From Candidatus Dormiibacterota bacterium (GTDB taxonomy: Bacteria > Chloroflexota > Dormibacteria > Dormibacterales > Dormibacteraceae), in assembly GCA_003139695.1 (NCBI GenBank), contig PLJM01000006.1, positions 186,001 through 250,000 on the forward strand: DNA of 64,000 bases. Direction: 5' to 3'. Shown here in pieces: positions 1-64,000 of the stretch. The position numbers and the translations under genes were made by a program. How positions within the stretch are numbered: position 1 is the stretch's first letter; each line of letters opens with the position of its first letter. The notes beneath the pieces were generated by a model. The model did no database searches, had not been told where the DNA came from, and saw nothing but the letters and a program-made list of their open reading frames with translations.

Positions 1-168
1 TCTTTTACCGACTGGGGACCTCCCCTTCATAATCAATTGCCTCGCGCCATGCCAGCGCCGACAAGCGAAGCCGGCCGCGGCATCGCGATCGCACGCAAGG
101 TGCTCGATGAGCTGGGATACAAACGCGATGGCGAGGTGAACTATTGGCGACTGGTGAAACGGCTGTAG
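1..168 (+). CDS. C-terminal end of an anti-sigma-factor-type serine kinase (HATPase_c_2), partial
   Basis: The frame is open from base 1 to the TAG at 166-168, so the gene begins outside the window. The 55 visible residues fit the last part of an RsbW/SpoIIAB-like GHKL ATPase: a DWGPP segment, then SEAGRGIAIARKVLDEL, which matches the glycine-rich ATP-lid and following helix, and a closing YWRLVKRL strand. Family members phosphorylate an anti-anti-sigma factor and bind a sigma factor; which partner applies here cannot be seen. The next gene overlaps its 3' end, which suggests co-transcription with the DHp and REC-GGDEF genes. Confidence 0.6.
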   Translation, partial: SFTDWGPPLHNQLPRAMPAPTSEAGRGIAIARKVLDELGYKRDGEVNYWRLVKRL

Positions 169-410
169 GCGCAGGAGGCGAACACTCGGAGGAAGGAAAC
201 CGGGTCCTCATCCACGACTTTCGCAATCTCCTGGCAGTGATCGTGAACTACTGCGAGCTGATCGCTGAGGAAACAGGCGATCCCGAAGCAGTGCGCACTG
301 ACATCCAGGAGATTCGCGTCGCTGCCGAGCGCGCGATCGCGCTGACCGACAAGCTGAGGCGCCCGCCAGTACCGGCTCCCGATTCGGAGTCCACGGCGAG
401 CGGGTTGTGA
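144..410 (+). CDS. Stand-alone histidine-kinase dimerisation (DHp/HisKA-like) domain protein
   Basis: An 88-residue protein made almost entirely of an H-box helix pair: IHDFRNLLAVIVNYCELI with candidate phospho-acceptor His24, followed by an acidic second helix ending in RAIALTDKL. No ATP-binding domain follows. A lone DHp domain can act as a phosphotransfer protein or be phosphorylated in trans. The upstream GHKL-type protein and the REC protein whose start overlaps this stop (GTGA) make a split kinase or phosphorelay plausible. The only in-frame start is TTG at 144, which overlaps the previous gene by 25 nt, so the exact start is uncertain. Confidence 0.6.
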   Translation: MATGETAVGAGGEHSEEGNRVLIHDFRNLLAVIVNYCELIAEETGDPEAVRTDIQEIRVAAERAIALTDKLRRPPVPAPDSESTASGL

Positions 411-1426
411 CCATGACCCGTAGGCCGGGTGCGGCCAGGACCGCAGCGGGCGGTGACGGCGTGACACCTTATCGCGAGCTCGTGCTGGTGGTCGACGACG
501 ACGACCAGATGCTGCGCCTGGTCAAGCGCGTGCTCGAACGCGCCGGCTTCGAGTGCGTCACGGTCGGCGACGGCGAGGTCGCACACGAGTCGGCGGTCGA
601 CTGGCGCCCCGACATCATCCTGCTCGACCTGATGCTCGGGTCGACGACCGGCGACCAGATCTTGGCCGACATCCGAAAGGACTTCCGCACCCGCCTGATC
701 CCCGTGGTCTTCCTCACTGTTCGCAGTTCGCTGAAGGACAAGGTGGAGCACCTACTCGCGGGCGCCGACGATTACGTGACAAAGCCGTTCATCGCGGAAG
801 AGCTCGTCGCGCGGTTGAGGGCGGTGATCAGCCGCTCCACGAACACGCGCGACCTCAACCCGCTGACAGGAATGAGCGGCAACACCGACATCCTTCGCGA
901 GATCAACCAGCGCCTCAAGGCGAACGAGCGCTTCGCAGTCCTGTATCCAGATATCGACACCTTCAAGAGTTACAACGACCACTACGGATTCCTGCGCGGA
1001 GACGACGTGATCAAGACGCTCGGCACGATCATCCTCGAGGTGCTCGAGGCGCACTACTCGCCCCATCACTTCGGTGGCCATGTCGGCGGTGATGACTTTG
1101 TGATCCTCACGGAGCCCAGCCTGGCGGAGACAGTCGCAGCCGAGATCACCAAGCGTTTCGACGAGGCGGTGCCCGACCTTTACGACGAGGTCGACAGGGA
1201 GCGCGGCTGGATCGAGTACGAGGACCGGAGCGGCGCCTCGCTCAGGACGGGCCTGGTCTCGGTGTCCATCGGTATCGTCCTGGCCGAGCCCGGTAGCTAC
1301 GAGAGCGCCGCCGCTCTTGCCTCACGCGCAGCCGAGGTGAAGGGCGTGGCGAAACGAATGCCAGGATCGAGGTGGGTCGTCGACCGCCGGCGCCCGCCAG
1401 AGGCTCGCGGAGGGCGCACCCGTTAA
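407..1426 (+). CDS. Response regulator with REC and GGDEF-like domains
   Basis: 339 residues. A receiver domain covers about residues 24-140, with acidic pocket D30-D33, phospho-acceptor D74 (in DIILLDLML), T104 and K126 (YVTKPF). A GGDEF-like domain fills residues 150-320, with DIDTFKSYND as the metal/substrate segment and GGDDF at 227-231 in place of GGDEF/GGEEF. The conservative D/E change leaves open whether it makes cyclic di-GMP or only binds nucleotide. The GTG start overlaps the DHp gene by 4 nt. It precedes the CpaF-cyclase fusion gene, so it is a candidate input to pilus control. Confidence 0.85.
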   Translation: MTMTRRPGAARTAAGGDGVTPYRELVLVVDDDDQMLRLVKRVLERAGFECVTVGDGEVAHESAVDWRPDIILLDLMLGSTTGDQILADIRKDFRTRLIPVVFLTVRSSLKDKVEHLLAGADDYVTKPFIAEELVARLRAVISRSTNTRDLNPLTGMSGNTDILREINQRLKANERFAVLYPDIDTFKSYNDHYGFLRGDDVIKTLGTIILEVLEAHYSPHHFGGHVGGDDFVILTEPSLAETVAAEITKRFDEAVPDLYDEVDRERGWIEYEDRSGASLRTGLVSVSIGIVLAEPGSYESAAALASRAAEVKGVAKRMPGSRWVVDRRRPPEARGGRTR

Positions 1427-1439
1427 GTGCGCACGTTAA
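1423..1439. promoter_or_regulatory. Imperfect palindrome at the 3' end of the REC-GGDEF gene
   Basis: TTAAGTGCGCACGTTAA has the perfect 8-bp centre GTGCGCAC and TTAA on both sides with one extra base. It overlaps the REC-GGDEF stop codon and lies about 60 nt before the fusion gene. It could be an operator; no binding protein can be assigned. Confidence 0.25.
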
Positions 1440-1460
1440 TGAGGAAGAAGTGCGCGTCGC

Positions 1461-1474
1461 CGATGCTAGCATCG
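1461..1474. promoter_or_regulatory. Perfect 14-bp palindrome upstream of the CpaF-cyclase gene
   Basis: CGATGCTAGCATCG is self-complementary throughout. It contains TAGCAT (1466-1471), which fits a TANNNT -10 hexamer placed 25-31 nt before the start of the next gene. An operator over a promoter is the simplest reading, but this is inferred from symmetry and position only. Confidence 0.35.
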
Positions 1475-1496
1475 ACCGAATCCACCCACGCAGGTA

Positions 1497-4400
1497 ATGG
1501 CAATGAGTGACCCCGAGCCAACCTCATCCACGACTCCGCAAGTTCTGAGCGGTGACGCGCTGCTTGCGGTGACCGGCGCGCGCCCGCCTGAGACGGGCTT
1601 GGCCAGGGTCGGACGCCGCCAGGTCGCAGTGCATCGACTCGATGGCGGCCTGGAGCGCGGCGAGTCCGATGCGAGGTCCCTCAGCGCGGACGGCTTCCCG
1701 ATCTACACGCCGCCAGACCTGGACCGCGCACGCTGGATCCCTGCTCGCGACATCAAGTACGTGGTCTTCGGCAGCGCCGACGATCCTGACCTCGAGGCTG
1801 ACCCGGGCGACAAGAGCCAGGCCCGCAAGGCGATCCTTCGTTTCCGGGACGGCGAGTTGATCGCGGCCTACATGGATTCCGGACAACCGCCGGACGGTGC
1901 CGGCCTCGCGATCAAGATCCGGATGACCGAGCGCCAGCGCGTCATCCCCGCCATCGCCGCCAACGCGGCGCTCCTGGAGATGCAGTTCGTCGACCTGTGG
2001 GCCACCAGCACCGACTCGGCGCAGCCGCACCGCCGGCGCTCCGACATCGTCGAGGCGGCGGCGCGGCAGGGTCGCGACCTGCAAACGCTCGCCAACGACT
2101 TCCGCGATCGCCTCGCTCTGATCCGCGACGTCGGCTTGACGGCTGGCGACACTCTCGCCTTCTCGCGAGCGGTGCGCACCCACCTCGACCGTTTCCTGGC
2201 TGAGGACGGCATCAATCTCAACTCGGTCGAGAAGACGGCGCTCGCCGACATCATCCTGCGCGCCGCCGTCGGATACGGCCCGCTCGACGGCCTCCTCAAT
2301 GACCGCTCCGTAAGCGAGATCATGGTGAACGGTCCCGACCAGGTGTTCATCGAGCGGCGGGGTGTCCTGACCAAGGCCGACATCCGCTTCGAGGACGAGA
2401 ACCAGCTCCTGGAGACGATCCGCCGCATGGTGGCGACTACCGGCCGCCACATCGACGGCCTGAACCCAATGGTCGACGCCCGCCTGCCCGACGGCAGCCG
2501 TGTCAACGCGATCATCAGGCCCGCCGCCATCCACGGCGCTGCGCTCACGATCAGAAAGTTCAAGGACGCCGTCCTCGGCATCGACGACCTCACCCGCGAG
2601 GGCAGCTTGAGCCCAGCGATGGCCGAGTTCCTCAAGGCCGCGGTGCTCGGCCGCATGAACATCCTGGTGTCTGGTGGAACCGGGTCAGGCAAGACGACGA
2701 CCCTCAACGTGATCGCGCGCTTCATCCCGCACAACCAGCGCGTGATCACCATCGAGGATGCCGCCGAGCTGCAGATCGACCACCCGCACGTGATCGCGCT
2801 CGAGCACCGGCCAGCCAACGTCGAGGGCAAGGGCGAGCTGACGATTCGCCAGCTGCTGCGCAACAGCCTTCGAATGAGGCCTGACCGCATCCTCGTGGGA
2901 GAGGTGCGCGGCTCGGAAGCCCTCGACATGCTCCAGGCCATGAACACGGGCCACGACGGCAGCATGTCGACGATTCACTCCAACTCTGCGCGCGATGCGC
3001 TGTCCCGCCTGGAGACGATGGTGATGATGGCCTCGATCGACATCCCATTCGAAGCCGTGCGCGCGCAGATCGCGTCGGCCGTCAACCTCATAGTGCACCA
3101 GGCCCGCATGCCGGACGGCAGGCGCAAGGTCGCGCAGATCGCGGAGGTGGTCGGCTACGACCAGAACGGAGCGGTCCTTCGCGACATCTTCGTGCTCGGC
3201 ATGGGCGCAGACCTGCGCCTCGAGTACAACGCGACCGGATACATCCCGACCTCCCGGGACAAGGCTGCGTTCTACGGCGTCCAGATCGACGAGGACCTGT
3301 TCGACCCGGTGAAGGCGCGCTACGTCCCGGCGGGCTCGGACAGCATGATGCCGGTGGTCAACAACCCACTCATGACCGGGCAGCGCGGCGGCGGCGAGAA
3401 CGTGGTGCGCCAGGTGGTGGTGGTGCCGTTCAGCTCGGACCGCCCTGGCGATCGGCAGCAGCAGCAGACGCACACTGTGCAGTCGACGCCGTCAACCACG
3501 GCAAGCACGATGGCCTCCACGCCCGAGATGCAGGAGGAGATGCGAAAGCTGATCGACGCCGCGAGGTCCGCAGTGGCCGACCTCCAGGCGGCTCCGCGGC
3601 CAGGCCAGGCGCCCGCCCCCGAGCAGGCCCCTCCGCCCCAGCTGCCCGCTCGCGCCCAGGCGCAAGCGCCCGCGCCAACCGGCGGGGTTGCCGGCCCGGC
3701 GGCTGCGCAGCCGCCACCCGCGACCCTTTTTGCAGTACCGCCACCCCAGCAAGGCGAGGCGACGCCCGTGTCCTTCATGAGCGCCGGCGATACCGCCCAG
3801 GCCAACCAGGCTCTGCAGGCCGCGACCGCGATGGCGCGCGCGACCACTGCTTTGGGCCAGATGGCGGCCGCCGCGGGTGGGTTCATGCACGCGGGCCAGC
3901 TGCCGACCATCCAGGGCGAAGGCACGGTGCCACAAGGCGCGACACGGCGTATCCAGGCCGTGATCGAGAGCCTCATCACCCGCAAGGGCCTGAACCTCCG
4001 GCTTGCCCCCGCGGTGACTCAGGCGTTCGAGGGCGCGGAGCTGAAGGCAAGCGAGTACGCAGGGCCCAACCACATCAGCAAGGAGTCAGCGGGCCGCGAG
4101 TTGCGACAGGCGGTCGAGGCGGGCGTGCTGCAGGTGGTCAGGTATCCGCAGGGCGAGGCCGGCTTCCGCGCCGGGCCCGACCTGTTGCGCTCGGTCGCCG
4201 AAGGGCTCGGCCAGCAGGTCAACGCCGCGCAGCCTCTGACACCTGAAACCATCATCGGCAGCCTCTCGGTGGGCCAGACGGAAGGCACCGTCACCGTCAT
4301 GTTCACCGACATGGAGGGGTCGACGAACCTCCTGTCAACGAGGGGGTTCACCGAGTCCCACGAGATCATGAAGGCGTACGAATCGATCATCGATGAGAAG

Positions 4401-6407
4401 GTCGCCGAGCACGCAGGACGCCGCATCAAAGGCCTGGGCGACGGTCTCATGGTCAGCTTCGGGTCGAGCCGGCACGGCGTCGAGTGCGCGCTCGAGATCC
4501 AGAAGGCGATCGCCGAGTACAGCAAGCAGAACCCGGAGCGGACGATCAGGATCCGTATCGGCATCAACACCGGCGAGGTGGTCGAGGAGGCCGGCGACAT
4601 CTTCGGCGCCGCGGTCAACGTGGCAGCGCGTGTCGCGGGCAAGGCCAAGGGAGGCGAGATCCTCGTCTCCGACGTCGTGCGCTCGCTGGTCGGCCCTGTG
4701 GCTGAGATCAAATTCGACTTCAAGGGCGCATATAAGCTGAAGGGTTTTCCGGATCGCTGGCGGATTCACAAGGTGACCCCTGGCGAGTCGATCACGATGA
4801 CCACGGTCATGCCAACTGGAGACGGTTTCGTCGGCCGCGAGCAGGAGCGCCTCGACATGCGCATGGTGCTGGACCGCGCGGCCACGGGGTCGGGCGGCAT
4901 GGTGTTCATCGCAGGCCCGCCAGGCATCGGTGCGTCGCGGTTCGCCGCGGAGGTGGCCGGGGACGCCGTGGGCAAAGGGTGGGTCGTTCTGAGCGGCCGC
5001 TGCGCGGATCAAGCCGCGAGTCCGATGTCCCCGTTCCGCGACGTGCTCACTGCCGCTGTCGCGACCGCGGGAGCAAAGACCCTCCAGGACGCGGTGGGCC
5101 AGAACGGACAGTTGCTGGCGCAGTTGGTGCCCGCACTGCGTCAGAAGGTCCGCGGAATGGCCGCGAGCGCCGATGTCAACCCCGACAAGCTGCGCGAGCA
5201 GCTGTTCCACGCGATCTTCGACTTCCTGGTCGTATACCAGGGCGCCAAGCCGATGCTAATAGTGGTCGACGACCTCCAGTGGGCCGACGACGCATCGATC
5301 CTGCTCCTCCGAGACCTGGCGGAGCGCTTGAGTGAAAGCCGCATCGTCCTCGCCGCCACGTATTGGGAATCTGAGCTCGACTCGGGTCGCCCGTTCACTC
5401 CAGTGGTCTCGCGCTTGCTGCGCAGGCGGCGCGCGCAGCGGATCGGGCTGGGCCGGCTGTCAGACCGCGAAGTCGAGAAGATGGTCGCGGCGATGGCGGA
5501 GACGCCGGTCACACCGATTCAGCTCATCGGCATTCAGGCGGCGACGGAAGGCAACCCGCTCTTCGTCGAGCACTCCTTCCTTTACGTGGCAGCCTCCGAC
5601 ACCATGCTCGGCGGCAGCTCGCGCGTCCAGGTCAGCTTCACCGAGGAAGACCTCGAGCTCGCACAGAGCGTGCGCGGCCTCATCGGCCGCCGGCTGGAAC
5701 GGTTGAGCGAGCCCGCGCAGAGGATGCTGGTCGCGGCGGCCGTGATCGGCCGCGACTTCGACATCGCGCTGCTGGAAGCCTTCGGGGAGCTGTCAGGGCA
5801 CGAACTTCGCGAGGCTCTGGACGAGGCGACGCGTGGCCACTTCCTGACCAGCGCCGCCCCCGATCGTTACCGCTTTGGACACGACCTGGTGCGCCAGCGT
5901 GTCCTCGCGGTGCTGCCACTGCCTCGCCTGCAGGCCTACCACCTTGCGGTGGCCGACACGTTGGAGCGCGTTTACGGCAAGAGCGCCAACGAGCGCGCAG
6001 GGGAGATCGGCTACCACCTGTACCAGGCCGGCACTGCCGCCGACCCGGTGCGGACGGCCGGCTACCTGGCGCAAGCCGCGAAGAACGCGCTGTCGGTTGC
6101 GGCTTTCGAAGAGACGCTTCGCCTCGTCGACACGACGCTGATGCTGCTGCCCGGCGACAAGATTCGCGAGCGCGCGCAGGCGCTCAACATGCGGGGCCAG
6201 GCGTTCTGGGGCCTCGGCCGGCACGACGAAGCCCAGGCGGCCATGAAGGGCGCTGCGCAGCGGTACGAGGAGCTGGGCGACGCCAAGTCGGCGGCATTGC
6301 TCCACGATCGGCTGGAGCAGCTGAACCGCGGCGACGAGGAGCCGGCGCCAGCAGAAACCGAGCTCGCCGAAGAAGAGGTCGAGGTCCCCGAACCGGTCAC
6401 GCCGTAG
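1497..6407 (+). CDS. CpaF/TadA-type pilus ATPase fused to class III adenylate cyclase, AAA ATPase and TPR-like region
   Basis: One uninterrupted 1636-residue frame. Residues 1-240 are a poorly recognised N-terminus with two DG-x-x-x-G style segments. About 241-585 is a CpaF/VirB11 ATPase: Walker A GGTGSGKT with K399, RILVGEVRG with E469, His-box HDGSMSTIH (486-494). About 665-810 is a Pro/Ala/Gln-rich linker; 811-907 may be winged-helix-like. About 930-1100 is a class III cyclase with metal Asp938 and Asp982, adenine-specifying Lys978 and Asp1034, transition-state Asn1041 and Arg1045. About 1110-1400 is an AAA/STAND-like ATPase with GPPGIGASR, where Ala1146 replaces the Walker A lysine, and Walker B IVVDD (Asp1258/1259). 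The rest is helical, TPR-like. AGG at 1492-1494 suits ATG 1503 better than ATG 1497. CpaF proteins are usually about 450 residues. It faces the Tad structural genes, supporting a pilus-motor role. Confidence 0.85.
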   Translation: MAMSDPEPTSSTTPQVLSGDALLAVTGARPPETGLARVGRRQVAVHRLDGGLERGESDARSLSADGFPIYTPPDLDRARWIPARDIKYVVFGSADDPDLEADPGDKSQARKAILRFRDGELIAAYMDSGQPPDGAGLAIKIRMTERQRVIPAIAANAALLEMQFVDLWATSTDSAQPHRRRSDIVEAAARQGRDLQTLANDFRDRLALIRDVGLTAGDTLAFSRAVRTHLDRFLAEDGINLNSVEKTALADIILRAAVGYGPLDGLLNDRSVSEIMVNGPDQVFIERRGVLTKADIRFEDENQLLETIRRMVATTGRHIDGLNPMVDARLPDGSRVNAIIRPAAIHGAALTIRKFKDAVLGIDDLTREGSLSPAMAEFLKAAVLGRMNILVSGGTGSGKTTTLNVIARFIPHNQRVITIEDAAELQIDHPHVIALEHRPANVEGKGELTIRQLLRNSLRMRPDRILVGEVRGSEALDMLQAMNTGHDGSMSTIHSNSARDALSRLETMVMMASIDIPFEAVRAQIASAVNLIVHQARMPDGRRKVAQIAEVVGYDQNGAVLRDIFVLGMGADLRLEYNATGYIPTSRDKAAFYGVQIDEDLFDPVKARYVPAGSDSMMPVVNNPLMTGQRGGGENVVRQVVVVPFSSDRPGDRQQQQTHTVQSTPSTTASTMASTPEMQEEMRKLIDAARSAVADLQAAPRPGQAPAPEQAPPPQLPARAQAQAPAPTGGVAGPAAAQPPPATLFAVPPPQQGEATPVSFMSAGDTAQANQALQAATAMARATTALGQMAAAAGGFMHAGQLPTIQGEGTVPQGATRRIQAVIESLITRKGLNLRLAPAVTQAFEGAELKASEYAGPNHISKESAGRELRQAVEAGVLQVVRYPQGEAGFRAGPDLLRSVAEGLGQQVNAAQPLTPETIIGSLSVGQTEGTVTVMFTDMEGSTNLLSTRGFTESHEIMKAYESIIDEKVAEHAGRRIKGLGDGLMVSFGSSRHGVECALEIQKAIAEYSKQNPERTIRIRIGINTGEVVEEAGDIFGAAVNVAARVAGKAKGGEILVSDVVRSLVGPVAEIKFDFKGAYKLKGFPDRWRIHKVTPGESITMTTVMPTGDGFVGREQERLDMRMVLDRAATGSGGMVFIAGPPGIGASRFAAEVAGDAVGKGWVVLSGRCADQAASPMSPFRDVLTAAVATAGAKTLQDAVGQNGQLLAQLVPALRQKVRGMAASADVNPDKLREQLFHAIFDFLVVYQGAKPMLIVVDDLQWADDASILLLRDLAERLSESRIVLAATYWESELDSGRPFTPVVSRLLRRRRAQRIGLGRLSDREVEKMVAAMAETPVTPIQLIGIQAATEGNPLFVEHSFLYVAASDTMLGGSSRVQVSFTEEDLELAQSVRGLIGRRLERLSEPAQRMLVAAAVIGRDFDIALLEAFGELSGHELREALDEATRGHFLTSAAPDRYRFGHDLVRQRVLAVLPLPRLQAYHLAVADTLERVYGKSANERAGEIGYHLYQAGTAADPVRTAGYLAQAAKNALSVAAFEETLRLVDTTLMLLPGDKIRERAQALNMRGQAFWGLGRHDEAQAAMKGAAQRYEELGDAKSAALLHDRLEQLNRGDEEPAPAETELAEEEVEVPEPVTP

Positions 6408-6428
6408 CAAGCCTGCCGGCGCTCGGCG

Positions 6429-8438
6429 CTATCCGACCAGGCGAGCCGCCGGTGGGACCGGCATGAAGTCGGCGATGCCTGTCATCGTCGGCAGCAACCC
6501 CGTGAAGGTGATGGTGTCGGCGATGACCCCACCTGTGGCGTCGGTCCTGAACCCGTTGCTGGTCGGCACGTTGAGCGAAGCGGCAGGCATGTACACCAGG
6601 CCGATGTATGCGGACGCCGTCGAGGCGCCCATCACGTTTGCGCAGGTGTTGGCCGTTTCCGCTGCATACAGACCTGGTTCGTAGATCGCCATCCAGTTGA
6701 ACTGATAACCGCTGAAGACGTAGTTGTCACCGCCATTCGGGTCGGCGAGGCAGCTCCCGCTGGGGATGTAGTAGGAGACGGCGCCAGGCGTGATGGCACC
6801 CGGGCAGGCGGTCAGCGCTGCCCCGCTGGTGTCGCACTGGTTTTCGTTGGCGCGGTCCCCCGCCTGCGGAACAGCGCGGTCCGCGTTCTGGTTGGGCAGG
6901 CCATTTGCAGTTGGGGTGGTCTCGCTGCTCGGCGGATACGCGCCGCTCGTTCCCCACAGGGCGAGGGGATTTGGCAGCGGGAAACCCGCTAAGTCGGAAC
7001 CGGAATACGAGGTCGTCTCATCACCGAGGCTGCACCCATTTCCGTTCCCATTTCCGTTTCCATTTCCGTTGTTCCCGTTGCCAAACGGACAGTGCTTGGT
7101 ATCGTCATTTTGGACCGGCCCGGTCACTGAAAGATTGTCGGCGAGCCCGAATGGGCCTGAGCAGCCGTTCCTCGAAAAGTAGATGTTGTACGAGGTAGCT
7201 CCTGGCACGTTGCTGACATCGAGCTGGAGCGTTTGATTCGCGCGGAAGTTGAATGACTGGCACATTGACGGAGCGCTCTCGCGCGGGTAGTTGGTCCCGG
7301 CGTACGTGTCGACTCGCACTGAGGTCAGCTCGACTCCCCACGTCCCCATGTTCTGACCACCGCCGTTACCGTTCGTGTCCACGTTGACCGAGCCGGCGCA
7401 GTTCACGCCGTCGATGTTCCAGAACTGGGGATTCGCCAGCTGCGTGTTGTTGTTGGGGTTGGGCTCATCCGGAGGCTTCAGCTCGTTGCTGACGAGGCCC
7501 CCGTTGTTGCTGTAGCCACCCTGCCACTTGTAAACCCCGCTGCTGAGGAAGTAGCACGTCTTGTTGCCAAAAGCAGGATTTGCCGCGTAGGTGCCCGGGA
7601 AGATCACAACGTCGTTGCCGGGTTTCCCCCTGCTGCCCCCGGCGACTGGCGGGGGTGGGTAGTTCGGGTCGGCGTAGTTGTAGCCGGACTTGGTGATTCC
7701 GGCGATGCTGGGGAAAGTGCACGGTGGCGTCGAGCCGCTTGGGTAGCAGGTCGTCGTCACCGAACCGGGCACGACGGCCTGGCACCGAGCGTAGATGTCC
7801 CCAGCGACCTTCAGCGTGGATCCCGCCGGAACGCTGATTGCCCCTGAGGAGACGATGGTGCCGAACACGGTCAGCGTGCCGCTGGCGGCGACCGACATGG
7901 CGATCCCGGGCTTGCCTCCGCATCCAGCCTGGTTGAGGGCAGCGAGCGTCGGCGTGTAGAGGAGGTTGTTCACGCCCCCCGACGCCGTGGAGCTCAGGGT
8001 CGGTGACACGCCGTTCGTGAGAATCCGGCCGAACTGGAGCTTGAGCGACCGCGTAGCGGTGAGCGTGAAGCGGCTGCCCGCTGCTCCGAGGGCGAGCACC
8101 GACTGGGTAAGAGTTGTTCCATCCGAGTAGGTGCAGGTCACCACGAACGGGGCCGCGCCTGGCGATCCGTATCCGGGGGCGCAGCCGGGAGCCGTGTACA
8201 GGAACAGGTTCTTGCCGAAGCTGGTGGTGGCTGCCTGCTCCGCCTGCGTGTAGCTGCCTGTCTGCTGCAGCGTGTCGCCGGACGTGAGAGCGGCGGCGTC
8301 CACAGCGTCCTGCAAGTCTCGACGCAAGGTGTACGCCCGAGCTCCGTCGATCGCGAGCGCCACCATGCCGACGAGAATCGCAAGCATGACGGCGATGAGC
8401 ACGATCGCCTGGCCCCGCTGACTACGGCCACCCGCCAT
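6429..8438 (-). CDS. TadG-like pilus/surface protein with N-terminal Tad domain
   Basis: 669 residues. The N-terminus RGQAIVLIAVMLAILVGMVA is the basic-plus-hydrophobic pseudopilin-like segment of the Tad (Flp pilus assembly) family, followed by the typical DGARAYTLRRDLQDAVDAAAL helix. The remaining 600 residues are an extracellular region rich in Gly, Asn, Ser, Thr and Pro with scattered Cys, including a (GN)n tract, and no recognised enzyme domain. It is likely membrane-anchored with the large domain outside. It follows two TadE-like genes on the same strand with 1-4 nt overlaps, so the three probably form one operon facing away from the cpaB-tadBC operon. It is much longer than usual TadG proteins. 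Confidence 0.75.
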   Translation of the reverse strand: MAGGRSQRGQAIVLIAVMLAILVGMVALAIDGARAYTLRRDLQDAVDAAALTSGDTLQQTGSYTQAEQAATTSFGKNLFLYTAPGCAPGYGSPGAAPFVVTCTYSDGTTLTQSVLALGAAGSRFTLTATRSLKLQFGRILTNGVSPTLSSTASGGVNNLLYTPTLAALNQAGCGGKPGIAMSVAASGTLTVFGTIVSSGAISVPAGSTLKVAGDIYARCQAVVPGSVTTTCYPSGSTPPCTFPSIAGITKSGYNYADPNYPPPPVAGGSRGKPGNDVVIFPGTYAANPAFGNKTCYFLSSGVYKWQGGYSNNGGLVSNELKPPDEPNPNNNTQLANPQFWNIDGVNCAGSVNVDTNGNGGGQNMGTWGVELTSVRVDTYAGTNYPRESAPSMCQSFNFRANQTLQLDVSNVPGATSYNIYFSRNGCSGPFGLADNLSVTGPVQNDDTKHCPFGNGNNGNGNGNGNGNGCSLGDETTSYSGSDLAGFPLPNPLALWGTSGAYPPSSETTPTANGLPNQNADRAVPQAGDRANENQCDTSGAALTACPGAITPGAVSYYIPSGSCLADPNGGDNYVFSGYQFNWMAIYEPGLYAAETANTCANVMGASTASAYIGLVYMPAASLNVPTSNGFRTDATGGVIADTITFTGLLPTMTGIADFMPVPPAARLVG
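7036..7082 (-). repeat. Hexanucleotide coding repeat giving a Gly-Asn tract
   Basis: On the plus strand the pattern CCATTTCCGTTC/T recurs about four times inside the TadG-like gene, read on the minus strand as alternating Gly-Asn codons. Such tracts can change length by slippage, which here would stay in frame in units of 6 nt. Confidence 0.6.
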
Positions 8439-8983
8439 CAGTACTCGGTCCTATAGATGGCGGCGGCGGTGATCAGGATGCGATTGGCGGTTGCCTGGGC
8501 GACGATTGGCGTGATCAAGATCAGGTTGAAGCGCAGCGTCACCTGCAGCGGCGCGTTGCTGGTGGCCGGCTTCACCGCGCTGCATCCCCCGTTTGCCACC
8601 GCGGGATACTCGCCTCCGGGCGCGTTCATCGGCGGCGTGGTTTCCACGGTCGATGGCGGGTTGGGCTCGGTGATGTAGAGCCACGCCGCATTGGCCGGCG
8701 GCGTCGCGCTGGTGATCGGCCCTTGAGGGCAGGGTGCGGTGACCGGGGCGCCGATCAGCTGAGTGGTCACTGTGGCGAGAACGCTGGCGTTTGTCGGCAG
8801 GGTGAAGGGCGCCTTGACGGCTGTGCGGGCGCCCTCGCGCGCTGCGTGGTTCAGCGTGTCGTAATAGAAGATCGCCCGGCCGATGTCGACGGTGCCGAAA
8901 AGGAGCAGCAGGAGGACAGGCGAGATGAGCGCGAACTCGATCAGCGCCTGCGACGATTGGCCCCGACGCCGTCGAAACGTCAC
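8438..8983 (-). CDS. tadE: TadE-like pseudopilin
   Basis: 181 residues. RRGQSSQALIEFALISPVLL is the TadE-type processing/hydrophobic segment, with the conserved Glu inside IEFALI. The family's second signature follows: FGTVDIGRAIFYYDTLNHAAREGAR. TadE proteins are minor pseudopilins cleaved by a TadV-type prepilin peptidase and inserted in the membrane with the C-terminus outside. The gene overlaps the next upstream TadE-like gene by 4 nt (8980-8983) and its stop touches the TadG-like start. No prepilin peptidase or major Flp pilin lies in this window. Confidence 0.8.
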   Translation of the reverse strand: MTFRRRRGQSSQALIEFALISPVLLLLLFGTVDIGRAIFYYDTLNHAAREGARTAVKAPFTLPTNASVLATVTTQLIGAPVTAPCPQGPITSATPPANAAWLYITEPNPPSTVETTPPMNAPGGEYPAVANGGCSAVKPATSNAPLQVTLRFNLILITPIVAQATANRILITAAAIYRTEY

Positions 8984-9561
8984 CGGCCACCTACTGTCAT
9001 GTGCTCGTTGGCCGCAAGGTGGAAGCTGCCGAACTGGGCCGTCACGAGAGGGGTCAGCGGCCCGTACGTGTAGAGCACGATCACGTTCACGTCCTGCAAG
9101 CTCTGGCCGGAACCGGGCGCGCTCGTGAAGTCGACTCCCGCAGTGTTCTGGTAGCAGATGTAGAGCCAGGTCTGGTTGGCTGTCGGCGGGTACGCGGCGC
9201 TCGCGTACGGCGGATTGTGAAATGCGTTGCCGTCAGTCGGGTTGGGGCAGGTGGTCCCCGGGTTCTTCAGGGTGGAGGCGGGGAGCGAGGCGGCCGCAAG
9301 CTCGGCGTCCACGGCGGCTTTGATCTGAGCGTCGTAAAGGTAGGGGTGCGCCAGGGCAGGGGCCTGGAAGTAGGCGCCGTGCCGCGCGCCTTCGCGAGCG
9401 GCGTTCGAGATCACCTCTGTGACATAGATCGCACGGCCGATGTCGACCAGGCCGCCGACCAGCAGGAGAAGGACGACGGAGGATAGTGCGAACTCGACCA
9501 TTGACTGCCCGGACTGCACTCTGGTGCCGGAACTTCGGATCGAGTTAGGGGGGCGCGACAC
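8980..9561 (-). CDS. tadE: TadE-like pseudopilin, first gene of the minus-strand pilus operon
   Basis: 193 residues with the TadE signature SGQSMVEFALSSVVLLLLVGG and then DIGRAIYVTEVISNAAREGAR. A hydrophobic stem is followed by an extracellular part with paired Cys residues. It starts with GTG at 9561 and is divergent from cpaB, with 29 bp between the two starts, so both pilus operons are likely controlled from one short intergenic region. Confidence 0.78.
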   Translation of the reverse strand: MSRPPNSIRSSGTRVQSGQSMVEFALSSVVLLLLVGGLVDIGRAIYVTEVISNAAREGARHGAYFQAPALAHPYLYDAQIKAAVDAELAAASLPASTLKNPGTTCPNPTDGNAFHNPPYASAAYPPTANQTWLYICYQNTAGVDFTSAPGSGQSLQDVNVIVLYTYGPLTPLVTAQFGSFHLAANEHMTVGGR

Positions 9562-9575
9562 CGGACTATCTTGCC

Positions 9576-9581
9576 TATGAT
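9576..9581 (+). promoter_or_regulatory. Putative -10 hexamer of cpaB operon
   Basis: TATGAT lies 9 nt before the TTG start of cpaB. Transcription would begin close to the start codon, with little or no leader, as at many other genes in this window. Confidence 0.4.
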
Positions 9582-9590
9582 GGGTCGGAC

Positions 9591-10346
9591 TTGCGCACCA
9601 TTACGTCTCGAAGGCCCTTCACGATCCTCGGAATCGTCCTCGCTCTCCTGGTCATAGCAGCCTTTGTCCTCGTAGCCATCAACGCCTCGACAGGGTCGAG
9701 TGGTCCCAGCCAGAACGTGGTGGTGGCTACCCAGGACCTGACGCCGCGAATCCCGATTCCAGCCGGATCCCTCGAGATCAAAAGCCTTCCCACCGGAGGC
9801 CTGCCTTCCACCGTGTTCACCAAGATCAGCGACGCCACGGGCATGATCCCTCTGGTCACGATCGTCAAGGGCCAGGCGGTCTCGTCCAACCTGGTGGCCA
9901 AGCCGGGGCAAACGTTGGGGGCGCAATCCGAGTTCCTGCCCATCCCCTCCGGCTATGTTGCGCTCACGATTCCCACCAGCGAGCAGCAGGGTGTCGCCGA
10001 CTACATCCAGCCGGGCGACTTCATCTCGGTCATCGCCACTGTGACCTCAGGCGCCAAGGTGGCGACCAAGACGGTATTCACCAACATCCACGTGATCAGG
10101 GTCGGCACCAGCGGCAGTGACAGCACGTCCGCGGCGGCCGCCACCAGCCTCACGGTGGTTGTCACGGCCTGCCAGTCCGAGTTCATCACCTGGTTCTTAC
10201 AGTTCGCCTCTTTGAAATACGAGCTCGAGTCCTACCAGGACTACGGGCCCGTGACCAACGCCAAAGACCCCCAATGTCCGAGCGTCACCTCTGCGCAGGG
10301 CGTGAACCTCCAATTGGTGCAGAAGACCTACCCGTCCCTCTTCTAA
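9591..10346 (+). CDS. cpaB: Flp pilus assembly protein CpaB/RcpC
   Basis: 251 residues. One N-terminal membrane segment (about 10-32, FTILGIVLALLVIAAFVLVA) is followed by an SAF-like domain: VVVATQDLTPRIPIPAGSLE, then KGQAVSSNLVAKPG and ALTIPTSEQQGVADYIQPGD, the order seen in CpaB/RcpC. The family sits at the cell envelope in Tad systems and may bind peptidoglycan through the SAF domain. The start codon is TTG; no ATG or GTG lies nearby in frame. It is followed after 2 nt by tadB and then tadC. Confidence 0.82.
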   Translation: MRTITSRRPFTILGIVLALLVIAAFVLVAINASTGSSGPSQNVVVATQDLTPRIPIPAGSLEIKSLPTGGLPSTVFTKISDATGMIPLVTIVKGQAVSSNLVAKPGQTLGAQSEFLPIPSGYVALTIPTSEQQGVADYIQPGDFISVIATVTSGAKVATKTVFTNIHVIRVGTSGSDSTSAAAATSLTVVVTACQSEFITWFLQFASLKYELESYQDYGPVTNAKDPQCPSVTSAQGVNLQLVQKTYPSLF

Positions 10347-10348
10347 AC

Positions 10349-11302
10349 ATGAATCTCCCGCCACCCGTCCTCACGCTGATCATTGCAGTGCCGATGGCGG
10401 CCGCGATCGCGGTCTTCTTCTGGAGCCTGGATAGGATCCGCAAGGAGCGCAAGGTGCCATTGGAGAGCTCGAGCGAGCCTCGGGCGACGCCGCGAGAGCT
10501 GGTCGAGCGGCTGCTACGACCGGCCGCGGAGAACCTCAGCCAGCGGCGAAGTGTCAGGGGAAGGCCGACCCTCACTGAGGACCTGGCCCGCGCCGGCCTG
10601 AACATCACCCCTTCTGAGTATCTCTTGATCCGTATCGGATCCGTTGCGCTGGGAGCCCTTGTCGGGCTGTTTCGTTTCGGCTTCTCCGCCGGGCCGCTGG
10701 TCCTCGGCGTTGTCGGGTTCACAGTTCCGCCGTTGGTGGTCGCCTATCTGCAGCGGCGCCGCCAGAACCTGTTCAACGACCAGCTGACCGCGATGCTACA
10801 GCTGTTGTCGAACTCGCTGAAGACGGGCTACGCGATCGACCGCGCCCTGGAGACGGTGGCAAGCAAGTCCCGGCCGCCGGTCTCCACTGAGTTCGAACGC
10901 GTGACCACCGAGGTGACGCTGGGCACGTCGGTCGAGGACGCTCTGAGCGCGCTGCTACTGCGCATCAACAGCCCGGACCTCGAGTTCATCGTCACCGCGA
11001 TCCTTCTCCACATCCGCGTCGGCGGCAACCTGGCGGAGGTCCTCGACACGATCTCCGATACCCTTCGCGATCGCCTGCAGACAAAGCGCGACATGAGTGT
11101 GCTCACCGCGCAATCGCGGGCTTCCGCCTCGATCATCACGGGCCTGCCGATCCTGCTCGCGCTCGGCCTTTACGTTTTTGTACCTGGCTATTTCGCACCG
11201 ATGACCTCCACGCTCATCGGTTACATCCTCCTCGGCATCGCCGGCCTGCTGATCCTGGTCGGCAACGTCCTCATCAACCGCATGACCTCGCTGCAGGCTT
11301 AA
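10349..11302 (+). CDS. tadB: Tad pilus inner-membrane platform protein TadB
   Basis: 317 residues from ATG 10349, just after the cpaB stop. A T2SSF domain occupies the middle: LLSNSLKTGYAIDRALETVA and later ILLHIRVGGNLAEVLDTISDTLRDR, with two hydrophobic segments near residues 105-155 and two at the C-terminus. TadB and TadC form the membrane platform that the CpaF-type ATPase drives to polymerise or retract the pilus. An upstream in-frame start at 10274 lies inside cpaB and was not used. Confidence 0.85.
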   Translation: MNLPPPVLTLIIAVPMAAAIAVFFWSLDRIRKERKVPLESSSEPRATPRELVERLLRPAAENLSQRRSVRGRPTLTEDLARAGLNITPSEYLLIRIGSVALGALVGLFRFGFSAGPLVLGVVGFTVPPLVVAYLQRRRQNLFNDQLTAMLQLLSNSLKTGYAIDRALETVASKSRPPVSTEFERVTTEVTLGTSVEDALSALLLRINSPDLEFIVTAILLHIRVGGNLAEVLDTISDTLRDRLQTKRDMSVLTAQSRASASIITGLPILLALGLYVFVPGYFAPMTSTLIGYILLGIAGLLILVGNVLINRMTSLQA

Positions 11303-11309
11303 AGCCCTA

Positions 11310-12194
11310 ATGCTCCTTATCGCCGTAACGGCGGGACTCATCTGCGGGGTGATCGTGGCCGCGTTCTTCATCGCCCTCGACCGCACCCTCGCCGCGGCGG
11401 CGAACACAAGCGGGATCTGGACGGCGCCGCCGGTCAACACCCCGCTTCTCAAGCAGCTCGAAAACCTGGCGCGGCCGCTGGCCAACCGCCTGCCGGCTCT
11501 GGAGGCCGGAGAGCTGCGTCAGAAGCTGAGCCGCGCGGGCGACCCGGGCAACCTGACTCCGGCAGGTTTCCAGGCGGTTCGCTACGGCCTTGCGGCACTT
11601 CTCGCTATCGCAGGGCTCGCCCTCGGACTCCTTGTGCATACGAACTTCCCAACGTTCCTGACCGCTGTGGCCAGCGGCGTCGTGGCGGCTTTCCTTGGCT
11701 ATTTCCTCCCTCTGCTTTGGTTGAATCAGAGGATCGCCGCTCGGCGAACACAGATCCAGAGGTCGCTTGCCGAGGCGACCGACCTGCTGACGCTGGTCGT
11801 TGAGTCAGGTATGAGCCTCGACGAGGGCCTGCTGAGCATCACCGAGCGCTTTCACAACGCGCTGGGCGACGAGATCGGCAAAGTGCTGCGCGAGATCCGG
11901 CTGGGCCGGCCCCGAATGGCCGCTCTCGAGCACATGGCGGACACGTGCGGAGTGGCGGACCTGCACCACCTGGTCGAGTCGATAGTGCAGTCCGATCAGA
12001 TGGGCGTGCCCATCGCCAGGCTGCTGCGGGTGCAGGCGACAGAGATGAGGAGGCGGCAGCGGCAGACGGCTCAGGAGCGCGCCGCGCAAGCGTCGTCGCG
12101 AATGGTGTTCCCGATGGTGGGGTGTATCTTCCCGGTTCTGTGGATCGTGCTCCTGGGGCCCGCGATCATCCAGATCCTGAGCACCGTTCGCTAG
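11310..12194 (+). CDS. tadC: Tad pilus inner-membrane platform protein TadC
   Basis: 294 residues with an N-terminal membrane helix, a central hydrophobic pair (about 90-150) and a T2SSF domain: LTLVVESGMSLDEGLLSITE, then HHLVESIVQSDQMGVPIARL and a C-terminal membrane segment WIVLLGPAIIQIL. It is the usual partner of TadB. It begins 7 nt after the tadB stop and is followed 3 nt later by a MerR-family gene, so cpaB-tadB-tadC-merR look like a single transcript. Confidence 0.85.
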   Translation: MLLIAVTAGLICGVIVAAFFIALDRTLAAAANTSGIWTAPPVNTPLLKQLENLARPLANRLPALEAGELRQKLSRAGDPGNLTPAGFQAVRYGLAALLAIAGLALGLLVHTNFPTFLTAVASGVVAAFLGYFLPLLWLNQRIAARRTQIQRSLAEATDLLTLVVESGMSLDEGLLSITERFHNALGDEIGKVLREIRLGRPRMAALEHMADTCGVADLHHLVESIVQSDQMGVPIARLLRVQATEMRRRQRQTAQERAAQASSRMVFPMVGCIFPVLWIVLLGPAIIQILSTVR

Positions 12195-12197
12195 CGC

Positions 12198-12548
12198 ATG
12201 AGCGGTCGCACGACCTCTCGGGGTCTGCAACAGTCGTTCAGCGACCTCGATAAGCCGCTCTACACGATCAGCGTCGCCGCGGAGATCCTGGAGACGCACC
12301 CACGCACGCTGATGCTGTACGAGGACGCGCAGCTGATGGAACCCCACCGGACAGTGACGAACCGAAGGCGCTACTCGCAGCGGGACATCAGCAAAGTGCA
12401 GGTGATCCAGTACCTGACGAGGGAAAAGGGGGTGACGCTAGCGGGAGTGCGCCACATCCTGAGCCTGTTCGACGTGATGAAGAAGCACAAGGTGGAACCG
12501 CCGGCAAACCTAAGAGAGATTTTCGACAGGTACTCGCAGATTAACTAG
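12198..12548 (+). CDS. MerR-family (HspR-like) transcriptional regulator
   Basis: 116 residues. The winged helix-turn-helix YTISVAAEILETHPRTLMLYE and the wing RRRYSQRDISKVQVIQYLT fit the MerR superfamily, closest in style to HspR (helix-turn-helix plus a short coiled tail). There are no Cys residues for metal sensing. As the last gene of the tad operon it may regulate the pilus genes or its own operon; the palindromes near 1430-1474 are possible but unproven targets. HspR usually sits with dnaK, which is not here, so the HspR name is not assigned. Confidence 0.75.
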   Translation: MSGRTTSRGLQQSFSDLDKPLYTISVAAEILETHPRTLMLYEDAQLMEPHRTVTNRRRYSQRDISKVQVIQYLTREKGVTLAGVRHILSLFDVMKKHKVEPPANLREIFDRYSQIN

Positions 12549-12588
12549 GCTCTGATGCCGACCCCGTCTGCAGCTTAAGCGTGAAGTC

Positions 12589-12972
12589 TTAACCCTCGGC
12601 TGGGAGGAGTTCGAACGCTGCTTGCTCGCCCTGGGTAAGCGGGTCGCTCTCGTTTGATGGTTTTACAAAGTCGCCGTATTTCGGGCCGTACAGTTTTGAC
12701 GAGTACCGCGCTTCCACTGGGTCCGTGATATGCCGGCTGTTGAATCGCACCACGTTGCCGTCTAATTGAACTGTGCCTTCGGGCCGCTTGAGCAGATTTT
12801 TCGGCCAGTGCCGTTTCATCCCCTGTCCTGAGCGGATGTACACCTTTTTGCCGTCCGTGACGATCCAGATCGTGACGCTCGATTCCTCGCCGGTCTTGCG
12901 ACCGTAGGTCGTCAGGTGTACTTCCTTCTCTTTTGCCACCGCATCGAGTACATCGCTCGGAAATTCGTTCAC
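12589..12972 (-). CDS. DUF2255-like small protein, probable FMN-binding split-barrel fold
   Basis: 127 residues. The segments VHLTTYGRKTGEESSVTIWI, KKVYIRSGQGMKRHWPKNLL and GTVQLDGNVVRF resemble the DUF2255/deazaflavin- or FMN-dependent split-barrel proteins, in which TxGRKTG begins the first strand pair. No biochemical role can be stated. It starts with GTG at 12972, 9 nt after rsfS, and ends the rplU-rpmA-obg-nadD-rsfS operon. It converges with the MerR gene. Confidence 0.6.
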   Translation of the reverse strand: MNEFPSDVLDAVAKEKEVHLTTYGRKTGEESSVTIWIVTDGKKVYIRSGQGMKRHWPKNLLKRPEGTVQLDGNVVRFNSRHITDPVEARYSSKLYGPKYGDFVKPSNESDPLTQGEQAAFELLPAEG

Positions 12973-12981
12973 AGCGCGGAG

Positions 12982-13347
12982 CTAGCCCGCCGCCTCTCGT
13001 CGCCTCTTAGCCACCGGCGCCCACAGGCTTTCCAGGTCGTAGTACGACCGCTCGCCTGGTAGGAACACGTGTGCCAGGACTGAGTCGAAGTCCAGCAGGA
13101 TCCACGTCGCGTCCTCGTAGCCATCGACTGCCAGCGGCTTCAGGTTCTTTTCCTTCGCCGCGTCCACCATGCCGTCGGCGATCGCCTTGACCTGGCGGTC
13201 CGTCTCGCCCTCGCACACCACAAAGTAGTCCGCGATCGTGGTTTTGTCGCGCACGTCGATTACGACTGGCTTCCACGCCTTCTTGTCGGTCGCGGCACCC
13301 TTCAGCAGTTTCGCAAGCTGCAGGGGTGTCGTGCGGGCAGCCTTCAA
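12982..13347 (-). CDS. rsfS: Ribosomal silencing factor RsfS
   Basis: 121 residues, normal length. The family core is present: VVIDVRDKTTIADYFVVCEG, then DRQVKAIADGMVDAAKEK and the WILLDFDSVLAHVFLPGERSYYDLESLW block, which is strongly conserved. RsfS binds ribosomal protein L14 and blocks joining of the 30S and 50S subunits when nutrients are short. It lies 8 nt after nadD, the usual neighbour, in the ribosomal protein L21/L27-Obg operon. Confidence 0.92.
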   Translation of the reverse strand: MKAARTTPLQLAKLLKGAATDKKAWKPVVIDVRDKTTIADYFVVCEGETDRQVKAIADGMVDAAKEKNLKPLAVDGYEDATWILLDFDSVLAHVFLPGERSYYDLESLWAPVAKRRREAAG

Positions 13348-13355
13348 CTTCTCGA

Positions 13356-13949
13356 TTATCCCGCGTACAGCCGGTGCGAGGCGATGTACCTCTCGACTGC
13401 CGGTGGAACCTTGCCCGTGATCGGCTTGCCCCCCGCCACTGCGCTTCGGATCTCGCTGGCTGAGATGTCCGGGGTCGCTCGCAGACAGAGGACTGTTCTG
13501 ACCTTGTCCAGGCCCACTCCTTCGAGGTCCTCCTCGCCCGGTGACTCCGAGCGCGGCCGCGCGACAACGACGATCGTCGCCAGCTCACGCACCTCATCTG
13601 GCTTGTGCCAGGTGGAGAACAGGCGGGCCGCGTCCCAACCCAGGATCACGAAGATCTCCTCATGTGGATGGATGCGTTGCATCTCCTGCAGCGTGTCCAC
13701 CGTGTATGACGGCCCCTCACGCTTCAGCTCGGCCTCGGAAACCGCGAATCTCGCATCACCTGTCGTCCCCAACCGGACCATGTCGAGGCGCTGCTGCGCC
13801 GATGCGATGGCGGGAGGGCGGTGCGGTGGCTGCGCCGCAGGGATGAAGATCACCCGATCCAGGCTCGCGCATCCAATCGCAGCCGTGGCTGCCGCGAGGT
13901 GGCCGTTGTGAAACGGGTCGAACGTGCCCCCGAGCAAACCAATCCTCAC
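13356..13949 (-). CDS. nadD: Nicotinate-nucleotide adenylyltransferase NadD
   Basis: 197 residues. GLLGGTFDPFHNGHLAAA contains the nucleotidyltransferase GxFxPxHxGH signature, and the C-terminal ISASEIRSAVAGGKPI matches the ISST/SxxxR motif. It joins nicotinate mononucleotide and ATP to give deamido-NAD in NAD synthesis. The GTG start at 13949 overlaps the obg stop by 4 nt (GTGA), indicating coupled translation. Confidence 0.93.
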   Translation of the reverse strand: MRIGLLGGTFDPFHNGHLAAATAAIGCASLDRVIFIPAAQPPHRPPAIASAQQRLDMVRLGTTGDARFAVSEAELKREGPSYTVDTLQEMQRIHPHEEIFVILGWDAARLFSTWHKPDEVRELATIVVVARPRSESPGEEDLEGVGLDKVRTVLCLRATPDISASEIRSAVAGGKPITGKVPPAVERYIASHRLYAG

Positions 13950-15277
13950 GGCTGGTACTCGAACTCCGCCTCGCCGACCCGAACCGTGTCACCCGGCTGA
14001 ACGCCCGCTGCCTCCAGCGCCGCATTGACCCCAATTTTGTCCAGCTCTGTCTGAAATCGCGCCAGGCCGCCCGACGAATCCAGGTCGGTCCGCTCGACCA
14101 ACCGCTCGACTCGATCGCCCTTCACGACAAAGCCCCACGCGAGGCGCTCGATCGTCAGCTCGTTTCGCGCACCCGCTACGAGAAGTTTCTTGATGCGTAC
14201 GGGGCCTTGTGGCTTCACGTCTGGCGCGCTGGCCAGCGTGTTGACCATCGCGTCGATCAGCTCTGGCAGGCCTTCGCCCGACAGCGCCGAGACAAAATGA
14301 ATCGGGCCCTTCCGCCGCGAGCGCGTCCGCAGCTTTCTCGCCTGGTCCATGTCGACCTTGTTGATCGCCACGATGAAGGGCCGTTTCGCGAGATCGGGGG
14401 AGAATTGCTCGACCTCCGCCTGCACCATCGACAGGTCCTTCCATGGATCCGCCGAGGTGCCATCGATCACGTAGACCAGAATCTTTGTGCGCTCCACGTG
14501 GCGCAGAAATCGCAAACCGAGACCGACGCCGCGCGATGCGCCTTCGATTAGGCCGGGTATGTCCGCGATCACGATTCGGCCGCCGCGCGACTCCTCGGCC
14601 ACACCGAGCTGGGGATCGAGCGTCGTGAATGGATACGCCGCGACCTTCGGCTTGGCCGCGGTCAGCGAGGCCAGCAGCGACGACTTGCCCGCGTTCGGCG
14701 GCCCGACCAGGCCGACCTCAGCGATCAGCTTCAGGTCCAGCGTGACGGCCAGCTCTTCACCCTTGAGGCCCGGCTCGGCGTAGTCCGGAGCATGCCGCGT
14801 CGAGCTCTTGAAGTGCACGTTGCCGCGCCCCCCGCTCCCGCCCCGCGCGATCACCGCCTTGGCGCCAGGATGCTCGAGGTCGGCGATGACCGCGCCGTCG
14901 GGGTCTATGGCGACTGTGCCCACAGGGACCTCGAGGGTTATGTCCTTGCCGTTACGGCCGGTCTTGCGGCCGCCCGCCCCATTCACCCCGGGCTCAGCCT
15001 GCCAACGAAGTTTCTGTTTGTAGCGAGACAGATCGGAGACGCTGGTCGTCGCCTTCATCCAGACCGAGCCACCCCTGCCGCCATCGCCCCCATCGGGACC
15101 GCCGCGCGGGGTGAAAGGTTCGCGGCGAAAGGAGGCTGAACCGCGGCCGCCCTGGCCGGCCCGAATGTTTACGCGGGCCGAGTCGACAAAAGTGCGCGAG
15201 CGACCTCTATTCGGCGACGATTTTGACCCGCCGGCCGTCCTTGCCCACCCGCTCGTACTTGACGAGGCCGGGGGCAA
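13946..15277 (-). CDS. obg: GTPase Obg/CgtA
   Basis: The recognisable protein runs from [20 protein letters not shown] (Obg fold with Gly-rich loops), through the G domain ([15 protein letters not shown]-loop, TTLDPQ switch I, DIPGLIEG switch II, NKVD), to a C-terminal OCT-like domain ending near 13946. Obg takes part in large-subunit ribosome maturation and stress signalling. Odd: where the family starts with M-F-V-D, this sequence has an ACT codon (15191-15193), correctly spaced from AGAGG. The only in-frame canonical start upstream is TTG at 15275-15277 inside rpmA, giving a 71-nt overlap. The first downstream ATG would delete the conserved N-terminus. The true start is therefore unresolved. 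Confidence 0.9.
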
Positions 15278-15461
15278 GCGCGAAGAGAGTGTGGTCGCGT
15301 CCGATGCCCACGCTGTCGCCCGGAGTGATGCGGCTGCCGCGCTGGCGAACCAGGATGGTGCCCGCGTTCACGGTCTGACCTGCGTAGATCTTCACGCCAA
15401 GCATCTTCGGCTTGGAGTCGCGCCCGTTGCGGGACGACCCGCCGCCTTTCTTGTGCGCCAT
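15207..15461 (-). CDS. rpmA: 50S ribosomal protein L27
   Basis: 84 residues, normal length. [20 protein letters not shown] is the typical L27 N-terminus that reaches toward the peptidyl-transferase centre, followed by [20 protein letters not shown]. No N-terminal propeptide is present. The ATG overlaps the rplU stop by one base. Confidence 0.97.
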
Positions 15462-15994
15462 TACTTGGTCTCCTTGTCTGCCTTCGGTTTCCTGGGCGCG
15501 CGCTTGGTGGGCGCCTCGGCCTTACCGGTCACCGTCTCGTCCTTCTCGGAGGTCTCCGTGGTTTCGGCCGAGGCCGACGTTGCCTTGGCCTTCTTGGTAT
15601 CGGTCTTCGATTTCGCGGCGGGTTTGGCTTCGGTCTTCGTCTCCGAGCCCGTCGCCTCGGTCAGCCCACCGACCGCCAGGATCTCGATTGCCGTGAGGTC
15701 GGCGCGCCCGCCGCGATGGACGCGAACCCGCTTCTTGGACTTGTAGCGGAGGGTCTCGATCCGGGGCCCGCGCCGGTGGGCGAGGATCTTGATGTCGATG
15801 TCCATCCCTTCTATGCCGGGAGTGCCAACCTTGATGTCGGAGCCGTCGCGGACGAGGAGGACCCGATCCAGCTTGATCGACGAGCCGGGCTCACCGGCCA
15901 GGCGATCGACCAGGATCTGGTCGCCTGGGGCGACCCGGTACTGCTTTCCGCCGCTGACGACGACAGCCGACAGCGAACCATCCGATTTGGGCAC
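15461..15994 (-). CDS. rplU: 50S ribosomal protein L21 with long charged C-terminal extension
   Basis: 177 residues, compared with about 103 for typical bacterial L21. The core is clear: [20 protein letters not shown] near the start, then [20 protein letters not shown] and [14 protein letters not shown]. After residue about 110 comes a low-complexity tail rich in Thr, Lys, Glu and Ala with no recognised domain. The start is GTG at 15994, just 7 nt after a TAGAAT -10 hexamer. It is the first gene of the rplU-rpmA-obg-nadD-rsfS operon. Confidence 0.93.
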
Positions 15995-16001
15995 GAGAGC
16001 G

Positions 16002-16007
16002 ATTCTA
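16002..16007 (-). promoter_or_regulatory. Putative -10 hexamer of the rplU operon
   Basis: TAGAAT read on the minus strand lies 7 nt before the GTG of rplU, suggesting a leaderless or near-leaderless transcript. Confidence 0.55.
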
Positions 16008-16045
16008 CCAATACCGTCGGCCAGACCGATGAGCAGCGCTCACCA

Positions 16046-16090
16046 GCGTGGCAGGGTTGGCTGGGGTCCCCCCGGCCATGACTTGGTCGC
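16046..16090 (+). repeat. 5' fragment of the structured intergenic repeat (copy A)
   Basis: It matches the first 45 nt of the full copies at 32153, 52491 and 63148 (reverse), including the GC-rich hairpin around 16058-16077 (one G-U type change in the stem) and the following ATGACTTGGTC. Similarity ends there; the hairpins that close the full copies are absent. It sits just downstream of the stop of the NuoH-position gene and upstream of the rplU promoter. Confidence 0.75.
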
Positions 16091-16094
16091 TTTT

Positions 16095-16904
16095 CTACTT
16101 CATGAGGAATGAGGTGAGCACGATCAGCACCAGCACCAGCAGTGCGTATGGCGCAACCCCACGGCGGTACAGCCCGCGGGCGGTTTCGACCCCACGTCGG
16201 AGCATCAGGGCGCCGGCGCCGATGCCCAGAGCAGCCACCGCCAAGGTGATGCCGAAGAAGCGGAGCAGGCCCAGGACGTCATCCGCAGAGGGTGGGAAGA
16301 ACAGCGTGGCGAACAGGCCGCAATAAGGAAACCAGCACAGCGCCCGGACCGAGTCAAAGCGCGGACGGGCACGCCGATCGCCAGGCGGCGTGAGCGGCCA
16401 CAACCTGAGGAGCGCCGGCAGGCAAAGCAGATAGAGAAAACCGCTTGCGACCTTGACCGGCAGCAGCGACGAGACCAGGACGTTGCCGAGCACCTGGGGT
16501 CGCATGCTCTCTGGCTGGACCGCCGGTCCCAACACCGCCAGCAGCCAGCAGAACTGGATGACCAGCAATAGGCCCGGCGCCGGGACGAACTCCACAGTCA
16601 GCGCGAGCTCCACCCACACGGTGAATGCCAGCACCATCGCCGCGATGATCACGTTGCGCTCCACCGACGGCACCGGGTTGAAAGGAGCCGCGACCTGGAC
16701 CGCGACCAGCATTGCGAACAATGCGACCGTCGCCACCACGGGCGAGCGCAGCTCTCGAACCGCGGCGGGCAGAACCCACCGGCCGTGGGCAACGCGCGTC
16801 CACGCCACCTCTGCCGCAAACCCTAAGACCACGATCGTCAGCAAGCCCGGATACAGGACGAGCGCGACGGTGTGGGTCGCCAGCGCCGAAAGAATCTGGG
16901 TCAC
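16095..16904 (-). CDS. Multi-pass membrane protein in the NuoH/HyfC position of a complex-I-like module
   Basis: 269 residues from GTG 16904, which overlaps the previous stop by 4 nt. About eight hydrophobic segments are visible (for example THTVALVLYPGLLTIVVLGF and FGITLAVAALGIGAGALML), with Pro- and Asp-containing loops such as PPSADDVLG. Size, topology and gene order resemble the ion-translocating H-type subunit of complex I or group 4 hydrogenases, but the quinone-site motifs of NuoH are not obvious, so the family is uncertain. It is the last of four overlapping membrane genes after valS. Confidence 0.45.
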   Translation of the reverse strand: MTQILSALATHTVALVLYPGLLTIVVLGFAAEVAWTRVAHGRWVLPAAVRELRSPVVATVALFAMLVAVQVAAPFNPVPSVERNVIIAAMVLAFTVWVELALTVEFVPAPGLLLVIQFCWLLAVLGPAVQPESMRPQVLGNVLVSSLLPVKVASGFLYLLCLPALLRLWPLTPPGDRRARPRFDSVRALCWFPYCGLFATLFFPPSADDVLGLLRFFGITLAVAALGIGAGALMLRRGVETARGLYRRGVAPYALLVLVLIVLTSFLMK

Positions 16905-18118
16905 AGGCCGGCCAGCGCCAGGAACGGCTGCGGATAGAGCCCGATGACGACGTTGACAGCGAGGGCGACACCGATTCCCCAGGCTTGACGTCCGCGAGGC
17001 AGGCCGAGGCTGCGGCCGAGCCGGAGCGACGGGGGCAGCCAAAGCAGCAGGCCGAGCCCGATCGCCAGCGCAAGCGGCCAGTAAAGCTGAGTCGCGCCGC
17101 GAAGGAGAAGGACGCGGGCCGCAAAGCCCGCGAATGGCGCGGCCCCGGCGAGCATCGCCGCGGCTAACAGGTTGATAGGCCGGTCATTTGGCCGCTTCTC
17201 ACGCAGCGACTGGCGCGACCACAAGTACAAAGGCAAACGGCTGAGCACGATCCCGTACAGCAGCAGAATCGCCGCGCGCTGCCCGTCGGCAATCGCGAGC
17301 CCAAGACCGCACAGCACCAATCCCCAATCGGCGATGAACGAGTAATGCCAGGCTGCCGCCCCGTTCTCGGTGCGCCAGGAGGCGAGGTTGCCCCACACGA
17401 CATTGAGAAGGCCGAGCCCGATCATCATCGCGCCGAGGTCGCCGCCTTCGGATGGGATCAGCTCGCGCGCCCGCGCGAGCACGGCAAGAGCGAGCACCGG
17501 ACCGATGAATGCGATCCACGGAATCGGTGACGTCGCGGTGCGCTCGTTGGGATCGAAGTCGTGCATGTACGGCAGCGTGCCGACAGCTGCGGAAAGACCG
17601 GCCACCAGGCCGACCGCCGCGAAGCGCTGAAGAAACACTGGTCCTTCGGCGCGCGCGCATACGGCGGCCAGGCTCAGCAACACGACGGCGAGGACCGGCC
17701 CTCGCAAGCGCGTGGCAAACGAACGGCTGCCCCCAGCCGACGCTTGCAGCACGGCGAGCACGAGCACCACCAGGATCAGGATCTCGAGGCTGCCGGCGGC
17801 GGCGATGGCGGCCATGCCGGCCAGCCCGGCCAGTCCCCACGTCAGCAGGATCGCCCGCTCGACAGCCAACGGAGCCAGGACCACCGTGAGCGCCATCGCC
17901 GCCCCTGCCGCGATGAGCAGCGCTCGGCTTTCTGGCGAAAGCGATAGGCCGATGCCGAGCTGGTTCGAAGTCACTCCAGGGGAGGAGAGGACCACCGCTG
18001 CCAGGCCAAGAAGCCCAAAAACCACGGCAGCAACCAGGGCCGCCCTCGGCCGAGCCCTCAGAACAGCGGCGCAGACCGACCCAATGGCTGGCAGCCCAAC
18101 CGCGAGCTCAGGCTCCAT
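16901..18118 (-). CDS. Divergent antiporter-like (NuoM/NuoN/HyfF type) membrane subunit
   Basis: 405 residues with about 12 hydrophobic segments. The central part, including LPYMHDFDPNER, WHYSFIADWGLVLCGLGLAI and NLLAAAMLAGAAPFAGFAAR, has the pattern of proton-conducting antiporter modules, where a helix after the second repeat carries P-x-x-G-F. Key charged residues of canonical NuoM/N cannot all be placed by eye. The ATG overlaps the previous gene by 11 nt, and the stop overlaps the next by 4 nt. Confidence 0.5.
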   Translation of the reverse strand: MEPELAVGLPAIGSVCAAVLRARPRAALVAAVVFGLLGLAAVVLSSPGVTSNQLGIGLSLSPESRALLIAAGAAMALTVVLAPLAVERAILLTWGLAGLAGMAAIAAAGSLEILILVVLVLAVLQASAGGSRSFATRLRGPVLAVVLLSLAAVCARAEGPVFLQRFAAVGLVAGLSAAVGTLPYMHDFDPNERTATSPIPWIAFIGPVLALAVLARARELIPSEGGDLGAMMIGLGLLNVVWGNLASWRTENGAAAWHYSFIADWGLVLCGLGLAIADGQRAAILLLYGIVLSRLPLYLWSRQSLREKRPNDRPINLLAAAMLAGAAPFAGFAARVLLLRGATQLYWPLALAIGLGLLLWLPPSLRLGRSLGLPRGRQAWGIGVALAVNVVIGLYPQPFLALAGL

Positions 18119-18647
18119 CGAACTCGCTTACCCGGATCAGAGAGATGCCCCCCGCGACGATCGCCGCCACCACGTACACCGCCGGTCCGGGGCCTGTGCC
18201 GGCGACGCCTGCCGCCACCGCCACCGATAGCGCGAGCGCTGCCAGCGCGGTCATGACCGCAGGTGGGTCGCTCGGCGTGAGGACGCGAGCGGCCGTCAAG
18301 CCGAGGACGGACAGCGCGGCGAACCTGATAGACGCGCCAGGCCCACTCATTACAGTGGTTGAGATCCACAGCGCCAGCAGCCCGACGCCTGCGGCGAGCA
18401 CCACCCTTGCGGTTGACCCAGGGGGCATCACTCCCCACGCGTCTTTCCCACTACGCAGGCGCTGGACCACCGCAACGCCACTACCGGCGACCAGGGCAAC
18501 GGCCCCCTCCACCTGGCCGGCAGCAAGAGCGAGGCCGGCAAAACCCAGGGTGACCAGCGCCATACCGAGGGCCAGACCGCGCCGACCTTCGGACAGCACT
18601 ATCAGCGCGGCCCCAATCCAGGCGGCGAACGCGGCGGTTGCGCTCAC
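18108..18647 (-). CDS. Small membrane protein of the complex-I-like module
   Basis: 179 residues from GTG 18647 (GTGA overlap with the preceding stop). About six hydrophobic helices with very few charged residues, resembling in size the HyfE/NuoJ/NuoK-type small subunits that lie between antiporter-like subunits. No specific family motif was recognised. An in-frame upstream ATG at 18689 would overlap the preceding gene by 46 nt and adds only an Arg-rich stretch, so it was not chosen. Confidence 0.45.
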   Translation of the reverse strand: MSATAAFAAWIGAALIVLSEGRRGLALGMALVTLGFAGLALAAGQVEGAVALVAGSGVAVVQRLRSGKDAWGVMPPGSTARVVLAAGVGLLALWISTTVMSGPGASIRFAALSVLGLTAARVLTPSDPPAVMTALAALALSVAVAAGVAGTGPGPAVYVVAAIVAGGISLIRVSEFDGA

Positions 18648-20350
18648 CTGTTGACGGCGTATGCGAGGGCGACGAGGGCGGCGAGCCACAGCAGCGGCCT
18701 TCCGCCAGCGGCCGCCTTCTCCAGCCCGCGCAGGTTAACGATCGATCGGTACTGTTCCGGCACGGCGGCACTGCGGACGGCATCGAGCCATCGCCCGGGC
18801 GCATCAAGACCGGCCACTGTGAAGACGGGCGGCCTGACGACAGCTGGCCTGGCTTTCTGGGCCGCGACCCCTGCCGCAGCGGGCTCGCGGCGTGACGCAC
18901 GCTGTGATCCGAACACCCCGGTGATCCCATACGCGATGGCGCCCAACAGGAGAAGGGGCGTGAACAGGGTCAGCGCCGGCAGGTCCGTCTGGATGGTAGC
19001 CACGGAAATCAGCCCGCCACCGAGTTCCGCGGCGCGCGTCATCACATCCGCCTGCGCGGGAAGGGCGAGCGTGGTCACCACCACCGGCAGGGCGGCGCCG
19101 GCGATGACGAGGACTGCGGCCAGAGCCATCGCCGTTCGCGGGAAAGTCTCAATTGCCGGGTGACCCCGGCCGGCCGGCAGCCCGACGGCCCGCGCGGCGG
19201 CCACCATGAACAGGATCCACACGGCCGCGCCGGCGATGCCGATGAGACCCATAAAGTCACCGGCTTCAAATGTGGCCCCGAGCGCGACGACCAGAGCACC
19301 GAACGCCAGACCCGGCGGCACGCCTGCTGCCGCTGCAATCGCCATCAGGGTCGGTGGACCGGCTCGGTCGGGAAGCAACGGCAGGCAGGCGGCCAGCACG
19401 CCGATCGTGGCCAGCACGACGAGCCCTGCCACCAGCCCGACGGGAGTTCCAATCGCGATCGCCATGAGGGCGAAACCGCCCAGCCCTGGAATCACCTCGC
19501 CGAGATACTCGCGGCGCGTTGCAGCTGCTTGTGCGCGCAAAGCGACACCGAGGGACACGAGCACGCCGAGGCAAGCCAGCACGATGCCCAGCACCGGCTG
19601 CGGGTACTGGCCGTCGCCCATCTCATAGGCCCGAACAAGCAGATAGAAGCCCAGTGGATAAAGCGTGGCCACTGCCATGCCCGCGGCTCGCAACGACGGA
19701 CGAGACCAGAGCTGCGCGGGCCAGCCACGCCAGAGGAAGAGGCCCGATGCCATGAGGGCGGCGACGGCGAGCAGCGCGAACACGGGAACTGTCAGCGCGG
19801 AAACCGGGACAGCGGCGTAGACGGCGGTGCCACCTACCACCTGCAGGATGACGCCCGCCCAGCTCAGCGCCAGCCATGCTGCCAACAGCGCGCCCCACGG
19901 AGGGCGCGGGGCGCGGATGTCCTCGATGTCCAGCTGGATCACGGCCAGCGTCGCGGCGGTGCCCCCGGCGAGTGCGGTGAGGAGCACGTCGCCCGCTTCG
20001 ACGGCGAGCACCGCAGCTGCCACCGCAAGCGCGGCCACAGTTCCTTCGTGCCAGCTGCGCGGCTGCAGCGTGAGAAGGATCGCCGAGGGAACGAGGATCA
20101 CGAGCCCGAAGGCAAAGGCGACGCCGTCGAGTCGCAGATCGAAACCCGCGCCGAAGCCGAGCGGGCCGAGGGTCAGCTCCTCGGTCGAACGGATCGGCAG
20201 CCACAGGAGGAAAAGGGCGAGCAAGGCGGCCCAGGTGCCGGCGCCGACGATCGCCCGTCCCGGTTTGAACCCGGCGAGCCCTATTGCAGCGGTCAGTCCG
20301 CCGGCCACCAACGGAAGAGCCACGGGCGCCAGGAGGGCGAGTGGCGGCAT
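18644..20350 (-). CDS. Divergent antiporter-like (NuoL/HyfB type) membrane subunit
   Basis: 568 residues with about 14-15 hydrophobic segments. DLRLDGVAFAFGLVILVPSA matches the LRLDGLS-type segment near the N-terminus of NuoL/NuoM/MrpA-like proteins; a long C-terminal hydrophilic arm (about residues 470-540) precedes a final membrane helix, as in L-type subunits. It begins 23 nt after valS and opens a block of four overlapping genes. No hydrophilic NuoB/C/D/I partners are encoded in this window, so its redox or ion-pumping partner is unknown. Confidence 0.55.
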   Translation of the reverse strand: MPPLALLAPVALPLVAGGLTAAIGLAGFKPGRAIVGAGTWAALLALFLLWLPIRSTEELTLGPLGFGAGFDLRLDGVAFAFGLVILVPSAILLTLQPRSWHEGTVAALAVAAAVLAVEAGDVLLTALAGGTAATLAVIQLDIEDIRAPRPPWGALLAAWLALSWAGVILQVVGGTAVYAAVPVSALTVPVFALLAVAALMASGLFLWRGWPAQLWSRPSLRAAGMAVATLYPLGFYLLVRAYEMGDGQYPQPVLGIVLACLGVLVSLGVALRAQAAATRREYLGEVIPGLGGFALMAIAIGTPVGLVAGLVVLATIGVLAACLPLLPDRAGPPTLMAIAAAAGVPPGLAFGALVVALGATFEAGDFMGLIGIAGAAVWILFMVAAARAVGLPAGRGHPAIETFPRTAMALAAVLVIAGAALPVVVTTLALPAQADVMTRAAELGGGLISVATIQTDLPALTLFTPLLLLGAIAYGITGVFGSQRASRREPAAAGVAAQKARPAVVRPPVFTVAGLDAPGRWLDAVRSAAVPEQYRSIVNLRGLEKAAAGGRPLLWLAALVALAYAVNR

Positions 20351-20373
20351 GCGTTAGCGCCGCCCCTTTGTTT

Positions 20374-22932
20374 TCACGCGCTCAATCTATCGATTCCGGC
20401 ACGGATCTCCGCCGCGCGTTCCTCCAGCTTTCTCACTACGTCGAATGGCGCGTTGGCGCGAAACTCGGGGTTGGCCAGCTGCGCCTGTGTCTTCTCGAGG
20501 TCCGAGTTCAGGCGTTTCAGCTGCGCTTCACGGCGACTGGCGCCCGTACCCTCCGGGAACTTCACGCGTCCCGGCAGAATCCCGAGGGGCGTGCCACCAG
20601 CGAGCTCGTCCGATGTCAGCTCGGTCCAGGCCAGCCGCGCGGCGAGCGAGGCGACGTTCGGGTCAGTTGAGGCGTCGAGGAAGAGCTCGCCGCCGCGAGA
20701 GGGCGCGCCGGCGGCCTGACGGTGCCCGCGCACCTCTTCGACGATCCCCATCACCTGTCCGAAGGTCTCCTCTGCCTCAGGGTCGGCAGACTGAACTTCC
20801 GGCCACGACGCGCGCATGAGGAAGTCGCGCTGACCGGGCAACAGCGACCAGAGCTCCTCGGTGACGAAAGGCATGATCGGATGGAGCAGGCGCAAGACGT
20901 GGTCGACGCACAAGAGGGCGATGCCCTGTGCGACCTGGTCGCCCGAACGCAGGCGCTCCTTGACCGCCTCGAGATACCAGTCGCACAGCTCGTTCCATGC
21001 GAAGGCGTAGGCGGCCGCCATCGAATCCTGGAACTTGAAACCCTCGATGCCCGCCGTCACGGATTCGCTCGCGTGTGCCAAGCGCGACAGGATCCAGCGA
21101 TCCTCGAGCGCCTGCGGCTCAGCCGGCACGGCCGCTGCCGGTTCGGTGAAGGTTGTGGCTGCCGATCCCAGCACCAAACGTGTCGCGTTCCACAGCTTGT
21201 TGCAAAAACGCCGGTAGCCTTCGACGCGGCTCTCGTCGAAACGCACGTCCTGGCTCGACATCGCCACCGATGCGGCCCAGGCGCGCACCGCGTCCGTCCC
21301 GTATTTGGTTATGAGGCCTCGGGGATCGACGCCGGTGCCGAGCGACTTCGACATTCGCCGGCCGTCGGCAGCCTGCACCTGGCAGTGGATGGCGACATCG
21401 GCGAACGGAACCTCGCCCATGAACTCGAGGCCGGTCATGATCATCCGGCTCACCCAGAGATTGATGATCTCGCGGGCCGTGCTGTTCATGTTGGTCGGAT
21501 AGAAAGACTTCAGGTCATCGGTCTCTTCGGGCCAACCGAGCGTCGCGAACGGCCAGAGCGCCGATGAGAACCATGTGTCGAGCACGTCGGGATCCTGCGT
21601 CAGCGTCGTGCTTCCACATTCAGTGCATTCGTGAGGAGGTTCCACCGCCACGATCTGGTGCCCGTTGTCGCAGTAGTAGACCGGCACGCGGTGGCCGAGC
21701 CACAGCTGGCGCCCTATGTTCCAGTCACGCAATCCACGAAGCCAGTCGAGGTAGGTGCGCTCGTAGCGATCGGGATGCCATCGCACCTTGCCCGCAGCCG
21801 ACGCTTGCAAGGCCTTGTCCCGCATGGCCTCCATGCGCAGCCACCACTGCTCGCTGATCAGGGGCTCGATCACCGCGTCGCACCGATCGCAGTGCCCGAC
21901 CTCGTGTGTGTACGGCTCTTCTTTGACGAGCATGCCTTGCGCCTTCAAATCAGCGACCACCCGGCGGCGCGCCTCCAGCGCGGGCAGGCCGTCATACGGA
22001 AGGCCTGGAACGTGCATGGTGCCATCGGGGTTCATACCGTTGACGATCTCGAGCGAGTGCCGCTGCCCGATCTCGTAGTCCATCGGGTCGTGCCCGGGCG
22101 TGACCTTGAGCGCGCCGGTGCCGAAGTCTTTCTCGACCGCCTCGTCGCCGACGATCGGCAACCGCCGACCCACCATCGGCAGGATTGCCGTCCTGCCGAT
22201 CAGGTGCCTGTAGCGATCGTCGGTGGGATTGACGGCGATGCCGGTGTCCGCGAGCATCGTCTCCGGCCTGACCGTGGCGATGGTCACGTCGCCCCCGCCC
22301 TCAATCGGGTACCGGATGTAAAACAGCGTGTCGTGGTGCTCCTGCCATTTGACCTCGAGGTCCGAGATCGCGGAGCGATCGCGCGGACACCAGTTGACAA
22401 TGCGCGGCGCGCGATAGATCCAGCCCTTCTCGTAGAAGGCGACGAACGCGGTCATAACGGAGCGAACATAACGCGGGTCCATCGTGAACCGGAGCCTCGA
22501 CCAGTCAAGCGATGCGCCAAGGATGCGGTCCTGGCTGACGATCGTGTCGCCGACCTCGGCGTACCACTTGTTGACTCGAGTTTCGAATGCCTCGCGTCCA
22601 AGCTGCTCTTTCGTCATCCCCTCGTTGGCGAGCTGCTTCTCGATCACGTTCTGCGTGGCGATGGCCGCGTGGTCCATGCCGGGCAGGAAAAGCACCTCAT
22701 AACCGGCCATGCGCCGGTAGCGGGCGCAGATGTCCTGCAGCGTGTGGTTGAGGGCGTGACCCATGTGCAGCTCGCCGGTGATGTTGGGTGGCGGCAGGCA
22801 GATTGCGTACTTCGGCTTCTTGCTCTTCGCATCCGCGATGAACAAGCCCTCTTTCTCCCAGCGGGCGTACCAACCGGCCTCGATGGCCTGTGGATCGAAG
22901 GCGGATGGCATGGCGTTCGGTGTTTTGCTCAT
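20374..22932 (-). CDS. valS: Valine--tRNA ligase
   Basis: 852 residues. Class Ia motifs: ELHMGHAL (HIGH motif) near residue 55 and RRMSKSLGTGVDP (KMSKS motif) near 520; the editing domain lies between, and the anticodon-binding domain is followed by the coiled-coil ValS arm at the C-terminus (AQLKRLNSDLEKTQAQLANP). It charges tRNA-Val with valine. No T-box-like leader was recognised in the 115 nt upstream. The closely spaced complex-I-like genes downstream probably share its transcript. Confidence 0.96.
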   Translation of the reverse strand: MSKTPNAMPSAFDPQAIEAGWYARWEKEGLFIADAKSKKPKYAICLPPPNITGELHMGHALNHTLQDICARYRRMAGYEVLFLPGMDHAAIATQNVIEKQLANEGMTKEQLGREAFETRVNKWYAEVGDTIVSQDRILGASLDWSRLRFTMDPRYVRSVMTAFVAFYEKGWIYRAPRIVNWCPRDRSAISDLEVKWQEHHDTLFYIRYPIEGGGDVTIATVRPETMLADTGIAVNPTDDRYRHLIGRTAILPMVGRRLPIVGDEAVEKDFGTGALKVTPGHDPMDYEIGQRHSLEIVNGMNPDGTMHVPGLPYDGLPALEARRRVVADLKAQGMLVKEEPYTHEVGHCDRCDAVIEPLISEQWWLRMEAMRDKALQASAAGKVRWHPDRYERTYLDWLRGLRDWNIGRQLWLGHRVPVYYCDNGHQIVAVEPPHECTECGSTTLTQDPDVLDTWFSSALWPFATLGWPEETDDLKSFYPTNMNSTAREIINLWVSRMIMTGLEFMGEVPFADVAIHCQVQAADGRRMSKSLGTGVDPRGLITKYGTDAVRAWAASVAMSSQDVRFDESRVEGYRRFCNKLWNATRLVLGSAATTFTEPAAAVPAEPQALEDRWILSRLAHASESVTAGIEGFKFQDSMAAAYAFAWNELCDWYLEAVKERLRSGDQVAQGIALLCVDHVLRLLHPIMPFVTEELWSLLPGQRDFLMRASWPEVQSADPEAEETFGQVMGIVEEVRGHRQAAGAPSRGGELFLDASTDPNVASLAARLAWTELTSDELAGGTPLGILPGRVKFPEGTGASRREAQLKRLNSDLEKTQAQLANPEFRANAPFDVVRKLEERAAEIRAGIDRLSA

Positions 22933-23047
22933 GGGCGTGGTCGGACGAGCTGAGGTGAGGTCTGGAGTCGCCGGCGGAGGATCGCTAGCGCGAACGTGCC
23001 GGCGAGGGTACGGATACGAACTCGGCGCGGCTCATGGTGCTTGAAGT

Positions 23048-23845
23048 CTAGCGTTTGTGCTTCTGCCGCTCCCCCAGCTCCTCATTGGCCTGCGTGCCCC
23101 CGGTGGACCGCGCGATAGAAGCGAACAGCCCGGGAGCCACGCCCATGATTTTCAAGGTGGCCTTGAGCTGGATCGGCATAACATCGATCTCCCCTCGGTT
23201 CTTGACGATTGCGATCCAGACGGCGTCGGCCACCCTCTTTGGCGATACCTCTCCTGCCATTGGGTCTGCCTTCAGGCCCGTCTCCGCCCACATGCCGGCC
23301 TCGCTGACGAAGGTCGGGCAGACTACCGAGACTCCGACGCCCGTGCCCCACAGCTCCTCACGAAGCGCAAGCCCAAATCCGCGGATACCGAACTTGGTCG
23401 CGTTGTACACCGTGACCCCGGCGGCCGGGATCTTGCCGGCGATCGACGACATGAACACGATGTGGCCTTCCTTGCGCTTCACCATCGCGGGAGCCAGGGC
23501 GTGAGCGAGGATCATCCCGGCCCGCAGGTTGACCGCGATCGCGCGATCGATCTCATCAACTGCCAGCTCCGCGAGCCGCCCGCTGATCGGGACTCCGGCG
23601 TTGGCCACCAGGACATCGACATCACCGGCCTCCTTGGCGAGGCGCTCGGGCTCGCCGGCCTTCGTCAGGTCGGCCACCACCACGCGAGACTCGCCGATCT
23701 CTTTGGCGAGCTTCTGCAGAGCCGGCTCGTTACGGGCGGAAAGGACAAACTTGGCGCCGGCCTGGTGCAGCCTCCGGGCGATGTGCGGACCTAGACCGGT
23801 GGACGCTCCAGTGAGGAGCACGGTCTTGCCACGAAGGTCCTGCAC
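23048..23845 (-). CDS. Short-chain dehydrogenase/reductase
   Basis: 265 residues. TGASTGLG is the NAD(P)-binding glycine motif, NAG follows at about residue 83, and the catalytic set is Ser in FMSSIAG with YNATK. Classical SDR length with an extra C-terminal basic tail. The substrate cannot be predicted. It starts with GTG 6 nt after a TATTCT hexamer. valS lies 115 nt downstream on the same strand. Confidence 0.88.
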   Translation of the reverse strand: MQDLRGKTVLLTGASTGLGPHIARRLHQAGAKFVLSARNEPALQKLAKEIGESRVVVADLTKAGEPERLAKEAGDVDVLVANAGVPISGRLAELAVDEIDRAIAVNLRAGMILAHALAPAMVKRKEGHIVFMSSIAGKIPAAGVTVYNATKFGIRGFGLALREELWGTGVGVSVVCPTFVSEAGMWAETGLKADPMAGEVSPKRVADAVWIAIVKNRGEIDVMPIQLKATLKIMGVAPGLFASIARSTGGTQANEELGERQKHKR

Positions 23846-23851
23846 GGCCGA

Positions 23852-23857
23852 AGAATA
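23852..23857 (-). promoter_or_regulatory. Putative -10 hexamer of the SDR gene
   Basis: TATTCT on the minus strand, 6 nt before the GTG start at 23845. Confidence 0.5.
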
Positions 23858-23931
23858 CTCGCCGACTCAAGCAGGCTGATATGACGCCCCCGTAAAAGGC
23901 GAAGTGGAGTACGTGCCGGTTAGCGTGTCGA

Positions 23932-25074
23932 TTACTGCCCCGAGTAATGTGGCCACGAGTCGAAGAAGGCGGTTTCAATGGTCGCCTTTTCTGTCCCGAT
24001 GACCAGGTTATTGAGATACGCAAGTCCGGTCAGCTTTGGTCCGCTTGGTCCGCACAGTGCAGTTACACCACATATGGATTCTTGTGCATACCAGACGATG
24101 GTGGACGTCAAGAACACCGCGCCAGCGCGGGGCAGTTTCGAAAGCTGGATCCCAGCGACGGGTTGGTCGTCGAGGCGAATGTACCCAGGGAAGTGATTGC
24201 CACTGGCGTTGACTGTCGTGTATGCGATTCGTAGGCCGTCCGCGCTGGGCCACGGATGAATCCAGCTCAGGCCAGGGACAAATAGCTGTGCTCCGTTCGT
24301 CGGGTCCCACGCCTCTACTCCCGAAGTCGTGCGGTAAAAGAGGCGAGCCCCGCTGCGCGACCACGTCGCCATCGTGCCGTTCGATCGGCTGTAGGCCAAT
24401 TGGTGGTCAGCGAGGTGAATTACCTGGAAGGGCGCGCTTCCCTGGGACCCGAAAGTCTCCTCGAGCGATACGTAAAGCCCGTCAGCGGAGAAGCCGACCA
24501 TTGCGTCGTCGTTATTCGGGTCGACGGTCCGGCTCAGGATCGCCCCGAGTCGGCTCAAGACGACATCGCCCGCGGCTGAGCGAACGTGCCATGTCACCCC
24601 GCCTGGGTCGGAGCTGAGGTACGTGAGGATCTTCCCGTCCGGGCTCCATGCGTAGACCTCGTTGATGAATGCCTGAGCGGACCAGGCGCGAACCAAGGAT
24701 GTGGTGTTGTTCTGCAGGTCGAATAGGTAAAGGGCGCCCTGGCCGTTTGATCCCGTAACGATGTAGGAGATGTGGGAGGCGTCGACGAACCGGAACAAGG
24801 TGCCACCATCAGCGGAACAAACGGTTGCGGCGTTCGATATCTCAGCGATGTCGCGCACCGCGATGCCCGACGTATTGCCCAGGCTGACTAGGGCCAGGTC
24901 GTCGCCGGCTGGAATCGGCAGCGTGCACTTTGCAAAGGTCGGCGGCACTGGAGTTGATCCGCCGGGGCTCTCGGTGGAGTACGGCGACTGGAGCGGCGCC
25001 CCACTCACTGTGCCCGATGAGCAGCTGCATGCAACAACCATGGAGAGGATCCCCGCGGCCGACCGATATCGCAC
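23932..25074 (-). CDS. Secreted lipoprotein with beta-propeller-like (TolB/WD40-type) repeats
   Basis: 380 residues. A short signal peptide with a Cys (ILSMVVACSCSSG) suggests lipid attachment, followed by a Ser/Pro linker. The body has repeated YAWSPDGKILTYLSS-like and FSADGLYVSLEE-like blade motifs as in TolB-type propellers. It is a paralogue of the protein at 40441-41541: both share the WSPDGK blade, a WIHP/WIRP blade and a terminal WPH near the C-terminus. Function unknown; it is probably on the outer face of the membrane. The GTG start follows a TATAGT hexamer by 6 nt. Confidence 0.7.
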   Translation of the reverse strand: MRYRSAAGILSMVVACSCSSGTVSGAPLQSPYSTESPGGSTPVPPTFAKCTLPIPAGDDLALVSLGNTSGIAVRDIAEISNAATVCSADGGTLFRFVDASHISYIVTGSNGQGALYLFDLQNNTTSLVRAWSAQAFINEVYAWSPDGKILTYLSSDPGGVTWHVRSAAGDVVLSRLGAILSRTVDPNNDDAMVGFSADGLYVSLEETFGSQGSAPFQVIHLADHQLAYSRSNGTMATWSRSGARLFYRTTSGVEAWDPTNGAQLFVPGLSWIHPWPSADGLRIAYTTVNASGNHFPGYIRLDDQPVAGIQLSKLPRAGAVFLTSTIVWYAQESICGVTALCGPSGPKLTGLAYLNNLVIGTEKATIETAFFDSWPHYSGQ

Positions 25075-25080
25075 AATAAG

Positions 25081-25086
25081 ACTATA
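25081..25086 (-). promoter_or_regulatory. Putative -10 hexamer of the lipoprotein gene, in an AT-rich intergenic patch
   Basis: TATAGT on the minus strand lies 6 nt before the GTG start. The surrounding 25075-25130 is the most AT-rich stretch noticed and also holds TTGACA (minus strand, about 25124-25119), but that is 32 nt from TATAGT, too far for a normal -35/-10 pair. Confidence 0.5.
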
Positions 25087-25260
25087 ACATTTAATGAAAG
25101 TACTTACTTAACAAATACTGTCAAGACGACCCGCGGCTCGGGGCTTCACCCTGGAAAGACCATTGCTGGCCTCGCCGTAGGGCGGAACATGCGATGGTTT
25201 GGTGACGATTCGTTCGCGCGGAGCGCTCAGATCGAATCCATCGGTAGGAGTTCGTGCACC

Positions 25261-25665
25261 ATGAGTACCTCAATTGTTGCCGAAGGTCTGGACGTCGATG
25301 AACACGGACATGTGCTGGTGAAGCTCAACGACACGCCACCAGATCAATGGATGGAGGCGTTTAGGGACTACTGGGGAAGGCCCGAGACGATTGGTGGCAC
25401 GTCAGTCCTTGAGTTCACCGTCAAGAAAGAAGCCTTTTCGCATTTCTCCGAGAAGACCATCGTTTTTCGCGGCGTGGACGTAGATGGTTTTGTAGCGCAC
25501 TGCAAGGCTTTCACCCAGGATGCGCTGAAGTACGCGAACGAGGAGACGCAGCGATTCGAGGCTGAGCGCGATGCGCGCATTCGCGCTCAGGCTGCGTCGG
25601 CCGGGCGCGATCAGAAGCACATCGAAGCCGAGAAGTCCAAGGCACGCAAGGTAAGGTTCGAATAG
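25261..25665 (+). CDS. Hypothetical protein with charged C-terminal helix
   Basis: 134 residues from ATG 25261, preceded by TAGGAG with 10-nt spacing; the upstream in-frame ATG at 25189 has no better signal. The N-terminal half is a mixed alpha/beta domain (VDEHGHVLVKLNDTPPDQWM, then TIVFRGVDVDGFVAHCKAFT), the last 50 residues a Glu/Arg/Lys/Ala-rich helix. No signal peptide or membrane segment. Family not recognised. It converges with clpX. Confidence 0.65.
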   Translation: MSTSIVAEGLDVDEHGHVLVKLNDTPPDQWMEAFRDYWGRPETIGGTSVLEFTVKKEAFSHFSEKTIVFRGVDVDGFVAHCKAFTQDALKYANEETQRFEAERDARIRAQAASAGRDQKHIEAEKSKARKVRFE

Positions 25666-25687
25666 CGCGGCGCCGGCCGGGTGAAGG

Positions 25688-26965
<1,278 letters not shown>

Positions 26966-27002
26966 TGATCCCTCTTCGCGGTCTCTGCTCGGCCCGTGTC
27001 CA

Positions 27003-27197
27003 TCAAGACGAGGCCGGTGCCGGGGGATTATGGCCCCACAGCATCTCGTTCGCAACGCTTATGCACTCGCTGCAGATGAAAACGCCCGACCCTGCAACGA
27101 GCCTCACGCCTAGCTCACCCTGCCCCTTTCCGCAGAACGAGCACTTTGGCTTGTGCCTCTTTACCTCGCCGCTCTTCCCCCTTCGTCGGAAGATCAT
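27003..27197 (-). CDS. Stand-alone ClpX-type C4 zinc-binding domain protein
   Basis: 64 residues: a basic N-terminus, then [20 protein letters not shown] and [15 protein letters not shown], i.e. the same C-x2-C...C-x2-C zinc-binding fold as at the start of ClpX, with no ATPase. The gene lies between clpP (2 nt away) and clpX (37 nt) on the same strand. In ClpX this domain dimerises and binds substrates and adaptors. A free copy could form mixed dimers with ClpX or act as adaptor; that is inference. Close similarity to the clpX N-terminus suggests partial duplication of clpX. Confidence 0.75.
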
Positions 27198-27199
27198 GG

Positions 27200-27892
27200 C
27201 TAAGAGGCTGCCACCTTTTCCTTTTCTTTCTCTTTCTCTTTCGCGCTGGCGGCTTCACGCGCCACGTCAAGCGGCTTGATCGGAGTGAGAATGATGTCGT
27301 CGATCAACCCGTACTCCTTGGCCGCGTCGGAGGTCAGGAAGTAGTCCCGCTCCGTGTCGAGCGTCACCTTCTCGATCTTCTGCCCAGTGTGCCGCGCCAG
27401 GATCTGGTTGAGCTGCTCGCGCGTGCGCAGGATCTCCTTGGCGTGGATCTGGATATCGGTCGCCTGTCCCTGCATCCCGCCCCACGGCTGGTGAATGAGG
27501 ATGTTGGCGTGAGGCAGCGCATAGCGCATGCCGTGCGCTCCGCCCGCCAACAGCACTGCGGCCATCGAGTAGGCCATCCCGATGCAGATCGTCGAGACCG
27601 CCGGCCGGATGTACTGCATGGTGTCGTAGATCGCGAGCCCCGCGGTCACCTGGCCGCCCGGGCTGTTGATGTAGAGCGAGATCTCCTTGTCGGGGTCCTC
27701 GGACTGCAGAAACAGAAGCTGCGCCACCACCAGGTTGGCCACCTGATCGTCGATGGGCGTACCGATGAAGACGATGCGGTCCTTCAGCAGTCGGGAGTAG
27801 ATGTCGAAGGCGCGCTCGCCGCGCCCCGTGTTCTCGACCACCATCGGCACCAGGTAGCTCTCGGGGCGCTGTATCCGGTTCATATCGTGCAC
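27200..27892 (-). CDS. clpP: ATP-dependent Clp protease proteolytic subunit ClpP
   Basis: 230 residues. The catalytic triad can be placed: Ser in [13 protein letters not shown] (usually AASMGA), His in [14 protein letters not shown], Asp in DTERDYFLT. Handle and head regions are normal. The C-terminus carries an extra KE-repeat tail (KEKEKEKEK) not typical of ClpP. The GTG start at 27892 is favoured over ATG 27883 because TAGAAT lies 6 nt before it. It opens the clpP-zinc finger-clpX operon. Confidence 0.95.
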
Positions 27893-27898
27893 AACGTC

Positions 27899-27904
27899 AT
27901 TCTA
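27899..27904 (-). promoter_or_regulatory. Putative -10 hexamer of the clpP operon
   Basis: TAGAAT on the minus strand, 6 nt before the GTG start of clpP. TTGACG lies 20 nt further upstream, a loose -35 candidate. Confidence 0.55.
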
Positions 27905-27932
27905 GACACGCCTCACCCCGGTTCCGTCAAGT

Positions 27933-27956
27933 CGAGAGGGGGGACTCCCCCTCTCG
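27933..27956. terminator. Perfect 10-bp hairpin between tig and clpP
   Basis: Arms CGAGAGGGGG and CCCCCTCTCG enclose the loop GACT. It lies 14 nt past the tig stop and before the clpP promoter, so it can act as the tig terminator, although no T-run follows on the minus strand. Confidence 0.5.
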
Positions 27957-27969
27957 TGCGGTGGGCGCC

Positions 27970-29280
27970 TCAGTTAGGGGTCGGGGCTTCCGCGGCCAGG
28001 CGATCCAGCACGCGCCGCCGCCGTAGCCGTGAGGCGAAGTACCGCCTCGCGCTCTCGCTTCGCTTCAGCTCCTCGACCTGGCCCTTCAGCTCATCGTCCT
28101 CGCCCGCCTGCTCTTCGAGGAAGTGCACGACGTCCTCGTCCGAAGGCTCGAGATCCTGGCGCTTCGCGTACTCACCCAGGACGAGGTCTACCTTCAGCCG
28201 CTGCTCGGCGGCCGGCCGCTCTTCCTCGACCCACTGGTTGATGTTCTTGCCCATGTACTCGAAGTACCGCTCGAGCTTCAAGCCCTGGCGGCTCAGCGTG
28301 CGCTCCATCGATTCGAGCTGGCTCGTCAGCTCACGATCGACAAGCGCCACAGGCACGTCCACGCTCGACGACTCGACGAGGCCCTTGACGAGCGCCGACT
28401 CGCGGTCGAGCTTTGCCATCTCCTTGGCTGACGCCTCGAGCGCGGCTCTCGTCGAGCTCCGGAACGACTCGACGTTTTCGTGCTCGCCGTTGCTGAGCTG
28501 CTTGGCCATCTCGTCGTCGAGCGGAGGCAGCACCTTCTCCTTGACGCCCTGGATGGTGACCTTGATGGTCGCCTCTTTGCCGGCGAGCATCGGCTCGCTG
28601 TAGTCGTCGGGGAATTTCACCGCCGCCGATCGTGTCTCGCCGACCTTGGCTCCAGGAATCACGGCAAGCAGCTCAGGGCGCAGCACGTCTTCTTTCAGCT
28701 CTCCCTCCATCGCCTTTCGCGTCTCCGATTCGATGACGTTGCCGTCGACGTCAACCTCGACGTCGATCACGACCACATCGCCAAGCCGGGCCTCGCGCTC
28801 CACCGGCGTTATCTCGGCCAGGGGTTGACGAACGTCCTCGAGGCGGCGCTCGACCATCTCGTCGGTGACCTCGATCGGCTCGATCGGCTCCTCGAGCTTC
28901 GGCACCTCGCCGAGCTTCACTTCGGGCATCACGCTCACCGTCGCCTTCAGCCGCGCAGGCCGTCCTCGCTCCAGCTCTAGCACCTCGACGTCGGGGCTTT
29001 CGATGGGATCGATCGAGTGCTCCTGGAGCACCTGGCGCACGACCTCGGGCACCATCAGCTCGACCACCTCTTCCCGGACCGCCGCCGGACCAATGCGCGC
29101 TTCCACCAGCGAGCGCGGCGCGCGTCCTGGACGGAAGCCCTCGATCCTCGCTTTCGAGGTCAAACGGCTCAGAACCCTGTCATACGTGGCGTCGACAGTC
29201 TCGGCCGGTACCTCGATCGTCATGCCGACCTGGCTCTTGGGCAGCTGTTCCGTCACGACTGAGAAAGGTGTCGTAGCCAT
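27970..29280 (-). CDS. tig: Trigger factor
   Basis: 436 residues from ATG 29280. The N-terminal ribosome-binding domain has the signature SKARIEGFRPGRAPRSLVEA (GFRxGxxP), then a PPIase-like domain (about 150-240, LGDVVVIDVEVDVDGN) and a long helical C-terminal chaperone domain. It is a ribosome-bound folding chaperone. The order tig-clpP-clpX is a classic neighbourhood. TAGAAT 8 nt before the ATG supports this start over the longer frame to 29490. Confidence 0.94.
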   Translation of the reverse strand: MATTPFSVVTEQLPKSQVGMTIEVPAETVDATYDRVLSRLTSKARIEGFRPGRAPRSLVEARIGPAAVREEVVELMVPEVVRQVLQEHSIDPIESPDVEVLELERGRPARLKATVSVMPEVKLGEVPKLEEPIEPIEVTDEMVERRLEDVRQPLAEITPVEREARLGDVVVIDVEVDVDGNVIESETRKAMEGELKEDVLRPELLAVIPGAKVGETRSAAVKFPDDYSEPMLAGKEATIKVTIQGVKEKVLPPLDDEMAKQLSNGEHENVESFRSSTRAALEASAKEMAKLDRESALVKGLVESSSVDVPVALVDRELTSQLESMERTLSRQGLKLERYFEYMGKNINQWVEEERPAAEQRLKVDLVLGEYAKRQDLEPSDEDVVHFLEEQAGEDDELKGQVEELKRSESARRYFASRLRRRRVLDRLAAEAPTPN

Positions 29281-29288
29281 CTCGGCCG

Positions 29289-29294
29289 ATTCTA
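29289..29294 (-). promoter_or_regulatory. Putative -10 hexamer of tig
   Basis: TAGAAT on the minus strand, 8 nt before the ATG of trigger factor. Confidence 0.5.
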
Positions 29295-29335
29295 CGGAGA
29301 CCGGAGGCGGTCGGGCTGTTAAAGCCAGCTGTGGC

Positions 29336-31573
29336 TCAGCAGAAAGGCGGATTAGGAGGGATGCAAGGCGACGGCGACGGTGACGGCGGCGGGTTCGCCA
29401 CGACTGGACCGGTGCCAGAGTCGGGCGGCACGACGAAGGGAGCCGGCTTGGGTGTGGGCTTCGGCGGGCTGTCGCCCGGCAGCCGGGCAATACTGCGAGC
29501 GTCGGTTAGGTACCAGCTGCGATTGGTGGCGCCCTCGACGACGTCCGCCGGCTTCGTGTACCAGAGGTTTCCCGGCACACCGGCCAGCGCCTGATCGATG
29601 AACGTGTGGAGGCCAGGCGTGGCGACGAAGACGCCGTCCGAGCCGGAGTACATGTAGTGATTGATACCCAGAATGTCACCGACCCACAGACCCGCCGCGA
29701 TGGTCGGCGTAAACATGATCGTGTCGGCATCCTTGAAGTTGTCGGTCGTACCCGTCTTGGCGGCCACTTTCCGATTCGTGAAGTGAAGGGGGCTGTTGCA
29801 GCCGAAGATCAGGCAGCGGTTCTGGTCGTCAGACATGATCTGCGCCATGATGAACGCCACTCCAGGGTCGATTGCCTGGCGAGCACGCTGGTCGGGGTGA
29901 TCCTGGTAGAGGAGCTTGCCGCCGGAGTCAGTCACGGAGAGGATCGCCTGAGGCGAGTGGTAGACGCCCATGTCGGCATATGTCGCGATGCCATTGACGT
30001 GCTCGAGCAACGTAATTGGGTAGCCGCCCAGGGTAAGACTTGGACCGTACTCGGCGCCCGGAGCCAGCGGGTTATAGCTGCCATTGGGATTTATGTAGCG
30101 TGGCTGCACGCCGAGGTTGCGCATCCAGTCGAGCACGGCGGGCACCCCGATCGACAGCTCGACCTTGACGGAGCCGATGTTGAGAGAGTTGCCCATGATC
30201 TCCTTCAAGGGAAGGACGCCGTGTGTACGCCCGTCGTAGTTGTAGAACTTGGTCGTGCTGTAGGCGTCTTTGTATATGAGCGGGCTCGGGCCGTCATACA
30301 CCGGGGTGTCGACCGTCGCCGCGCGGGCGTTGATGACGGCGCCGTAGGTGTACGGCTTCATCGACGAACCCATGTTGCGAGGGATGGTCGTGTAGTTGAT
30401 CTGGCCCGCTTTGCCGTTGTAGTTGGGCGAGCCGACCATCACCAGGATGTCTGCGGTCTTTGGGTCCTCGGCGATGAGCCCTGAAGACAGCTGCCCGGAC
30501 GGGTCGCGCCAAAGGTTGGCCGCGAGATTGGAACGAACCACGCTCTCGCCCTTCAGCTGCATTTTGTAATCGAGGGTCGTCTTCACGTAGAGCTGCTGGA
30601 CTCCAGGCTGGAACCCGAGCTGCCGCAGCTCCTGCAGCACGTAGTCCACGAAGTGAGGAGCTTTGAAGCTGTTGATCGGGGCGTAATAGTTGAGCTTCTG
30701 GGCCAGCGCCGTGTCCATATCCGCCTGGGTGATGAAGCCGGAGTGGACCATCGCATTCAGCACCTCCGTCTGCCGCACCTTGGCGGCGTCCGGGTGCAGC
30801 ACCGGGTTCCACTCGGTCGGCGCCTGGGGCAGGCCGGCGAGGACAGCCGACTGAGCCAGGTCCAGCTGTGAGGCGTGGATATGGAAGTAGCCCTCGGCAG
30901 CGGCTTCGATGCCGTACGACTGCGAGCCGTAGAAGCTCTTGTTGAGGTAGAGCTCCATGATCTGGTCTTTCGTGTACGACTGGCTCAGCTCGTAAGCGAG
31001 CGCGACCTCCTTCAGCTTTCGCGACACCGATTGGTCGGGGGTGAGGAACTGCTGCTTGGCCAGCTGCTGCGTGATGGTGCTGGCGCCGCTCACGATGTGC
31101 CCAGCCTTGAAGTTGTCATAAGCGGCCCTGACGATGGCCGTGATGTCGAAGCCGGGGTTCGAGTAGAAGCCCCTATCCTCGATGGCGACGGTGGCTTTGA
31201 TGACCATCGGGTTGATGTCCTTGAGCTTGACGGCCAGGCGGTGGTTTCCCTGGTCGCCGACGTCGGCGAGGATGACACCTCTCTTGTCGGTGATCACCGT
31301 GTCCCCGGAGAAGACCGCGCTGTCGAGGCCCTGGATCGAGGGCAGGTTGTCAAAGAAGGACTGCGCGTACGCGTCGGCCGCGAGGCCTACCACCAGCAGC
31401 AGAGCGAGCAGGACGCCCACCCCGCGCAGGATTGCGTTGCGTCGCAGCCTCTGGCCGATCGGGGACCAATTCGCGTGGATCCTCGCCCGTGGCCTGTGGC
31501 CGCCCTTGGTTTTGATAGTTTCGGGAATGTCTCTAGACATGGTTAGGGGGCTCGTAGATTCTACGTTTGCCAC
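29336..31573 (-). CDS. Class A penicillin-binding protein (PBP1A-like glycosyltransferase/transpeptidase)
   Basis: 745 residues. After a cytoplasmic basic N-terminus and one membrane helix comes a GT51 transglycosylase domain with catalytic Glu in VAIEDRGFYSNPGFD and the GASTITQQLAKQQF motif. The transpeptidase domain has active-site GSSMKP (SxxK), SLN (SxN) and KTGTT. The C-terminus is Pro-rich. It polymerises and cross-links peptidoglycan on the outer face of the membrane. ATG 31540 (MSRDIPE) is an alternative start, 17 nt after a TAGAAT hexamer, and may be the true one. Confidence 0.92.
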   Translation of the reverse strand: MANVESTSPLTMSRDIPETIKTKGGHRPRARIHANWSPIGQRLRRNAILRGVGVLLALLLVVGLAADAYAQSFFDNLPSIQGLDSAVFSGDTVITDKRGVILADVGDQGNHRLAVKLKDINPMVIKATVAIEDRGFYSNPGFDITAIVRAAYDNFKAGHIVSGASTITQQLAKQQFLTPDQSVSRKLKEVALAYELSQSYTKDQIMELYLNKSFYGSQSYGIEAAAEGYFHIHASQLDLAQSAVLAGLPQAPTEWNPVLHPDAAKVRQTEVLNAMVHSGFITQADMDTALAQKLNYYAPINSFKAPHFVDYVLQELRQLGFQPGVQQLYVKTTLDYKMQLKGESVVRSNLAANLWRDPSGQLSSGLIAEDPKTADILVMVGSPNYNGKAGQINYTTIPRNMGSSMKPYTYGAVINARAATVDTPVYDGPSPLIYKDAYSTTKFYNYDGRTHGVLPLKEIMGNSLNIGSVKVELSIGVPAVLDWMRNLGVQPRYINPNGSYNPLAPGAEYGPSLTLGGYPITLLEHVNGIATYADMGVYHSPQAILSVTDSGGKLLYQDHPDQRARQAIDPGVAFIMAQIMSDDQNRCLIFGCNSPLHFTNRKVAAKTGTTDNFKDADTIMFTPTIAAGLWVGDILGINHYMYSGSDGVFVATPGLHTFIDQALAGVPGNLWYTKPADVVEGATNRSWYLTDARSIARLPGDSPPKPTPKPAPFVVPPDSGTGPVVANPPPSPSPSPCIPPNPPFC
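31558..31563 (-). promoter_or_regulatory. Putative -10 hexamer of the PBP gene, inside a short palindrome
   Basis: TAGAAT on the minus strand is part of the odd palindrome CGTAGA-T-TCTACG (31553-31565). A start at ATG 31540 would have a leader of about 10 nt. Confidence 0.35.
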
Positions 31574-31602
31574 TCACACCAACGCCACGGGCCGCCAGTG
31601 GG

Positions 31603-32124
31603 TTACGCAGGAAGTTCATCTGGCCGAGGCCGAGCGTACACCTCCTCCGAGGGAGACAGGCGCTCCTGGCGGGTGCCTGGGAAGTGGACTCTCACTCCTG
31701 GACGGCCAGGGCTCCCCAGCTCCCAGCCCGCCCCGTACAGCCGGGCGACCTCCGCAAAATCCTTCGCCTGGATGATCTGAACCCCATCTGTAATGGACAG
31801 CGTCTGCAGCTTGGCCCCAGGGAAGCCGAGGCGCACCTCGCCGCCGGTCTTGAGGTTGTAGACGTAGTCGTCGAGCGATCCGGCATCCACCGCGGCCACA
31901 AGCTCGGCGATCGTAGGGAAGCGTCCTTCCTTCATCGCCGTTTTGACATCGGCCCGCGAGGCACGGTGCGCTTGGCGCTCACGCCGCCGCACCTCGGTCA
32001 GCAGCACATCACGTTCTGCGCGAAGAGCAGCCAGTTCTTTCTCCGCCGGCCTCATCCGCTCCCGCACCTCGGTCACGCGACGGTCCAGGTCGGCGGCGTC
32101 GAGCGCGGTTAGCTCCTCGGCCAC
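31603..32124 (-). CDS. Hypothetical protein with N-terminal coiled coil
   Basis: 173 residues. Residues 1-60 form an Arg/Glu/Leu-rich coiled coil (VTEVRERMRPAEKELAALRA); the remainder is a small globular domain (GEVRLGFPGAKLQTLSITDG). There is no signal peptide or membrane helix. Family not recognised. The GTG start at 32124 lies 6 nt after a TAACGT hexamer, which supports it being a real gene. Confidence 0.6.
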   Translation of the reverse strand: MAEELTALDAADLDRRVTEVRERMRPAEKELAALRAERDVLLTEVRRRERQAHRASRADVKTAMKEGRFPTIAELVAAVDAGSLDDYVYNLKTGGEVRLGFPGAKLQTLSITDGVQIIQAKDFAEVARLYGAGWELGSPGRPGVRVHFPGTRQERLSPSEEVYARPRPDELPA

Positions 32125-32130
32125 GCGTCC

Positions 32131-32136
32131 ACGTTA
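32131..32136 (-). promoter_or_regulatory. Putative -10 hexamer of the coiled-coil protein gene
   Basis: TAACGT on the minus strand, 6 nt before the GTG start at 32124. Confidence 0.4.
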
Positions 32137-32152
32137 AACGGAGGAGCGCCCC

Positions 32153-32307
32153 GCGTGGCTGGGTTGGCCGGGGTCCCCCCGGCCATGACTTTGTCTCTCA
32201 ACCACCAAGCGTCGCTAGGAGAAACCATTCGTAATAAATCCCGGAATGGGCGCAGCCGCGCGCGAAGCGCCCGGCGATGAGGGAAAACCATTCGGGTTTT
32301 CCCTTAT
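32153..32307 (+). repeat. Structured intergenic repeat, full copy B
   Basis: A 155-nt element shared with copies at 52491-52658 and 62982-63148 (reverse). Conserved parts in order: GCGTGGCNGGGTT; an 8-bp GC hairpin (32166-32173 with 32177-32184) followed by ATGACTTTGTC; a variable middle; AATCCC; GCGCGCGAAGCGCCCGGCG; and a closing 13-bp helix, arms 32277-32289 and 32295-32307, loop ATTCG. It carries no plausible gene. It could be a small RNA, a miniature element with hairpin ends, or part of gene 3'-end processing. Confidence 0.85.
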
Positions 32308-32308
32308 A

Positions 32309-32329
32309 GGGTCGGCCGTGGCCCGACCC
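32309..32329 (-). terminator. Terminator-like hairpin of the MFS gene
   Basis: GGGTCGG and CCGACCC pair around a 7-nt loop immediately past the MFS stop (32331), abutting repeat copy B. Confidence 0.45.
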
Positions 32330-32330
32330 C

Positions 32331-33473
32331 TTAGCGTTCATGAGCAGCGCGCCGGTTCCGAAAACCTGCGAAGAGAGCGATGTCGTAGATGATCTTCAAA
32401 CCGCCACCGGCGAAAAATGGAAGGCCGAAACTTGCTGCTCCGATCGCGAGGCCGGCGAGCACTGGACCGAAGGATTGGGCGACGCCGCGCACCGCTCCAG
32501 TCATCGCCACGGCACCGGCGCGTTCCTCGGGAGGGACTATCGACACCACGTATGCCTGCCTCACCGGCACATCCATTTGCGAAAGCGCAAATCGAGCCAG
32601 CAAGAGGCCGGCGGCCCACGTCAAGCTCGGACTGAACGGGACGAGCAGTAAGAGAACGTTGGATGGCAGGTGGGTGAAGACCATTGTGTTGACCAGCCCG
32701 AATCGATTGCCGAGTCGCCCCGACACCTCGTAGGAGAGCGCCTGCAAAATCGCGACGGTCGCAAAAAGCGGCCCAAGAACCTGCACGTCGGCTGCGAAAC
32801 GAACGTGCAGCCAGTAAGCGATCACCGCGTTGGCGACGAAGCCACCACCGAGGGAGTCGAGCGCGAAGAGCGCCGCCAACCCCGCCAGGGGGCGCAGCTT
32901 TCCGAAGGCGACCGGTCGCCCTGGCGCCTCGACACGCGCGCTCATCAAGAGGGGAAGGACTGCCGTTAAGACGCCGATCGCCGCGTAGAGGAGGAAGAAG
33001 GCACGGCCTGAAGAGTCTCCGGTCGCAAGCGTCGCCGCCAGTCCGCCCGTGGCATTGAACAGCCCGGCGGTGAGTGAGTAGCGGCCGAATGCAACGTTGC
33101 GCGCGGAGGCAGGGACCGCCTCGGCCAGCACGGCCTGCTCGACCGAAGCGAAAGGGCCGAGGTCGACGCTGGCGGCACCAAGCATGCCGGTCAGCCCTGA
33201 CGCGACCAGCAATCCGGGTGGTCCTGCCAGCGCCAGGTCCAGGCCTGTGAGCACCATCAGCAGGCCCGCGATCGACAGTGCGCGGCGCCGGCCGAAGCGC
33301 GCAGCCAGCTTGGCCGAGGCCAGGCCCGAGAGCGAAGCGGCGGCCAATCCCAACCCGAGCGTGAGGCCGATGAGACCCGGAGAAAGTCCGCGACGTTCAA
33401 GGTAGACGCCGATGAGAACCGCCGAGAACCCAAAACCGAAAGCGCGGAGACCACGGGCGCCGAGAAGCAGCAC
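32331..33473 (-). CDS. Major facilitator superfamily transporter
   Basis: 380 residues from GTG 33473, with about 12 membrane helices. The loop after helix 2, ASAKLAARFGRRRALSIAGL, has the MFS GxxxD/R-G-R-R pattern, and a second such loop is VSGRLGNRFGLVNTM. Substrate unknown, possibly a drug or small-metabolite exporter. The frame runs open to 33710, but that part overlaps a well-supported small gene and encodes Pro/Ser-rich low-quality sequence, so the later start was chosen. Confidence 0.75.
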   Translation of the reverse strand: MLLLGARGLRAFGFGFSAVLIGVYLERRGLSPGLIGLTLGLGLAAASLSGLASAKLAARFGRRRALSIAGLLMVLTGLDLALAGPPGLLVASGLTGMLGAASVDLGPFASVEQAVLAEAVPASARNVAFGRYSLTAGLFNATGGLAATLATGDSSGRAFFLLYAAIGVLTAVLPLLMSARVEAPGRPVAFGKLRPLAGLAALFALDSLGGGFVANAVIAYWLHVRFAADVQVLGPLFATVAILQALSYEVSGRLGNRFGLVNTMVFTHLPSNVLLLLVPFSPSLTWAAGLLLARFALSQMDVPVRQAYVVSIVPPEERAGAVAMTGAVRGVAQSFGPVLAGLAIGAASFGLPFFAGGGLKIIYDIALFAGFRNRRAAHER

Positions 33474-33502
33474 CCGGTCCGCGCCGGGAGCCAGGGCCGG
33501 CG

Positions 33503-33688
33503 TCAGGGTCGGCGGCGTCGTCGGAGGGCCGCCGCGCCAACCACCAGTGCAGCCACGATCGCTATCCCGATCGCCAGCATCGCGCCCACCGGGAGACTGG
33601 ACCGACGAGCTTGGGCTTGGGCCGCGAGGGCAGTGAGGGGCGCAACCGAAACTTGGGCCGCTGCCAGAACGGCTAAGAGGCGCCGCAT
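33503..33688 (-). CDS. Small secreted/membrane protein with an LPxxx-hydrophobic-Arg tail
   Basis: 61 residues. An N-terminal signal-like segment (MRRLLAVLAAAQVSVAPLTA, then LAAQAQA) is followed after a short spacer by LPVGA, a hydrophobic helix and a closing RRRRR-P. The arrangement looks like a sortase/exosortase-type sorting tail or a simple membrane anchor. ATG 33688 lies 7 nt after TACTCT. It precedes the MFS gene by 29 nt and is probably co-transcribed. No sortase gene is in view. Confidence 0.6.
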   Translation of the reverse strand: MRRLLAVLAAAQVSVAPLTALAAQAQARRSSLPVGAMLAIGIAIVAALVVGAAALRRRRRP

Positions 33689-33695
33689 CTCGCGG

Positions 33696-33701
33696 AGAGT
33701 A
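33696..33701 (-). promoter_or_regulatory. Putative -10 hexamer of the small membrane protein/MFS transcript
   Basis: TACTCT on the minus strand, 7 nt before the ATG at 33688. The promoter is back-to-back with that of sufR. Confidence 0.4.
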
Positions 33702-33726
33702 TCGCGCCATGTGGCGCCGGCGACTA

Positions 33727-33746
33727 TTTCAACTTCCGTGTTGAAA
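33727..33746. promoter_or_regulatory. SufR operator upstream of sufR-suf operon
   Basis: TTTCAAC-TTCCGT-GTTGAAA is a perfect 7-bp inverted repeat and contains CAAC-N6-GTTG, the operator described for cyanobacterial SufR. It ends 6 nt before the TACGAT -10 hexamer (33753-33758), so bound SufR would block RNA polymerase. Autoregulation of the whole suf operon is therefore expected. Confidence 0.8.
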
Positions 33747-33752
33747 AACTCG

Positions 33753-33758
33753 TACGAT
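33753..33758 (+). promoter_or_regulatory. Putative -10 hexamer of the suf operon
   Basis: TACGAT lies 6 nt before GTG 33765 and directly after the SufR operator. Confidence 0.55.
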
Positions 33759-33764
33759 CACTTC

Positions 33765-34370
33765 GTGGATTCCAGGCGCGAGACCATCCTCGCCTTCTTG
33801 AAGACTCGAAGCCAGGCGACCCTCGGCGAGGTCGCCGCGCACCTCGAGGTTTCGAAGCAGGGAGCGCTGCGCCACCTGGAGGCCCTGGAGACCGACGGCC
33901 TGGCCACGACGGGCCACGCCCAGCCGCACGGCCGGGGCCGGCCTGAAAACCTCTACGAGCTGACGCCAGCGGCCGACGGCCACTTTCCCGACGGCCACCG
34001 CGAGCTTGCCGGCGACCTCGTCCAGTTCCTCTCGGAGGAGCAGCTGAAGCGCTTTTTCGAGCGGCGCGCGGAGCGGTTGGAGGCCGAGTATGCCCCCCGA
34101 TTGGCCGGTTTAGACCTTGAAGGGCGCGTCCGCGAGCTGGCGAAGCTGGCCACCGAGCACGGTCACATGGCCGAGGTGGTGGAGCTTCCGGAGGGTGGGC
34201 TCGCGATCCGCCATTGCAACTGCCCGATCCAGGACGTCGCCGCCCGCACCGGGCTGCCTTGCCAAAACGAGCAACAGATGTATCAGCGCCTCTTGGGCGC
34301 CTCAGTGACCCGGTCGACATGGATGGCAGAGGCCGCGCCCGACTGCACATATGACGTGAAGGAGAAATAA
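33765..34370 (+). CDS. sufR: Iron-sulfur-sensing repressor SufR
   Basis: 201 residues from GTG 33765. The N-terminal winged helix (SQATLGEVAAHLEVSKQGAL, then RHLEALE) is DeoR/ArsR-like, followed by a dimerisation region and the C-terminal Cys cluster HCNCPIQDVAARTGLPCQNE, with a further Cys near the end: the [4Fe-4S] ligand set of SufR. In cyanobacteria and actinobacteria it represses suf genes when its cluster is intact. The frame extends upstream to 33633, but the operator and -10 hexamer lie there, so the later start fits. It heads sufCBD-Rieske-SUT. Confidence 0.9.
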   Translation: MDSRRETILAFLKTRSQATLGEVAAHLEVSKQGALRHLEALETDGLATTGHAQPHGRGRPENLYELTPAADGHFPDGHRELAGDLVQFLSEEQLKRFFERRAERLEAEYAPRLAGLDLEGRVRELAKLATEHGHMAEVVELPEGGLAIRHCNCPIQDVAARTGLPCQNEQQMYQRLLGASVTRSTWMAEAAPDCTYDVKEK

Positions 34371-34376
34371 AGAGAG

Positions 34377-35171
34377 TTGGCTGATTTCGAGATCCGAGAC
34401 CTGCGGGCCAGCGTCGACGGCAAGGAGATCCTCAAGGGCGTCACGCTCGCCATCAACAAGGGCGAGGTGCACGCGGTGATGGGCCCAAACGGCTCGGGCA
34501 AGTCGACTCTGTCCCACACGCTGATGGGACACCCCGGCTACACGGTCGATGGCGGCACGGTGACCTTCAAGGGCAAGAACGTCCTGGAGCTCGAGGTCGA
34601 CGAGCGGGCTCGTCTGGGCATGTTCCTCGCGCTGCAATACCCCGTCGTCGTCCCGGGCATCTCGATGACCAACTTCCTGCGCACCGCGCTCAACGCAAAG
34701 CGGGGTTATGACGGCAAGGACAAGTCGAAGATGATCTCTCCCAAGGAGTTCCGCTCGATGCTCAAGGGCGAGCTCGAGGTGCTGCACATGGACGACTCGT
34801 TCCTGCCTCGCTACATCAACGACGGCTTTTCCGGCGGCGAGAAGAAGCGCGCCGAGATCCTGCAGATGGCGATGTTGAAGCCCGAGATCGCGATCCTCGA
34901 CGAGACCGACTCAGGCCTCGACATCGACTCGATCAAGTTCGTCGCCGAGGCGGTGAACCGCATGCGCGGGCCGGAGCTCGGCGTGCTGATCATCACCCAC
35001 TACACGCGCATCCTGGAGTTCATCAAGCCCGACTTCGTGCATGTGCTCGTCGACGGGAAGTTCGTGCTGTCGGGCGGTCCCGAGATCGCCAACAGGCTGG
35101 AGAAAACCGGTTACTCGGAATGGGCGGAGGCTGACGAATCCGCAGTCCTGAAGCCCGAGGAGATTGCCTGA
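34377..35171 (+). CDS. sufC: Fe-S cluster assembly ATPase SufC
   Basis: 264 residues. ABC ATPase with Walker [10 protein letters not shown], signature [13 protein letters not shown], Walker [14 protein letters not shown] and the H-loop TH. SufC drives the SufBCD scaffold. TTG start, preceded by AGAGAG, 6 nt after sufR. The ATG of sufB overlaps the sufC TGA by one base. Confidence 0.96.
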
Positions 35172-36583
35172 TGGCGACAGTACCCAAGCAAATCGAGATC
35201 GGCTCCGATTACAAGGAGAAGTACGGCTTCTCCGTCCCCGAGGACTACATCTTCAAGGCCAAGCGCGGCCTGAACCCCGAGATCGTCAAGGAGATCTCGT
35301 GGATGAAGAAGGAGCCCGAGTGGATGTTGAAGATGCGACTCCGCTCGCTCGAGATCTTCCGCAAGAAGCCAATGCCCACCTGGGGCGCAGACCTCAGCGT
35401 GATCGACTTCGAAAATATCTTCTATTACCTCAAGGCGTCCGACAAGCAGTCGAAGACGTGGGAGGACCTGCCGCCCGACATCAAGAAGACGTATGACAGG
35501 CTGGGCGTGCCCGAAGCGGAGAGGAAGTTCCTCGCGGGCGTGTCGGCGCAGTACGAGTCGGAGGTCGTCTACCACTCACTCCACGAGGAGCTGTCGAAGA
35601 AGGGCGTCATCTTCACCGACACCGACTCGGCGCTGCGCGATCACCCCGAGCTGTTCAAGGAGTACTTCGGCACGATCATCCCGCCCGCGGACAACAAGTT
35701 CGCCGCGCTGAACACCGCGGTGTGGTCCGGTGGGTCGTTCATCTACGTGCCAAAGGGCGTGCGAGTGGACATTCCGCTGCAGGCGTACTTCCGCATCAAC
35801 GCGGAGAACATGGGCCAGTTCGAGCGGACTCTGATCATCTGCGACGAGGGCTCGTTCGTGCACTACATCGAGGGCTGCACGGCTCCCATCTACACGACCG
35901 ACTCGCTGCACTCGGCGGTGGTCGAGATCATCGTCAAGAAGAACGCGAGGTGCCGCTACACCACGATTCAAAACTGGTCGACCAACGTCTACAACCTGGT
36001 CACCAAGCGCGCTCTCGCGTATGCCGACGCCACCATGGAGTGGGTCGACGGCAACCTCGGATCGCAGATCACCATGAAGTACCCCAGCGTCTACCTGATG
36101 GAGCCCGGCGCCAAGGGCGATGTGCTTTCGGTGGCGTTCGCCGGCAAGGGCCAGCACCAGGACGCCGGCGGCAAGATGATCCACGTCGCACCCAACACAA
36201 CATCGACGATCACGTCGAAGTCGATCTCCAAGGGCGGCGGCCGGACTTCATACCGCGGCCATATCAAGATGTACCCCGACGCGAAGAACTCGAAGTCGTT
36301 CGTGAAGTGCGACGCGCTTCTTCTCGACGACCAGTCGCGCTCCGATACCTATCCGTACAACGATGTCGACGCCGAGAACGTGACCCTCGGACACGAGGCG
36401 ACGGTGAGCAAGGTTTCCGACGAGCAGCTCTTCTACCTGATGAGCCGCGGCATTACTCGCAACGAGGCCGAGACGATGATCGTCAACGGCTTCATCGAAC
36501 CCTTCACCAAGGAACTTCCACTCGAGTACGCCGTGGAGCTGAACCGTTTGATCCAGCTCGAGATGGAGGGGTCGGTAGGCTGA
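35171..36583 (+). CDS. sufB: Fe-S cluster assembly scaffold SufB
   Basis: 470 residues, normal length. Family landmarks include [30 protein letters not shown] with the conserved Cys, and the C-terminal [20 protein letters not shown], all within the right-handed beta-helix fold. SufB assembles the nascent cluster with SufC and SufD. sufD follows after 2 nt. Confidence 0.97.
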
Positions 36584-36585
36584 CG

Positions 36586-37776
36586 TTGGGATTCACCGAA
36601 GAGACCCTGGAGAAGACAGGCCAGGGCGAACCCGACTGGCTGCGCGAGCGGCGACGCACGGCGTTTGCCGCATACGAGCGCATGCCGATGCCCAGCCGCA
36701 CCGACGAGGAGTGGCGCCGCACCGATGTGACCGGGCTCGACCCCGCGAAGTTCGCGACGCTCGAGCACGCCAACGGCCACAAGCAGGAGACGCCCAAGCT
36801 GCCGGCCGGCGTGATCTTCGAGCCGCTTTCCCTGGCCGCTCACAAGCACCGTCAGCTGGTCGAGCCACTGCTCTTCTCGGCCCTGCATGCAAACCGCGAC
36901 CGTTTCGCGGCGCTGCACGCCGCGTTCTTCACCGGCGGGAACTTCCTCTATGTGCCCGACGGCGTGGTCATCGAGGAGCCGATCCTTCGCCAGCATTTCT
37001 CGCACGAGGGCGGCACCACAGTGCTGCCACATACGGTCATCGTCGCCGGCCGCAACTCGCGCTTCTATTACCTCGACGAGTACATCGGTGAGGAAGAGGA
37101 AGCCGGGTACCGCAGCGGCTCGGCTGAGATCTTCGTTGGCGAAGGCGCGGACGTCGGCTACGTTTCGATCCAGAAGTGGGGACGCCACGCCTGGCACCTC
37201 GCCGACCAGCGCGCGCGCCTCGAGAAGGACTCGCGTCTGCGCCTCTTCAACATCACGCTCGGCGGCCGTTTTTCCAAGACACGTGTCGAAGCCTCTCTGG
37301 TCGGCCCGGGCTCGAGCGCAGAGCTCAAGGGCATCTACTTTGCCTCGGGCGAGCAGTTCTTCGACTTCCACACCTTGCAAGACCACCAGGTCGGCAACAC
37401 CACCTCAGACCTGCTGTTCAAGGGTGCGCTGCAGGACACGGCTCGCGCCGTATACGCAGGGCTCATCCGGATCGAGAAGGGCGCGGCGCGCTCGGACGCA
37501 TACCAGGCGAACCGCAACCTGGTGCTCTCCGAGCACGCAAGAGCGACCTCGATCCCGATGCTCGAGATCGACAACAACGACGTGCGCTGCACCCATGGCG
37601 CCACGGTCGGCCCTGTCGACCCCATGAGCATGTTCTACCTGCAGTCGCGGGGCATCCCCGCGACGACTGCGAAGCGGATGATCGTCCAGGGCTTCTTCGG
37701 TGAGGTCCTCGAGCGGATCCCCTTCGAGCAGGCCCGCACGCTGGTCGAGACGGAGCTGGAGGCGCGCCTTGGCTAA
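36586..37776 (+). CDS. sufD: Fe-S cluster assembly protein SufD
   Basis: 396 residues from TTG 36586, two bases after the sufB stop. GNFLYVPDGVVIEEPI and the C-terminal LQSRGIPATTAKRMIVQGFF show the SufB/SufD fold, with HGATVGPVDP containing the conserved His. The much longer open frame from 35722 is only a shadow through sufB. Confidence 0.95.
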   Translation: MGFTEETLEKTGQGEPDWLRERRRTAFAAYERMPMPSRTDEEWRRTDVTGLDPAKFATLEHANGHKQETPKLPAGVIFEPLSLAAHKHRQLVEPLLFSALHANRDRFAALHAAFFTGGNFLYVPDGVVIEEPILRQHFSHEGGTTVLPHTVIVAGRNSRFYYLDEYIGEEEEAGYRSGSAEIFVGEGADVGYVSIQKWGRHAWHLADQRARLEKDSRLRLFNITLGGRFSKTRVEASLVGPGSSAELKGIYFASGEQFFDFHTLQDHQVGNTTSDLLFKGALQDTARAVYAGLIRIEKGAARSDAYQANRNLVLSEHARATSIPMLEIDNNDVRCTHGATVGPVDPMSMFYLQSRGIPATTAKRMIVQGFFGEVLERIPFEQARTLVETELEARLG

Positions 37777-38083
37777 GGTGCGCGTCGCGTCGGTCGACGA
37801 GGTGCCCTTGGAATCGCTGAGAGCGGTCAGGGTCAACGAAACCGAGATCTGCCTGGCACACGCCGAGGACGGCAACTTCTACGCGATCAACGACGTGTGC
37901 ACGCATGAGAACTTCCTGCTCAGCGTGGGCGAGCTCTTCGAGCTGCAGGTCGAGTGCCCGCAGCATGGCTCGCGCTTCAACCTCAAGACGGGCGCGGTGA
38001 CCGGCCTGCCTGCGGTGATCCCGACCAAGGTGTATCCCGTCACGGTTGAAGGCAATGACATATACGTCGAGGTCCCCGACTGA
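37769..38083 (+). CDS. Rieske-type [2Fe-2S] ferredoxin of the suf operon
   Basis: 104 residues. Cluster ligands: CTHENFLLS (C-x-H) and CPQHGSRFN (C-x2-H), the bacterial NirD/biphenyl-ferredoxin type. No membrane anchor, so soluble. It starts with TTG at 37769, overlapping sufD by 8 nt, and its stop overlaps the sufS ATG. It may deliver electrons during cluster assembly; such Rieske genes are known inside suf operons of several phyla. Confidence 0.9.
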   Translation: MAKVRVASVDEVPLESLRAVRVNETEICLAHAEDGNFYAINDVCTHENFLLSVGELFELQVECPQHGSRFNLKTGAVTGLPAVIPTKVYPVTVEGNDIYVEVPD

Positions 38084-39312
38084 TGGCGACTGCCTCACGC
38101 GGAACCCGCCTGGATGTTGCCACCATCAGGAAAGACTTTCCGATCCTCGAGACCGGCATCGCCTACCTGGACTCGGCGAACACGTCCCAGCGTCCCCGAC
38201 AAGTGACGGGCGCGATGCTCGAGTACTTCGAGAAGTTCAACTCCAACATCCACCGCGCCGCGTATCACATCGCGGAAGAGGCGACAGAGCGGTACGAGGG
38301 CACTCGCGAGAAGGTGCGCGCCTTCATCAACGCGTCATCGACGAAAGAGGTCATCTACACGCGCGGGACGACTGAGGCCATCAACCTCGTCGCCTACTCG
38401 TGGGGTCGAAAGAACATCAAGAAAGGCGACCTCATTGTGCTGACCATCCTCGACCACCACTCCAACATCGTGCCCTGGCAGATCCTTGCGGCAGCCAATG
38501 GCGCGACGATCGAGTACGTCGACATCGATGAGCGCGGCGAGCTGCGCCTCGACCAGTTCCACGAGTTGCTGAAGCGGTCGCCCAAGCTGGTCGCCTTCAG
38601 CCAGGTCAGCAATGCGCTCGGCACCATCAACCCGGCGGAGCAAATGGTCGCCGCCGCCAAAGCCGCGGGCGCCACCGTATTGGTGGACGGAGCGCAGGGC
38701 GCCCCCCACCAGGGCGTCGACGTGCAAGCGCTCGGCTGCGACTTCTACGCGTTCAGCGGCCACAAGATGCTGGGCCCCACCGGCGCGGGCATCCTGTACG
38801 GCCGCCGCGAGCTACTCGAGGCGATGGACCCCTTCATGTCGGGCGGCGACATGATCAAGGCGGTCCGCATCGAGGGCACCACCTACCACGACCTGCCCTG
38901 GAAGTTCGAGGCAGGTACGCAGGCCATCGCCGAGGTCATCGGCCTGGGCGCCGCGGTCGATTACCTGAGCGGTCTGGGCATGGAGGCGGTGCGCGCCCAC
39001 GAACGTGAGATCACCGAGTACGCCTATGAGGCACTGAGCGACATCGGGGGGCTGACGCTTTACGGCCCTCCCCCATCGCGGCGCGCCGGGGTCATCTCGT
39101 TCGCGCTCGAGGGCATCCACCCCCACGACCTGGCGACGATCGCAGACCGCGACCAGGTGTGCCTGCGAGCCGGGCACCACTGCGCGATGCCGCTGATGAC
39201 GAGGCTCGGCGTGGCGGCCACCGCTCGCGCCTCCTTTTATATCTATACGCAGAAGGATGAAGTCGACCGGCTGGTCGGTTCTATCAAAGAGGCCCAGCGC
39301 ATATTCAAATGA
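38083..39312 (+). CDS. sufS: Cysteine desulfurase SufS
   Basis: 409 residues, group II desulfurase. PLP lysine in FSGHKMLGPTG; catalytic Cys in RAGHHCAMPLMTRLG; the TEAINLVAYSWG and DHHSNIVPWQ blocks are typical. It takes sulfur from cysteine and passes it as persulfide to SufU or SufE-like partners. It overlaps sufU by 4 nt (ATGA). Confidence 0.97.
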   Translation: MATASRGTRLDVATIRKDFPILETGIAYLDSANTSQRPRQVTGAMLEYFEKFNSNIHRAAYHIAEEATERYEGTREKVRAFINASSTKEVIYTRGTTEAINLVAYSWGRKNIKKGDLIVLTILDHHSNIVPWQILAAANGATIEYVDIDERGELRLDQFHELLKRSPKLVAFSQVSNALGTINPAEQMVAAAKAAGATVLVDGAQGAPHQGVDVQALGCDFYAFSGHKMLGPTGAGILYGRRELLEAMDPFMSGGDMIKAVRIEGTTYHDLPWKFEAGTQAIAEVIGLGAAVDYLSGLGMEAVRAHEREITEYAYEALSDIGGLTLYGPPPSRRAGVISFALEGIHPHDLATIADRDQVCLRAGHHCAMPLMTRLGVAATARASFYIYTQKDEVDRLVGSIKEAQRIFK

Positions 39313-39716
39313 GCAGCACCCCAGCCGACGACCAGTTCTATCGCGAGTACATCCTTGACCACTACAAGAACCCGCGCAATTTCGGGCGACTGGAAAACCC
39401 GGACATCAGCCACGAAGAGGACAACCCTCTTTGCGGAGACGTGATCGGGATGGAATTCCGCGTCAAGGACGGGGTCATCGAGGATGTCAAGTTCCACGGG
39501 CGCGGATGCGCCATCTCGCAAGCGGCGGCGTCACTGCTCACGGAGCGACTCAAGGGCCTGCCTCTCGACGACGCAAAGAAGATCAGTAAGGACGATGTGC
39601 TGGGGGAGCTGGGGATCCAGATCTCACCGGCTCGCATCAAGTGCGCGCTGCTGTCATTGAAGGTTTTGAAAGTCGGGGCCTACGGGCTGGCCGGCGACGA
39701 CGAGGAAGGAGAGTAG
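39309..39716 (+). CDS. sufU: Sulfur transfer protein SufU
   Basis: 135 residues with the conserved Cys set CGD, GCAISQAA and IKCALLSLKVL, plus the intervening Asp. The insertion around residues 70-95 (LTERLKGLPLDDAKKISKDD) is typical of SufU rather than IscU. In Gram-positive bacteria SufU is a zinc-dependent sulfur acceptor from SufS. Confidence 0.94.
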   Translation: MSSTPADDQFYREYILDHYKNPRNFGRLENPDISHEEDNPLCGDVIGMEFRVKDGVIEDVKFHGRGCAISQAAASLLTERLKGLPLDDAKKISKDDVLGELGIQISPARIKCALLSLKVLKVGAYGLAGDDEEGE

Positions 39717-39718
39717 CT

Positions 39719-40051
39719 ATGAGTCAGGAAGAGCAGTTCAAAGATCTGAAGCTCGACGACGTCCGCAAGCTGATGGACGAGGGCGACTACGACATCGTGG
39801 ACGTGCGCGAGGACTGGGAGTGGAACAAGGGCCATGTCCCGGGTGCACGGCACGTGGTATTGAACTCCGTGCTCGCGAATCCGGCAGCGGCGAAGTTTCG
39901 AGACAAGACGATCTTCGTTTGCATGACCGGGGAGCGTTCCTCCGTCGCGTCGGAGATGGCCGTGGCGCTCGGGATCAAAGACGTCGTGAACTTCCGCGGC
40001 GGCACCAAGGCCTGGAAAGACGCAGGACTGCAATTGGAGACCACCCCATGA
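39719..40051 (+). CDS. Rhodanese-like sulfurtransferase domain protein
   Basis: 110 residues from ATG 39719. Single rhodanese domain: DVREDWEWNKGHVPGA, then the active-site loop FVCMTGERSSVAS with the catalytic Cys. Located 2 nt after sufU, so it probably handles persulfide sulfur in the same pathway. The stop is part of a short hairpin. Confidence 0.88.
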   Translation: MSQEEQFKDLKLDDVRKLMDEGDYDIVDVREDWEWNKGHVPGARHVVLNSVLANPAAAKFRDKTIFVCMTGERSSVASEMAVALGIKDVVNFRGGTKAWKDAGLQLETTP

Positions 40052-40075
40052 AATCTTCGATTTCACGGGGACCCC
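40049..40075 (+). promoter_or_regulatory. Tandem small hairpins between rhodanese gene and sufT
   Basis: TGAAATC-TTC-GATTTCA (40049-40065) is a perfect 7-bp stem starting at the stop codon, followed at once by CGGGG-A-CCCCG. It may tune expression of sufT or mark an RNA processing site. No T-run, so not a clear terminator. Confidence 0.35.
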
Positions 40076-40085
40076 GGGAGATGCC

Positions 40086-40427
40086 ATGACAGACACCACA
40101 CCCACCAGCACCGTGGCGCCGGAGTCGAGCGTCAAGCCGGAGGACGTGATCGAAGTGCTGCGCCAGTGCTTCGACCCCGAGATCCCGGTCAACATCGTCG
40201 ACCTCGGCCTTATCTACGACATCGCGATCAAGCCAGAGCGGGTCGACATCAAGATGACGCTGACCGCGCTGGGCTGCCCGATGGCGGCCGAAGTGATGAC
40301 CGATGTCCGCGACCACCTGCTGACCCTGCCGGGCATCAGCGATGCCGGCGTGGACATCGTCTACGAACCGGTCTGGACCCCAGAGCGCATGTCAGAAGAA
40401 GCGCGCTGGGAACTGGGGATGGTCTAG
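40086..40427 (+). CDS. sufT: SufT/MIP18-family Fe-S maturation protein
   Basis: 113 residues. DUF59 core: VIEVLRQCFDPEIPVNIVDL, GLIYDI, then LGCPMAAEV with the conserved Cys and VYEPVWTPERMS at the end. These proteins help move clusters from the SUF scaffold to target proteins. Last gene of the suf operon; it converges with the lipoprotein gene at 40441. Confidence 0.92.
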   Translation: MTDTTPTSTVAPESSVKPEDVIEVLRQCFDPEIPVNIVDLGLIYDIAIKPERVDIKMTLTALGCPMAAEVMTDVRDHLLTLPGISDAGVDIVYEPVWTPERMSEEARWELGMV

Positions 40428-40440
40428 CCCAGAGCTCCGA

Positions 40441-41541
40441 TCAGGCCGGGTGTGGCCACACATCGGACACGCTCGTGATGACGGATTCGGTCTCCGCGCC
40501 TGTTTGCAGGTCGTAGATGTAGGTTTTTCCCGTCGGAATCGCCGATCCGGGCAAGCATTCGTTCAATTTGCACAAGCGCTCGCCCTGGTACCAGACGAAG
40601 CGCGCGGTGAGGAAGGCCGGATCCGCACGATACGCACCACCCAACTGGCGGACCGCGGCGGTCGAAGCGTCCACAACATACGTACGAGATACGCCTGAGG
40701 TGTCCCGCGTCTCGTACACGATTTGGCCGCCCCCCGGCGACGCTTTCGGCCTGATCCAAACGACTCCAGGAAGGAAGGTGGAGACAACCCCGTTGCGCCA
40801 AACCTTTACGTCTTTCGAGTCTAGGAAGTAAAAGCTCGCGCCTGACCAGACAGACATGTTCACAAATGGGGTCGACGGTGTAACGTCGACGCCGCCTGCG
40901 GTCCACATGCGAAAGACGTCCGTGACGCTCTGGGCCCAGGTGATGAAGCGACCATCCGGCGAGTAGGTGAGGTGGAAATCCCACCCGTCGGCGCATCCTT
41001 GAGACTCGCAGCCAAAGCCGGGCGAGGGAAGCCCGGGCATTGAGCTGACGATTCTGTCTTTGCCTCCACTGACCAGGTGGAGTTGCATGGTTGAACGGCC
41101 CCCGCTGTTCGCACGGCTGGACATGTATGCGGCAGTCTTTCCATCCGGACTCCAGGTGAAGAACCCGCCGGCCCCGCCGGCGATGGGCGTCCTGGGGGAT
41201 CCGGAGAGTGGTGTGCGCACGAGGCCCCTCTTGGCATCAACGTACGAGAGAGTCGCACCGCTCACAAAGCGTGGCGCGGGGACGTCCCTCAAATTGCTCA
41301 CGGTCCGGGGGTGGTTGATGTCGGTGAGGTCGCGAACGACGTACGACCCGCTGCCACGGAGCGTGACCAGGGCAAGGTTGCGGACAGGTGTTGGGGTTGT
41401 GCTGGGCGAGGCGGACGCTGTGGGGGAAGGCGCCAGGGAAGGCGACGGGGATGGCGCGTTCCCCACCGGAGGTGTCGAGCTACAGGCCGATGCGATCAGC
41501 GCGGTCACGGCCAGTGCTCTGATCCAGTGGGCGGCGTTCAT
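40441..41541 (-). CDS. Secreted lipoprotein with beta-propeller-like repeats (paralogue of 23932-25074)
   Basis: 366 residues. Signal peptide with lipobox LIASACSS, then a Pro/Ser/Thr-rich linker, then propeller blades such as FTWSPDGKTAAYMSS and TYSPDGRFITWAQS. It shares layout and several motifs with the lipoprotein at 23932, including VVWIRPKASPGGGQIVYETR against SWIHPWPSADGLRIAYTT, and a WPH near the C-terminus. Function unknown, expected at the cell surface. The ATG is preceded by AGGA, so this one seems to have a leader. Confidence 0.7.
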   Translation of the reverse strand: MNAAHWIRALAVTALIASACSSTPPVGNAPSPSPSLAPSPTASASPSTTPTPVRNLALVTLRGSGSYVVRDLTDINHPRTVSNLRDVPAPRFVSGATLSYVDAKRGLVRTPLSGSPRTPIAGGAGGFFTWSPDGKTAAYMSSRANSGGRSTMQLHLVSGGKDRIVSSMPGLPSPGFGCESQGCADGWDFHLTYSPDGRFITWAQSVTDVFRMWTAGGVDVTPSTPFVNMSVWSGASFYFLDSKDVKVWRNGVVSTFLPGVVWIRPKASPGGGQIVYETRDTSGVSRTYVVDASTAAVRQLGGAYRADPAFLTARFVWYQGERLCKLNECLPGSAIPTGKTYIYDLQTGAETESVITSVSDVWPHPA

Positions 41542-41616
41542 GTCCTTGCAGCAGTAACGACCCGAGGGGGGATTAGTTATGAGTAGCCGTTAGCCGTTTC
41601 AGCGAATTGGAAGCGC

Positions 41617-42234
41617 TCAGCAGCCGGAGATCGGGTTGCCGTTGGCATCGACTCCCCCGGTCACGCCGTTGCAGTCGCCCGCGTACCAGGTGAGCGTGCC
41701 GTTGTCGCACCGATAGTGGTACGGACCGGTCAGGAAGCCTGACGAGCCGCCCCCCAGCGTCCCGCTGGGCGGGCACACGATGATGCTCTGCGTAACTACG
41801 AATCCACTCACCAGAACCATCAAGGCGATCACAGCCCCCGCGACCTCAGATAACACTGCGCTCCTTCCATTGCGACCGCTAAGCGACCTGACGGCCGCGA
41901 TCGCCGAAAGGATCCCGGCGACCGACAGCGGCAGGCCGATGGAAAAGAGGGCGAAAAAGCCGAGCAGCAAAAGGCCGGCGGCCGCCGCCGCGAGCATCGC
42001 CGGCCGCAGCATCGCCATCCGGGCATTGCCAAGGAGGGATAACCCAAGCAGGGCTGCCATCAGCAGCATGTAGCCGCCGACGAACGGAACAACCGCTGCC
42101 GAGTCAGGTGGAGGACCGCCCTGTCCTCCGAGGATCGCGCGGTAGGCGATGACGTCGGCCAGCACCAGCGCGATGGCTACCCAAACCAAGGTTGCTGACG
42201 CCCGACCAACCCGTCCCGCGCCCGGGATCACCAC
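41617..42234 (-). CDS. Hypothetical membrane protein with Cys-rich extracellular tail
   Basis: 205 residues with about four or five membrane helices (for example TLVWVAIALVLADVIAYRAI and AGLLLLGFFALFSIGLPLSV), followed by a Gly/Ser-rich C-terminal tail with four Cys that could form two disulfides outside the cell. Family not recognised. The GTG start lies 6 nt after TAGAGT. Confidence 0.6.
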   Translation of the reverse strand: MVIPGAGRVGRASATLVWVAIALVLADVIAYRAILGGQGGPPPDSAAVVPFVGGYMLLMAALLGLSLLGNARMAMLRPAMLAAAAAGLLLLGFFALFSIGLPLSVAGILSAIAAVRSLSGRNGRSAVLSEVAGAVIALMVLVSGFVVTQSIIVCPPSGTLGGGSSGFLTGPYHYRCDNGTLTWYAGDCNGVTGGVDANGNPISGC

Positions 42235-42240
42235 GTCAGA

Positions 42241-42246
42241 ACTCTA
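42241..42246 (-). promoter_or_regulatory. Putative -10 hexamer of the membrane protein gene
   Basis: TAGAGT on the minus strand, 6 nt before GTG 42234. Confidence 0.45.
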
Positions 42247-42277
42247 GGCTTGATCACGGTGACTGATCGGGCCTCCG

Positions 42278-42283
42278 TAGACT
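42278..42283 (+). promoter_or_regulatory. Putative -10 hexamer of the citrate synthase operon
   Basis: TAGACT lies 8 nt before GTG 42292, the start supported by alignment with the second citrate synthase. Confidence 0.45.
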
Positions 42284-42291
42284 TAATCCTC

Positions 42292-43410
42292 GTGCCTGAC
42301 TTCAGCCCTGGGCTGGAAGGTGTCGTCGCCGCCGAAACCTCGATCAGCGAGGTTGATGGCGCCAACGGCCGCCTGATCTACCGGGGTGGATACCTAATCG
42401 AAGACCTCGCGCCAGTCGCGACCTTCGAAGAGGTGGCCTACCTGCTTTGGCACGGCGAGCTGCCAACCAACACTGAGCTCGATGCGTTGAAGCACCAGAT
42501 GGCCGCGTGCCGCAACCTCACCGATCACGCGCAGCGCACGCTGGAGTCGGCCGACCCTGAGACCAATCCGATGGACATCCTGCGCACAGTCGTCTCGGCC
42601 CAGGGCTCGACCACGCTGCCGACCAAACCCAGCCTCGAGGAGGCGGTCGCGCTAACGGCAATCTTTCCGACCATCGTCGCCGCCGCCTGGCGGCGAAGCC
42701 AGAGGCATGAGATCGTCAAGCCACGTAGCGACCTCGGCCATGCCGCCAACCTGCTGTGGATGATGGATGGCAAGGAGCCGTCCGCCGACCGCACCCGCTG
42801 GCTCGAGCTATACCTCGTGCTCCTGGCGGACCACGGCCTCAACGCCTCCACTTTCGCGGCGCGAGTCATCGCCTCGACGGGCAGCGACCTGTGCTCATCG
42901 GTGGTCGGCGCCATCGGGGCGCTGAAAGGCCCTGCCCATGGCGGTGCCACTTTCGCCGCTCGCACGATGCTGGACAAAATCGGTTCCACCAAGCTCGCCG
43001 AGAAATGGCTCATCGACGCGCACGCCCGCAATGAGCGGTTCGCCGGTTTCGGACACCGCGTTTACAGGACCTACGATCCTCGAGCGCGAATCCTCAAGGA
43101 GCTCGCCGCCGACGCGGCACCCGAGCTGCACCGAAAGGCCGACCGGACCGAAGAGGTGGCGCTGAGAATCCTGCACGAGGCGCACCCGGAGCGGCCGAAC
43201 GCGACCAACGTCGACTTCTGGGCGTCGGTGGTATTGACCGGCGCAGGGATTCCGAAAGCTCTCTTCACCTGCGTCTTCGCCACCTCGCGCGTCGCCGGTT
43301 GGACCGCCCACGTCCTCGAGTCGATGGAGGACCTGCGCATCATCCGGCCCGCCTCGGTATGGACCGGGCCCGAGGCGGGTAAGCAGCCGCTGCCCCTGGC
43401 CAAGCGATGA
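42292..43410 (+). CDS. Citrate synthase family protein 1
   Basis: 372 residues from GTG 42292, giving MPDFSPGLEGVVAAETSISE, which lines up with the start of the next gene's product; TTG 42250 would add 14 residues. Active-site segments GPAHGGA and FGHRVYRTYDPRAR carry the two catalytic His. Short, type-I-like citrate/2-methylcitrate synthase. It condenses acetyl- or propionyl-CoA with oxaloacetate. Overlaps the second copy by 4 nt (ATGA). Confidence 0.9.
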   Translation: MPDFSPGLEGVVAAETSISEVDGANGRLIYRGGYLIEDLAPVATFEEVAYLLWHGELPTNTELDALKHQMAACRNLTDHAQRTLESADPETNPMDILRTVVSAQGSTTLPTKPSLEEAVALTAIFPTIVAAAWRRSQRHEIVKPRSDLGHAANLLWMMDGKEPSADRTRWLELYLVLLADHGLNASTFAARVIASTGSDLCSSVVGAIGALKGPAHGGATFAARTMLDKIGSTKLAEKWLIDAHARNERFAGFGHRVYRTYDPRARILKELAADAAPELHRKADRTEEVALRILHEAHPERPNATNVDFWASVVLTGAGIPKALFTCVFATSRVAGWTAHVLESMEDLRIIRPASVWTGPEAGKQPLPLAKR

Positions 43411-44522
43411 GCGCCGAGTTCGTCCCCGGCCTCGAGGGGATCATCGCGGCGCGCACCGAGATCAGCCTGGTCGACGGCGCCAACGGCCGTCTGGTCTATC
43501 GCGGCTACGTCATTGCCGACCTGGCTGAGGAGATGTCGTTCGAAGAGGTCGCCTACCTCTTGTGGAACGGCAGCCTGCCCAAGCGTGCCGAGCTCGACGC
43601 GCTCACCCAGGAGCTGGCCGGCTCGCGAGCCCTAACCGCTCCTGCCATGGCCACGCTCGAGTCCTTGCCCGCGGACACCGATCCCATGGATGTCTTGCGT
43701 AGCGTGGTTTCGGTGCAGGGGGTCGAGCACAAGCTGCAGAAACCCACGATTCCTCTCGCGATCCACGCGACCGCATCCTTCCCGACGATCCTCGCCACGT
43801 TTCACCGGCTCACGCAGGGGCTCAAGCCCGTCGAGCCTCGGGCCGACCTCGGCCACGCCGCCAACTACCTGTACATGCTCAACGGAAAAGAGGCGTCGCC
43901 GGAGATCGTGCAGGCCCTCAACACCTACCTGGTCCTGCTGGCCGACCATGGCATGAACGCGTCGACGTTCACCGCTCGCGTTATCGCATCGACCGACTCG
44001 GACCTCGCCTCCTGTCTCGTGGGCGCGATCGGGGCCTTGAAGGGGCCTGCTCATGGAGGCGCGCCGTCGGCCGTGATGGACCAGCTCGAGCAGATCGGCA
44101 CTGCGGACAACGCCGAACACTGGATGCGCGAAGCCCGCAAAGAGAAGGTGAGGTTCATGGGCTTCGGCCACCGCGTCTACCGCACGTATGACCCGCGCGC
44201 GAAGATCCTGAAGGCGTTGTGCCAGCGGCTGAATCCGAAGTTTTACGAGCTCGCTTCGAAAGTAGAGGAGACCGCCCTCGCCCTGCTCCACGAGGAGCAC
44301 CCGGAGCGGCCGCAGGCAACCAACGTGGAGTTCTATTCGGCCGGCGTGCTGCAGGCGATCGGCCTGCCCACGGAATACTTTCCGCCGACCTTTGCCGTCT
44401 CACGCGTGGCCGGTTGGTCGGCTCACGTGCTCGAGCAGGGCTCTCACAACCGCCTCATCCGACCCCAGTCGGAGTACATCGGACCCGCACCTCGAAAACC
44501 GCTACCGCTCGCCGAGCGGTGA
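43407..44522 (+). CDS. Citrate synthase family protein 2
   Basis: 371 residues. Same family and layout as the preceding gene: VPGLEGIIAARTEISLVDGA at the start, GPAHGGAPSA, FGHRVYRTYDPRAK and SRVAGWSAHVLEQG. The pair probably arose by tandem duplication; one may have become a 2-methylcitrate synthase or they may form a mixed enzyme. The next small gene overlaps its stop by 4 nt. Confidence 0.92.
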   Translation: MSAEFVPGLEGIIAARTEISLVDGANGRLVYRGYVIADLAEEMSFEEVAYLLWNGSLPKRAELDALTQELAGSRALTAPAMATLESLPADTDPMDVLRSVVSVQGVEHKLQKPTIPLAIHATASFPTILATFHRLTQGLKPVEPRADLGHAANYLYMLNGKEASPEIVQALNTYLVLLADHGMNASTFTARVIASTDSDLASCLVGAIGALKGPAHGGAPSAVMDQLEQIGTADNAEHWMREARKEKVRFMGFGHRVYRTYDPRAKILKALCQRLNPKFYELASKVEETALALLHEEHPERPQATNVEFYSAGVLQAIGLPTEYFPPTFAVSRVAGWSAHVLEQGSHNRLIRPQSEYIGPAPRKPLPLAER

Positions 44523-44710
44523 TCGCCCGGTTCGACGCCCCGGCCCGCCAGAACTTGGGCGACGCCGGTCTCGCCTGGTTTCTGCTCCTGGCCGGGGCGG
44601 TAACCGCACTCTGGGTCTTCGCCCCCACCCGCCGAGACGCCCTCGACAGCGATCTGACCCTCGTCTTCATCGGGGCGCAGCTTCGGCCGGGCGCGCCCTT
44701 CGGGCAGTGA
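44519..44710 (+). CDS. Small single-helix membrane protein
   Basis: 63 residues, GTG start inside the GTGA that ends the second citrate synthase, and its own TGA overlaps the GTG of the next gene in the same way. One membrane helix (GLAWFLLLAGAVTALWVFAP) flanked by short charged parts. The double 4-nt overlap is the main evidence that it is real. No family recognised. Confidence 0.55.
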   Translation: MIARFDAPARQNLGDAGLAWFLLLAGAVTALWVFAPTRRDALDSDLTLVFIGAQLRPGAPFGQ

Positions 44711-46044
44711 ACGCCTCCGAAGTTCGGATACCGCACGCCCGGGTCATCGTCGCGATCGCCGCTCTCCTCGCATCGGTCGCGATCCTCTGGCTGACGCGGA
44801 CCTTCACCTTCTATTTCGACGAATGGACCCTCATTCTCAGCGCGCCGGACTGGAGCTGGGCAACCTACCTGCAGCCCCTCAACGAGCACCCGGTGATGCT
44901 CACTCGCGCCATTTACGCCGCGCTGTTCGCGACCGTGGGACTGCACTCCTATCTCCCGTACATGGCGGTCCTGCTTGCGCTCCACGCCGCGAGCGTCGTG
45001 CTGCTTTTCGAAGTCGTCCGCAGGCGCGCGGGCGACCTTGTCGCGCTGGGCGCGGCTGCGCTGCTGCTGGTGCTGGGAGCCGGCTGGGAGAACCTGCTGT
45101 GGGCCATTGGGATCCAGTTCGTCGGCTCGGTGGCGTGCGGACTGGGAATGCTCCTCGCCCTGGAGGGACAGCCCGGGAGGCGCAACCTCCTCATCGCCGC
45201 CGCGCTCCTGACCGCGTCGTTTATGTTCTCGGGCGTTTTCCTCTTCTTCGGGGTGGCCGCGGCGGTTCAGCTCGCGACGACTTCCGGCAGGCGCCACGAC
45301 CTCGTCTGGTTCGCGCCCGTCGCCGTCGCCGCCGGCACCTGGTTCCTGGCGTTCGGACACAACGGTGCGCCAACCAATCCCCCATCGCTTGGGGACATCG
45401 CCGCCCTGCCGCTCTATGTTGTCTGGGGCCTGGGCGCCAGCGCGGGAGGGCTGATCGGAGTGGGCGGCTTCGCCGGTTTGGCGGTCCTGGGCCTCGCCGG
45501 GCTGGCGGTTGCTTTCGGCTGGTGGCGCGTCGGGAAAGTTGATGGGTTTGGGCTGGGCATCGCGGCGGGCCTTGTCAGCTTCTATGCGGTGATCGGCGTC
45601 ATCCGGGTGCAGCTCGGCTACCAGCAGTCGGGCGCGGGCCGCTACAACTACGTAGGCGCGGTCTTCTGGCTGTTGCTGCTGGCGGATGCCGCTCGAGGCC
45701 TGCCGTGGCGAGGGACCTGGCGGCCGGCCCTCGTCGCGTGCCTGTTTCTCGCGTGCTTCAGCAGCGGCGCGCTGCTGTTCGCGTACGCCGCCGCGAAGAC
45801 GGTCCAGATGGAGCGCCAGGTCGCGGATCTTCAGGCGCTGTCCGCAGTACGAGGCGACCCGTGCTTGGATCCGAATGCCGCCGTGGACCTGCTGGTCATG
45901 CCCCAGATGACCAGCCCGGCGCTCTATTACCGGGCGGTCGATCGGTACGGCGACCCAACCTCATCCCTTCCGGTCGTCGATCGGTCCGACTTCGATCAGG
46001 CTCGAGCCAACCTGCTGACGGCCGGCTGCAAATCAAATCAGTAG
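44707..46044 (+). CDS. Polytopic membrane protein, probable GT-C glycosyltransferase
   Basis: 445 residues from GTG 44707 with about ten membrane helices. The first outer loop FTFYFDEWTLILSAPDWSWA, with an acidic DE, is typical of GT-C fold (PMT/ArnT/mannosyltransferase-like) enzymes that use lipid-linked sugars. The C-terminus ends in a small hydrophilic domain with paired Cys. No specific substrate can be given. Last gene of the citrate synthase operon. Confidence 0.6.
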   Translation: MNASEVRIPHARVIVAIAALLASVAILWLTRTFTFYFDEWTLILSAPDWSWATYLQPLNEHPVMLTRAIYAALFATVGLHSYLPYMAVLLALHAASVVLLFEVVRRRAGDLVALGAAALLLVLGAGWENLLWAIGIQFVGSVACGLGMLLALEGQPGRRNLLIAAALLTASFMFSGVFLFFGVAAAVQLATTSGRRHDLVWFAPVAVAAGTWFLAFGHNGAPTNPPSLGDIAALPLYVVWGLGASAGGLIGVGGFAGLAVLGLAGLAVAFGWWRVGKVDGFGLGIAAGLVSFYAVIGVIRVQLGYQQSGAGRYNYVGAVFWLLLLADAARGLPWRGTWRPALVACLFLACFSSGALLFAYAAAKTVQMERQVADLQALSAVRGDPCLDPNAAVDLLVMPQMTSPALYYRAVDRYGDPTSSLPVVDRSDFDQARANLLTAGCKSNQ

Positions 46045-46255
46045 GGCGCGGAGATGCCTCCAGTGGGCCGGCCGAGAGATTCGGTGTCCAGGGGGCCCCT
46101 CCGATGCCTTCGTCATGGGGACCCCAGTGGACGCGCCAGTAGCGCAGCGCGCGCATCCGTGGATGCGCAAGCGAGCAACGCAGGTCGCAACAACGCAGAT
46201 GGGCCGCATGGGCGCCGCAGATCCGGTCGGCATCGCTTGTGGCATCTCGGACTCC
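46045..46255. other. 211-nt intergenic region with several palindromes
   Basis: No credible gene. It contains GCGCATCC-GT-GGATGCGC (8-bp stem, about 46147-46164), GGGGGCCCC and GGGGACCCC. The reverse strand shows faint likeness to the 5' part of the structured repeat (GGGGTCCCC followed by ATGAC) but not enough to call it a copy. Confidence 0.4.
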
Positions 46256-46261
46256 TACACT
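46256..46261 (+). promoter_or_regulatory. Putative -10 hexamer of the 2-oxoacid dehydrogenase operon
   Basis: TACACT lies 8 nt before the ATG of lpdA. Confidence 0.45.
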
Positions 46262-46269
46262 TAAAACAA

Positions 46270-47646
46270 ATGCCCGCTGACGACTTCGACGTGCTGATCC
46301 TAGGGGGCGGAATGGGCGGCTACCCAGCCGCGATCCGCGCTTCCCAACTTGGTTTGAAGGTGGGGTTGGTCGAGGCCGACAAGCTCGGTGGCACCTGCCT
46401 CCACGTCGGCTGCATCCCCACCAAAGTCCTGCTCGAGTCCTCGGAGCTCTACCACCGGATCTCGGCTCGCGGGCCCGAGTTCGGCGTCGACGCGGACAAG
46501 GTGCGCTTCGATTACGCCCGCATCGCAGCGCGCCGAGACGCCGTGGTGAGCCAGCTCTACAAGGGCGTCCAGTTCCTGATGAAGAAGAACAAGATCGAGG
46601 TCGTGGCCGGCAGCGGCCGGCTGCGCGACCGCAACACGCTCGAGATCGGAGCCAAGCAGCTTCGCGCCAAGAACCTGATCGTCGCGACCGGCTCAACCGT
46701 CCGCTCGTTGCCAGGCCTCGAGTTCGACGGCGAGCTGATCGTGTCGTCCGACAACGCCACGCTCTCGGCGGAGGTTCCGGAGTCGATCTGCATCATCGGC
46801 GCCGGCGCTGTCGGGGTCGAGTTCGCGACGCTCTACAGCCAGCTCGGCGTCAAGGTCACGCTCCTCGAAGGCCTAGATCGATTGGTGCCGCTCGAGGATG
46901 CAGACATCTCCAAGGAGATGCTGTCCGCCTTCAAGAACGCGGGCATCGATTGCCGCGTCGGCGTGAAGGTGAAGGGCGCCAAAAAGGCCCGCGGCGGCAT
47001 GACCGTCGACACGGAGCAAGGCGATGTCTGGGCCCATCAGGTGCTCGTCGCCGTCGGCCGCTCACCACGATCCAAGGACATCGGCCTGGAGAAGGTCGGT
47101 GTGGAGACCCACCCGAATGGTTTCATCAAGGTCGACGAGTGGATGCACACGTCGGCAGAGGGCATACACGCGATCGGCGACGTGGTGGGCGGATTTCTGC
47201 TGGCTCATGCAGCGGCGCACGAGGGCATGACCGCGGTCGAAGACATCGCCGGTCAGCGCGTCGCGCCGATGGACCAGGATCTCGTCACCCGCTGCACGTA
47301 CTCGCATCCGCAAATCGCCTCCGTCGGCCTGACCGAGAAGCAGGCCAAGGAAAAAGGCCGCGAGGTCAAGATCGGCAAGTTTCCCTTCAGCGCTCTGGGT
47401 CGGGCGATCATCCATGGCGAGACGGGCGGCTTCGTCAAGCTCGTCGCCGATGCCAAGACAGGCCAGCTGCTTGGCGCACATATAGTCGGACCCAACGCGA
47501 CCGAGCTCATCGCGGAGCCTGCGCTGACCCAGCTGTTCCAGGGCGACGCCTGGGAGATGGGTCGCAACATCCACCCGCACCCCACCCTCAGCGAAGCCGT
47601 TATGGAAGCAGCCCTCGCCGTCGATGGCCACGCGATCCACATCTGA
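46270..47646 (+). CDS. lpdA: Dihydrolipoyl dehydrogenase (E3)
   Basis: 458 residues from ATG 46270. FAD-binding LILGGGMGGYPAAIRASQLG, redox disulfide GGTCLHVGCIPTK, NAD-binding IIGAGAVGVEFATLY, FAD segment GIHAIGDV and the C-terminal catalytic HPHPTLSEA. It reoxidises the lipoyl arm of E2 with NAD. First gene of an E3-E1-E2 operon; E1 begins 7 nt later. The longer frame to 46054 covers the palindromic leader and was rejected. Confidence 0.95.
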   Translation: MPADDFDVLILGGGMGGYPAAIRASQLGLKVGLVEADKLGGTCLHVGCIPTKVLLESSELYHRISARGPEFGVDADKVRFDYARIAARRDAVVSQLYKGVQFLMKKNKIEVVAGSGRLRDRNTLEIGAKQLRAKNLIVATGSTVRSLPGLEFDGELIVSSDNATLSAEVPESICIIGAGAVGVEFATLYSQLGVKVTLLEGLDRLVPLEDADISKEMLSAFKNAGIDCRVGVKVKGAKKARGGMTVDTEQGDVWAHQVLVAVGRSPRSKDIGLEKVGVETHPNGFIKVDEWMHTSAEGIHAIGDVVGGFLLAHAAAHEGMTAVEDIAGQRVAPMDQDLVTRCTYSHPQIASVGLTEKQAKEKGREVKIGKFPFSALGRAIIHGETGGFVKLVADAKTGQLLGAHIVGPNATELIAEPALTQLFQGDAWEMGRNIHPHPTLSEAVMEAALAVDGHAIHI

Positions 47647-47653
47647 GCGTCTG

Positions 47654-49717
47654 ATGGCCACCACCGTGAAGACCAAGCGCCCGACCTTCAGCCCCGAGTG
47701 GCGTTTCCAGGAACCTGTCGCATGGCGCGACACCGACCTGGATGAGAAGACGCTCAAGACCTGGTTCAACTACATGCTGCTCGGCCGCCAGGTCGACTAC
47801 AGGTTCCAGGTGTTGAACCGCCAGGGCCGCGCGCCTTTCATCATCTCGTGCGCCGGGCACGAGGCGGCGCAGATCGGGGTGAGCTGGGGGCTGAAGCCGA
47901 AGTACGACTGGGTGTCGCCCTACTACCGCGACGTGGTGCTGTGCCTACGGATGGGCGTCACGCCGCTCGACCTGATGCTCTCGGTGCTGGCGAAACCGGC
48001 GGACCCTGCCTCAGGCGGCAAGCAGACGCCAGGCCACTTCTCCGACACACGGCTCAACATCACCTCTGGCGGCTCGCCGGTGGCGACACAGCTGGTTCGT
48101 GGGGCCGGGGTCGCATACGCGCTGAAGATGGACGGCACGGACAAGGTCCTGATGACCTGCTACGGCGAGGGCTCGGGGTCAGAGGGCGACGCGCACGAGG
48201 CCTTCAACTTCGCCGCGATCCACAAGGTGCCTGAGATCTTCATCTGCGAGAACAACGGCTTCGCGATCTCCACGCCATTCAAGAAGGAGTACGCGATCGA
48301 GTACGCGGCGCAGCGCGCGGCTGGCTACGGATTTCCCGGTGTGACTCTCGACGGGCGCGATCCCGTCACTGCCTACGTCGTCGCCAAGGAGGCGATCGCT
48401 CGCGCTCGGGCCGGACACGGCCCGACCCTCATCGAGTGCCTCGTAGACAGGCTTGGCGCGCACTCCTCGGAGGACGACCAGCGCCGGTACCGCACGCAGG
48501 AGGAGATCGAGCGCCTCGCGCTGTCGGATTGCCTGGAGCAGTTCAAGAAGCGGCTCCTCGACGAGGGAGTGTTGAGTGCCAAGGAGATCGCCGAGTACGA
48601 GGAGCGAGTCAAGGACGAGGTCGCCAAAGCGACCACCGAGGGGATGGCATCGCCCGACGCTCCCGCGGAGAACGCGCTGACGAACGTGTACGGACTCGAC
48701 GTGCCGAAGGCGATCGATCCGCCAGACGGCGTCGAGACCGAAGAGATGAACATGGTTTCCGCTCTTCGCTCAGCTCTGACGGAGGAGATGGAGCGCGACG
48801 AGCGGGTCATGGTCCTCGGCGAGGACGTCGGCAAGAAGGGCGGCGTGTTCCTGGTTACCGATGGGCTCTTCAACAAGTTTGGCGAGGCACGCGTCATCGA
48901 CACGCCGCTCGCGGAATCGTCGATCGCCGGTGTCGCCCTCGGCCTCGCGCTCGCGGGCAAGCGGCCGGTGGCTGAGATGCAGTTCACCGACTTCGCTCAC
49001 ATGGCGTTCAACCAGATCACCAACGAGATCGCCAAGTTTCGATACCGCAGCGATGGCGACTGGTCGGTACCGATGGTCGTTCGCGCTCCGATGGGCGGCC
49101 ACGCTCATGGCGCGCTTTACCACTCGCAATCGATCGAGGCGCGGTTTGCCACGCCTGGTCTGAAGATCGTGATCCCCTCCACTCCCTACGAAGCCAAAGG
49201 CCTCCTCCTCGCGGCGATCCGCGACCCCGACCCCGTCCTTTTCTTTGAGCACAAGCGGCTGTATCGCATGTTCAAGGAGCAGGTGCCGAAGGGCGAGTAC
49301 CTCATCCCGCTCCAGGTCGCGCGCACGGTGCGCGAAGGAACGGACATCTCGGTCTTCTGCTACGGCCTCATGGTCCATTACGCGATGGAGGCGGCCACAG
49401 CCCTCGATGCGGATGGCGTGAGTGTCGAAATCATCGACCTGCGCACTGTCTACCCGCTGGACCGCGAAGCGATCATCGCATCGGCTCGCAAGACCGGCAA
49501 ATGCCTGGTCCTCTACGAGGACAACTTCAGCGTGTCGGTTGGATCGGAGATCGCGGCGCTCATCGCGGATGAGGCATGGCGATGGCTGGACGCGCCGGTG
49601 AAGCGGTTGGGCGGACTCGACGTGCCGTCGATACCGTATGCCCCGGCGATGGAGGACCTCTTCATGCCGAACCCGGAGAAGATCGCCACAGCTTTGCGCG
49701 AGCTCGCGGCGTTCTGA
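47654..49717 (+). CDS. Fused E1 alpha-beta subunit of a 2-oxoacid dehydrogenase
   Basis: 687 residues. Residues 1-350 match the E1 alpha subunit, with thiamine diphosphate motif GEGSGSEGDAHEAFNFAAIH...ENN; residues 360-687 match E1 beta, beginning MNMVSALRSALTEEMERDER with VMVLGEDVGKKGGVF and ending with the transketolase C-terminal domain. In most bacteria these are two genes. Family features fit branched-chain 2-oxoacid or pyruvate dehydrogenase; the substrate cannot be fixed from sequence alone. E2 overlaps its stop by one base. Confidence 0.92.
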   Translation: MATTVKTKRPTFSPEWRFQEPVAWRDTDLDEKTLKTWFNYMLLGRQVDYRFQVLNRQGRAPFIISCAGHEAAQIGVSWGLKPKYDWVSPYYRDVVLCLRMGVTPLDLMLSVLAKPADPASGGKQTPGHFSDTRLNITSGGSPVATQLVRGAGVAYALKMDGTDKVLMTCYGEGSGSEGDAHEAFNFAAIHKVPEIFICENNGFAISTPFKKEYAIEYAAQRAAGYGFPGVTLDGRDPVTAYVVAKEAIARARAGHGPTLIECLVDRLGAHSSEDDQRRYRTQEEIERLALSDCLEQFKKRLLDEGVLSAKEIAEYEERVKDEVAKATTEGMASPDAPAENALTNVYGLDVPKAIDPPDGVETEEMNMVSALRSALTEEMERDERVMVLGEDVGKKGGVFLVTDGLFNKFGEARVIDTPLAESSIAGVALGLALAGKRPVAEMQFTDFAHMAFNQITNEIAKFRYRSDGDWSVPMVVRAPMGGHAHGALYHSQSIEARFATPGLKIVIPSTPYEAKGLLLAAIRDPDPVLFFEHKRLYRMFKEQVPKGEYLIPLQVARTVREGTDISVFCYGLMVHYAMEAATALDADGVSVEIIDLRTVYPLDREAIIASARKTGKCLVLYEDNFSVSVGSEIAALIADEAWRWLDAPVKRLGGLDVPSIPYAPAMEDLFMPNPEKIATALRELAAF

Positions 49718-51078
49718 TGGCGGGCACCACCAAGCGCGTAGTGATGCCCCAGCTGGGGGAGTCGGTGCACGAAGGCACCATCTCGAAGTGGCTCGTGAAG
49801 CCTGGTGACAAGGTGGTCGAGTTCGAGCCCATGCTCGAGGTGGACACGGACAAGGTCAGCGCCGAGGTTCCCGCGCCAGTGACGGGAATCCTCAAGGAGA
49901 TCCTCGCCAAGGAAGGCGAGACTGTCCAGGCGGGCGCGGAGATTGCGGTAGTGGAGGTCGGAGGGGACGGCGCGGCGCCCGAGCCCGAGGCCGAGCCCAA
50001 AGCGGCAGCGCCCGAGGCCGAACCGAAGGCCACCGTCCCGAAGAAAGCGCCAACCAATTCGGCGACGCAAGAAGCTCCTGCACCTTCCGAGCCGGTACCC
50101 GCTGCCAAGGCGGAATCAAAAGCGGAGCCCAAGGCCGAGCCGGCCGCCGCCGCGACCGAACCACCCCCGGCCAAAGCCCCGGCGTCGAACCTGGAGACTG
50201 GCGAGCACCGCTATTCGCCGGCAGTCCAGATGGCCGCCTCGGAGTTGAAGGTCGACCTGTCCAAGATCGACGGAACAGGCATCGGCGGCCGCGTCACCAA
50301 GAAGGACGTGCAGGATTTCGCCGCGTCGGCCAAAGCGGCTCCCGCAGCCAATGCCGCGATAGCGCCCGCCGCCCCAGTCGAGGGCGACCAGGTGATCCAG
50401 CTGACGCGCGTTCGGCGGCTTATCGCCGAGAACATGACCCGCAGCAAGACCACCATCCCTCACGCATGGCAGACGCAGGAAGCCGACATGTCAGGAGTGG
50501 TCGCCAATCGCAACGCGAACAAAGCCGCCTTCCAAGAGCAGGAAGGCTTCTCCCTGACCTACCTCCCCTACGTGATGGCGGCGACCGTGTCAGCTCTGCG
50601 CGAGCACCGAGAGGTCAACTCGACCTTCCACGAAACCGAGCTCATCGTTCACCGCGACATCAACCTTGGCGTCTCGGTTGGGCTCGAAGACACTCTGGTG
50701 GTGCCTGTCGTGCGACGCGCGGATGGCCTCTCAATCGCGGGCCTGGCCCGAGCCGTCAACGACATCGCCAACCGGGCCCGAACGAAGCAGCTGAAGGCGG
50801 ACGACCTCGCGGGCGCCACTTTCACTGTCAACAACTCCGGAACCTTCGGAACTCTTTTCAGCTACTCGGTGATCAACCCGGGACAGGCCGGAATCCTGAC
50901 GATGGAGGCGATCGTCGACAGGCCAGTCGCGGTGAAAGGCATGATCGGGATCAAGCCGATGATGTACCTCTGCTTCTCCTTCGACCACCGCGTGCTCGAC
51001 GGCCTGCAGGCGGCGCGCTTCCTGGTCTCGTGCCGAAAGTGGCTCGAAGCCGTGACGGTCGAGTCCCCTATTTACTAA
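49717..51078 (+). CDS. Dihydrolipoamide acyltransferase (E2)
   Basis: 453 residues from ATG 49717 (TGATG overlap with E1). Lipoyl domain with lysine in EVDTDKVSAEV, an Ala/Pro/Glu-rich linker, an E3/E1-binding domain (SPAVQMAASELKVDLSKIDG), a second linker and the catalytic domain ending in SFDHRVLDG. It forms the core of the complex encoded by these three genes. The longer frame starting at 49576 lies inside E1. Confidence 0.94.
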   Translation: MAGTTKRVVMPQLGESVHEGTISKWLVKPGDKVVEFEPMLEVDTDKVSAEVPAPVTGILKEILAKEGETVQAGAEIAVVEVGGDGAAPEPEAEPKAAAPEAEPKATVPKKAPTNSATQEAPAPSEPVPAAKAESKAEPKAEPAAAATEPPPAKAPASNLETGEHRYSPAVQMAASELKVDLSKIDGTGIGGRVTKKDVQDFAASAKAAPAANAAIAPAAPVEGDQVIQLTRVRRLIAENMTRSKTTIPHAWQTQEADMSGVVANRNANKAAFQEQEGFSLTYLPYVMAATVSALREHREVNSTFHETELIVHRDINLGVSVGLEDTLVVPVVRRADGLSIAGLARAVNDIANRARTKQLKADDLAGATFTVNNSGTFGTLFSYSVINPGQAGILTMEAIVDRPVAVKGMIGIKPMMYLCFSFDHRVLDGLQAARFLVSCRKWLEAVTVESPIY

Positions 51079-51079
51079 C

Positions 51080-52276
51080 TCATCTGTCGATGTCAATCGA
51101 CAAGATGCTGATGAAGAAGCTCGCGAAAACAGTCTGGGTCCCGATCGCCAACAGCAGCACCGCCGGGATCACCTCGCGCATTGTGAGCGACGGGTCGAGG
51201 TTGCCGAACCCGACCGATTGCCAGCTCGCGACAGCCAGCACCAGGCCCACGATTCCGGCCAGCACCATCAGCGCGCCGGCCAGGAGGCCCACCTCCAACG
51301 TTATGTACTTGAACAATCCCTCGAGCACGGGATGCGGAGGGTGGAAGCCCATCCGCACGGCAAATATCTTTGTGAAGACCGCAAACAGCACGAGCTGGTA
51401 GCCGATCAAGGAGAGAAAGCCGGCGACCAGAAGCGTGTGGATGTCGAGCCGTACGCCCGCCACGTGCAGCGGCCCAGGCAGTAGCAGCGCCGACAGCGCC
51501 GCACCCACCGCAAAGAGCGCCAGCCCGGGGTACAGGAAAAGCCAACGTGGGCTGAACAGCAGCATGAAACGCAGGTGGCGCCAGCCGTCCCGCCACGTCC
51601 TCAGGTGGGGCGGGCGGGACCGTCCGTCCGGCCGAAGGACCACGGCCACTTCGGTGATGCGCATCCCCTTCAGCGAGGCTTTGATCACCATCTCGCTCGC
51701 GAACTCCATGCCGGTGGCGCGCAGGCGCATCTTTTCGTATGCGTCCTTTTTGAAAGCCCGCAGGCCGCAATGCGTGTCGCCTACCGGCGCGTGGAAGAAG
51801 ACGCGGCTGATGAATGTGAGGATGGGGTTGCCGATCCAGCGATGCGACCAGGGCATGGCGCCTGGCTCGATGCCGCCCATGAAGCGGTTCCCGACCACCA
51901 GGTCGTAGCCCTCCCGCAGCTTGTCGATGAGAGGGCCGATCGCCTCGAAGTCGTAGCTGTCGTCGGCGTCGCCCATGACGATGAACCGGCCTTGCGCCGC
52001 ATCGATGCCGCCGATGAGCGCGCTCCCATAGCCCTTCCTCGGCACATCGACGACCCTTGCCCCGAGGTCTTTGGCGATCTGCTGGGAGCCGTCACTGCTG
52101 CCGTTATCGGCGACGATGACCTCAGCCGCCAAGCCTCCCTTCGCGATGGCGCTCTGCGCGTGGCGGATGCATTTGGCGAGCGTCTCGGCTTCGTTGAGGC
52201 AGGGCATCACTATCGACACCTCGACCGCGGTGGGTGTCGGTGAAGTGTGCTTGGGCGCGCGTTGGGCGACCGACAT
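51080..52276 (-). CDS. Family 2 glycosyltransferase with C-terminal membrane helices (DPM/GtrB-like)
   Basis: 398 residues. GT-A domain: VSIVMPCLNEAETL, VADNGSSDGS and the metal-binding MGDADDSYDF. After residue 235 come about four membrane helices. Enzymes of this type move a sugar from a nucleotide donor to polyprenyl phosphate on the inner membrane face, supplying GT-C enzymes such as the one at 44707. Single gene convergent with E2, stop to stop 1 nt apart. ATG follows TAGGCT by 9 nt. Confidence 0.85.
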   Translation of the reverse strand: MSVAQRAPKHTSPTPTAVEVSIVMPCLNEAETLAKCIRHAQSAIAKGGLAAEVIVADNGSSDGSQQIAKDLGARVVDVPRKGYGSALIGGIDAAQGRFIVMGDADDSYDFEAIGPLIDKLREGYDLVVGNRFMGGIEPGAMPWSHRWIGNPILTFISRVFFHAPVGDTHCGLRAFKKDAYEKMRLRATGMEFASEMVIKASLKGMRITEVAVVLRPDGRSRPPHLRTWRDGWRHLRFMLLFSPRWLFLYPGLALFAVGAALSALLLPGPLHVAGVRLDIHTLLVAGFLSLIGYQLVLFAVFTKIFAVRMGFHPPHPVLEGLFKYITLEVGLLAGALMVLAGIVGLVLAVASWQSVGFGNLDPSLTMREVIPAVLLLAIGTQTVFASFFISILSIDIDR

Positions 52277-52285
52277 TTTCAGATC

Positions 52286-52291
52286 AGCCTA
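52286..52291 (-). promoter_or_regulatory. Putative -10 hexamer of the glycosyltransferase gene
   Basis: TAGGCT on the minus strand, 9 nt before ATG 52276. The following 52292-52490 shows no gene or repeat that I recognise. Confidence 0.35.
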
Positions 52292-52490
52292 ACGCCCGGG
52301 AAAAGAAATGACCCCGACGGATCGCCTCTTGAGTGCTGGTACCGGCCTTGCGGCCAATTCCTGCTCTCTCGAACGTGTCCCTCGGGGCCACGGCCAACAC
52401 TAAGGGCGTCCACTTCAAGGTGCAAGAGAAAAAATTAGTTCGCTGCCAACCAACGATTAATTGCTTGACAAGAAGCCTCCGAACAACACA

Positions 52491-52658
52491 CGCGGCAGGG
52501 TTGGCCGGGGTCCCCCCCGGCCATGACTTTGTCCCTGATGACACCCAGTCGCGGCGAGGAGAACCTCTTAAAGAAAAATCCCATCCATATACCGGAGGGA
52601 GAGCAGGCGCGCGCGAAGCGCCCGCCGATGAGGGGAACCACCGGGGGTTCCCTCTCAT
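52491..52658 (+). repeat. Structured intergenic repeat, full copy C
   Basis: A 168-nt copy of the element at 32153. The 5' hairpin has 8-bp arms and a TCCC loop; the GCGCGCGAAGCGCCCG block is kept with one change after it (CCCGCCG for CCCGGCG). The closing helix is ATGAG plus GGGAACC paired with GGTTCCC, one bulged T, then CTCAT. It ends 4 nt before the stop of the SDR gene read from the other strand. Confidence 0.85.
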
Positions 52659-52662
52659 ATTT

Positions 52663-53424
52663 TCAGTACAGGATGTTTTTTCCGCCGTCGACCACGACGT
52701 CCTGGCCGGTGATCATGTCGTTTTCCACGAACGCCATCACCGCCTGCGCGACGTGGTCCGTGGTTGCAACCGCGTTCAGCGGCGTGCTCGCTGCGGTCGC
52801 TGTCTCCTGCGAATCCGCCGCGCCTGCGTCAAATTGCCGCAGCCACCGCGTCGACACCAGGCCAGGCGACACCGAGTTCACGCGAACATCGGGCGCGAGA
52901 GCAACTGCAAGTGCGCGGGTGAGCTGCAGCACGCCCGCCTTCGAGACGGCGTAGACGATCGATGACCCGGTCGCGAGGTGACCGGCGACGGATGCGATGT
53001 TGACGATCGTGCCGCCAGTCTTGCGTAGCTCAGGCGCCGCAGCCCGGCAGCAGTAGAAGGTTCCTTTCAGGTTCACCTTGAAAATCTCGTCCCAGACGTC
53101 GTCGGTGAGCGCCTCGAGGTCTGCGTGGGCGATGAACCGCGTAGTGCCTGCATTGTTGATCAGGACATCGAGGCGGCCGTAGCGATCGATTGCGGCAGCG
53201 ATCATCGCCTTGACCTCGCTTTCGTTGGAGACGTCGGCCTTGTGGGCAATCGCGTCTTGGCCGAGAACGATCAGCTCGGCTGCCGTCACCCGCGCATCCT
53301 TGTCGGAGCGCGAATAGTTGACGACCACGGCTTTGGCTCCAGCCTTCGCCAGGCGCAGACAGACGGCGCGCCCGATTCCAGTCCCGCCACCGGTGACGAT
53401 CGCGACCCGGCCGTGCAAGTCCAT
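52663..53424 (-). CDS. Short-chain dehydrogenase/reductase (FabG-like)
   Basis: 253 residues. TGGGTGIGRAVCLRLAKAGA is the cofactor loop, NNAGTTRF follows, the catalytic Ser is in NIASVAG and YAVSK holds Tyr and Lys; the end, ITGQDVVVDGGKNILY, is typical of 3-oxoacyl-ACP reductase-like SDRs. Substrate unknown. Divergent from the GlcG-like gene with 19 bp between the starts. Confidence 0.9.
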   Translation of the reverse strand: MDLHGRVAIVTGGGTGIGRAVCLRLAKAGAKAVVVNYSRSDKDARVTAAELIVLGQDAIAHKADVSNESEVKAMIAAAIDRYGRLDVLINNAGTTRFIAHADLEALTDDVWDEIFKVNLKGTFYCCRAAAPELRKTGGTIVNIASVAGHLATGSSIVYAVSKAGVLQLTRALAVALAPDVRVNSVSPGLVSTRWLRQFDAGAADSQETATAASTPLNAVATTDHVAQAVMAFVENDMITGQDVVVDGGKNILY

Positions 53425-53443
53425 GCGAAACTAAGGCTAAGTC

Positions 53444-53845
53444 ATGCCGCTGAGTCTCACCGCCGCCAACAACGTGATCGCCAGGGCTCATGCGAAAGCC
53501 CACGCGCTCGGCATCAAGGTGACCGTTGCCATCGTTGACGAGGGTGGGCATCTCGTTGCACTCGGCCGGATGGATGGCGCTATGCCCCTCTCTCCTCAAC
53601 TGGCGGAGGCGAAGGCGGTTGGCGCGGCGATGTTCCGGCGCGACGGTGAAGCCCTGGCGAAGATAGCCCAGGACCGGCCAGGTTTCTTCAACGCGGCTGA
53701 CAGGCTGGTCCGTGTGCCACTCATACCGGGACTCGGGTCCGCGCTCATCGCGGAAAACGGGAATGTAGTCGGCGCTGTCGGGGTCAGCGGGGGCCGTCCG
53801 GACCAGGACCTCGAGTGCGCGGAGGCCGGGCTAAGCGAGCTCTAG
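53444..53845 (+). CDS. GlcG/HbpS family protein (DUF336)
   Basis: 133 residues. Family pattern: LTAANNVIARAHAKAHALGI, VTVAIVDEGGHLVALGRMDG, then GLGSALIAENGNVVGAVGVSGG and a closing Asp/Glu-rich helix. Proteins of this fold include the heme-binding HbpS and the glycolate-operon GlcG; ligand unknown here. Cytoplasmic, no signal peptide. Converges with and overlaps thpR by 15 nt. Confidence 0.87.
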   Translation: MPLSLTAANNVIARAHAKAHALGIKVTVAIVDEGGHLVALGRMDGAMPLSPQLAEAKAVGAAMFRRDGEALAKIAQDRPGFFNAADRLVRVPLIPGLGSALIAENGNVVGAVGVSGGRPDQDLECAEAGLSEL

Positions 53846-54415
53846 CGTTCTCAGCGCTTCGTAGACAGTCCCAGTCCTGGTCAGTCGACTCGAGTACAGA
53901 ACTAACTGATCGGCGCGCCACGGCCTAACGCGGGGCAGTGCCGGTAGCTCCGGCAAACCTGCGCCTCCACGGGGTCGCGCGCGGGCCAGCGTCAGGTGCG
54001 CCGTGTAAGGCCTGGGCTCGGCTGCCAGCCCGACCCGCAAGCACTCCTCTTCCACCTGCAAAGCCAGCGCAGCTGCTACCTCAGCCCCCTTTCGCAGTCC
54101 GAGCCATACCACCCGCACGGCGCGACCGCGACCAAATGAGCCGATGTCGCCCAGCTCGACGTCGAACGCCGCAAGCGATCGATGCGTCAAGGCACCGGCT
54201 ACTGATTCGACCAGCCGCCGTTCGACGTTGCCGACGAAGCGAATCGTCAGATGGAGGTTGTCCTGCGGCGTCCATCGGAAGTCCGGCGCCACTTGCGAAC
54301 AGGCATTGAGGAAGGGCGCGAGCTCTTCACGCTGCGGTTCAGGTACCGGCAGCCCAAAGAACGCGCGGACCCTCAGCGAACGCGGGTCTTCTTCTTCCAG
54401 TTCTCCTGGGCCCAT
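53831..54415 (-). CDS. thpR: RNA 2',3'-cyclic phosphodiesterase / 2'-5' RNA ligase ThpR
   Basis: 194 residues with the two HxTx motifs HLTIRFVGNV and HLTLARAR that define the 2H phosphoesterase fold, and the N-terminal RAFFGLPVPE strand. It opens 2',3'-cyclic phosphates on RNA. The ATG at 54415 overlaps the upstream gene by 43 nt; no later canonical start keeps the conserved first strand. Confidence 0.88.
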   Translation of the reverse strand: MGPGELEEEDPRSLRVRAFFGLPVPEPQREELAPFLNACSQVAPDFRWTPQDNLHLTIRFVGNVERRLVESVAGALTHRSLAAFDVELGDIGSFGRGRAVRVVWLGLRKGAEVAAALALQVEEECLRVGLAAEPRPYTAHLTLARARPRGGAGLPELPALPRVRPWRADQLVLYSSRLTRTGTVYEALRTLELA

Positions 54416-55281
54416 TGGCTGGGGCGGGTTGGGCGCCAGCCGAAGCGCGCGCTGACGGAGTCGATGCCGTCGGCGATGTTATCGAGCTGCAGTGTGTTGA
54501 TCTCGTCCGGGGTCACGATTGGGTTGGAGAGCATGGCCTCCATGGCCATCGCGCCCGGGATGAGAAGCATCGTGGGGAGCTTCATCTTGGGCTTCTTTAT
54601 CCCGCGAGCCTGGATGAACCAATCCAGCATGGATTCGAAGGTCACCACCTCCGGACCGCCGAGCTCAACGATGGTGCTGAGGAGCTCCGGCTTGCTGATG
54701 GCCTCGACCACGCAGCGGGCGGCGTCCTCGCGCAGGATCGGTTGGAACCTGGCCTGGCCGCTGCCGGGGATGACGATCACCGGCCCAAAGCTTGTTTGCT
54801 GCTCGAAAGCCTCAACGAAGCCACCCTCCTCCGCCAGCACGGCCGAGAAACGCAGGATGGTGCCGGCCACGCCCGACTTCGCGAGCTCCTGCTCGCCCAT
54901 CCACCGCGACGTCAGGTACTTGTAGTGGGGATCCAGCCGGGCGCCGATCGCGCTCACGAGGAGGACCGACCTCACGCCTGCGGCCTTCGCCGCCTCGGCC
55001 ATGATGCGCGGCCCGTCGACGTTGACCTCGAGGAAGGACTGCGGGCGGTTGCGGCGAACCGCCACCAGGCTGATGATGTGCTCCACTCCCTGGGCCGATT
55101 GCGCGAGGGCGGCGGGATTCAGCGCGTCGCCCACCACCACCTGGGCGCCGCGAATCTTGAAGCCGGCCGCCTTCATGGGATCCCGCACGAGGACCCTCAG
55201 CTGGTGGCCGGCATCGATCAGCTTGTGCGCGACGCCACGCCCAAAAAAGCCTGTCGAGCCCAACAGCAGAACCCTCGCCAC
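54373..55281 (-). CDS. NAD(P)-binding epimerase-like protein, NDUFA9 type
   Basis: 302 residues. Rossmann motif LLLGSTGFFGRG; then HIISLVAVRRN and LLVSAIGARLDPHYKYLTSR, as in complex-I NDUFA9-like and NmrA-like atypical SDRs, in which the catalytic Tyr-Lys pair is altered. Such proteins may bind NADPH structurally or act on quinone-like or lipid substrates. GTG start 7 nt after TACGAT. Divergent from the 75-residue membrane protein. Confidence 0.82.
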   Translation of the reverse strand: MARVLLLGSTGFFGRGVAHKLIDAGHQLRVLVRDPMKAAGFKIRGAQVVVGDALNPAALAQSAQGVEHIISLVAVRRNRPQSFLEVNVDGPRIMAEAAKAAGVRSVLLVSAIGARLDPHYKYLTSRWMGEQELAKSGVAGTILRFSAVLAEEGGFVEAFEQQTSFGPVIVIPGSGQARFQPILREDAARCVVEAISKPELLSTIVELGGPEVVTFESMLDWFIQARGIKKPKMKLPTMLLIPGAMAMEAMLSNPIVTPDEINTLQLDNIADGIDSVSARFGWRPTRPSQWAQENWKKKTRVR

Positions 55282-55288
55282 TGGTCAG

Positions 55289-55294
55289 ATCGTA
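55289..55294 (-). promoter_or_regulatory. Putative -10 hexamer of the NDUFA9-like gene
   Basis: TACGAT on the minus strand, 7 nt before GTG 55281. Confidence 0.45.
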
Positions 55295-55320
55295 ACCGAG
55301 GGCATACTGAAGTCTGATCT

Positions 55321-55548
55321 ATGGGGGGGCAGGACGCGGCGGTGGTCGGCCTGGGAATCCTGGCCGTTTTGCTCGGCATCGGCGGCATGGTTGGGGCGAT
55401 CCGGACACGCAGGCGGCGCGCCGAGATCGCGCCCACGTACGGCTCTACTGGAGGGATCTTCTACACGATGGTGCAGCTGGGCTGCTCCGGCGCGATGCTG
55501 CTGGGCGGCGTTCTCCTGATCACGGTGGTGCTGCTGGCGAAGCGCTAA
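55321..55548 (+). CDS. Small two-helix membrane protein
   Basis: 75 residues: helix VVGLGILAVLLGIGGMVGAI, an Arg-rich loop RTRRRRAE (positive-inside), and a second helix MLLGGVLLITVVLLAKR. Not recognised as any family. Its stop overlaps the end of the methyltransferase gene by 4 nt. Confidence 0.55.
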   Translation: MGGQDAAVVGLGILAVLLGIGGMVGAIRTRRRRAEIAPTYGSTGGIFYTMVQLGCSGAMLLGGVLLITVVLLAKR

Positions 55549-56405
55549 ACCGGCCTTCTGGCCACGAAGACGACCATGCCGTCGTCGGGGGCGGCCGGTT
55601 GCCCGGTGTAGCCCCCTTCGACCGCGACGTCCCGGAAACCTGCTCCCTCGAGCAACAGGAGGATCTCCTGGGAAAAGTAGAGATTCTCGTGGAGGTCGTG
55701 GGCTTCCTCTTTGACGATCTGACCGCCATGCCAAAGCCGAGCGCGCATTTGCAGCGTCTCGCGCTGCAAGAGTGGATTGAGGTCGCCAAGTCGAAAGAAC
55801 ATCTCGATCTCGTCGCCGTCGGAGGCTGTGCGGCGTTCACCCTCTGACGGCCAGTCACGAGGGATATCGGCCCGATGCCCAGGGAGCCAGCGAGCCCATC
55901 GCTGCTCGTCTCCTTCGCCGTATGGAAACCAGTGGTTTGCGATCAGCAGCGCGCCGTCGGGCTCCAAGTGCCGGTAAGCGCGCCGCAAAGCCTCTCGGTC
56001 ATGTTCGCGGCGACCACCGATCCCAAACACGCCACACATGTAGATGGTCCGGTACTTTCGTGGGAGGTCCAGCTCATACGTCGGCTCCACCGTGAGGCCG
56101 GGCGAAAAGCCGTTCTTCGCTGCCAGCGCTCGTGCCTCTGCGATCATGTCTGCCGATACATCGGAACCGTCAATGTCGAAGCCCTCGGCGAGCATCGGGA
56201 TCAGGATCCGACCGGCACCGCATCCAAGGTCGAGCGCGGGCTCACCAAACTTCCGGATTGCGGCTCGGAAATAGTCGAGTTCCTCGGGCTCGGCGGTGGC
56301 GACGAACTCGGCCCACCACCGCGCCATCAAGCCGTGATGCCAAGTCCCGGATTCGACGACCACGGCAGCAAGGTACTCCAAGGGCACCGCCCACTCCAAA
56401 TTCAA
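55545..56405 (-). CDS. SAM-dependent methyltransferase
   Basis: 286 residues. Motif I ALDLGCGAGRILIPMLAEGF and the acidic GSDVSADMI are clear, followed by YMCGVFGIGGR and NHWFPYGEGDE, as in small-molecule class I methyltransferases. TTG start, 18 nt after the FAD oxidase, so it may be the last gene of the 61770-55545 operon. Substrate unknown. Confidence 0.82.
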   Translation of the reverse strand: MNLEWAVPLEYLAAVVVESGTWHHGLMARWWAEFVATAEPEELDYFRAAIRKFGEPALDLGCGAGRILIPMLAEGFDIDGSDVSADMIAEARALAAKNGFSPGLTVEPTYELDLPRKYRTIYMCGVFGIGGRREHDREALRRAYRHLEPDGALLIANHWFPYGEGDEQRWARWLPGHRADIPRDWPSEGERRTASDGDEIEMFFRLGDLNPLLQRETLQMRARLWHGGQIVKEEAHDLHENLYFSQEILLLLEGAGFRDVAVEGGYTGQPAAPDDGMVVFVARRPV

Positions 56406-56423
56406 CCGTGCGAGTGGCGGACG

Positions 56424-57566
56424 CTAGATTATGTTGCGCTCCGTCACCAGCGACCCACGCGCAAAGCGTTCGAACGCAAACGACGAGATGTCGATCTCGG
56501 ATTTCTTGTCTAGAAGCAGCTGGGTCAGGAGCAGCGAGGCCGCCGGAGCCTGCATGAAACCGTGGCCGCTGAAGCCGGTGGCGCACCAGAAACCTTCAAC
56601 CTCCGCGATGGGGCCGAGGATCGCCTGGTGGTCCGGTGTGGACTCGTAAAGGCCGGCCCACGCCGTCTTTACGCCCGCACTCGCGAGCGCCGGCGCTCGC
56701 CGCGCCGCCTGCTCGAACACCTTCTCGAGGAAGTCCCAATTGACATCCGTCACATAAGCCGGCGGCTCGGTCCGATCGCTCATGCCCATCAGCACGCCAT
56801 CCCCCTCCGGGTGGAAGTACAGCGACGTGTGGAAATCGACGGTCATCGGCGTGCTGCGCGGAACCGCCGGGAAGCTGCCGGTGACTGCAATGTGCCTTCG
56901 ATACGGAAGTACCGGGATCTCGAGCCCGACCATGCGGCCGATCGAAGCTGCCCAGGGCCCCGCGCAGTTGATCACCAGGCGGGTCGCGATATCGCCGCCA
57001 GAGGTGCGAACCCCCTGCACTCTGCCGGATGCGATGTCGATGCCGGTGACCTCGACCCCCTCTTTCAACCGCGCACCCAGGCGCCGGGCGGCCGCCGCGT
57101 AGCCGACGGTGACGTCATTCGGGCTGGCGATGCCGTCGGTGGGGCAGAAGGTGCAGCCGAGGACGTCATCCACGTTCAGGACGGGCACCATCTTCGCGGC
57201 CTCAGCCGCGTCCACCCACCGCGCTTCGGTGAGGCCGACGCGATGCCACATTTCCATGTTGTGCCTGAAGTCCTCGACCTGCTGCGGCTGCGTGAAGACG
57301 AACAGGTAGCCGATCTGGCGAAAGTCAGCTGGGTGTCCTGTCTCCTGCTCGAAGGACTCGAGCAGCTTTACCGAAAGGCGCATCACCCTGACGTTGTCTT
57401 CGGTCGAGAACTGCTGGCGCACGCCGCCGGCGCACTTCCCTGTCGATTGCGATCCCAACGTCTCCCTTTCCAGGAGCACGACGTCGACCTTGCGCTTCGC
57501 CAGCTGGTAGGCGAGCGCGCATCCACTGATCCCTCCACCGACGATTACTACGTCAGCGCTTTCCAT
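56424..57566 (-). CDS. FAD-dependent amine/amino-acid oxidase (DAO family)
   Basis: 380 residues. FAD-binding VVIVGGGISGCALAYQLAKR with ERETLGSQSTGKCAGGVRQQ, and the C-terminal GFSGHGFMQAPAASLLLTQL that closes the DAO fold; similar to sarcosine oxidase beta and glycine oxidase. It probably oxidises a secondary amine or amino acid, with oxygen or another acceptor. It overlaps the ureohydrolase gene by 14 nt, which hints that the two act on one substrate route. Confidence 0.86.
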   Translation of the reverse strand: MESADVVIVGGGISGCALAYQLAKRKVDVVLLERETLGSQSTGKCAGGVRQQFSTEDNVRVMRLSVKLLESFEQETGHPADFRQIGYLFVFTQPQQVEDFRHNMEMWHRVGLTEARWVDAAEAAKMVPVLNVDDVLGCTFCPTDGIASPNDVTVGYAAAARRLGARLKEGVEVTGIDIASGRVQGVRTSGGDIATRLVINCAGPWAASIGRMVGLEIPVLPYRRHIAVTGSFPAVPRSTPMTVDFHTSLYFHPEGDGVLMGMSDRTEPPAYVTDVNWDFLEKVFEQAARRAPALASAGVKTAWAGLYESTPDHQAILGPIAEVEGFWCATGFSGHGFMQAPAASLLLTQLLLDKKSEIDISSFAFERFARGSLVTERNII

Positions 57567-58437
57567 TCCAGGACATTCCCCAGAACTCGAAGATGAGCTT
57601 CAGCGCAGCGAAGCTGGTGATGTCTCCATTGTCGAACGGGGGAGACACCTCGACCATATCGAAACCAACTGGGCTTGTCCGTGCGAGGACCGCCCCGAGG
57701 AGGTCGAGAGCCTGCCGCGTCGACATCCCCCCGGCTGACGGGATCTCGGTGCCAGGAGCGAAGGCGGGATCGAGGGCATCGATGTCGAACGAGACGTGCA
57801 CTTTCTTACCCGCCAAACGGTCCCCAATCGCTTGGGCCGCGGCGGCGGGATCGGCTGCCAGCTCTCGTGCCGACACCAGCAGAATGCCCGTGGCTTTGAT
57901 GAACTCAACCTCCTCGGGGTCATAGTCGCGCCCGCCGGCGATGACAACCCTCGCGGGGTCGATGGCCGACACCTCGAGCGCTCGGCGCATCGCACAACCG
58001 CAAGTCCAACGCCCTCCCCGCGAGAAATCGCACAGGTCCGGGTGGGCATCGACCCACAGGACCTGCATGTCAGGGTGCCGGCGCGCCTGTGCGGCGATGG
58101 TGGCGATGGCGGTGCAGTGGTCGCCGCCGAGGACCGTCAGGAGCGAGGTCAGCGGCACGGCGGCCAGGTGCTCGGCCACTCGCATCCAACCCTCGCCGAT
58201 ATCAGGACCGACGTCGAGATCACCCATGTCGTGGACGCGCAACCCCTGGAGCACCTGGCCGTCCTCTGTGACCGGCGGCATCGCGGCCGACAGCGAGCGG
58301 ATGCGCGCGGGAGCGAGAGCCGCCCCCTTCCTGTAGACAGCTGAACCGTCGTAGGGGATGCCCGCGACCACCATGTCGGCCGCGTCGAAAGGAGCTCCAG
58401 CGAGGCCACCCCACGGCAACAGACCGTCCAGGTTCAT
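57553..58437 (-). CDS. Ureohydrolase (agmatinase/guanidinobutyrase family)
   Basis: 294 residues. Binuclear Mn motifs GGDHC, DAHPDLCD and SFDIDALDP are complete, so the enzyme should be active. It releases urea from agmatine, arginine or another guanidino compound; substrate not fixed. ATG overlaps the MFS stop by 4 nt. Neighbouring transporter, oxidase and acyl-CoA dehydrogenase suggest a catabolic operon. Confidence 0.9.
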   Translation of the reverse strand: MNLDGLLPWGGLAGAPFDAADMVVAGIPYDGSAVYRKGAALAPARIRSLSAAMPPVTEDGQVLQGLRVHDMGDLDVGPDIGEGWMRVAEHLAAVPLTSLLTVLGGDHCTAIATIAAQARRHPDMQVLWVDAHPDLCDFSRGGRWTCGCAMRRALEVSAIDPARVVIAGGRDYDPEEVEFIKATGILLVSARELAADPAAAAQAIGDRLAGKKVHVSFDIDALDPAFAPGTEIPSAGGMSTRQALDLLGAVLARTSPVGFDMVEVSPPFDNGDITSFAALKLIFEFWGMSWNGKR

Positions 58438-59801
58438 CGTTTTCGTGCCTCAGGCACCTTCAAGATCAGTAACGCTCCTACCAGTAGCGATGCACTGAAT
58501 ATCGAGAAGATGACAGCAAAGCCGCCCGGCAAGCCGAGCAGCTTCGGTCCGTGGTTGAAAGGATCCAGAAGGAAACCGCCGATCAGGCGGGCAATGATGC
58601 CGGACCCGGCCGTCGCGATGTTGCTGAAACCCATAAACAACCCTGCCTCCTGTGTGGGAATGACGTCTTGGATGAAAGCCCAGTCGACAGAGAAAAAGAC
58701 ACCGTAGCCGATTCCGATCAGGACTCCGACCAGGGTCGCCTGTGCGGCCAGCGGCGGCACCCTCAGCATTCGCGTCAGGGGTTGAACCAGCTGCGTGGGT
58801 AGCAGCTGGTAGTGGCTGAACACGAGCATGAGCACCCCGAGAGCACCCATCAGGCCGCCGATCAGGATGAAGGGCCGCCGGCCGAAACGGTCCGACGCTC
58901 GGGCCGCCGGCCACGACACCACGAACGCCGCGAATATCACGAGGCCGAGCAACGTGTAGCTGGCGGTGATCGTGTCGATGCGGTCGTTGTGAAAGAAAAC
59001 ATTGTTGAAGTAGAAAAACACGAAGCTCTGGACCCCGACCAAACCCATGAGGATGAGCAGCCGCGATGCCATCAGCCACAGAAAGGCGGGGTAGCGAAGC
59101 GGCCGCGCAAATGTCGTGGTGATGGCTTCGCGGATGCTCGTGAACTGGCTGGACGTACGAGCTGCGCGATCTGGGATGAACAGGACAGTCGCCAGCATGG
59201 TCAGGACGAGCAGGGCACAGATGCTGAGGAGGGCATCAGTCCGGCCGACGTTTGCCAGCATCCAACCTGACCCCAACGTGCCGGCGAGAAGTCCCACCAC
59301 GTTCGCGACGCCGAAATAGCCGGACGCGGTCCCGCGCTGACCTTCAGGGACGACGTCGGGCATCAGGCCCTGGTAGGGACCCTGGGCCGTGTTGGAGGCC
59401 GCCTGCAGAAGGAAGTAGAAGATCAGCACCATGCCGAAGGTGCCTGACAGCGCGAGGCCGATCAGAAAAAAGACATCGCCGATGGTGCCGGCCACGATGT
59501 ACGGGCGCCGCCGCCCGAACCGCGTCGTCGTGCGGTCGGATAGCGCGCCGGCGATTGGCTGCCAGACCACCGCCATCAAAGAGCCCACCGCCTCCAGCAC
59601 CCCGAGTGCGAAGCCCTCATGGTCCCTGCCCACGAGCTGGATGACCATGTCGGGCAGGATCAAGCCGCCGAGGCTCGTCCACAGGTAGCCGATGGCGACC
59701 CAATACAGGGACAGGACGACGAAGTCGATATGGCTCAGGTTGCGTCTCACCGAATTGACGGTTGCCACGACCCCTCTATCAGCGGCCGCGGTGCGGATCA
59801 A
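58434..59801 (-). CDS. MFS transporter (GPH/sugar-cation symporter-like)
   Basis: 455 residues with about 12 membrane helices. WQPIAGALSDRTTTRFGRRRPYIVAG is the MFS loop 2-3 signature with the TxxGRRRP form found in sucrose/GPH-type transporters. SDR-FGRR-PF recurs in the second half. Start TTG 59801 within TTGA, overlapping the acyl-CoA dehydrogenase stop by 4 nt. It may import the operon's substrate. Confidence 0.82.
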   Translation of the reverse strand: MIRTAAADRGVVATVNSVRRNLSHIDFVVLSLYWVAIGYLWTSLGGLILPDMVIQLVGRDHEGFALGVLEAVGSLMAVVWQPIAGALSDRTTTRFGRRRPYIVAGTIGDVFFLIGLALSGTFGMVLIFYFLLQAASNTAQGPYQGLMPDVVPEGQRGTASGYFGVANVVGLLAGTLGSGWMLANVGRTDALLSICALLVLTMLATVLFIPDRAARTSSQFTSIREAITTTFARPLRYPAFLWLMASRLLILMGLVGVQSFVFFYFNNVFFHNDRIDTITASYTLLGLVIFAAFVVSWPAARASDRFGRRPFILIGGLMGALGVLMLVFSHYQLLPTQLVQPLTRMLRVPPLAAQATLVGVLIGIGYGVFFSVDWAFIQDVIPTQEAGLFMGFSNIATAGSGIIARLIGGFLLDPFNHGPKLLGLPGGFAVIFSIFSASLLVGALLILKVPEARKR

Positions 59802-60997
59802 TCTGGCTGGTAGGGCGGGAGTGACTTCTTGACCGGACGGTCCTCGCGGTAACCGAGCGCATATTCGCCCTGGAGGATCGTGTGCACCTCGCGGGTGCCC
59901 TCATAGATGATCGGCGCCCGCGCATTGCGCAGAAAACGCTCAACCGGATACTCCGAGGAATAGCCGTAGGCGCCGTGCACCTCGATCGCATCGTTGGCTG
60001 CATTGAATGCTGCATCAGTGGCGTACTGCTTGGCCATCGAAACATTTCGCGTGTGCCGCAGGCCCTTGTTCTTCATCCACGCCACCTTGAAGTACAGGAG
60101 CCGGCAGATCTCGTAGTCGCGCGACATTTGGGCGACCATCTGCTGGACGAGCTGGTACCGGCCGATCTCCTGGCCGAACGTCTTCCGCTCGCGAGCGTAT
60201 TTCACCGAGGCGTCGAGGCTCGCGCGCACGGTGCCTGTCGCACCGGCGGCTACTGTGTACCGGCCGTTGTCGAGGCAGCTCATTGCGATCTTGAAGCCAT
60301 CGCCCTCGTCGCCGATTCGATCGGCCTCCGACACCTCTACATCAGACATGAAGATCGACCCGACATCGCCTGCGCGGATGCCCATCCTGCCCTCAATCGG
60401 CTCGGTTCGCAGCGCCTTGCCGCAAGCAACCCGGTCGAGCATGAATGCGGTAATGCCGCGGCCCTCCGCCTTGGGATCCGTCTTAGCAAAGACCAGGAGG
60501 AAATCCGCGGTGTCAGCGTCCGACACCCAGATCTTCTGTCCGTTGAGGATGTAGTTGTCGCCATTGCGACGCGCTGTCGACTGCATCGACGCGACGTCCG
60601 ACCCGGCATTGGGCTCGGTCAGCCCGTAGCAGGCTAGCTTCTCGCCACGCGCCATGGGTGCGAGCCATCGTTGCTTCTGGTCTTCGGTGGCCCAGGTGTA
60701 AAGCCCCATTCCCACAAGGCCGACGTGCACCGACAACACGGTGCGATAGACCGTGTCAACGTACTCGAGCTCCTCGCAGACGAGGCCCAGGGCCAGGTAG
60801 TCGAGGCCGTAGCCTCCATACCGCTGCGGGAAGCAAACGCCGGGCAGCCCTATCGATGCGAGCTTGGCAAAGATCTCAGGGTCGTGGTGGCCGGCCCGGT
60901 CATTGGCGGCGATCGTGGGTGCGAACTCGCGTGCGCAGAAGTCGCGCACCGTGTCGACGAGCTGCTCTTGGTCCGAGGTCAGCGCCAGGTCGAGCAT
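59798..60997 (-). CDS. Acyl-CoA dehydrogenase
   Basis: 399 residues. CYGLTEPNAGSD and YILNGQKIWVSDADTADF are the family's FAD/substrate segments, and the catalytic Glu is in APIIYEGTREVH, the position used by glutaryl-CoA and short-chain enzymes. It introduces a trans double bond into an acyl-CoA and passes electrons to ETF. Follows cvpA by 11 nt. Confidence 0.92.
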   Translation of the reverse strand: MLDLALTSDQEQLVDTVRDFCAREFAPTIAANDRAGHHDPEIFAKLASIGLPGVCFPQRYGGYGLDYLALGLVCEELEYVDTVYRTVLSVHVGLVGMGLYTWATEDQKQRWLAPMARGEKLACYGLTEPNAGSDVASMQSTARRNGDNYILNGQKIWVSDADTADFLLVFAKTDPKAEGRGITAFMLDRVACGKALRTEPIEGRMGIRAGDVGSIFMSDVEVSEADRIGDEGDGFKIAMSCLDNGRYTVAAGATGTVRASLDASVKYARERKTFGQEIGRYQLVQQMVAQMSRDYEICRLLYFKVAWMKNKGLRHTRNVSMAKQYATDAAFNAANDAIEVHGAYGYSSEYPVERFLRNARAPIIYEGTREVHTILQGEYALGYREDRPVKKSLPPYQPD

Positions 60998-61008
60998 GTC
61001 TACCTTTC

Positions 61009-61770
61009 CTAGGGTTTCTTAGTCACTTTCGGGGTCGGCGAGTGTTTCGGCGTGGCCGTCGGGCTCGGGCTTGGGGAAGGCAGAGGGGTCGGCGCCGGAT
61101 GCAGGTCGTTCGGGCCGACGTGGCCGATGAAAGGCAGGTGGCTCCCGATGCCCAAAATGATCGGCACGCTCCTCGAGCTGTGCAGCTGGGGCTGAAGGAA
61201 GGTGGTGTAGATCTGCTGCAGCTGGTGAATGCCCTGGACATTGTTGAGGTTGCCACCGCCGGCGCCACCGGCGGCCGTCTTCAGCGCTGCCAGGTCTTGT
61301 TTGGAGACCATCGCCGCAGTGATCGGATTGGATTCGACCCATGTCTCGAGCGTGTTGACCTGCGCCAGCGAAAGGCTCACGCTTCTTATGGTGGGCTCGA
61401 ACGCGTTGTCGAGCACCACGAGCGCCGAGATGGCGAGGTAGACGACCACCAGCGTCACGGCGGCGTGGACGAAGATGCCAAGGAGGCCGTCGATACCACG
61501 GATCGACTCCAGGCGATGGAAGGCGCCGCCAATGGCGCCGCCGATCGCGCCCATGACGATGGCCAGGATGATCGCCAGGAAGATGCTGAGAACCGGGGTC
61601 AGGTGGGCGATCTTGTCCATCTCGTTGGTGTACTGGTCGTGGAAGCGGAAGACGACCAGGAGCGTGCCGAAGAAGAAAATCTCCGCCATCAGCGGTTGGA
61701 TCACGCCCCGCTGGTAGCCGATGATCAGTGCGATCACCAAAAGCAGCAGTACGGCGATGTCAATGATCAC
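61009..61770 (-). CDS. CvpA-family membrane protein with Pro/Ser/Thr-rich tail
   Basis: 253 residues from GTG 61770. Four hydrophobic helices of the CvpA type, beginning IDIAVLLLLVIALIIGYQRG, then LTPVLSIFLAIILAIVMGAI and TLVVVYLAISALVVLD. The final 35 residues are a PSPSPT-rich, Lys-ending tail. CvpA proteins are linked to colicin V production and envelope homeostasis; mechanism unclear. Longer frame to 62088 runs through parA and is a shadow. Confidence 0.8.
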   Translation of the reverse strand: MIIDIAVLLLLVIALIIGYQRGVIQPLMAEIFFFGTLLVVFRFHDQYTNEMDKIAHLTPVLSIFLAIILAIVMGAIGGAIGGAFHRLESIRGIDGLLGIFVHAAVTLVVVYLAISALVVLDNAFEPTIRSVSLSLAQVNTLETWVESNPITAAMVSKQDLAALKTAAGGAGGGNLNNVQGIHQLQQIYTTFLQPQLHSSRSVPIILGIGSHLPFIGHVGPNDLHPAPTPLPSPSPSPTATPKHSPTPKVTKKP

Positions 61771-61896
61771 GACATCACCGCGAACGTGAACCGAACCGGC
61801 AACGTTACGATCGGGAGGGTACCGTACACCGCGGCCAATTGTAGAAGCACGGCCCCCGGTCGACCCCAGTTTTGGGCGGTCACGGCCCCCTTGAGT

Positions 61897-61902
61897 TAAA
61901 CT
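61897..61902 (+). promoter_or_regulatory. Putative -10 hexamer of parA
   Basis: TAAACT lies 10 nt before the TTG start of the ParA gene. Confidence 0.35.
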
Positions 61903-61912
61903 CGCATCACTC

Positions 61913-62680
61913 TTGGCCCGAACGATCGCCGTAGCGATGCAAAAAGGGGGGGTGGGCAAGACCACCACCGCCGTGAACCTCGGCGCCGCCCTGGCGGAGT
62001 TGGGGCAGCGGATATTGCTCATCGATCTCGATGCGCAGGGCCACCTCACCCTGTACATGAAGCCCCCGAGCACGATCGAGAAGACCATTTACGACCTGCT
62101 CGTCGATCCCGAAACCACCGTCACCGACGTCGTGCAGGAAGCGCCGCAGATGGGCGTGCACTACATCCCTGCCAATGTCGAGCTGGCCGGCGCGGAGAAC
62201 CAGATGATCAACGAGATCGGCCGCGAAAGCATCCTGCGCGACAAGCTCGAAGCGGCGCAGAAGCGATACGACTTCATCATCATCGACTGCCCGCCTTCGC
62301 TCGACCTGATCGTGATCAACGCGCTGGTCGCAGCCGACGAGGTCCTGGTTCCACTGCAGGCGGAGTTCCTCGCTCTCAGGGGCATGCAGGAGCTGCTGAT
62401 CACGATGGAGCGCGTCAAGCGCAGGCTAAACCCGCGGCTCGAGCTCACCGGCATCCTCCCGACTCTCTACAAGCAGCGCGCTCTCCATTCGCAGGAGGTG
62501 CTCGCGGCGGTCAGAGAAAAGTACGGCGACAAGGTGTACGACTTCGGCATCACCGACTCGATACGTTTTGCCGAGACTCCGCTCGCCGGTCAATCGATAC
62601 TGCAGTACGCCAAAGACTCAGATGGGGCGAGGTCATACCGTGCGCTCGCCGCCAAAGTGTTGGAGAATCACAGGTTGTGA
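61913..62680 (+). CDS. ParA/Soj-family ATPase
   Basis: 255 residues. Deviant Walker A KGGVGKTTTAVNLG, Walker A' IDLDAQGHLT, Walker B FIIIDCPPSLDL, all as in chromosomal Soj/ParA. The TTG start lies very near the motif, as in short ParA forms without an N-terminal DNA-binding domain. No ParB or parS was seen; instead a 98-residue partner gene overlaps the stop by 4 nt. It may position cargo other than the chromosome. Confidence 0.9.
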   Translation: MARTIAVAMQKGGVGKTTTAVNLGAALAELGQRILLIDLDAQGHLTLYMKPPSTIEKTIYDLLVDPETTVTDVVQEAPQMGVHYIPANVELAGAENQMINEIGRESILRDKLEAAQKRYDFIIIDCPPSLDLIVINALVAADEVLVPLQAEFLALRGMQELLITMERVKRRLNPRLELTGILPTLYKQRALHSQEVLAAVREKYGDKVYDFGITDSIRFAETPLAGQSILQYAKDSDGARSYRALAAKVLENHRL

Positions 62681-62973
62681 CCACTTTCAAGCGCGTATCC
62701 CTCGCAGGCTCTGAAGAGCTGTTCCGGCCGACTCGTCCGCAGGTCGTCAGCGACACCGACGACGTGATCATGGAGGCGGTCGACCGTCCCGCGAAGGTGA
62801 AGGAGGTCGTCTACCGGACTCTCCAGTTCACAGAAGAGGAGATCGCCCTTCTGCTCGAGGCGATACAGACTGCGAAATACCCGGACCGGGCGCGAGCCAA
62901 GCCGGCGCTCGACAAGTTCGACTACCTGGACGCGTTGCGGATCAAGGTCCAGGGCGAGAGCGGCGCTCAATAG
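62677..62973 (+). CDS. Small acidic partner protein of ParA, family unknown
   Basis: 98 residues, GTG start in the GTGA that ends parA, so translation is coupled. A basic N-terminus (TTFKRVSLAGSEELFRPTRP) resembles the short Lys/Arg peptides by which many partners trigger ParA ATPase; the remainder is mixed helix with FTEEEIALLLEAIQTAKYPD. No DNA-binding motif is obvious. Proposed ParA partner by position only. Confidence 0.65.
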   Translation: MTTFKRVSLAGSEELFRPTRPQVVSDTDDVIMEAVDRPAKVKEVVYRTLQFTEEEIALLLEAIQTAKYPDRARAKPALDKFDYLDALRIKVQGESGAQ

Positions 62974-62981
62974 AGCGCCTT

Positions 62982-63148
62982 ATGAGAGAAGACCCAGATG
63001 GTCTTCTCTCATCGCCGGGCGCTTCGCGCGCGGCTGCTCTTAATCCGGCTTAGGATGGGATTAATTACGAGATGGTCGCTCCACGCAACGCCTGGCGTGG
63101 TGTAGAACCAAGTCATGGCCGGGGAGACCCGGCCAACCCTGCCACGCT
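62982..63148 (-). repeat. Structured intergenic repeat, full copy D (minus strand)
   Basis: Read on the minus strand it starts AGCGTGGCAGGGTTGGCC and ends in a perfect 13-bp helix, ATGAGAGAAGACC with GGTCTTCTCTCAT around loop ATCTG. The 5' hairpin has 7-bp arms with a TCTC loop. The central part adds CCACGC/GCGTGG and TTAATCC/GGATTAA pairings. The GCGCGCGAAGCGCCCGGCG block is identical to copy B. It begins 9 nt past the stop of the ParA partner gene. Confidence 0.85.
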
Positions 63149-63163
63149 AGTTGGGGGCTTCCG

Positions 63164-63265
63164 TTAGCGCTTCCGGGCTCGGCGCCTGATGTATCGGTAG
63201 GTCCAGAACAGGCAAATCAGCAGCAGCGCGCTCCCAAAGGCGACGACCGCAACTCGCTGGTCCAC
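63164..63265 (-). CDS. Possible 33-residue membrane peptide
   Basis: GTG 63265 to TAA: one membrane helix (VAVVAFGSALLLICLFWTYR) and a basic tail YRYIRRRARKR. The composition is unlike random sequence and fits a small membrane protein, but there is no ribosome-binding site or -10 hexamer at the usual distance. Confidence 0.4.
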   Translation of the reverse strand: MDQRVAVVAFGSALLLICLFWTYRYIRRRARKR

Positions 63266-63294
63266 GACGGCAATAGTGATCGCTCCGCTTGTCG

Positions 63295-63300
63295 TAGATT
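63295..63300 (+). promoter_or_regulatory. Putative -10 hexamer of the MBL hydrolase gene
   Basis: TAGATT lies 9 nt before ATG 63310. Confidence 0.35.
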
Positions 63301-63309
63301 GCTGTTGGC

Positions 63310-63894
63310 ATGAAGCTCGGCATCGTCAAGGTGAAGCTCGACCGCGAGGTCAACGCCTACGTAGTGGCCGACTCGACGACCAAAGAGGCGATAGTCATCG
63401 ATCCCGGGCTGCCGGTTGACAAGCTCGTCGACCAGGTCAAAGGGTTCAAGGTCCGCTTCATCGTCGCCACCCACTGCCATCCCGGCCACGTCGCCGGCAA
63501 AGATGACTTGAAGGAGCTCACCGGTGGCCTGACCGCCATTCACTCCGCCGACGCCAAGCAGTTCCTGCGGTCGGCCGACAAGTACCTCTTCGACGGTGAT
63601 GAGCTCGAGTTCGGTGAGTTCAAGCTTTCGGTCATGCACACTCCCGGCCACACGCCGGGCAGCGTTTGCTACGTCGTCGCCAACCACGCTTTTGTGGGCG
63701 ACACGATCCTCGCCGGTGGCATCGGCAAGCAGACGCCTGAGACCGACCTTCGCCGCCAGATGATGAGCATCGGCACGAAGCTCTTGCGACTGCCGCCGAC
63801 GACCGCGCTCTACCCGGGACACGGGCCGGCCACGAGCCTGGAACGCGAGCTGGCGCAAAACCCGATCTTCCGAGGAGCAGGCGCGCGGGCTTAG
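63310..63894 (+). CDS. MBL-fold hydrolase (glyoxalase II-like) with altered metal motif
   Basis: 194 residues. Fold markers: ATHCHPGHVAG at the HxHxDH site, MHTPGHTPGSVCYVV with the third metal His, FVGDTILAGGIG with the bridging Asp, and LYPGHGPATS with the last His. In the first motif Gly replaces the Asp that binds the second metal, so a mono-metal site or altered chemistry is possible. Closest in layout to glyoxalase II-type hydrolases; substrate unknown. Confidence 0.85.
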   Translation: MKLGIVKVKLDREVNAYVVADSTTKEAIVIDPGLPVDKLVDQVKGFKVRFIVATHCHPGHVAGKDDLKELTGGLTAIHSADAKQFLRSADKYLFDGDELEFGEFKLSVMHTPGHTPGSVCYVVANHAFVGDTILAGGIGKQTPETDLRRQMMSIGTKLLRLPPTTALYPGHGPATSLERELAQNPIFRGAGARA

Positions 63895-63904
63895 CGAGCG
63901 GCGC

Positions 63905-64000
63905 TCACGATGGTTTCACCATTCGACCTATCGGTCCGCCAACTGCTCGTCCTTTCTTAACGACGAGCCGGCCGCGCACGTAAACCTCGACGATCGAGAA
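63905..64000 (-). CDS. C-terminal end of a probable amidohydrolase, partial
   Basis: The minus-strand frame is open from base 64000 to TGA 63905-63907, 31 residues: FSIVEVYVRGRLVVKKGRAV, then GGPIGRMVKPS. The pattern V-x-V-x-V-x-G-x-x-V-x-x-x-G is the final beta-strand pair of the composite domain in amidohydrolases such as dihydroorotase or D-aminoacylase. The remainder lies outside the window. Confidence 0.5.
   Translation of the reverse strand, partial: FSIVEVYVRGRLVVKKGRAVGGPIGRMVKPS

Follow-up and report, generated by a model that had tools for sequence, protein, structure and literature searches.

We analysed a 64,000-nucleotide stretch of DNA from a Candidatus Dormiibacterota assembly (the window), in which a Tad pilus locus contains a fusion gene on the forward strand (window positions 1497..6407). 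The 1636-residue product consists, from the N terminus, of DUF6982-like barrels, a CpaF/TadA motor, a linker, a winged helix, a class III cyclase, a pseudo-AAA_16 domain and a TPR-like region. The gene lies 70 bp downstream of a REC-GGDEF response regulator with a GGDDF motif on the same strand (407..1426; Response_reg 4.8e-23, GGDEF 4.3e-16). On its other side, reverse-strand genes for a TadG-like protein (6429..8438; PF13400 8e-9) and two TadE-like pseudopilins (8438..8983, PF07811 1.9e-16; 8980..9561, PF07811 1.1e-13) are followed on the forward strand by RcpC/CpaB (9591..10346; PF16976 1.1e-12), the T2SSF platform proteins TadB (10274..11302; PF00482 7e-19) and TadC (11310..12194; PF00482 1.5e-16) and, directly 3′ of tadC, a MerR-family regulator (12198..12548; PF13411 3.5e-16). 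The tad genes recognised in the locus (tadB, tadC, cpaB, two tadE and tadG) keep their order in fused relatives, and the positions of the TadG-like and MerR-family genes are likewise conserved. Since the listed tadB frame overlaps cpaB, the true TadB start may lie downstream of the listed ATG. A Gly-Asn repeat, GNGNGNGNG, lies in the second half of the 669-aa TadG-like protein.

In each of the 17 fused loci checked, a REC-GGDEF gene immediately precedes the fusion and is likely to be its operon partner; its product may make c-di-GMP. Its GGDDF, REC aspartate and DIDxFK motifs are intact in 17/17 relatives checked. Further upstream, a REC-SpoIIE phosphatase and a hybrid histidine kinase are encoded (L104, 5799-9300); the first of these genes is maintained in the fused loci checked.

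The preliminary description of this DNA had proposed that a CpaF motor and a class III cyclase share one continuous frame, joined by a Pro/Gln-rich linker, and this was borne out by the open reading frame, by Pfam and by the relatives. Frame 1497-6407 is uninterrupted, and its third-position GC of 0.87 is of the coding type as judged by codon composition. The residues named there are found at their positions: K399, E469 and a His box from 486 in the motor, and D938, K978, D982, D1034, N1041 and R1045 in the cyclase. A domain search of the 1636 residues recovered T2SSE (260-535, 4e-67), Guanylate_cyc (927-1085, 1e-20) and AAA_16 (1111-1283, 2.3e-26) as anticipated; the expected TPR match fell below its cut-off. 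The winged helix, the DUF6982-like barrels, the alanine (A1146) in place of the AAA_16 Walker A lysine and the whole Tad locus with its REC-GGDEF gene go beyond the earlier account.

At the N terminus, residues 41-165 (1617..1991, forward strand, as for all parts of the fusion) are modelled by AlphaFold2 as tandem five-stranded barrels of a divergent DUF6982-like type (pLDDT about 80-94). A fold search with the model returned Sm/Tudor-like structures as best matches, none of them significant (E above 0.001), and the orthologous barrel region of a paralogue, L153, matches DUF6982 above the cut-off (1.4e-12). A sequence search against solved structures gave no match for either the N-terminal region or the winged helix. 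The motor core (residues 237-605; 2205..3311) matches T2SSE and the TadA family model TIGR03819 (7.6e-98), a hypothetical-equivalog subfamily model that is the motor's best-scoring NCBIfam hit even though its 327.8 bits do not reach the cut-off of 373.15. The Walker A lysine, catalytic glutamate and His box of the T2SSE domain are all present; the Walker A motif GGTGSGKTT, containing K399 (2673..2699), shows little or no variation among the copies, and the mean modal residue frequency over residues 241-600 is 0.97. The linker that follows (3417..3932) is Pro/Gln/Ala-rich and variable, with a mean modal frequency of 0.62-0.78 and two conserved helical patches.

The winged-helix domain (residues 813-903; 3933..4205) has a MarR/ArsR-like fold in an AlphaFold2 model with pLDDT of about 90, for which Foldseek returned 2nyx (2.2e-4) and CadC 3f72 (7.9e-4). 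Next comes the class III adenylyl cyclase domain (residues 927-1085; 4275..4751), whose closest solved relative is the mycobacterial cyclase Ma1120 (6.8e-29). Its six catalytic residues, corresponding to two metal-binding aspartates, the Lys/Asp pair that specifies adenine, an asparagine and an arginine, are present in 25/25 copies, and these residues together with the motor motifs are invariant in each copy that covers them. The cyclase is probably active and would make cAMP.

The AAA_16 domain (4827..5345) had been described as an AAA ATPase, a label that does not hold. Its Walker A motif, GPPGIGAS (4914..4937), is degenerate, and the pattern GxxGxG[A/T/M/V/G][S/T] is missing the P-loop lysine in all 25 fused copies examined, whereas the lysine is kept in the stand-alone homologues checked from other phyla. 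We conclude from this loss that the domain is a pseudo-ATPase; Walker B is retained in most fused copies, and a role as a non-hydrolysing scaffold or sensor is probable. The C-terminal region (5367..6266) is helical and TPR-like, with a weak TPR_8 match (E 0.0015; 19 bits against a curated cut-off of 25.7). A match to NCBIfam TOMM_kin_cyc (TIGR03903), well below its cut-off, spans residues 929-1547, from the cyclase to the TPR-like region. In STAND proteins that carry a TPR sensor, an ADP-bound form gives way to an ATP-bound one (PMC6468293); a normal switching cycle of this kind would be unlikely in a fusion that has no P-loop lysine.

The same architecture occurs in related genomes, both as complete open frames, found in 19 assemblies including that of the window, and as partial copies cut by contig ends. 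The preliminary description had left room for a broken linker, for two separate genes in relatives or for a fusion unique to this assembly. The complete copies have neither a stop nor a frame shift in the linker, and the relatives encode either the entire fusion or a CpaF-winged-helix protein of reduced length that has no cyclase gene as a neighbour. The fused copies found all belong to one family in the class Dormibacteria, whose members are uncultured soil bacteria, and they span seven of its genera. The fusion of a same-genus genome is 83-85% identical, and a contig scan added many more assemblies, labelled Chloroflexi or Dormiibacterota/Dormibacteraeota, in which most full-length copies are about 70-83% identical. 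dN/dS is 0.03-0.06 for the motor, 0.05-0.16 for the cyclase, 0.14-0.32 for the AAA domain and 0.23-0.43 for the linker; these values, well below 1 in every domain and in the linker too, indicate purifying selection throughout. L038 has a frame shift near the start of the fusion, and in L057 (7962-12644) the gene is split into three overlapping frames by sequencing error or decay. L051 and L052, which looked partial only because BLAST listed single segments of their matches, proved to be full fusions.

Among 110 genomes of the same class, a winged-helix profile matched 33 genomes of one family and gave one weak match elsewhere. Most of these matches lie in frames of ~1550-1850 aa; three are in shorter frames (855-979 aa) and several are cut short. 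In a phylum sample of 101 genomes, strong matches were again restricted to the same family. The winged helix was the query on which these distribution searches relied, and only close relatives fall within reach of the contig scan, which leaves room for fusions with other linkers outside the family. A 389-aa frame of L116 (G055), from another family of the same class, matches the winged helix weakly and may represent a stand-alone relative of this part. Genus g4 (two genomes), genus g3 (two) and genus g80 (one) gave no CpaF match at 1e-60.

Shorter relatives suggest how the chain arose. In L053 and L055, a CpaF protein with the same N-terminal region and the winged helix ends at 855-979 aa, with neither cyclase nor AAA domain; the frame in L054 reaches the contig end with no cyclase, and L056, partly masked, belongs to the same clade as the shorter form. 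The possibility that these sister genera encode the cyclase as its own gene next to the shorter CpaF was rejected, as L053-L056 gave no cyclase match. The order TadG, TadE, TadE, CpaB is also found downstream of the shorter CpaF in L053 and L055; in L054 and L055 the shorter CpaF is not immediately preceded by a REC-GGDEF gene, and the upstream sequence available in L053 extends over only 1 kb. A genome encoding a winged-helix-only CpaF also encodes the paralogue L153 (1468-3300, reverse strand), a 611-aa protein made of DUF6982 barrels and CpaF only, with no winged helix, which is a possible ancestral architecture. In a tree of the CpaF core, the fused copies form one clade (100/96) with the winged-helix-only clade as sister (99/93), and L153 branches next with weak support (91/60). 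The chain was probably built stepwise, the winged helix being added to barrels and CpaF and the cyclase module after it. By these sequence comparisons, the simplest reading is that the cyclase-AAA-TPR module was gained once; that the sister clade lost it is a less likely alternative.

We compared the fusion with known systems that share its parts. CpaF is described as a hexamer with predicted contacts to TadB and TadC (PMC11300603, PMC12019362). The Caulobacter crescentus CpaF/TadA motor resembles that of the fusion in its T2SSE core, Walker A, glutamate and His boxes and in its tadB, tadC, cpaB, tadE and tadG neighbours. The 292 CpaF orthologues in a published tree are bare, have an N-terminal disordered region or have an FHA domain plus a disordered region, with no C-terminal enzyme, and the word 'cyclase' is absent from that paper (PMC12019362); a C-terminal winged helix, cyclase or AAA domain occurs in none of these architectures, and the N-terminal barrels of the fusion also set it apart. 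The nearest published case is Myxococcus KilF, an FHA-CpaF fusion that likewise places a signalling domain on the Tad motor chain, but the extra domain is N-terminal and phosphopeptide-binding and there is no second-messenger enzyme (PMC8460266). Ma1120-type cyclases align over the full-length catalytic domain and share the Lys-Asp adenine specification, the two metal aspartates, the asparagine and the arginine; they occur alone or on a hydrolase, whereas the cyclase of the fusion sits on a pilus motor and a winged helix. Cyclase-AAA_16 regulators (for example TIGR03903 and the stand-alone Acidimicrobiia proteins L060 and L061) have the same order of cyclase, AAA_16 and helical C terminus, and residues 914-1548 align at about 30% identity. 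In those checked, the Walker A lysine lost from the fused copies is intact, and TIGR03903 has a kinase in addition. In Pseudomonas aeruginosa, Pil-Chp and CyaB also tie type IV pilus activity to cAMP production, but as separate proteins of a type IVa pilus with a chemosensory relay between them (PMC11656802, PMC12607626), and how pilus engagement leads via CyaB to cAMP has yet to be defined (PMC12607626). A search of the open-access literature, with subscription journals mostly outside it, returned no CpaF-cyclase fusion and no description of Tad pili or cyclases in Dormibacteria. The architecture thus appears to be new, whereas its parts are known.

The best reading of the sequence is that the fusion is an active Tad motor with a tethered, probably active adenylyl cyclase. 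The earlier proposal of a Tad motor and a cyclase in a single polypeptide stands, with catalytic residues kept on both sides and tadB, tadC and pseudopilin genes in the locus. Class III cyclases act as dimers. By homology to published CpaF structures, the motor half would form a hexamer beneath the TadB/TadC platform. As many as six cyclase domains, each on a flexible linker, would be gathered on this ring, concentrated so that they could pair into dimers, and the paired cyclases would make cAMP at the base of the pilus. The pseudo-AAA/TPR part would most likely serve as a ligand- or protein-binding gate. We assign a probability of about 0.6 to this reading, in which a Tad motor ATPase carries a C-terminal winged helix-cyclase-pseudo-AAA-TPR module and ring-held cyclases pair to supply cAMP at the pilus base. 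We infer that motor and cyclase are both active, that the protein is produced and remains in one piece, and that occupancy or conformation of the motor alters cyclase output. Cyclase output may plausibly depend on motor state, and pilus load might influence cAMP, or cAMP the motor. A more specific form, in which nucleotide- or load-driven conformations of the CpaF hexamer assemble the cyclase dimers, so that surface contact or retraction would lead to cAMP with the REC-GGDEF protein supplying a partner second messenger, is tentative and somewhat unlikely. With motor and cyclase in one molecule, a single purified protein would be enough to address how pilus activity becomes a chemical signal.

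Points against this reading are that no pilin, secretin or prepilin peptidase gene was recognised in the stretch of the locus read, and that the linker is long and variable, so the two enzymes could work independently across it. The motor might then carry the cyclase for localisation or fixed stoichiometry, with an output that does not depend on motor state, a sizeable minority possibility to which the weak constraint on the Pro/Gln/Ala-rich segment between the halves and the existence of stand-alone cyclase-AAA proteins, which show that the module can function without a motor, both lend weight. However, the winged helix also occurs in the cyclase-free, shorter CpaF of the sister clade, and the linker includes two conserved helical patches, which together suggest more than a passive tether. 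Signalling could also run in the reverse direction, with the pseudo-AAA/TPR part and winged helix binding a ligand or partner to gate pilus extension and cAMP being a side or feedback signal. Retention of the AAA domain despite loss of its P-loop lysine in all copies would fit, and the presence of REC-GGDEF and REC-SpoIIE genes nearby points to a heavily regulated locus, but the invariance of the cyclase's catalytic residues would make little sense were cAMP production of no importance, and we regard this direction as unlikely.

It is quite unlikely that the gene yields two products, the cyclase half being freed by proteolysis of the linker or made from an internal start such as Met682 (window 3540). 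This methionine is conserved in 16/16 copies, 15 of which have a Shine-Dalgarno-like sequence just upstream, but such a string is expected from Gln-Glu-Glu codons in a GC-rich genome and lies very close to the ATG, and the linker frame is uninterrupted in all complete copies. An assembly artefact, or a recent accidental read-through of two genes, might be suspected from the split L057 copy; it is vanishingly improbable given purifying selection throughout and 19 complete copies, with amino acid identity down to about 71%, in different assemblies, which refute a chimera. The series of architectures, together with the uniform loss of the AAA P-loop lysine, clearly documents, in nature, the acquisition of a signalling enzyme by a molecular machine.

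The genome carrying the window encodes six cNMP-binding proteins, which could receive the cAMP. It also contains four further T2SSE genes and other cyclase-like matches, so the fusion locus is not the sole source of either activity.
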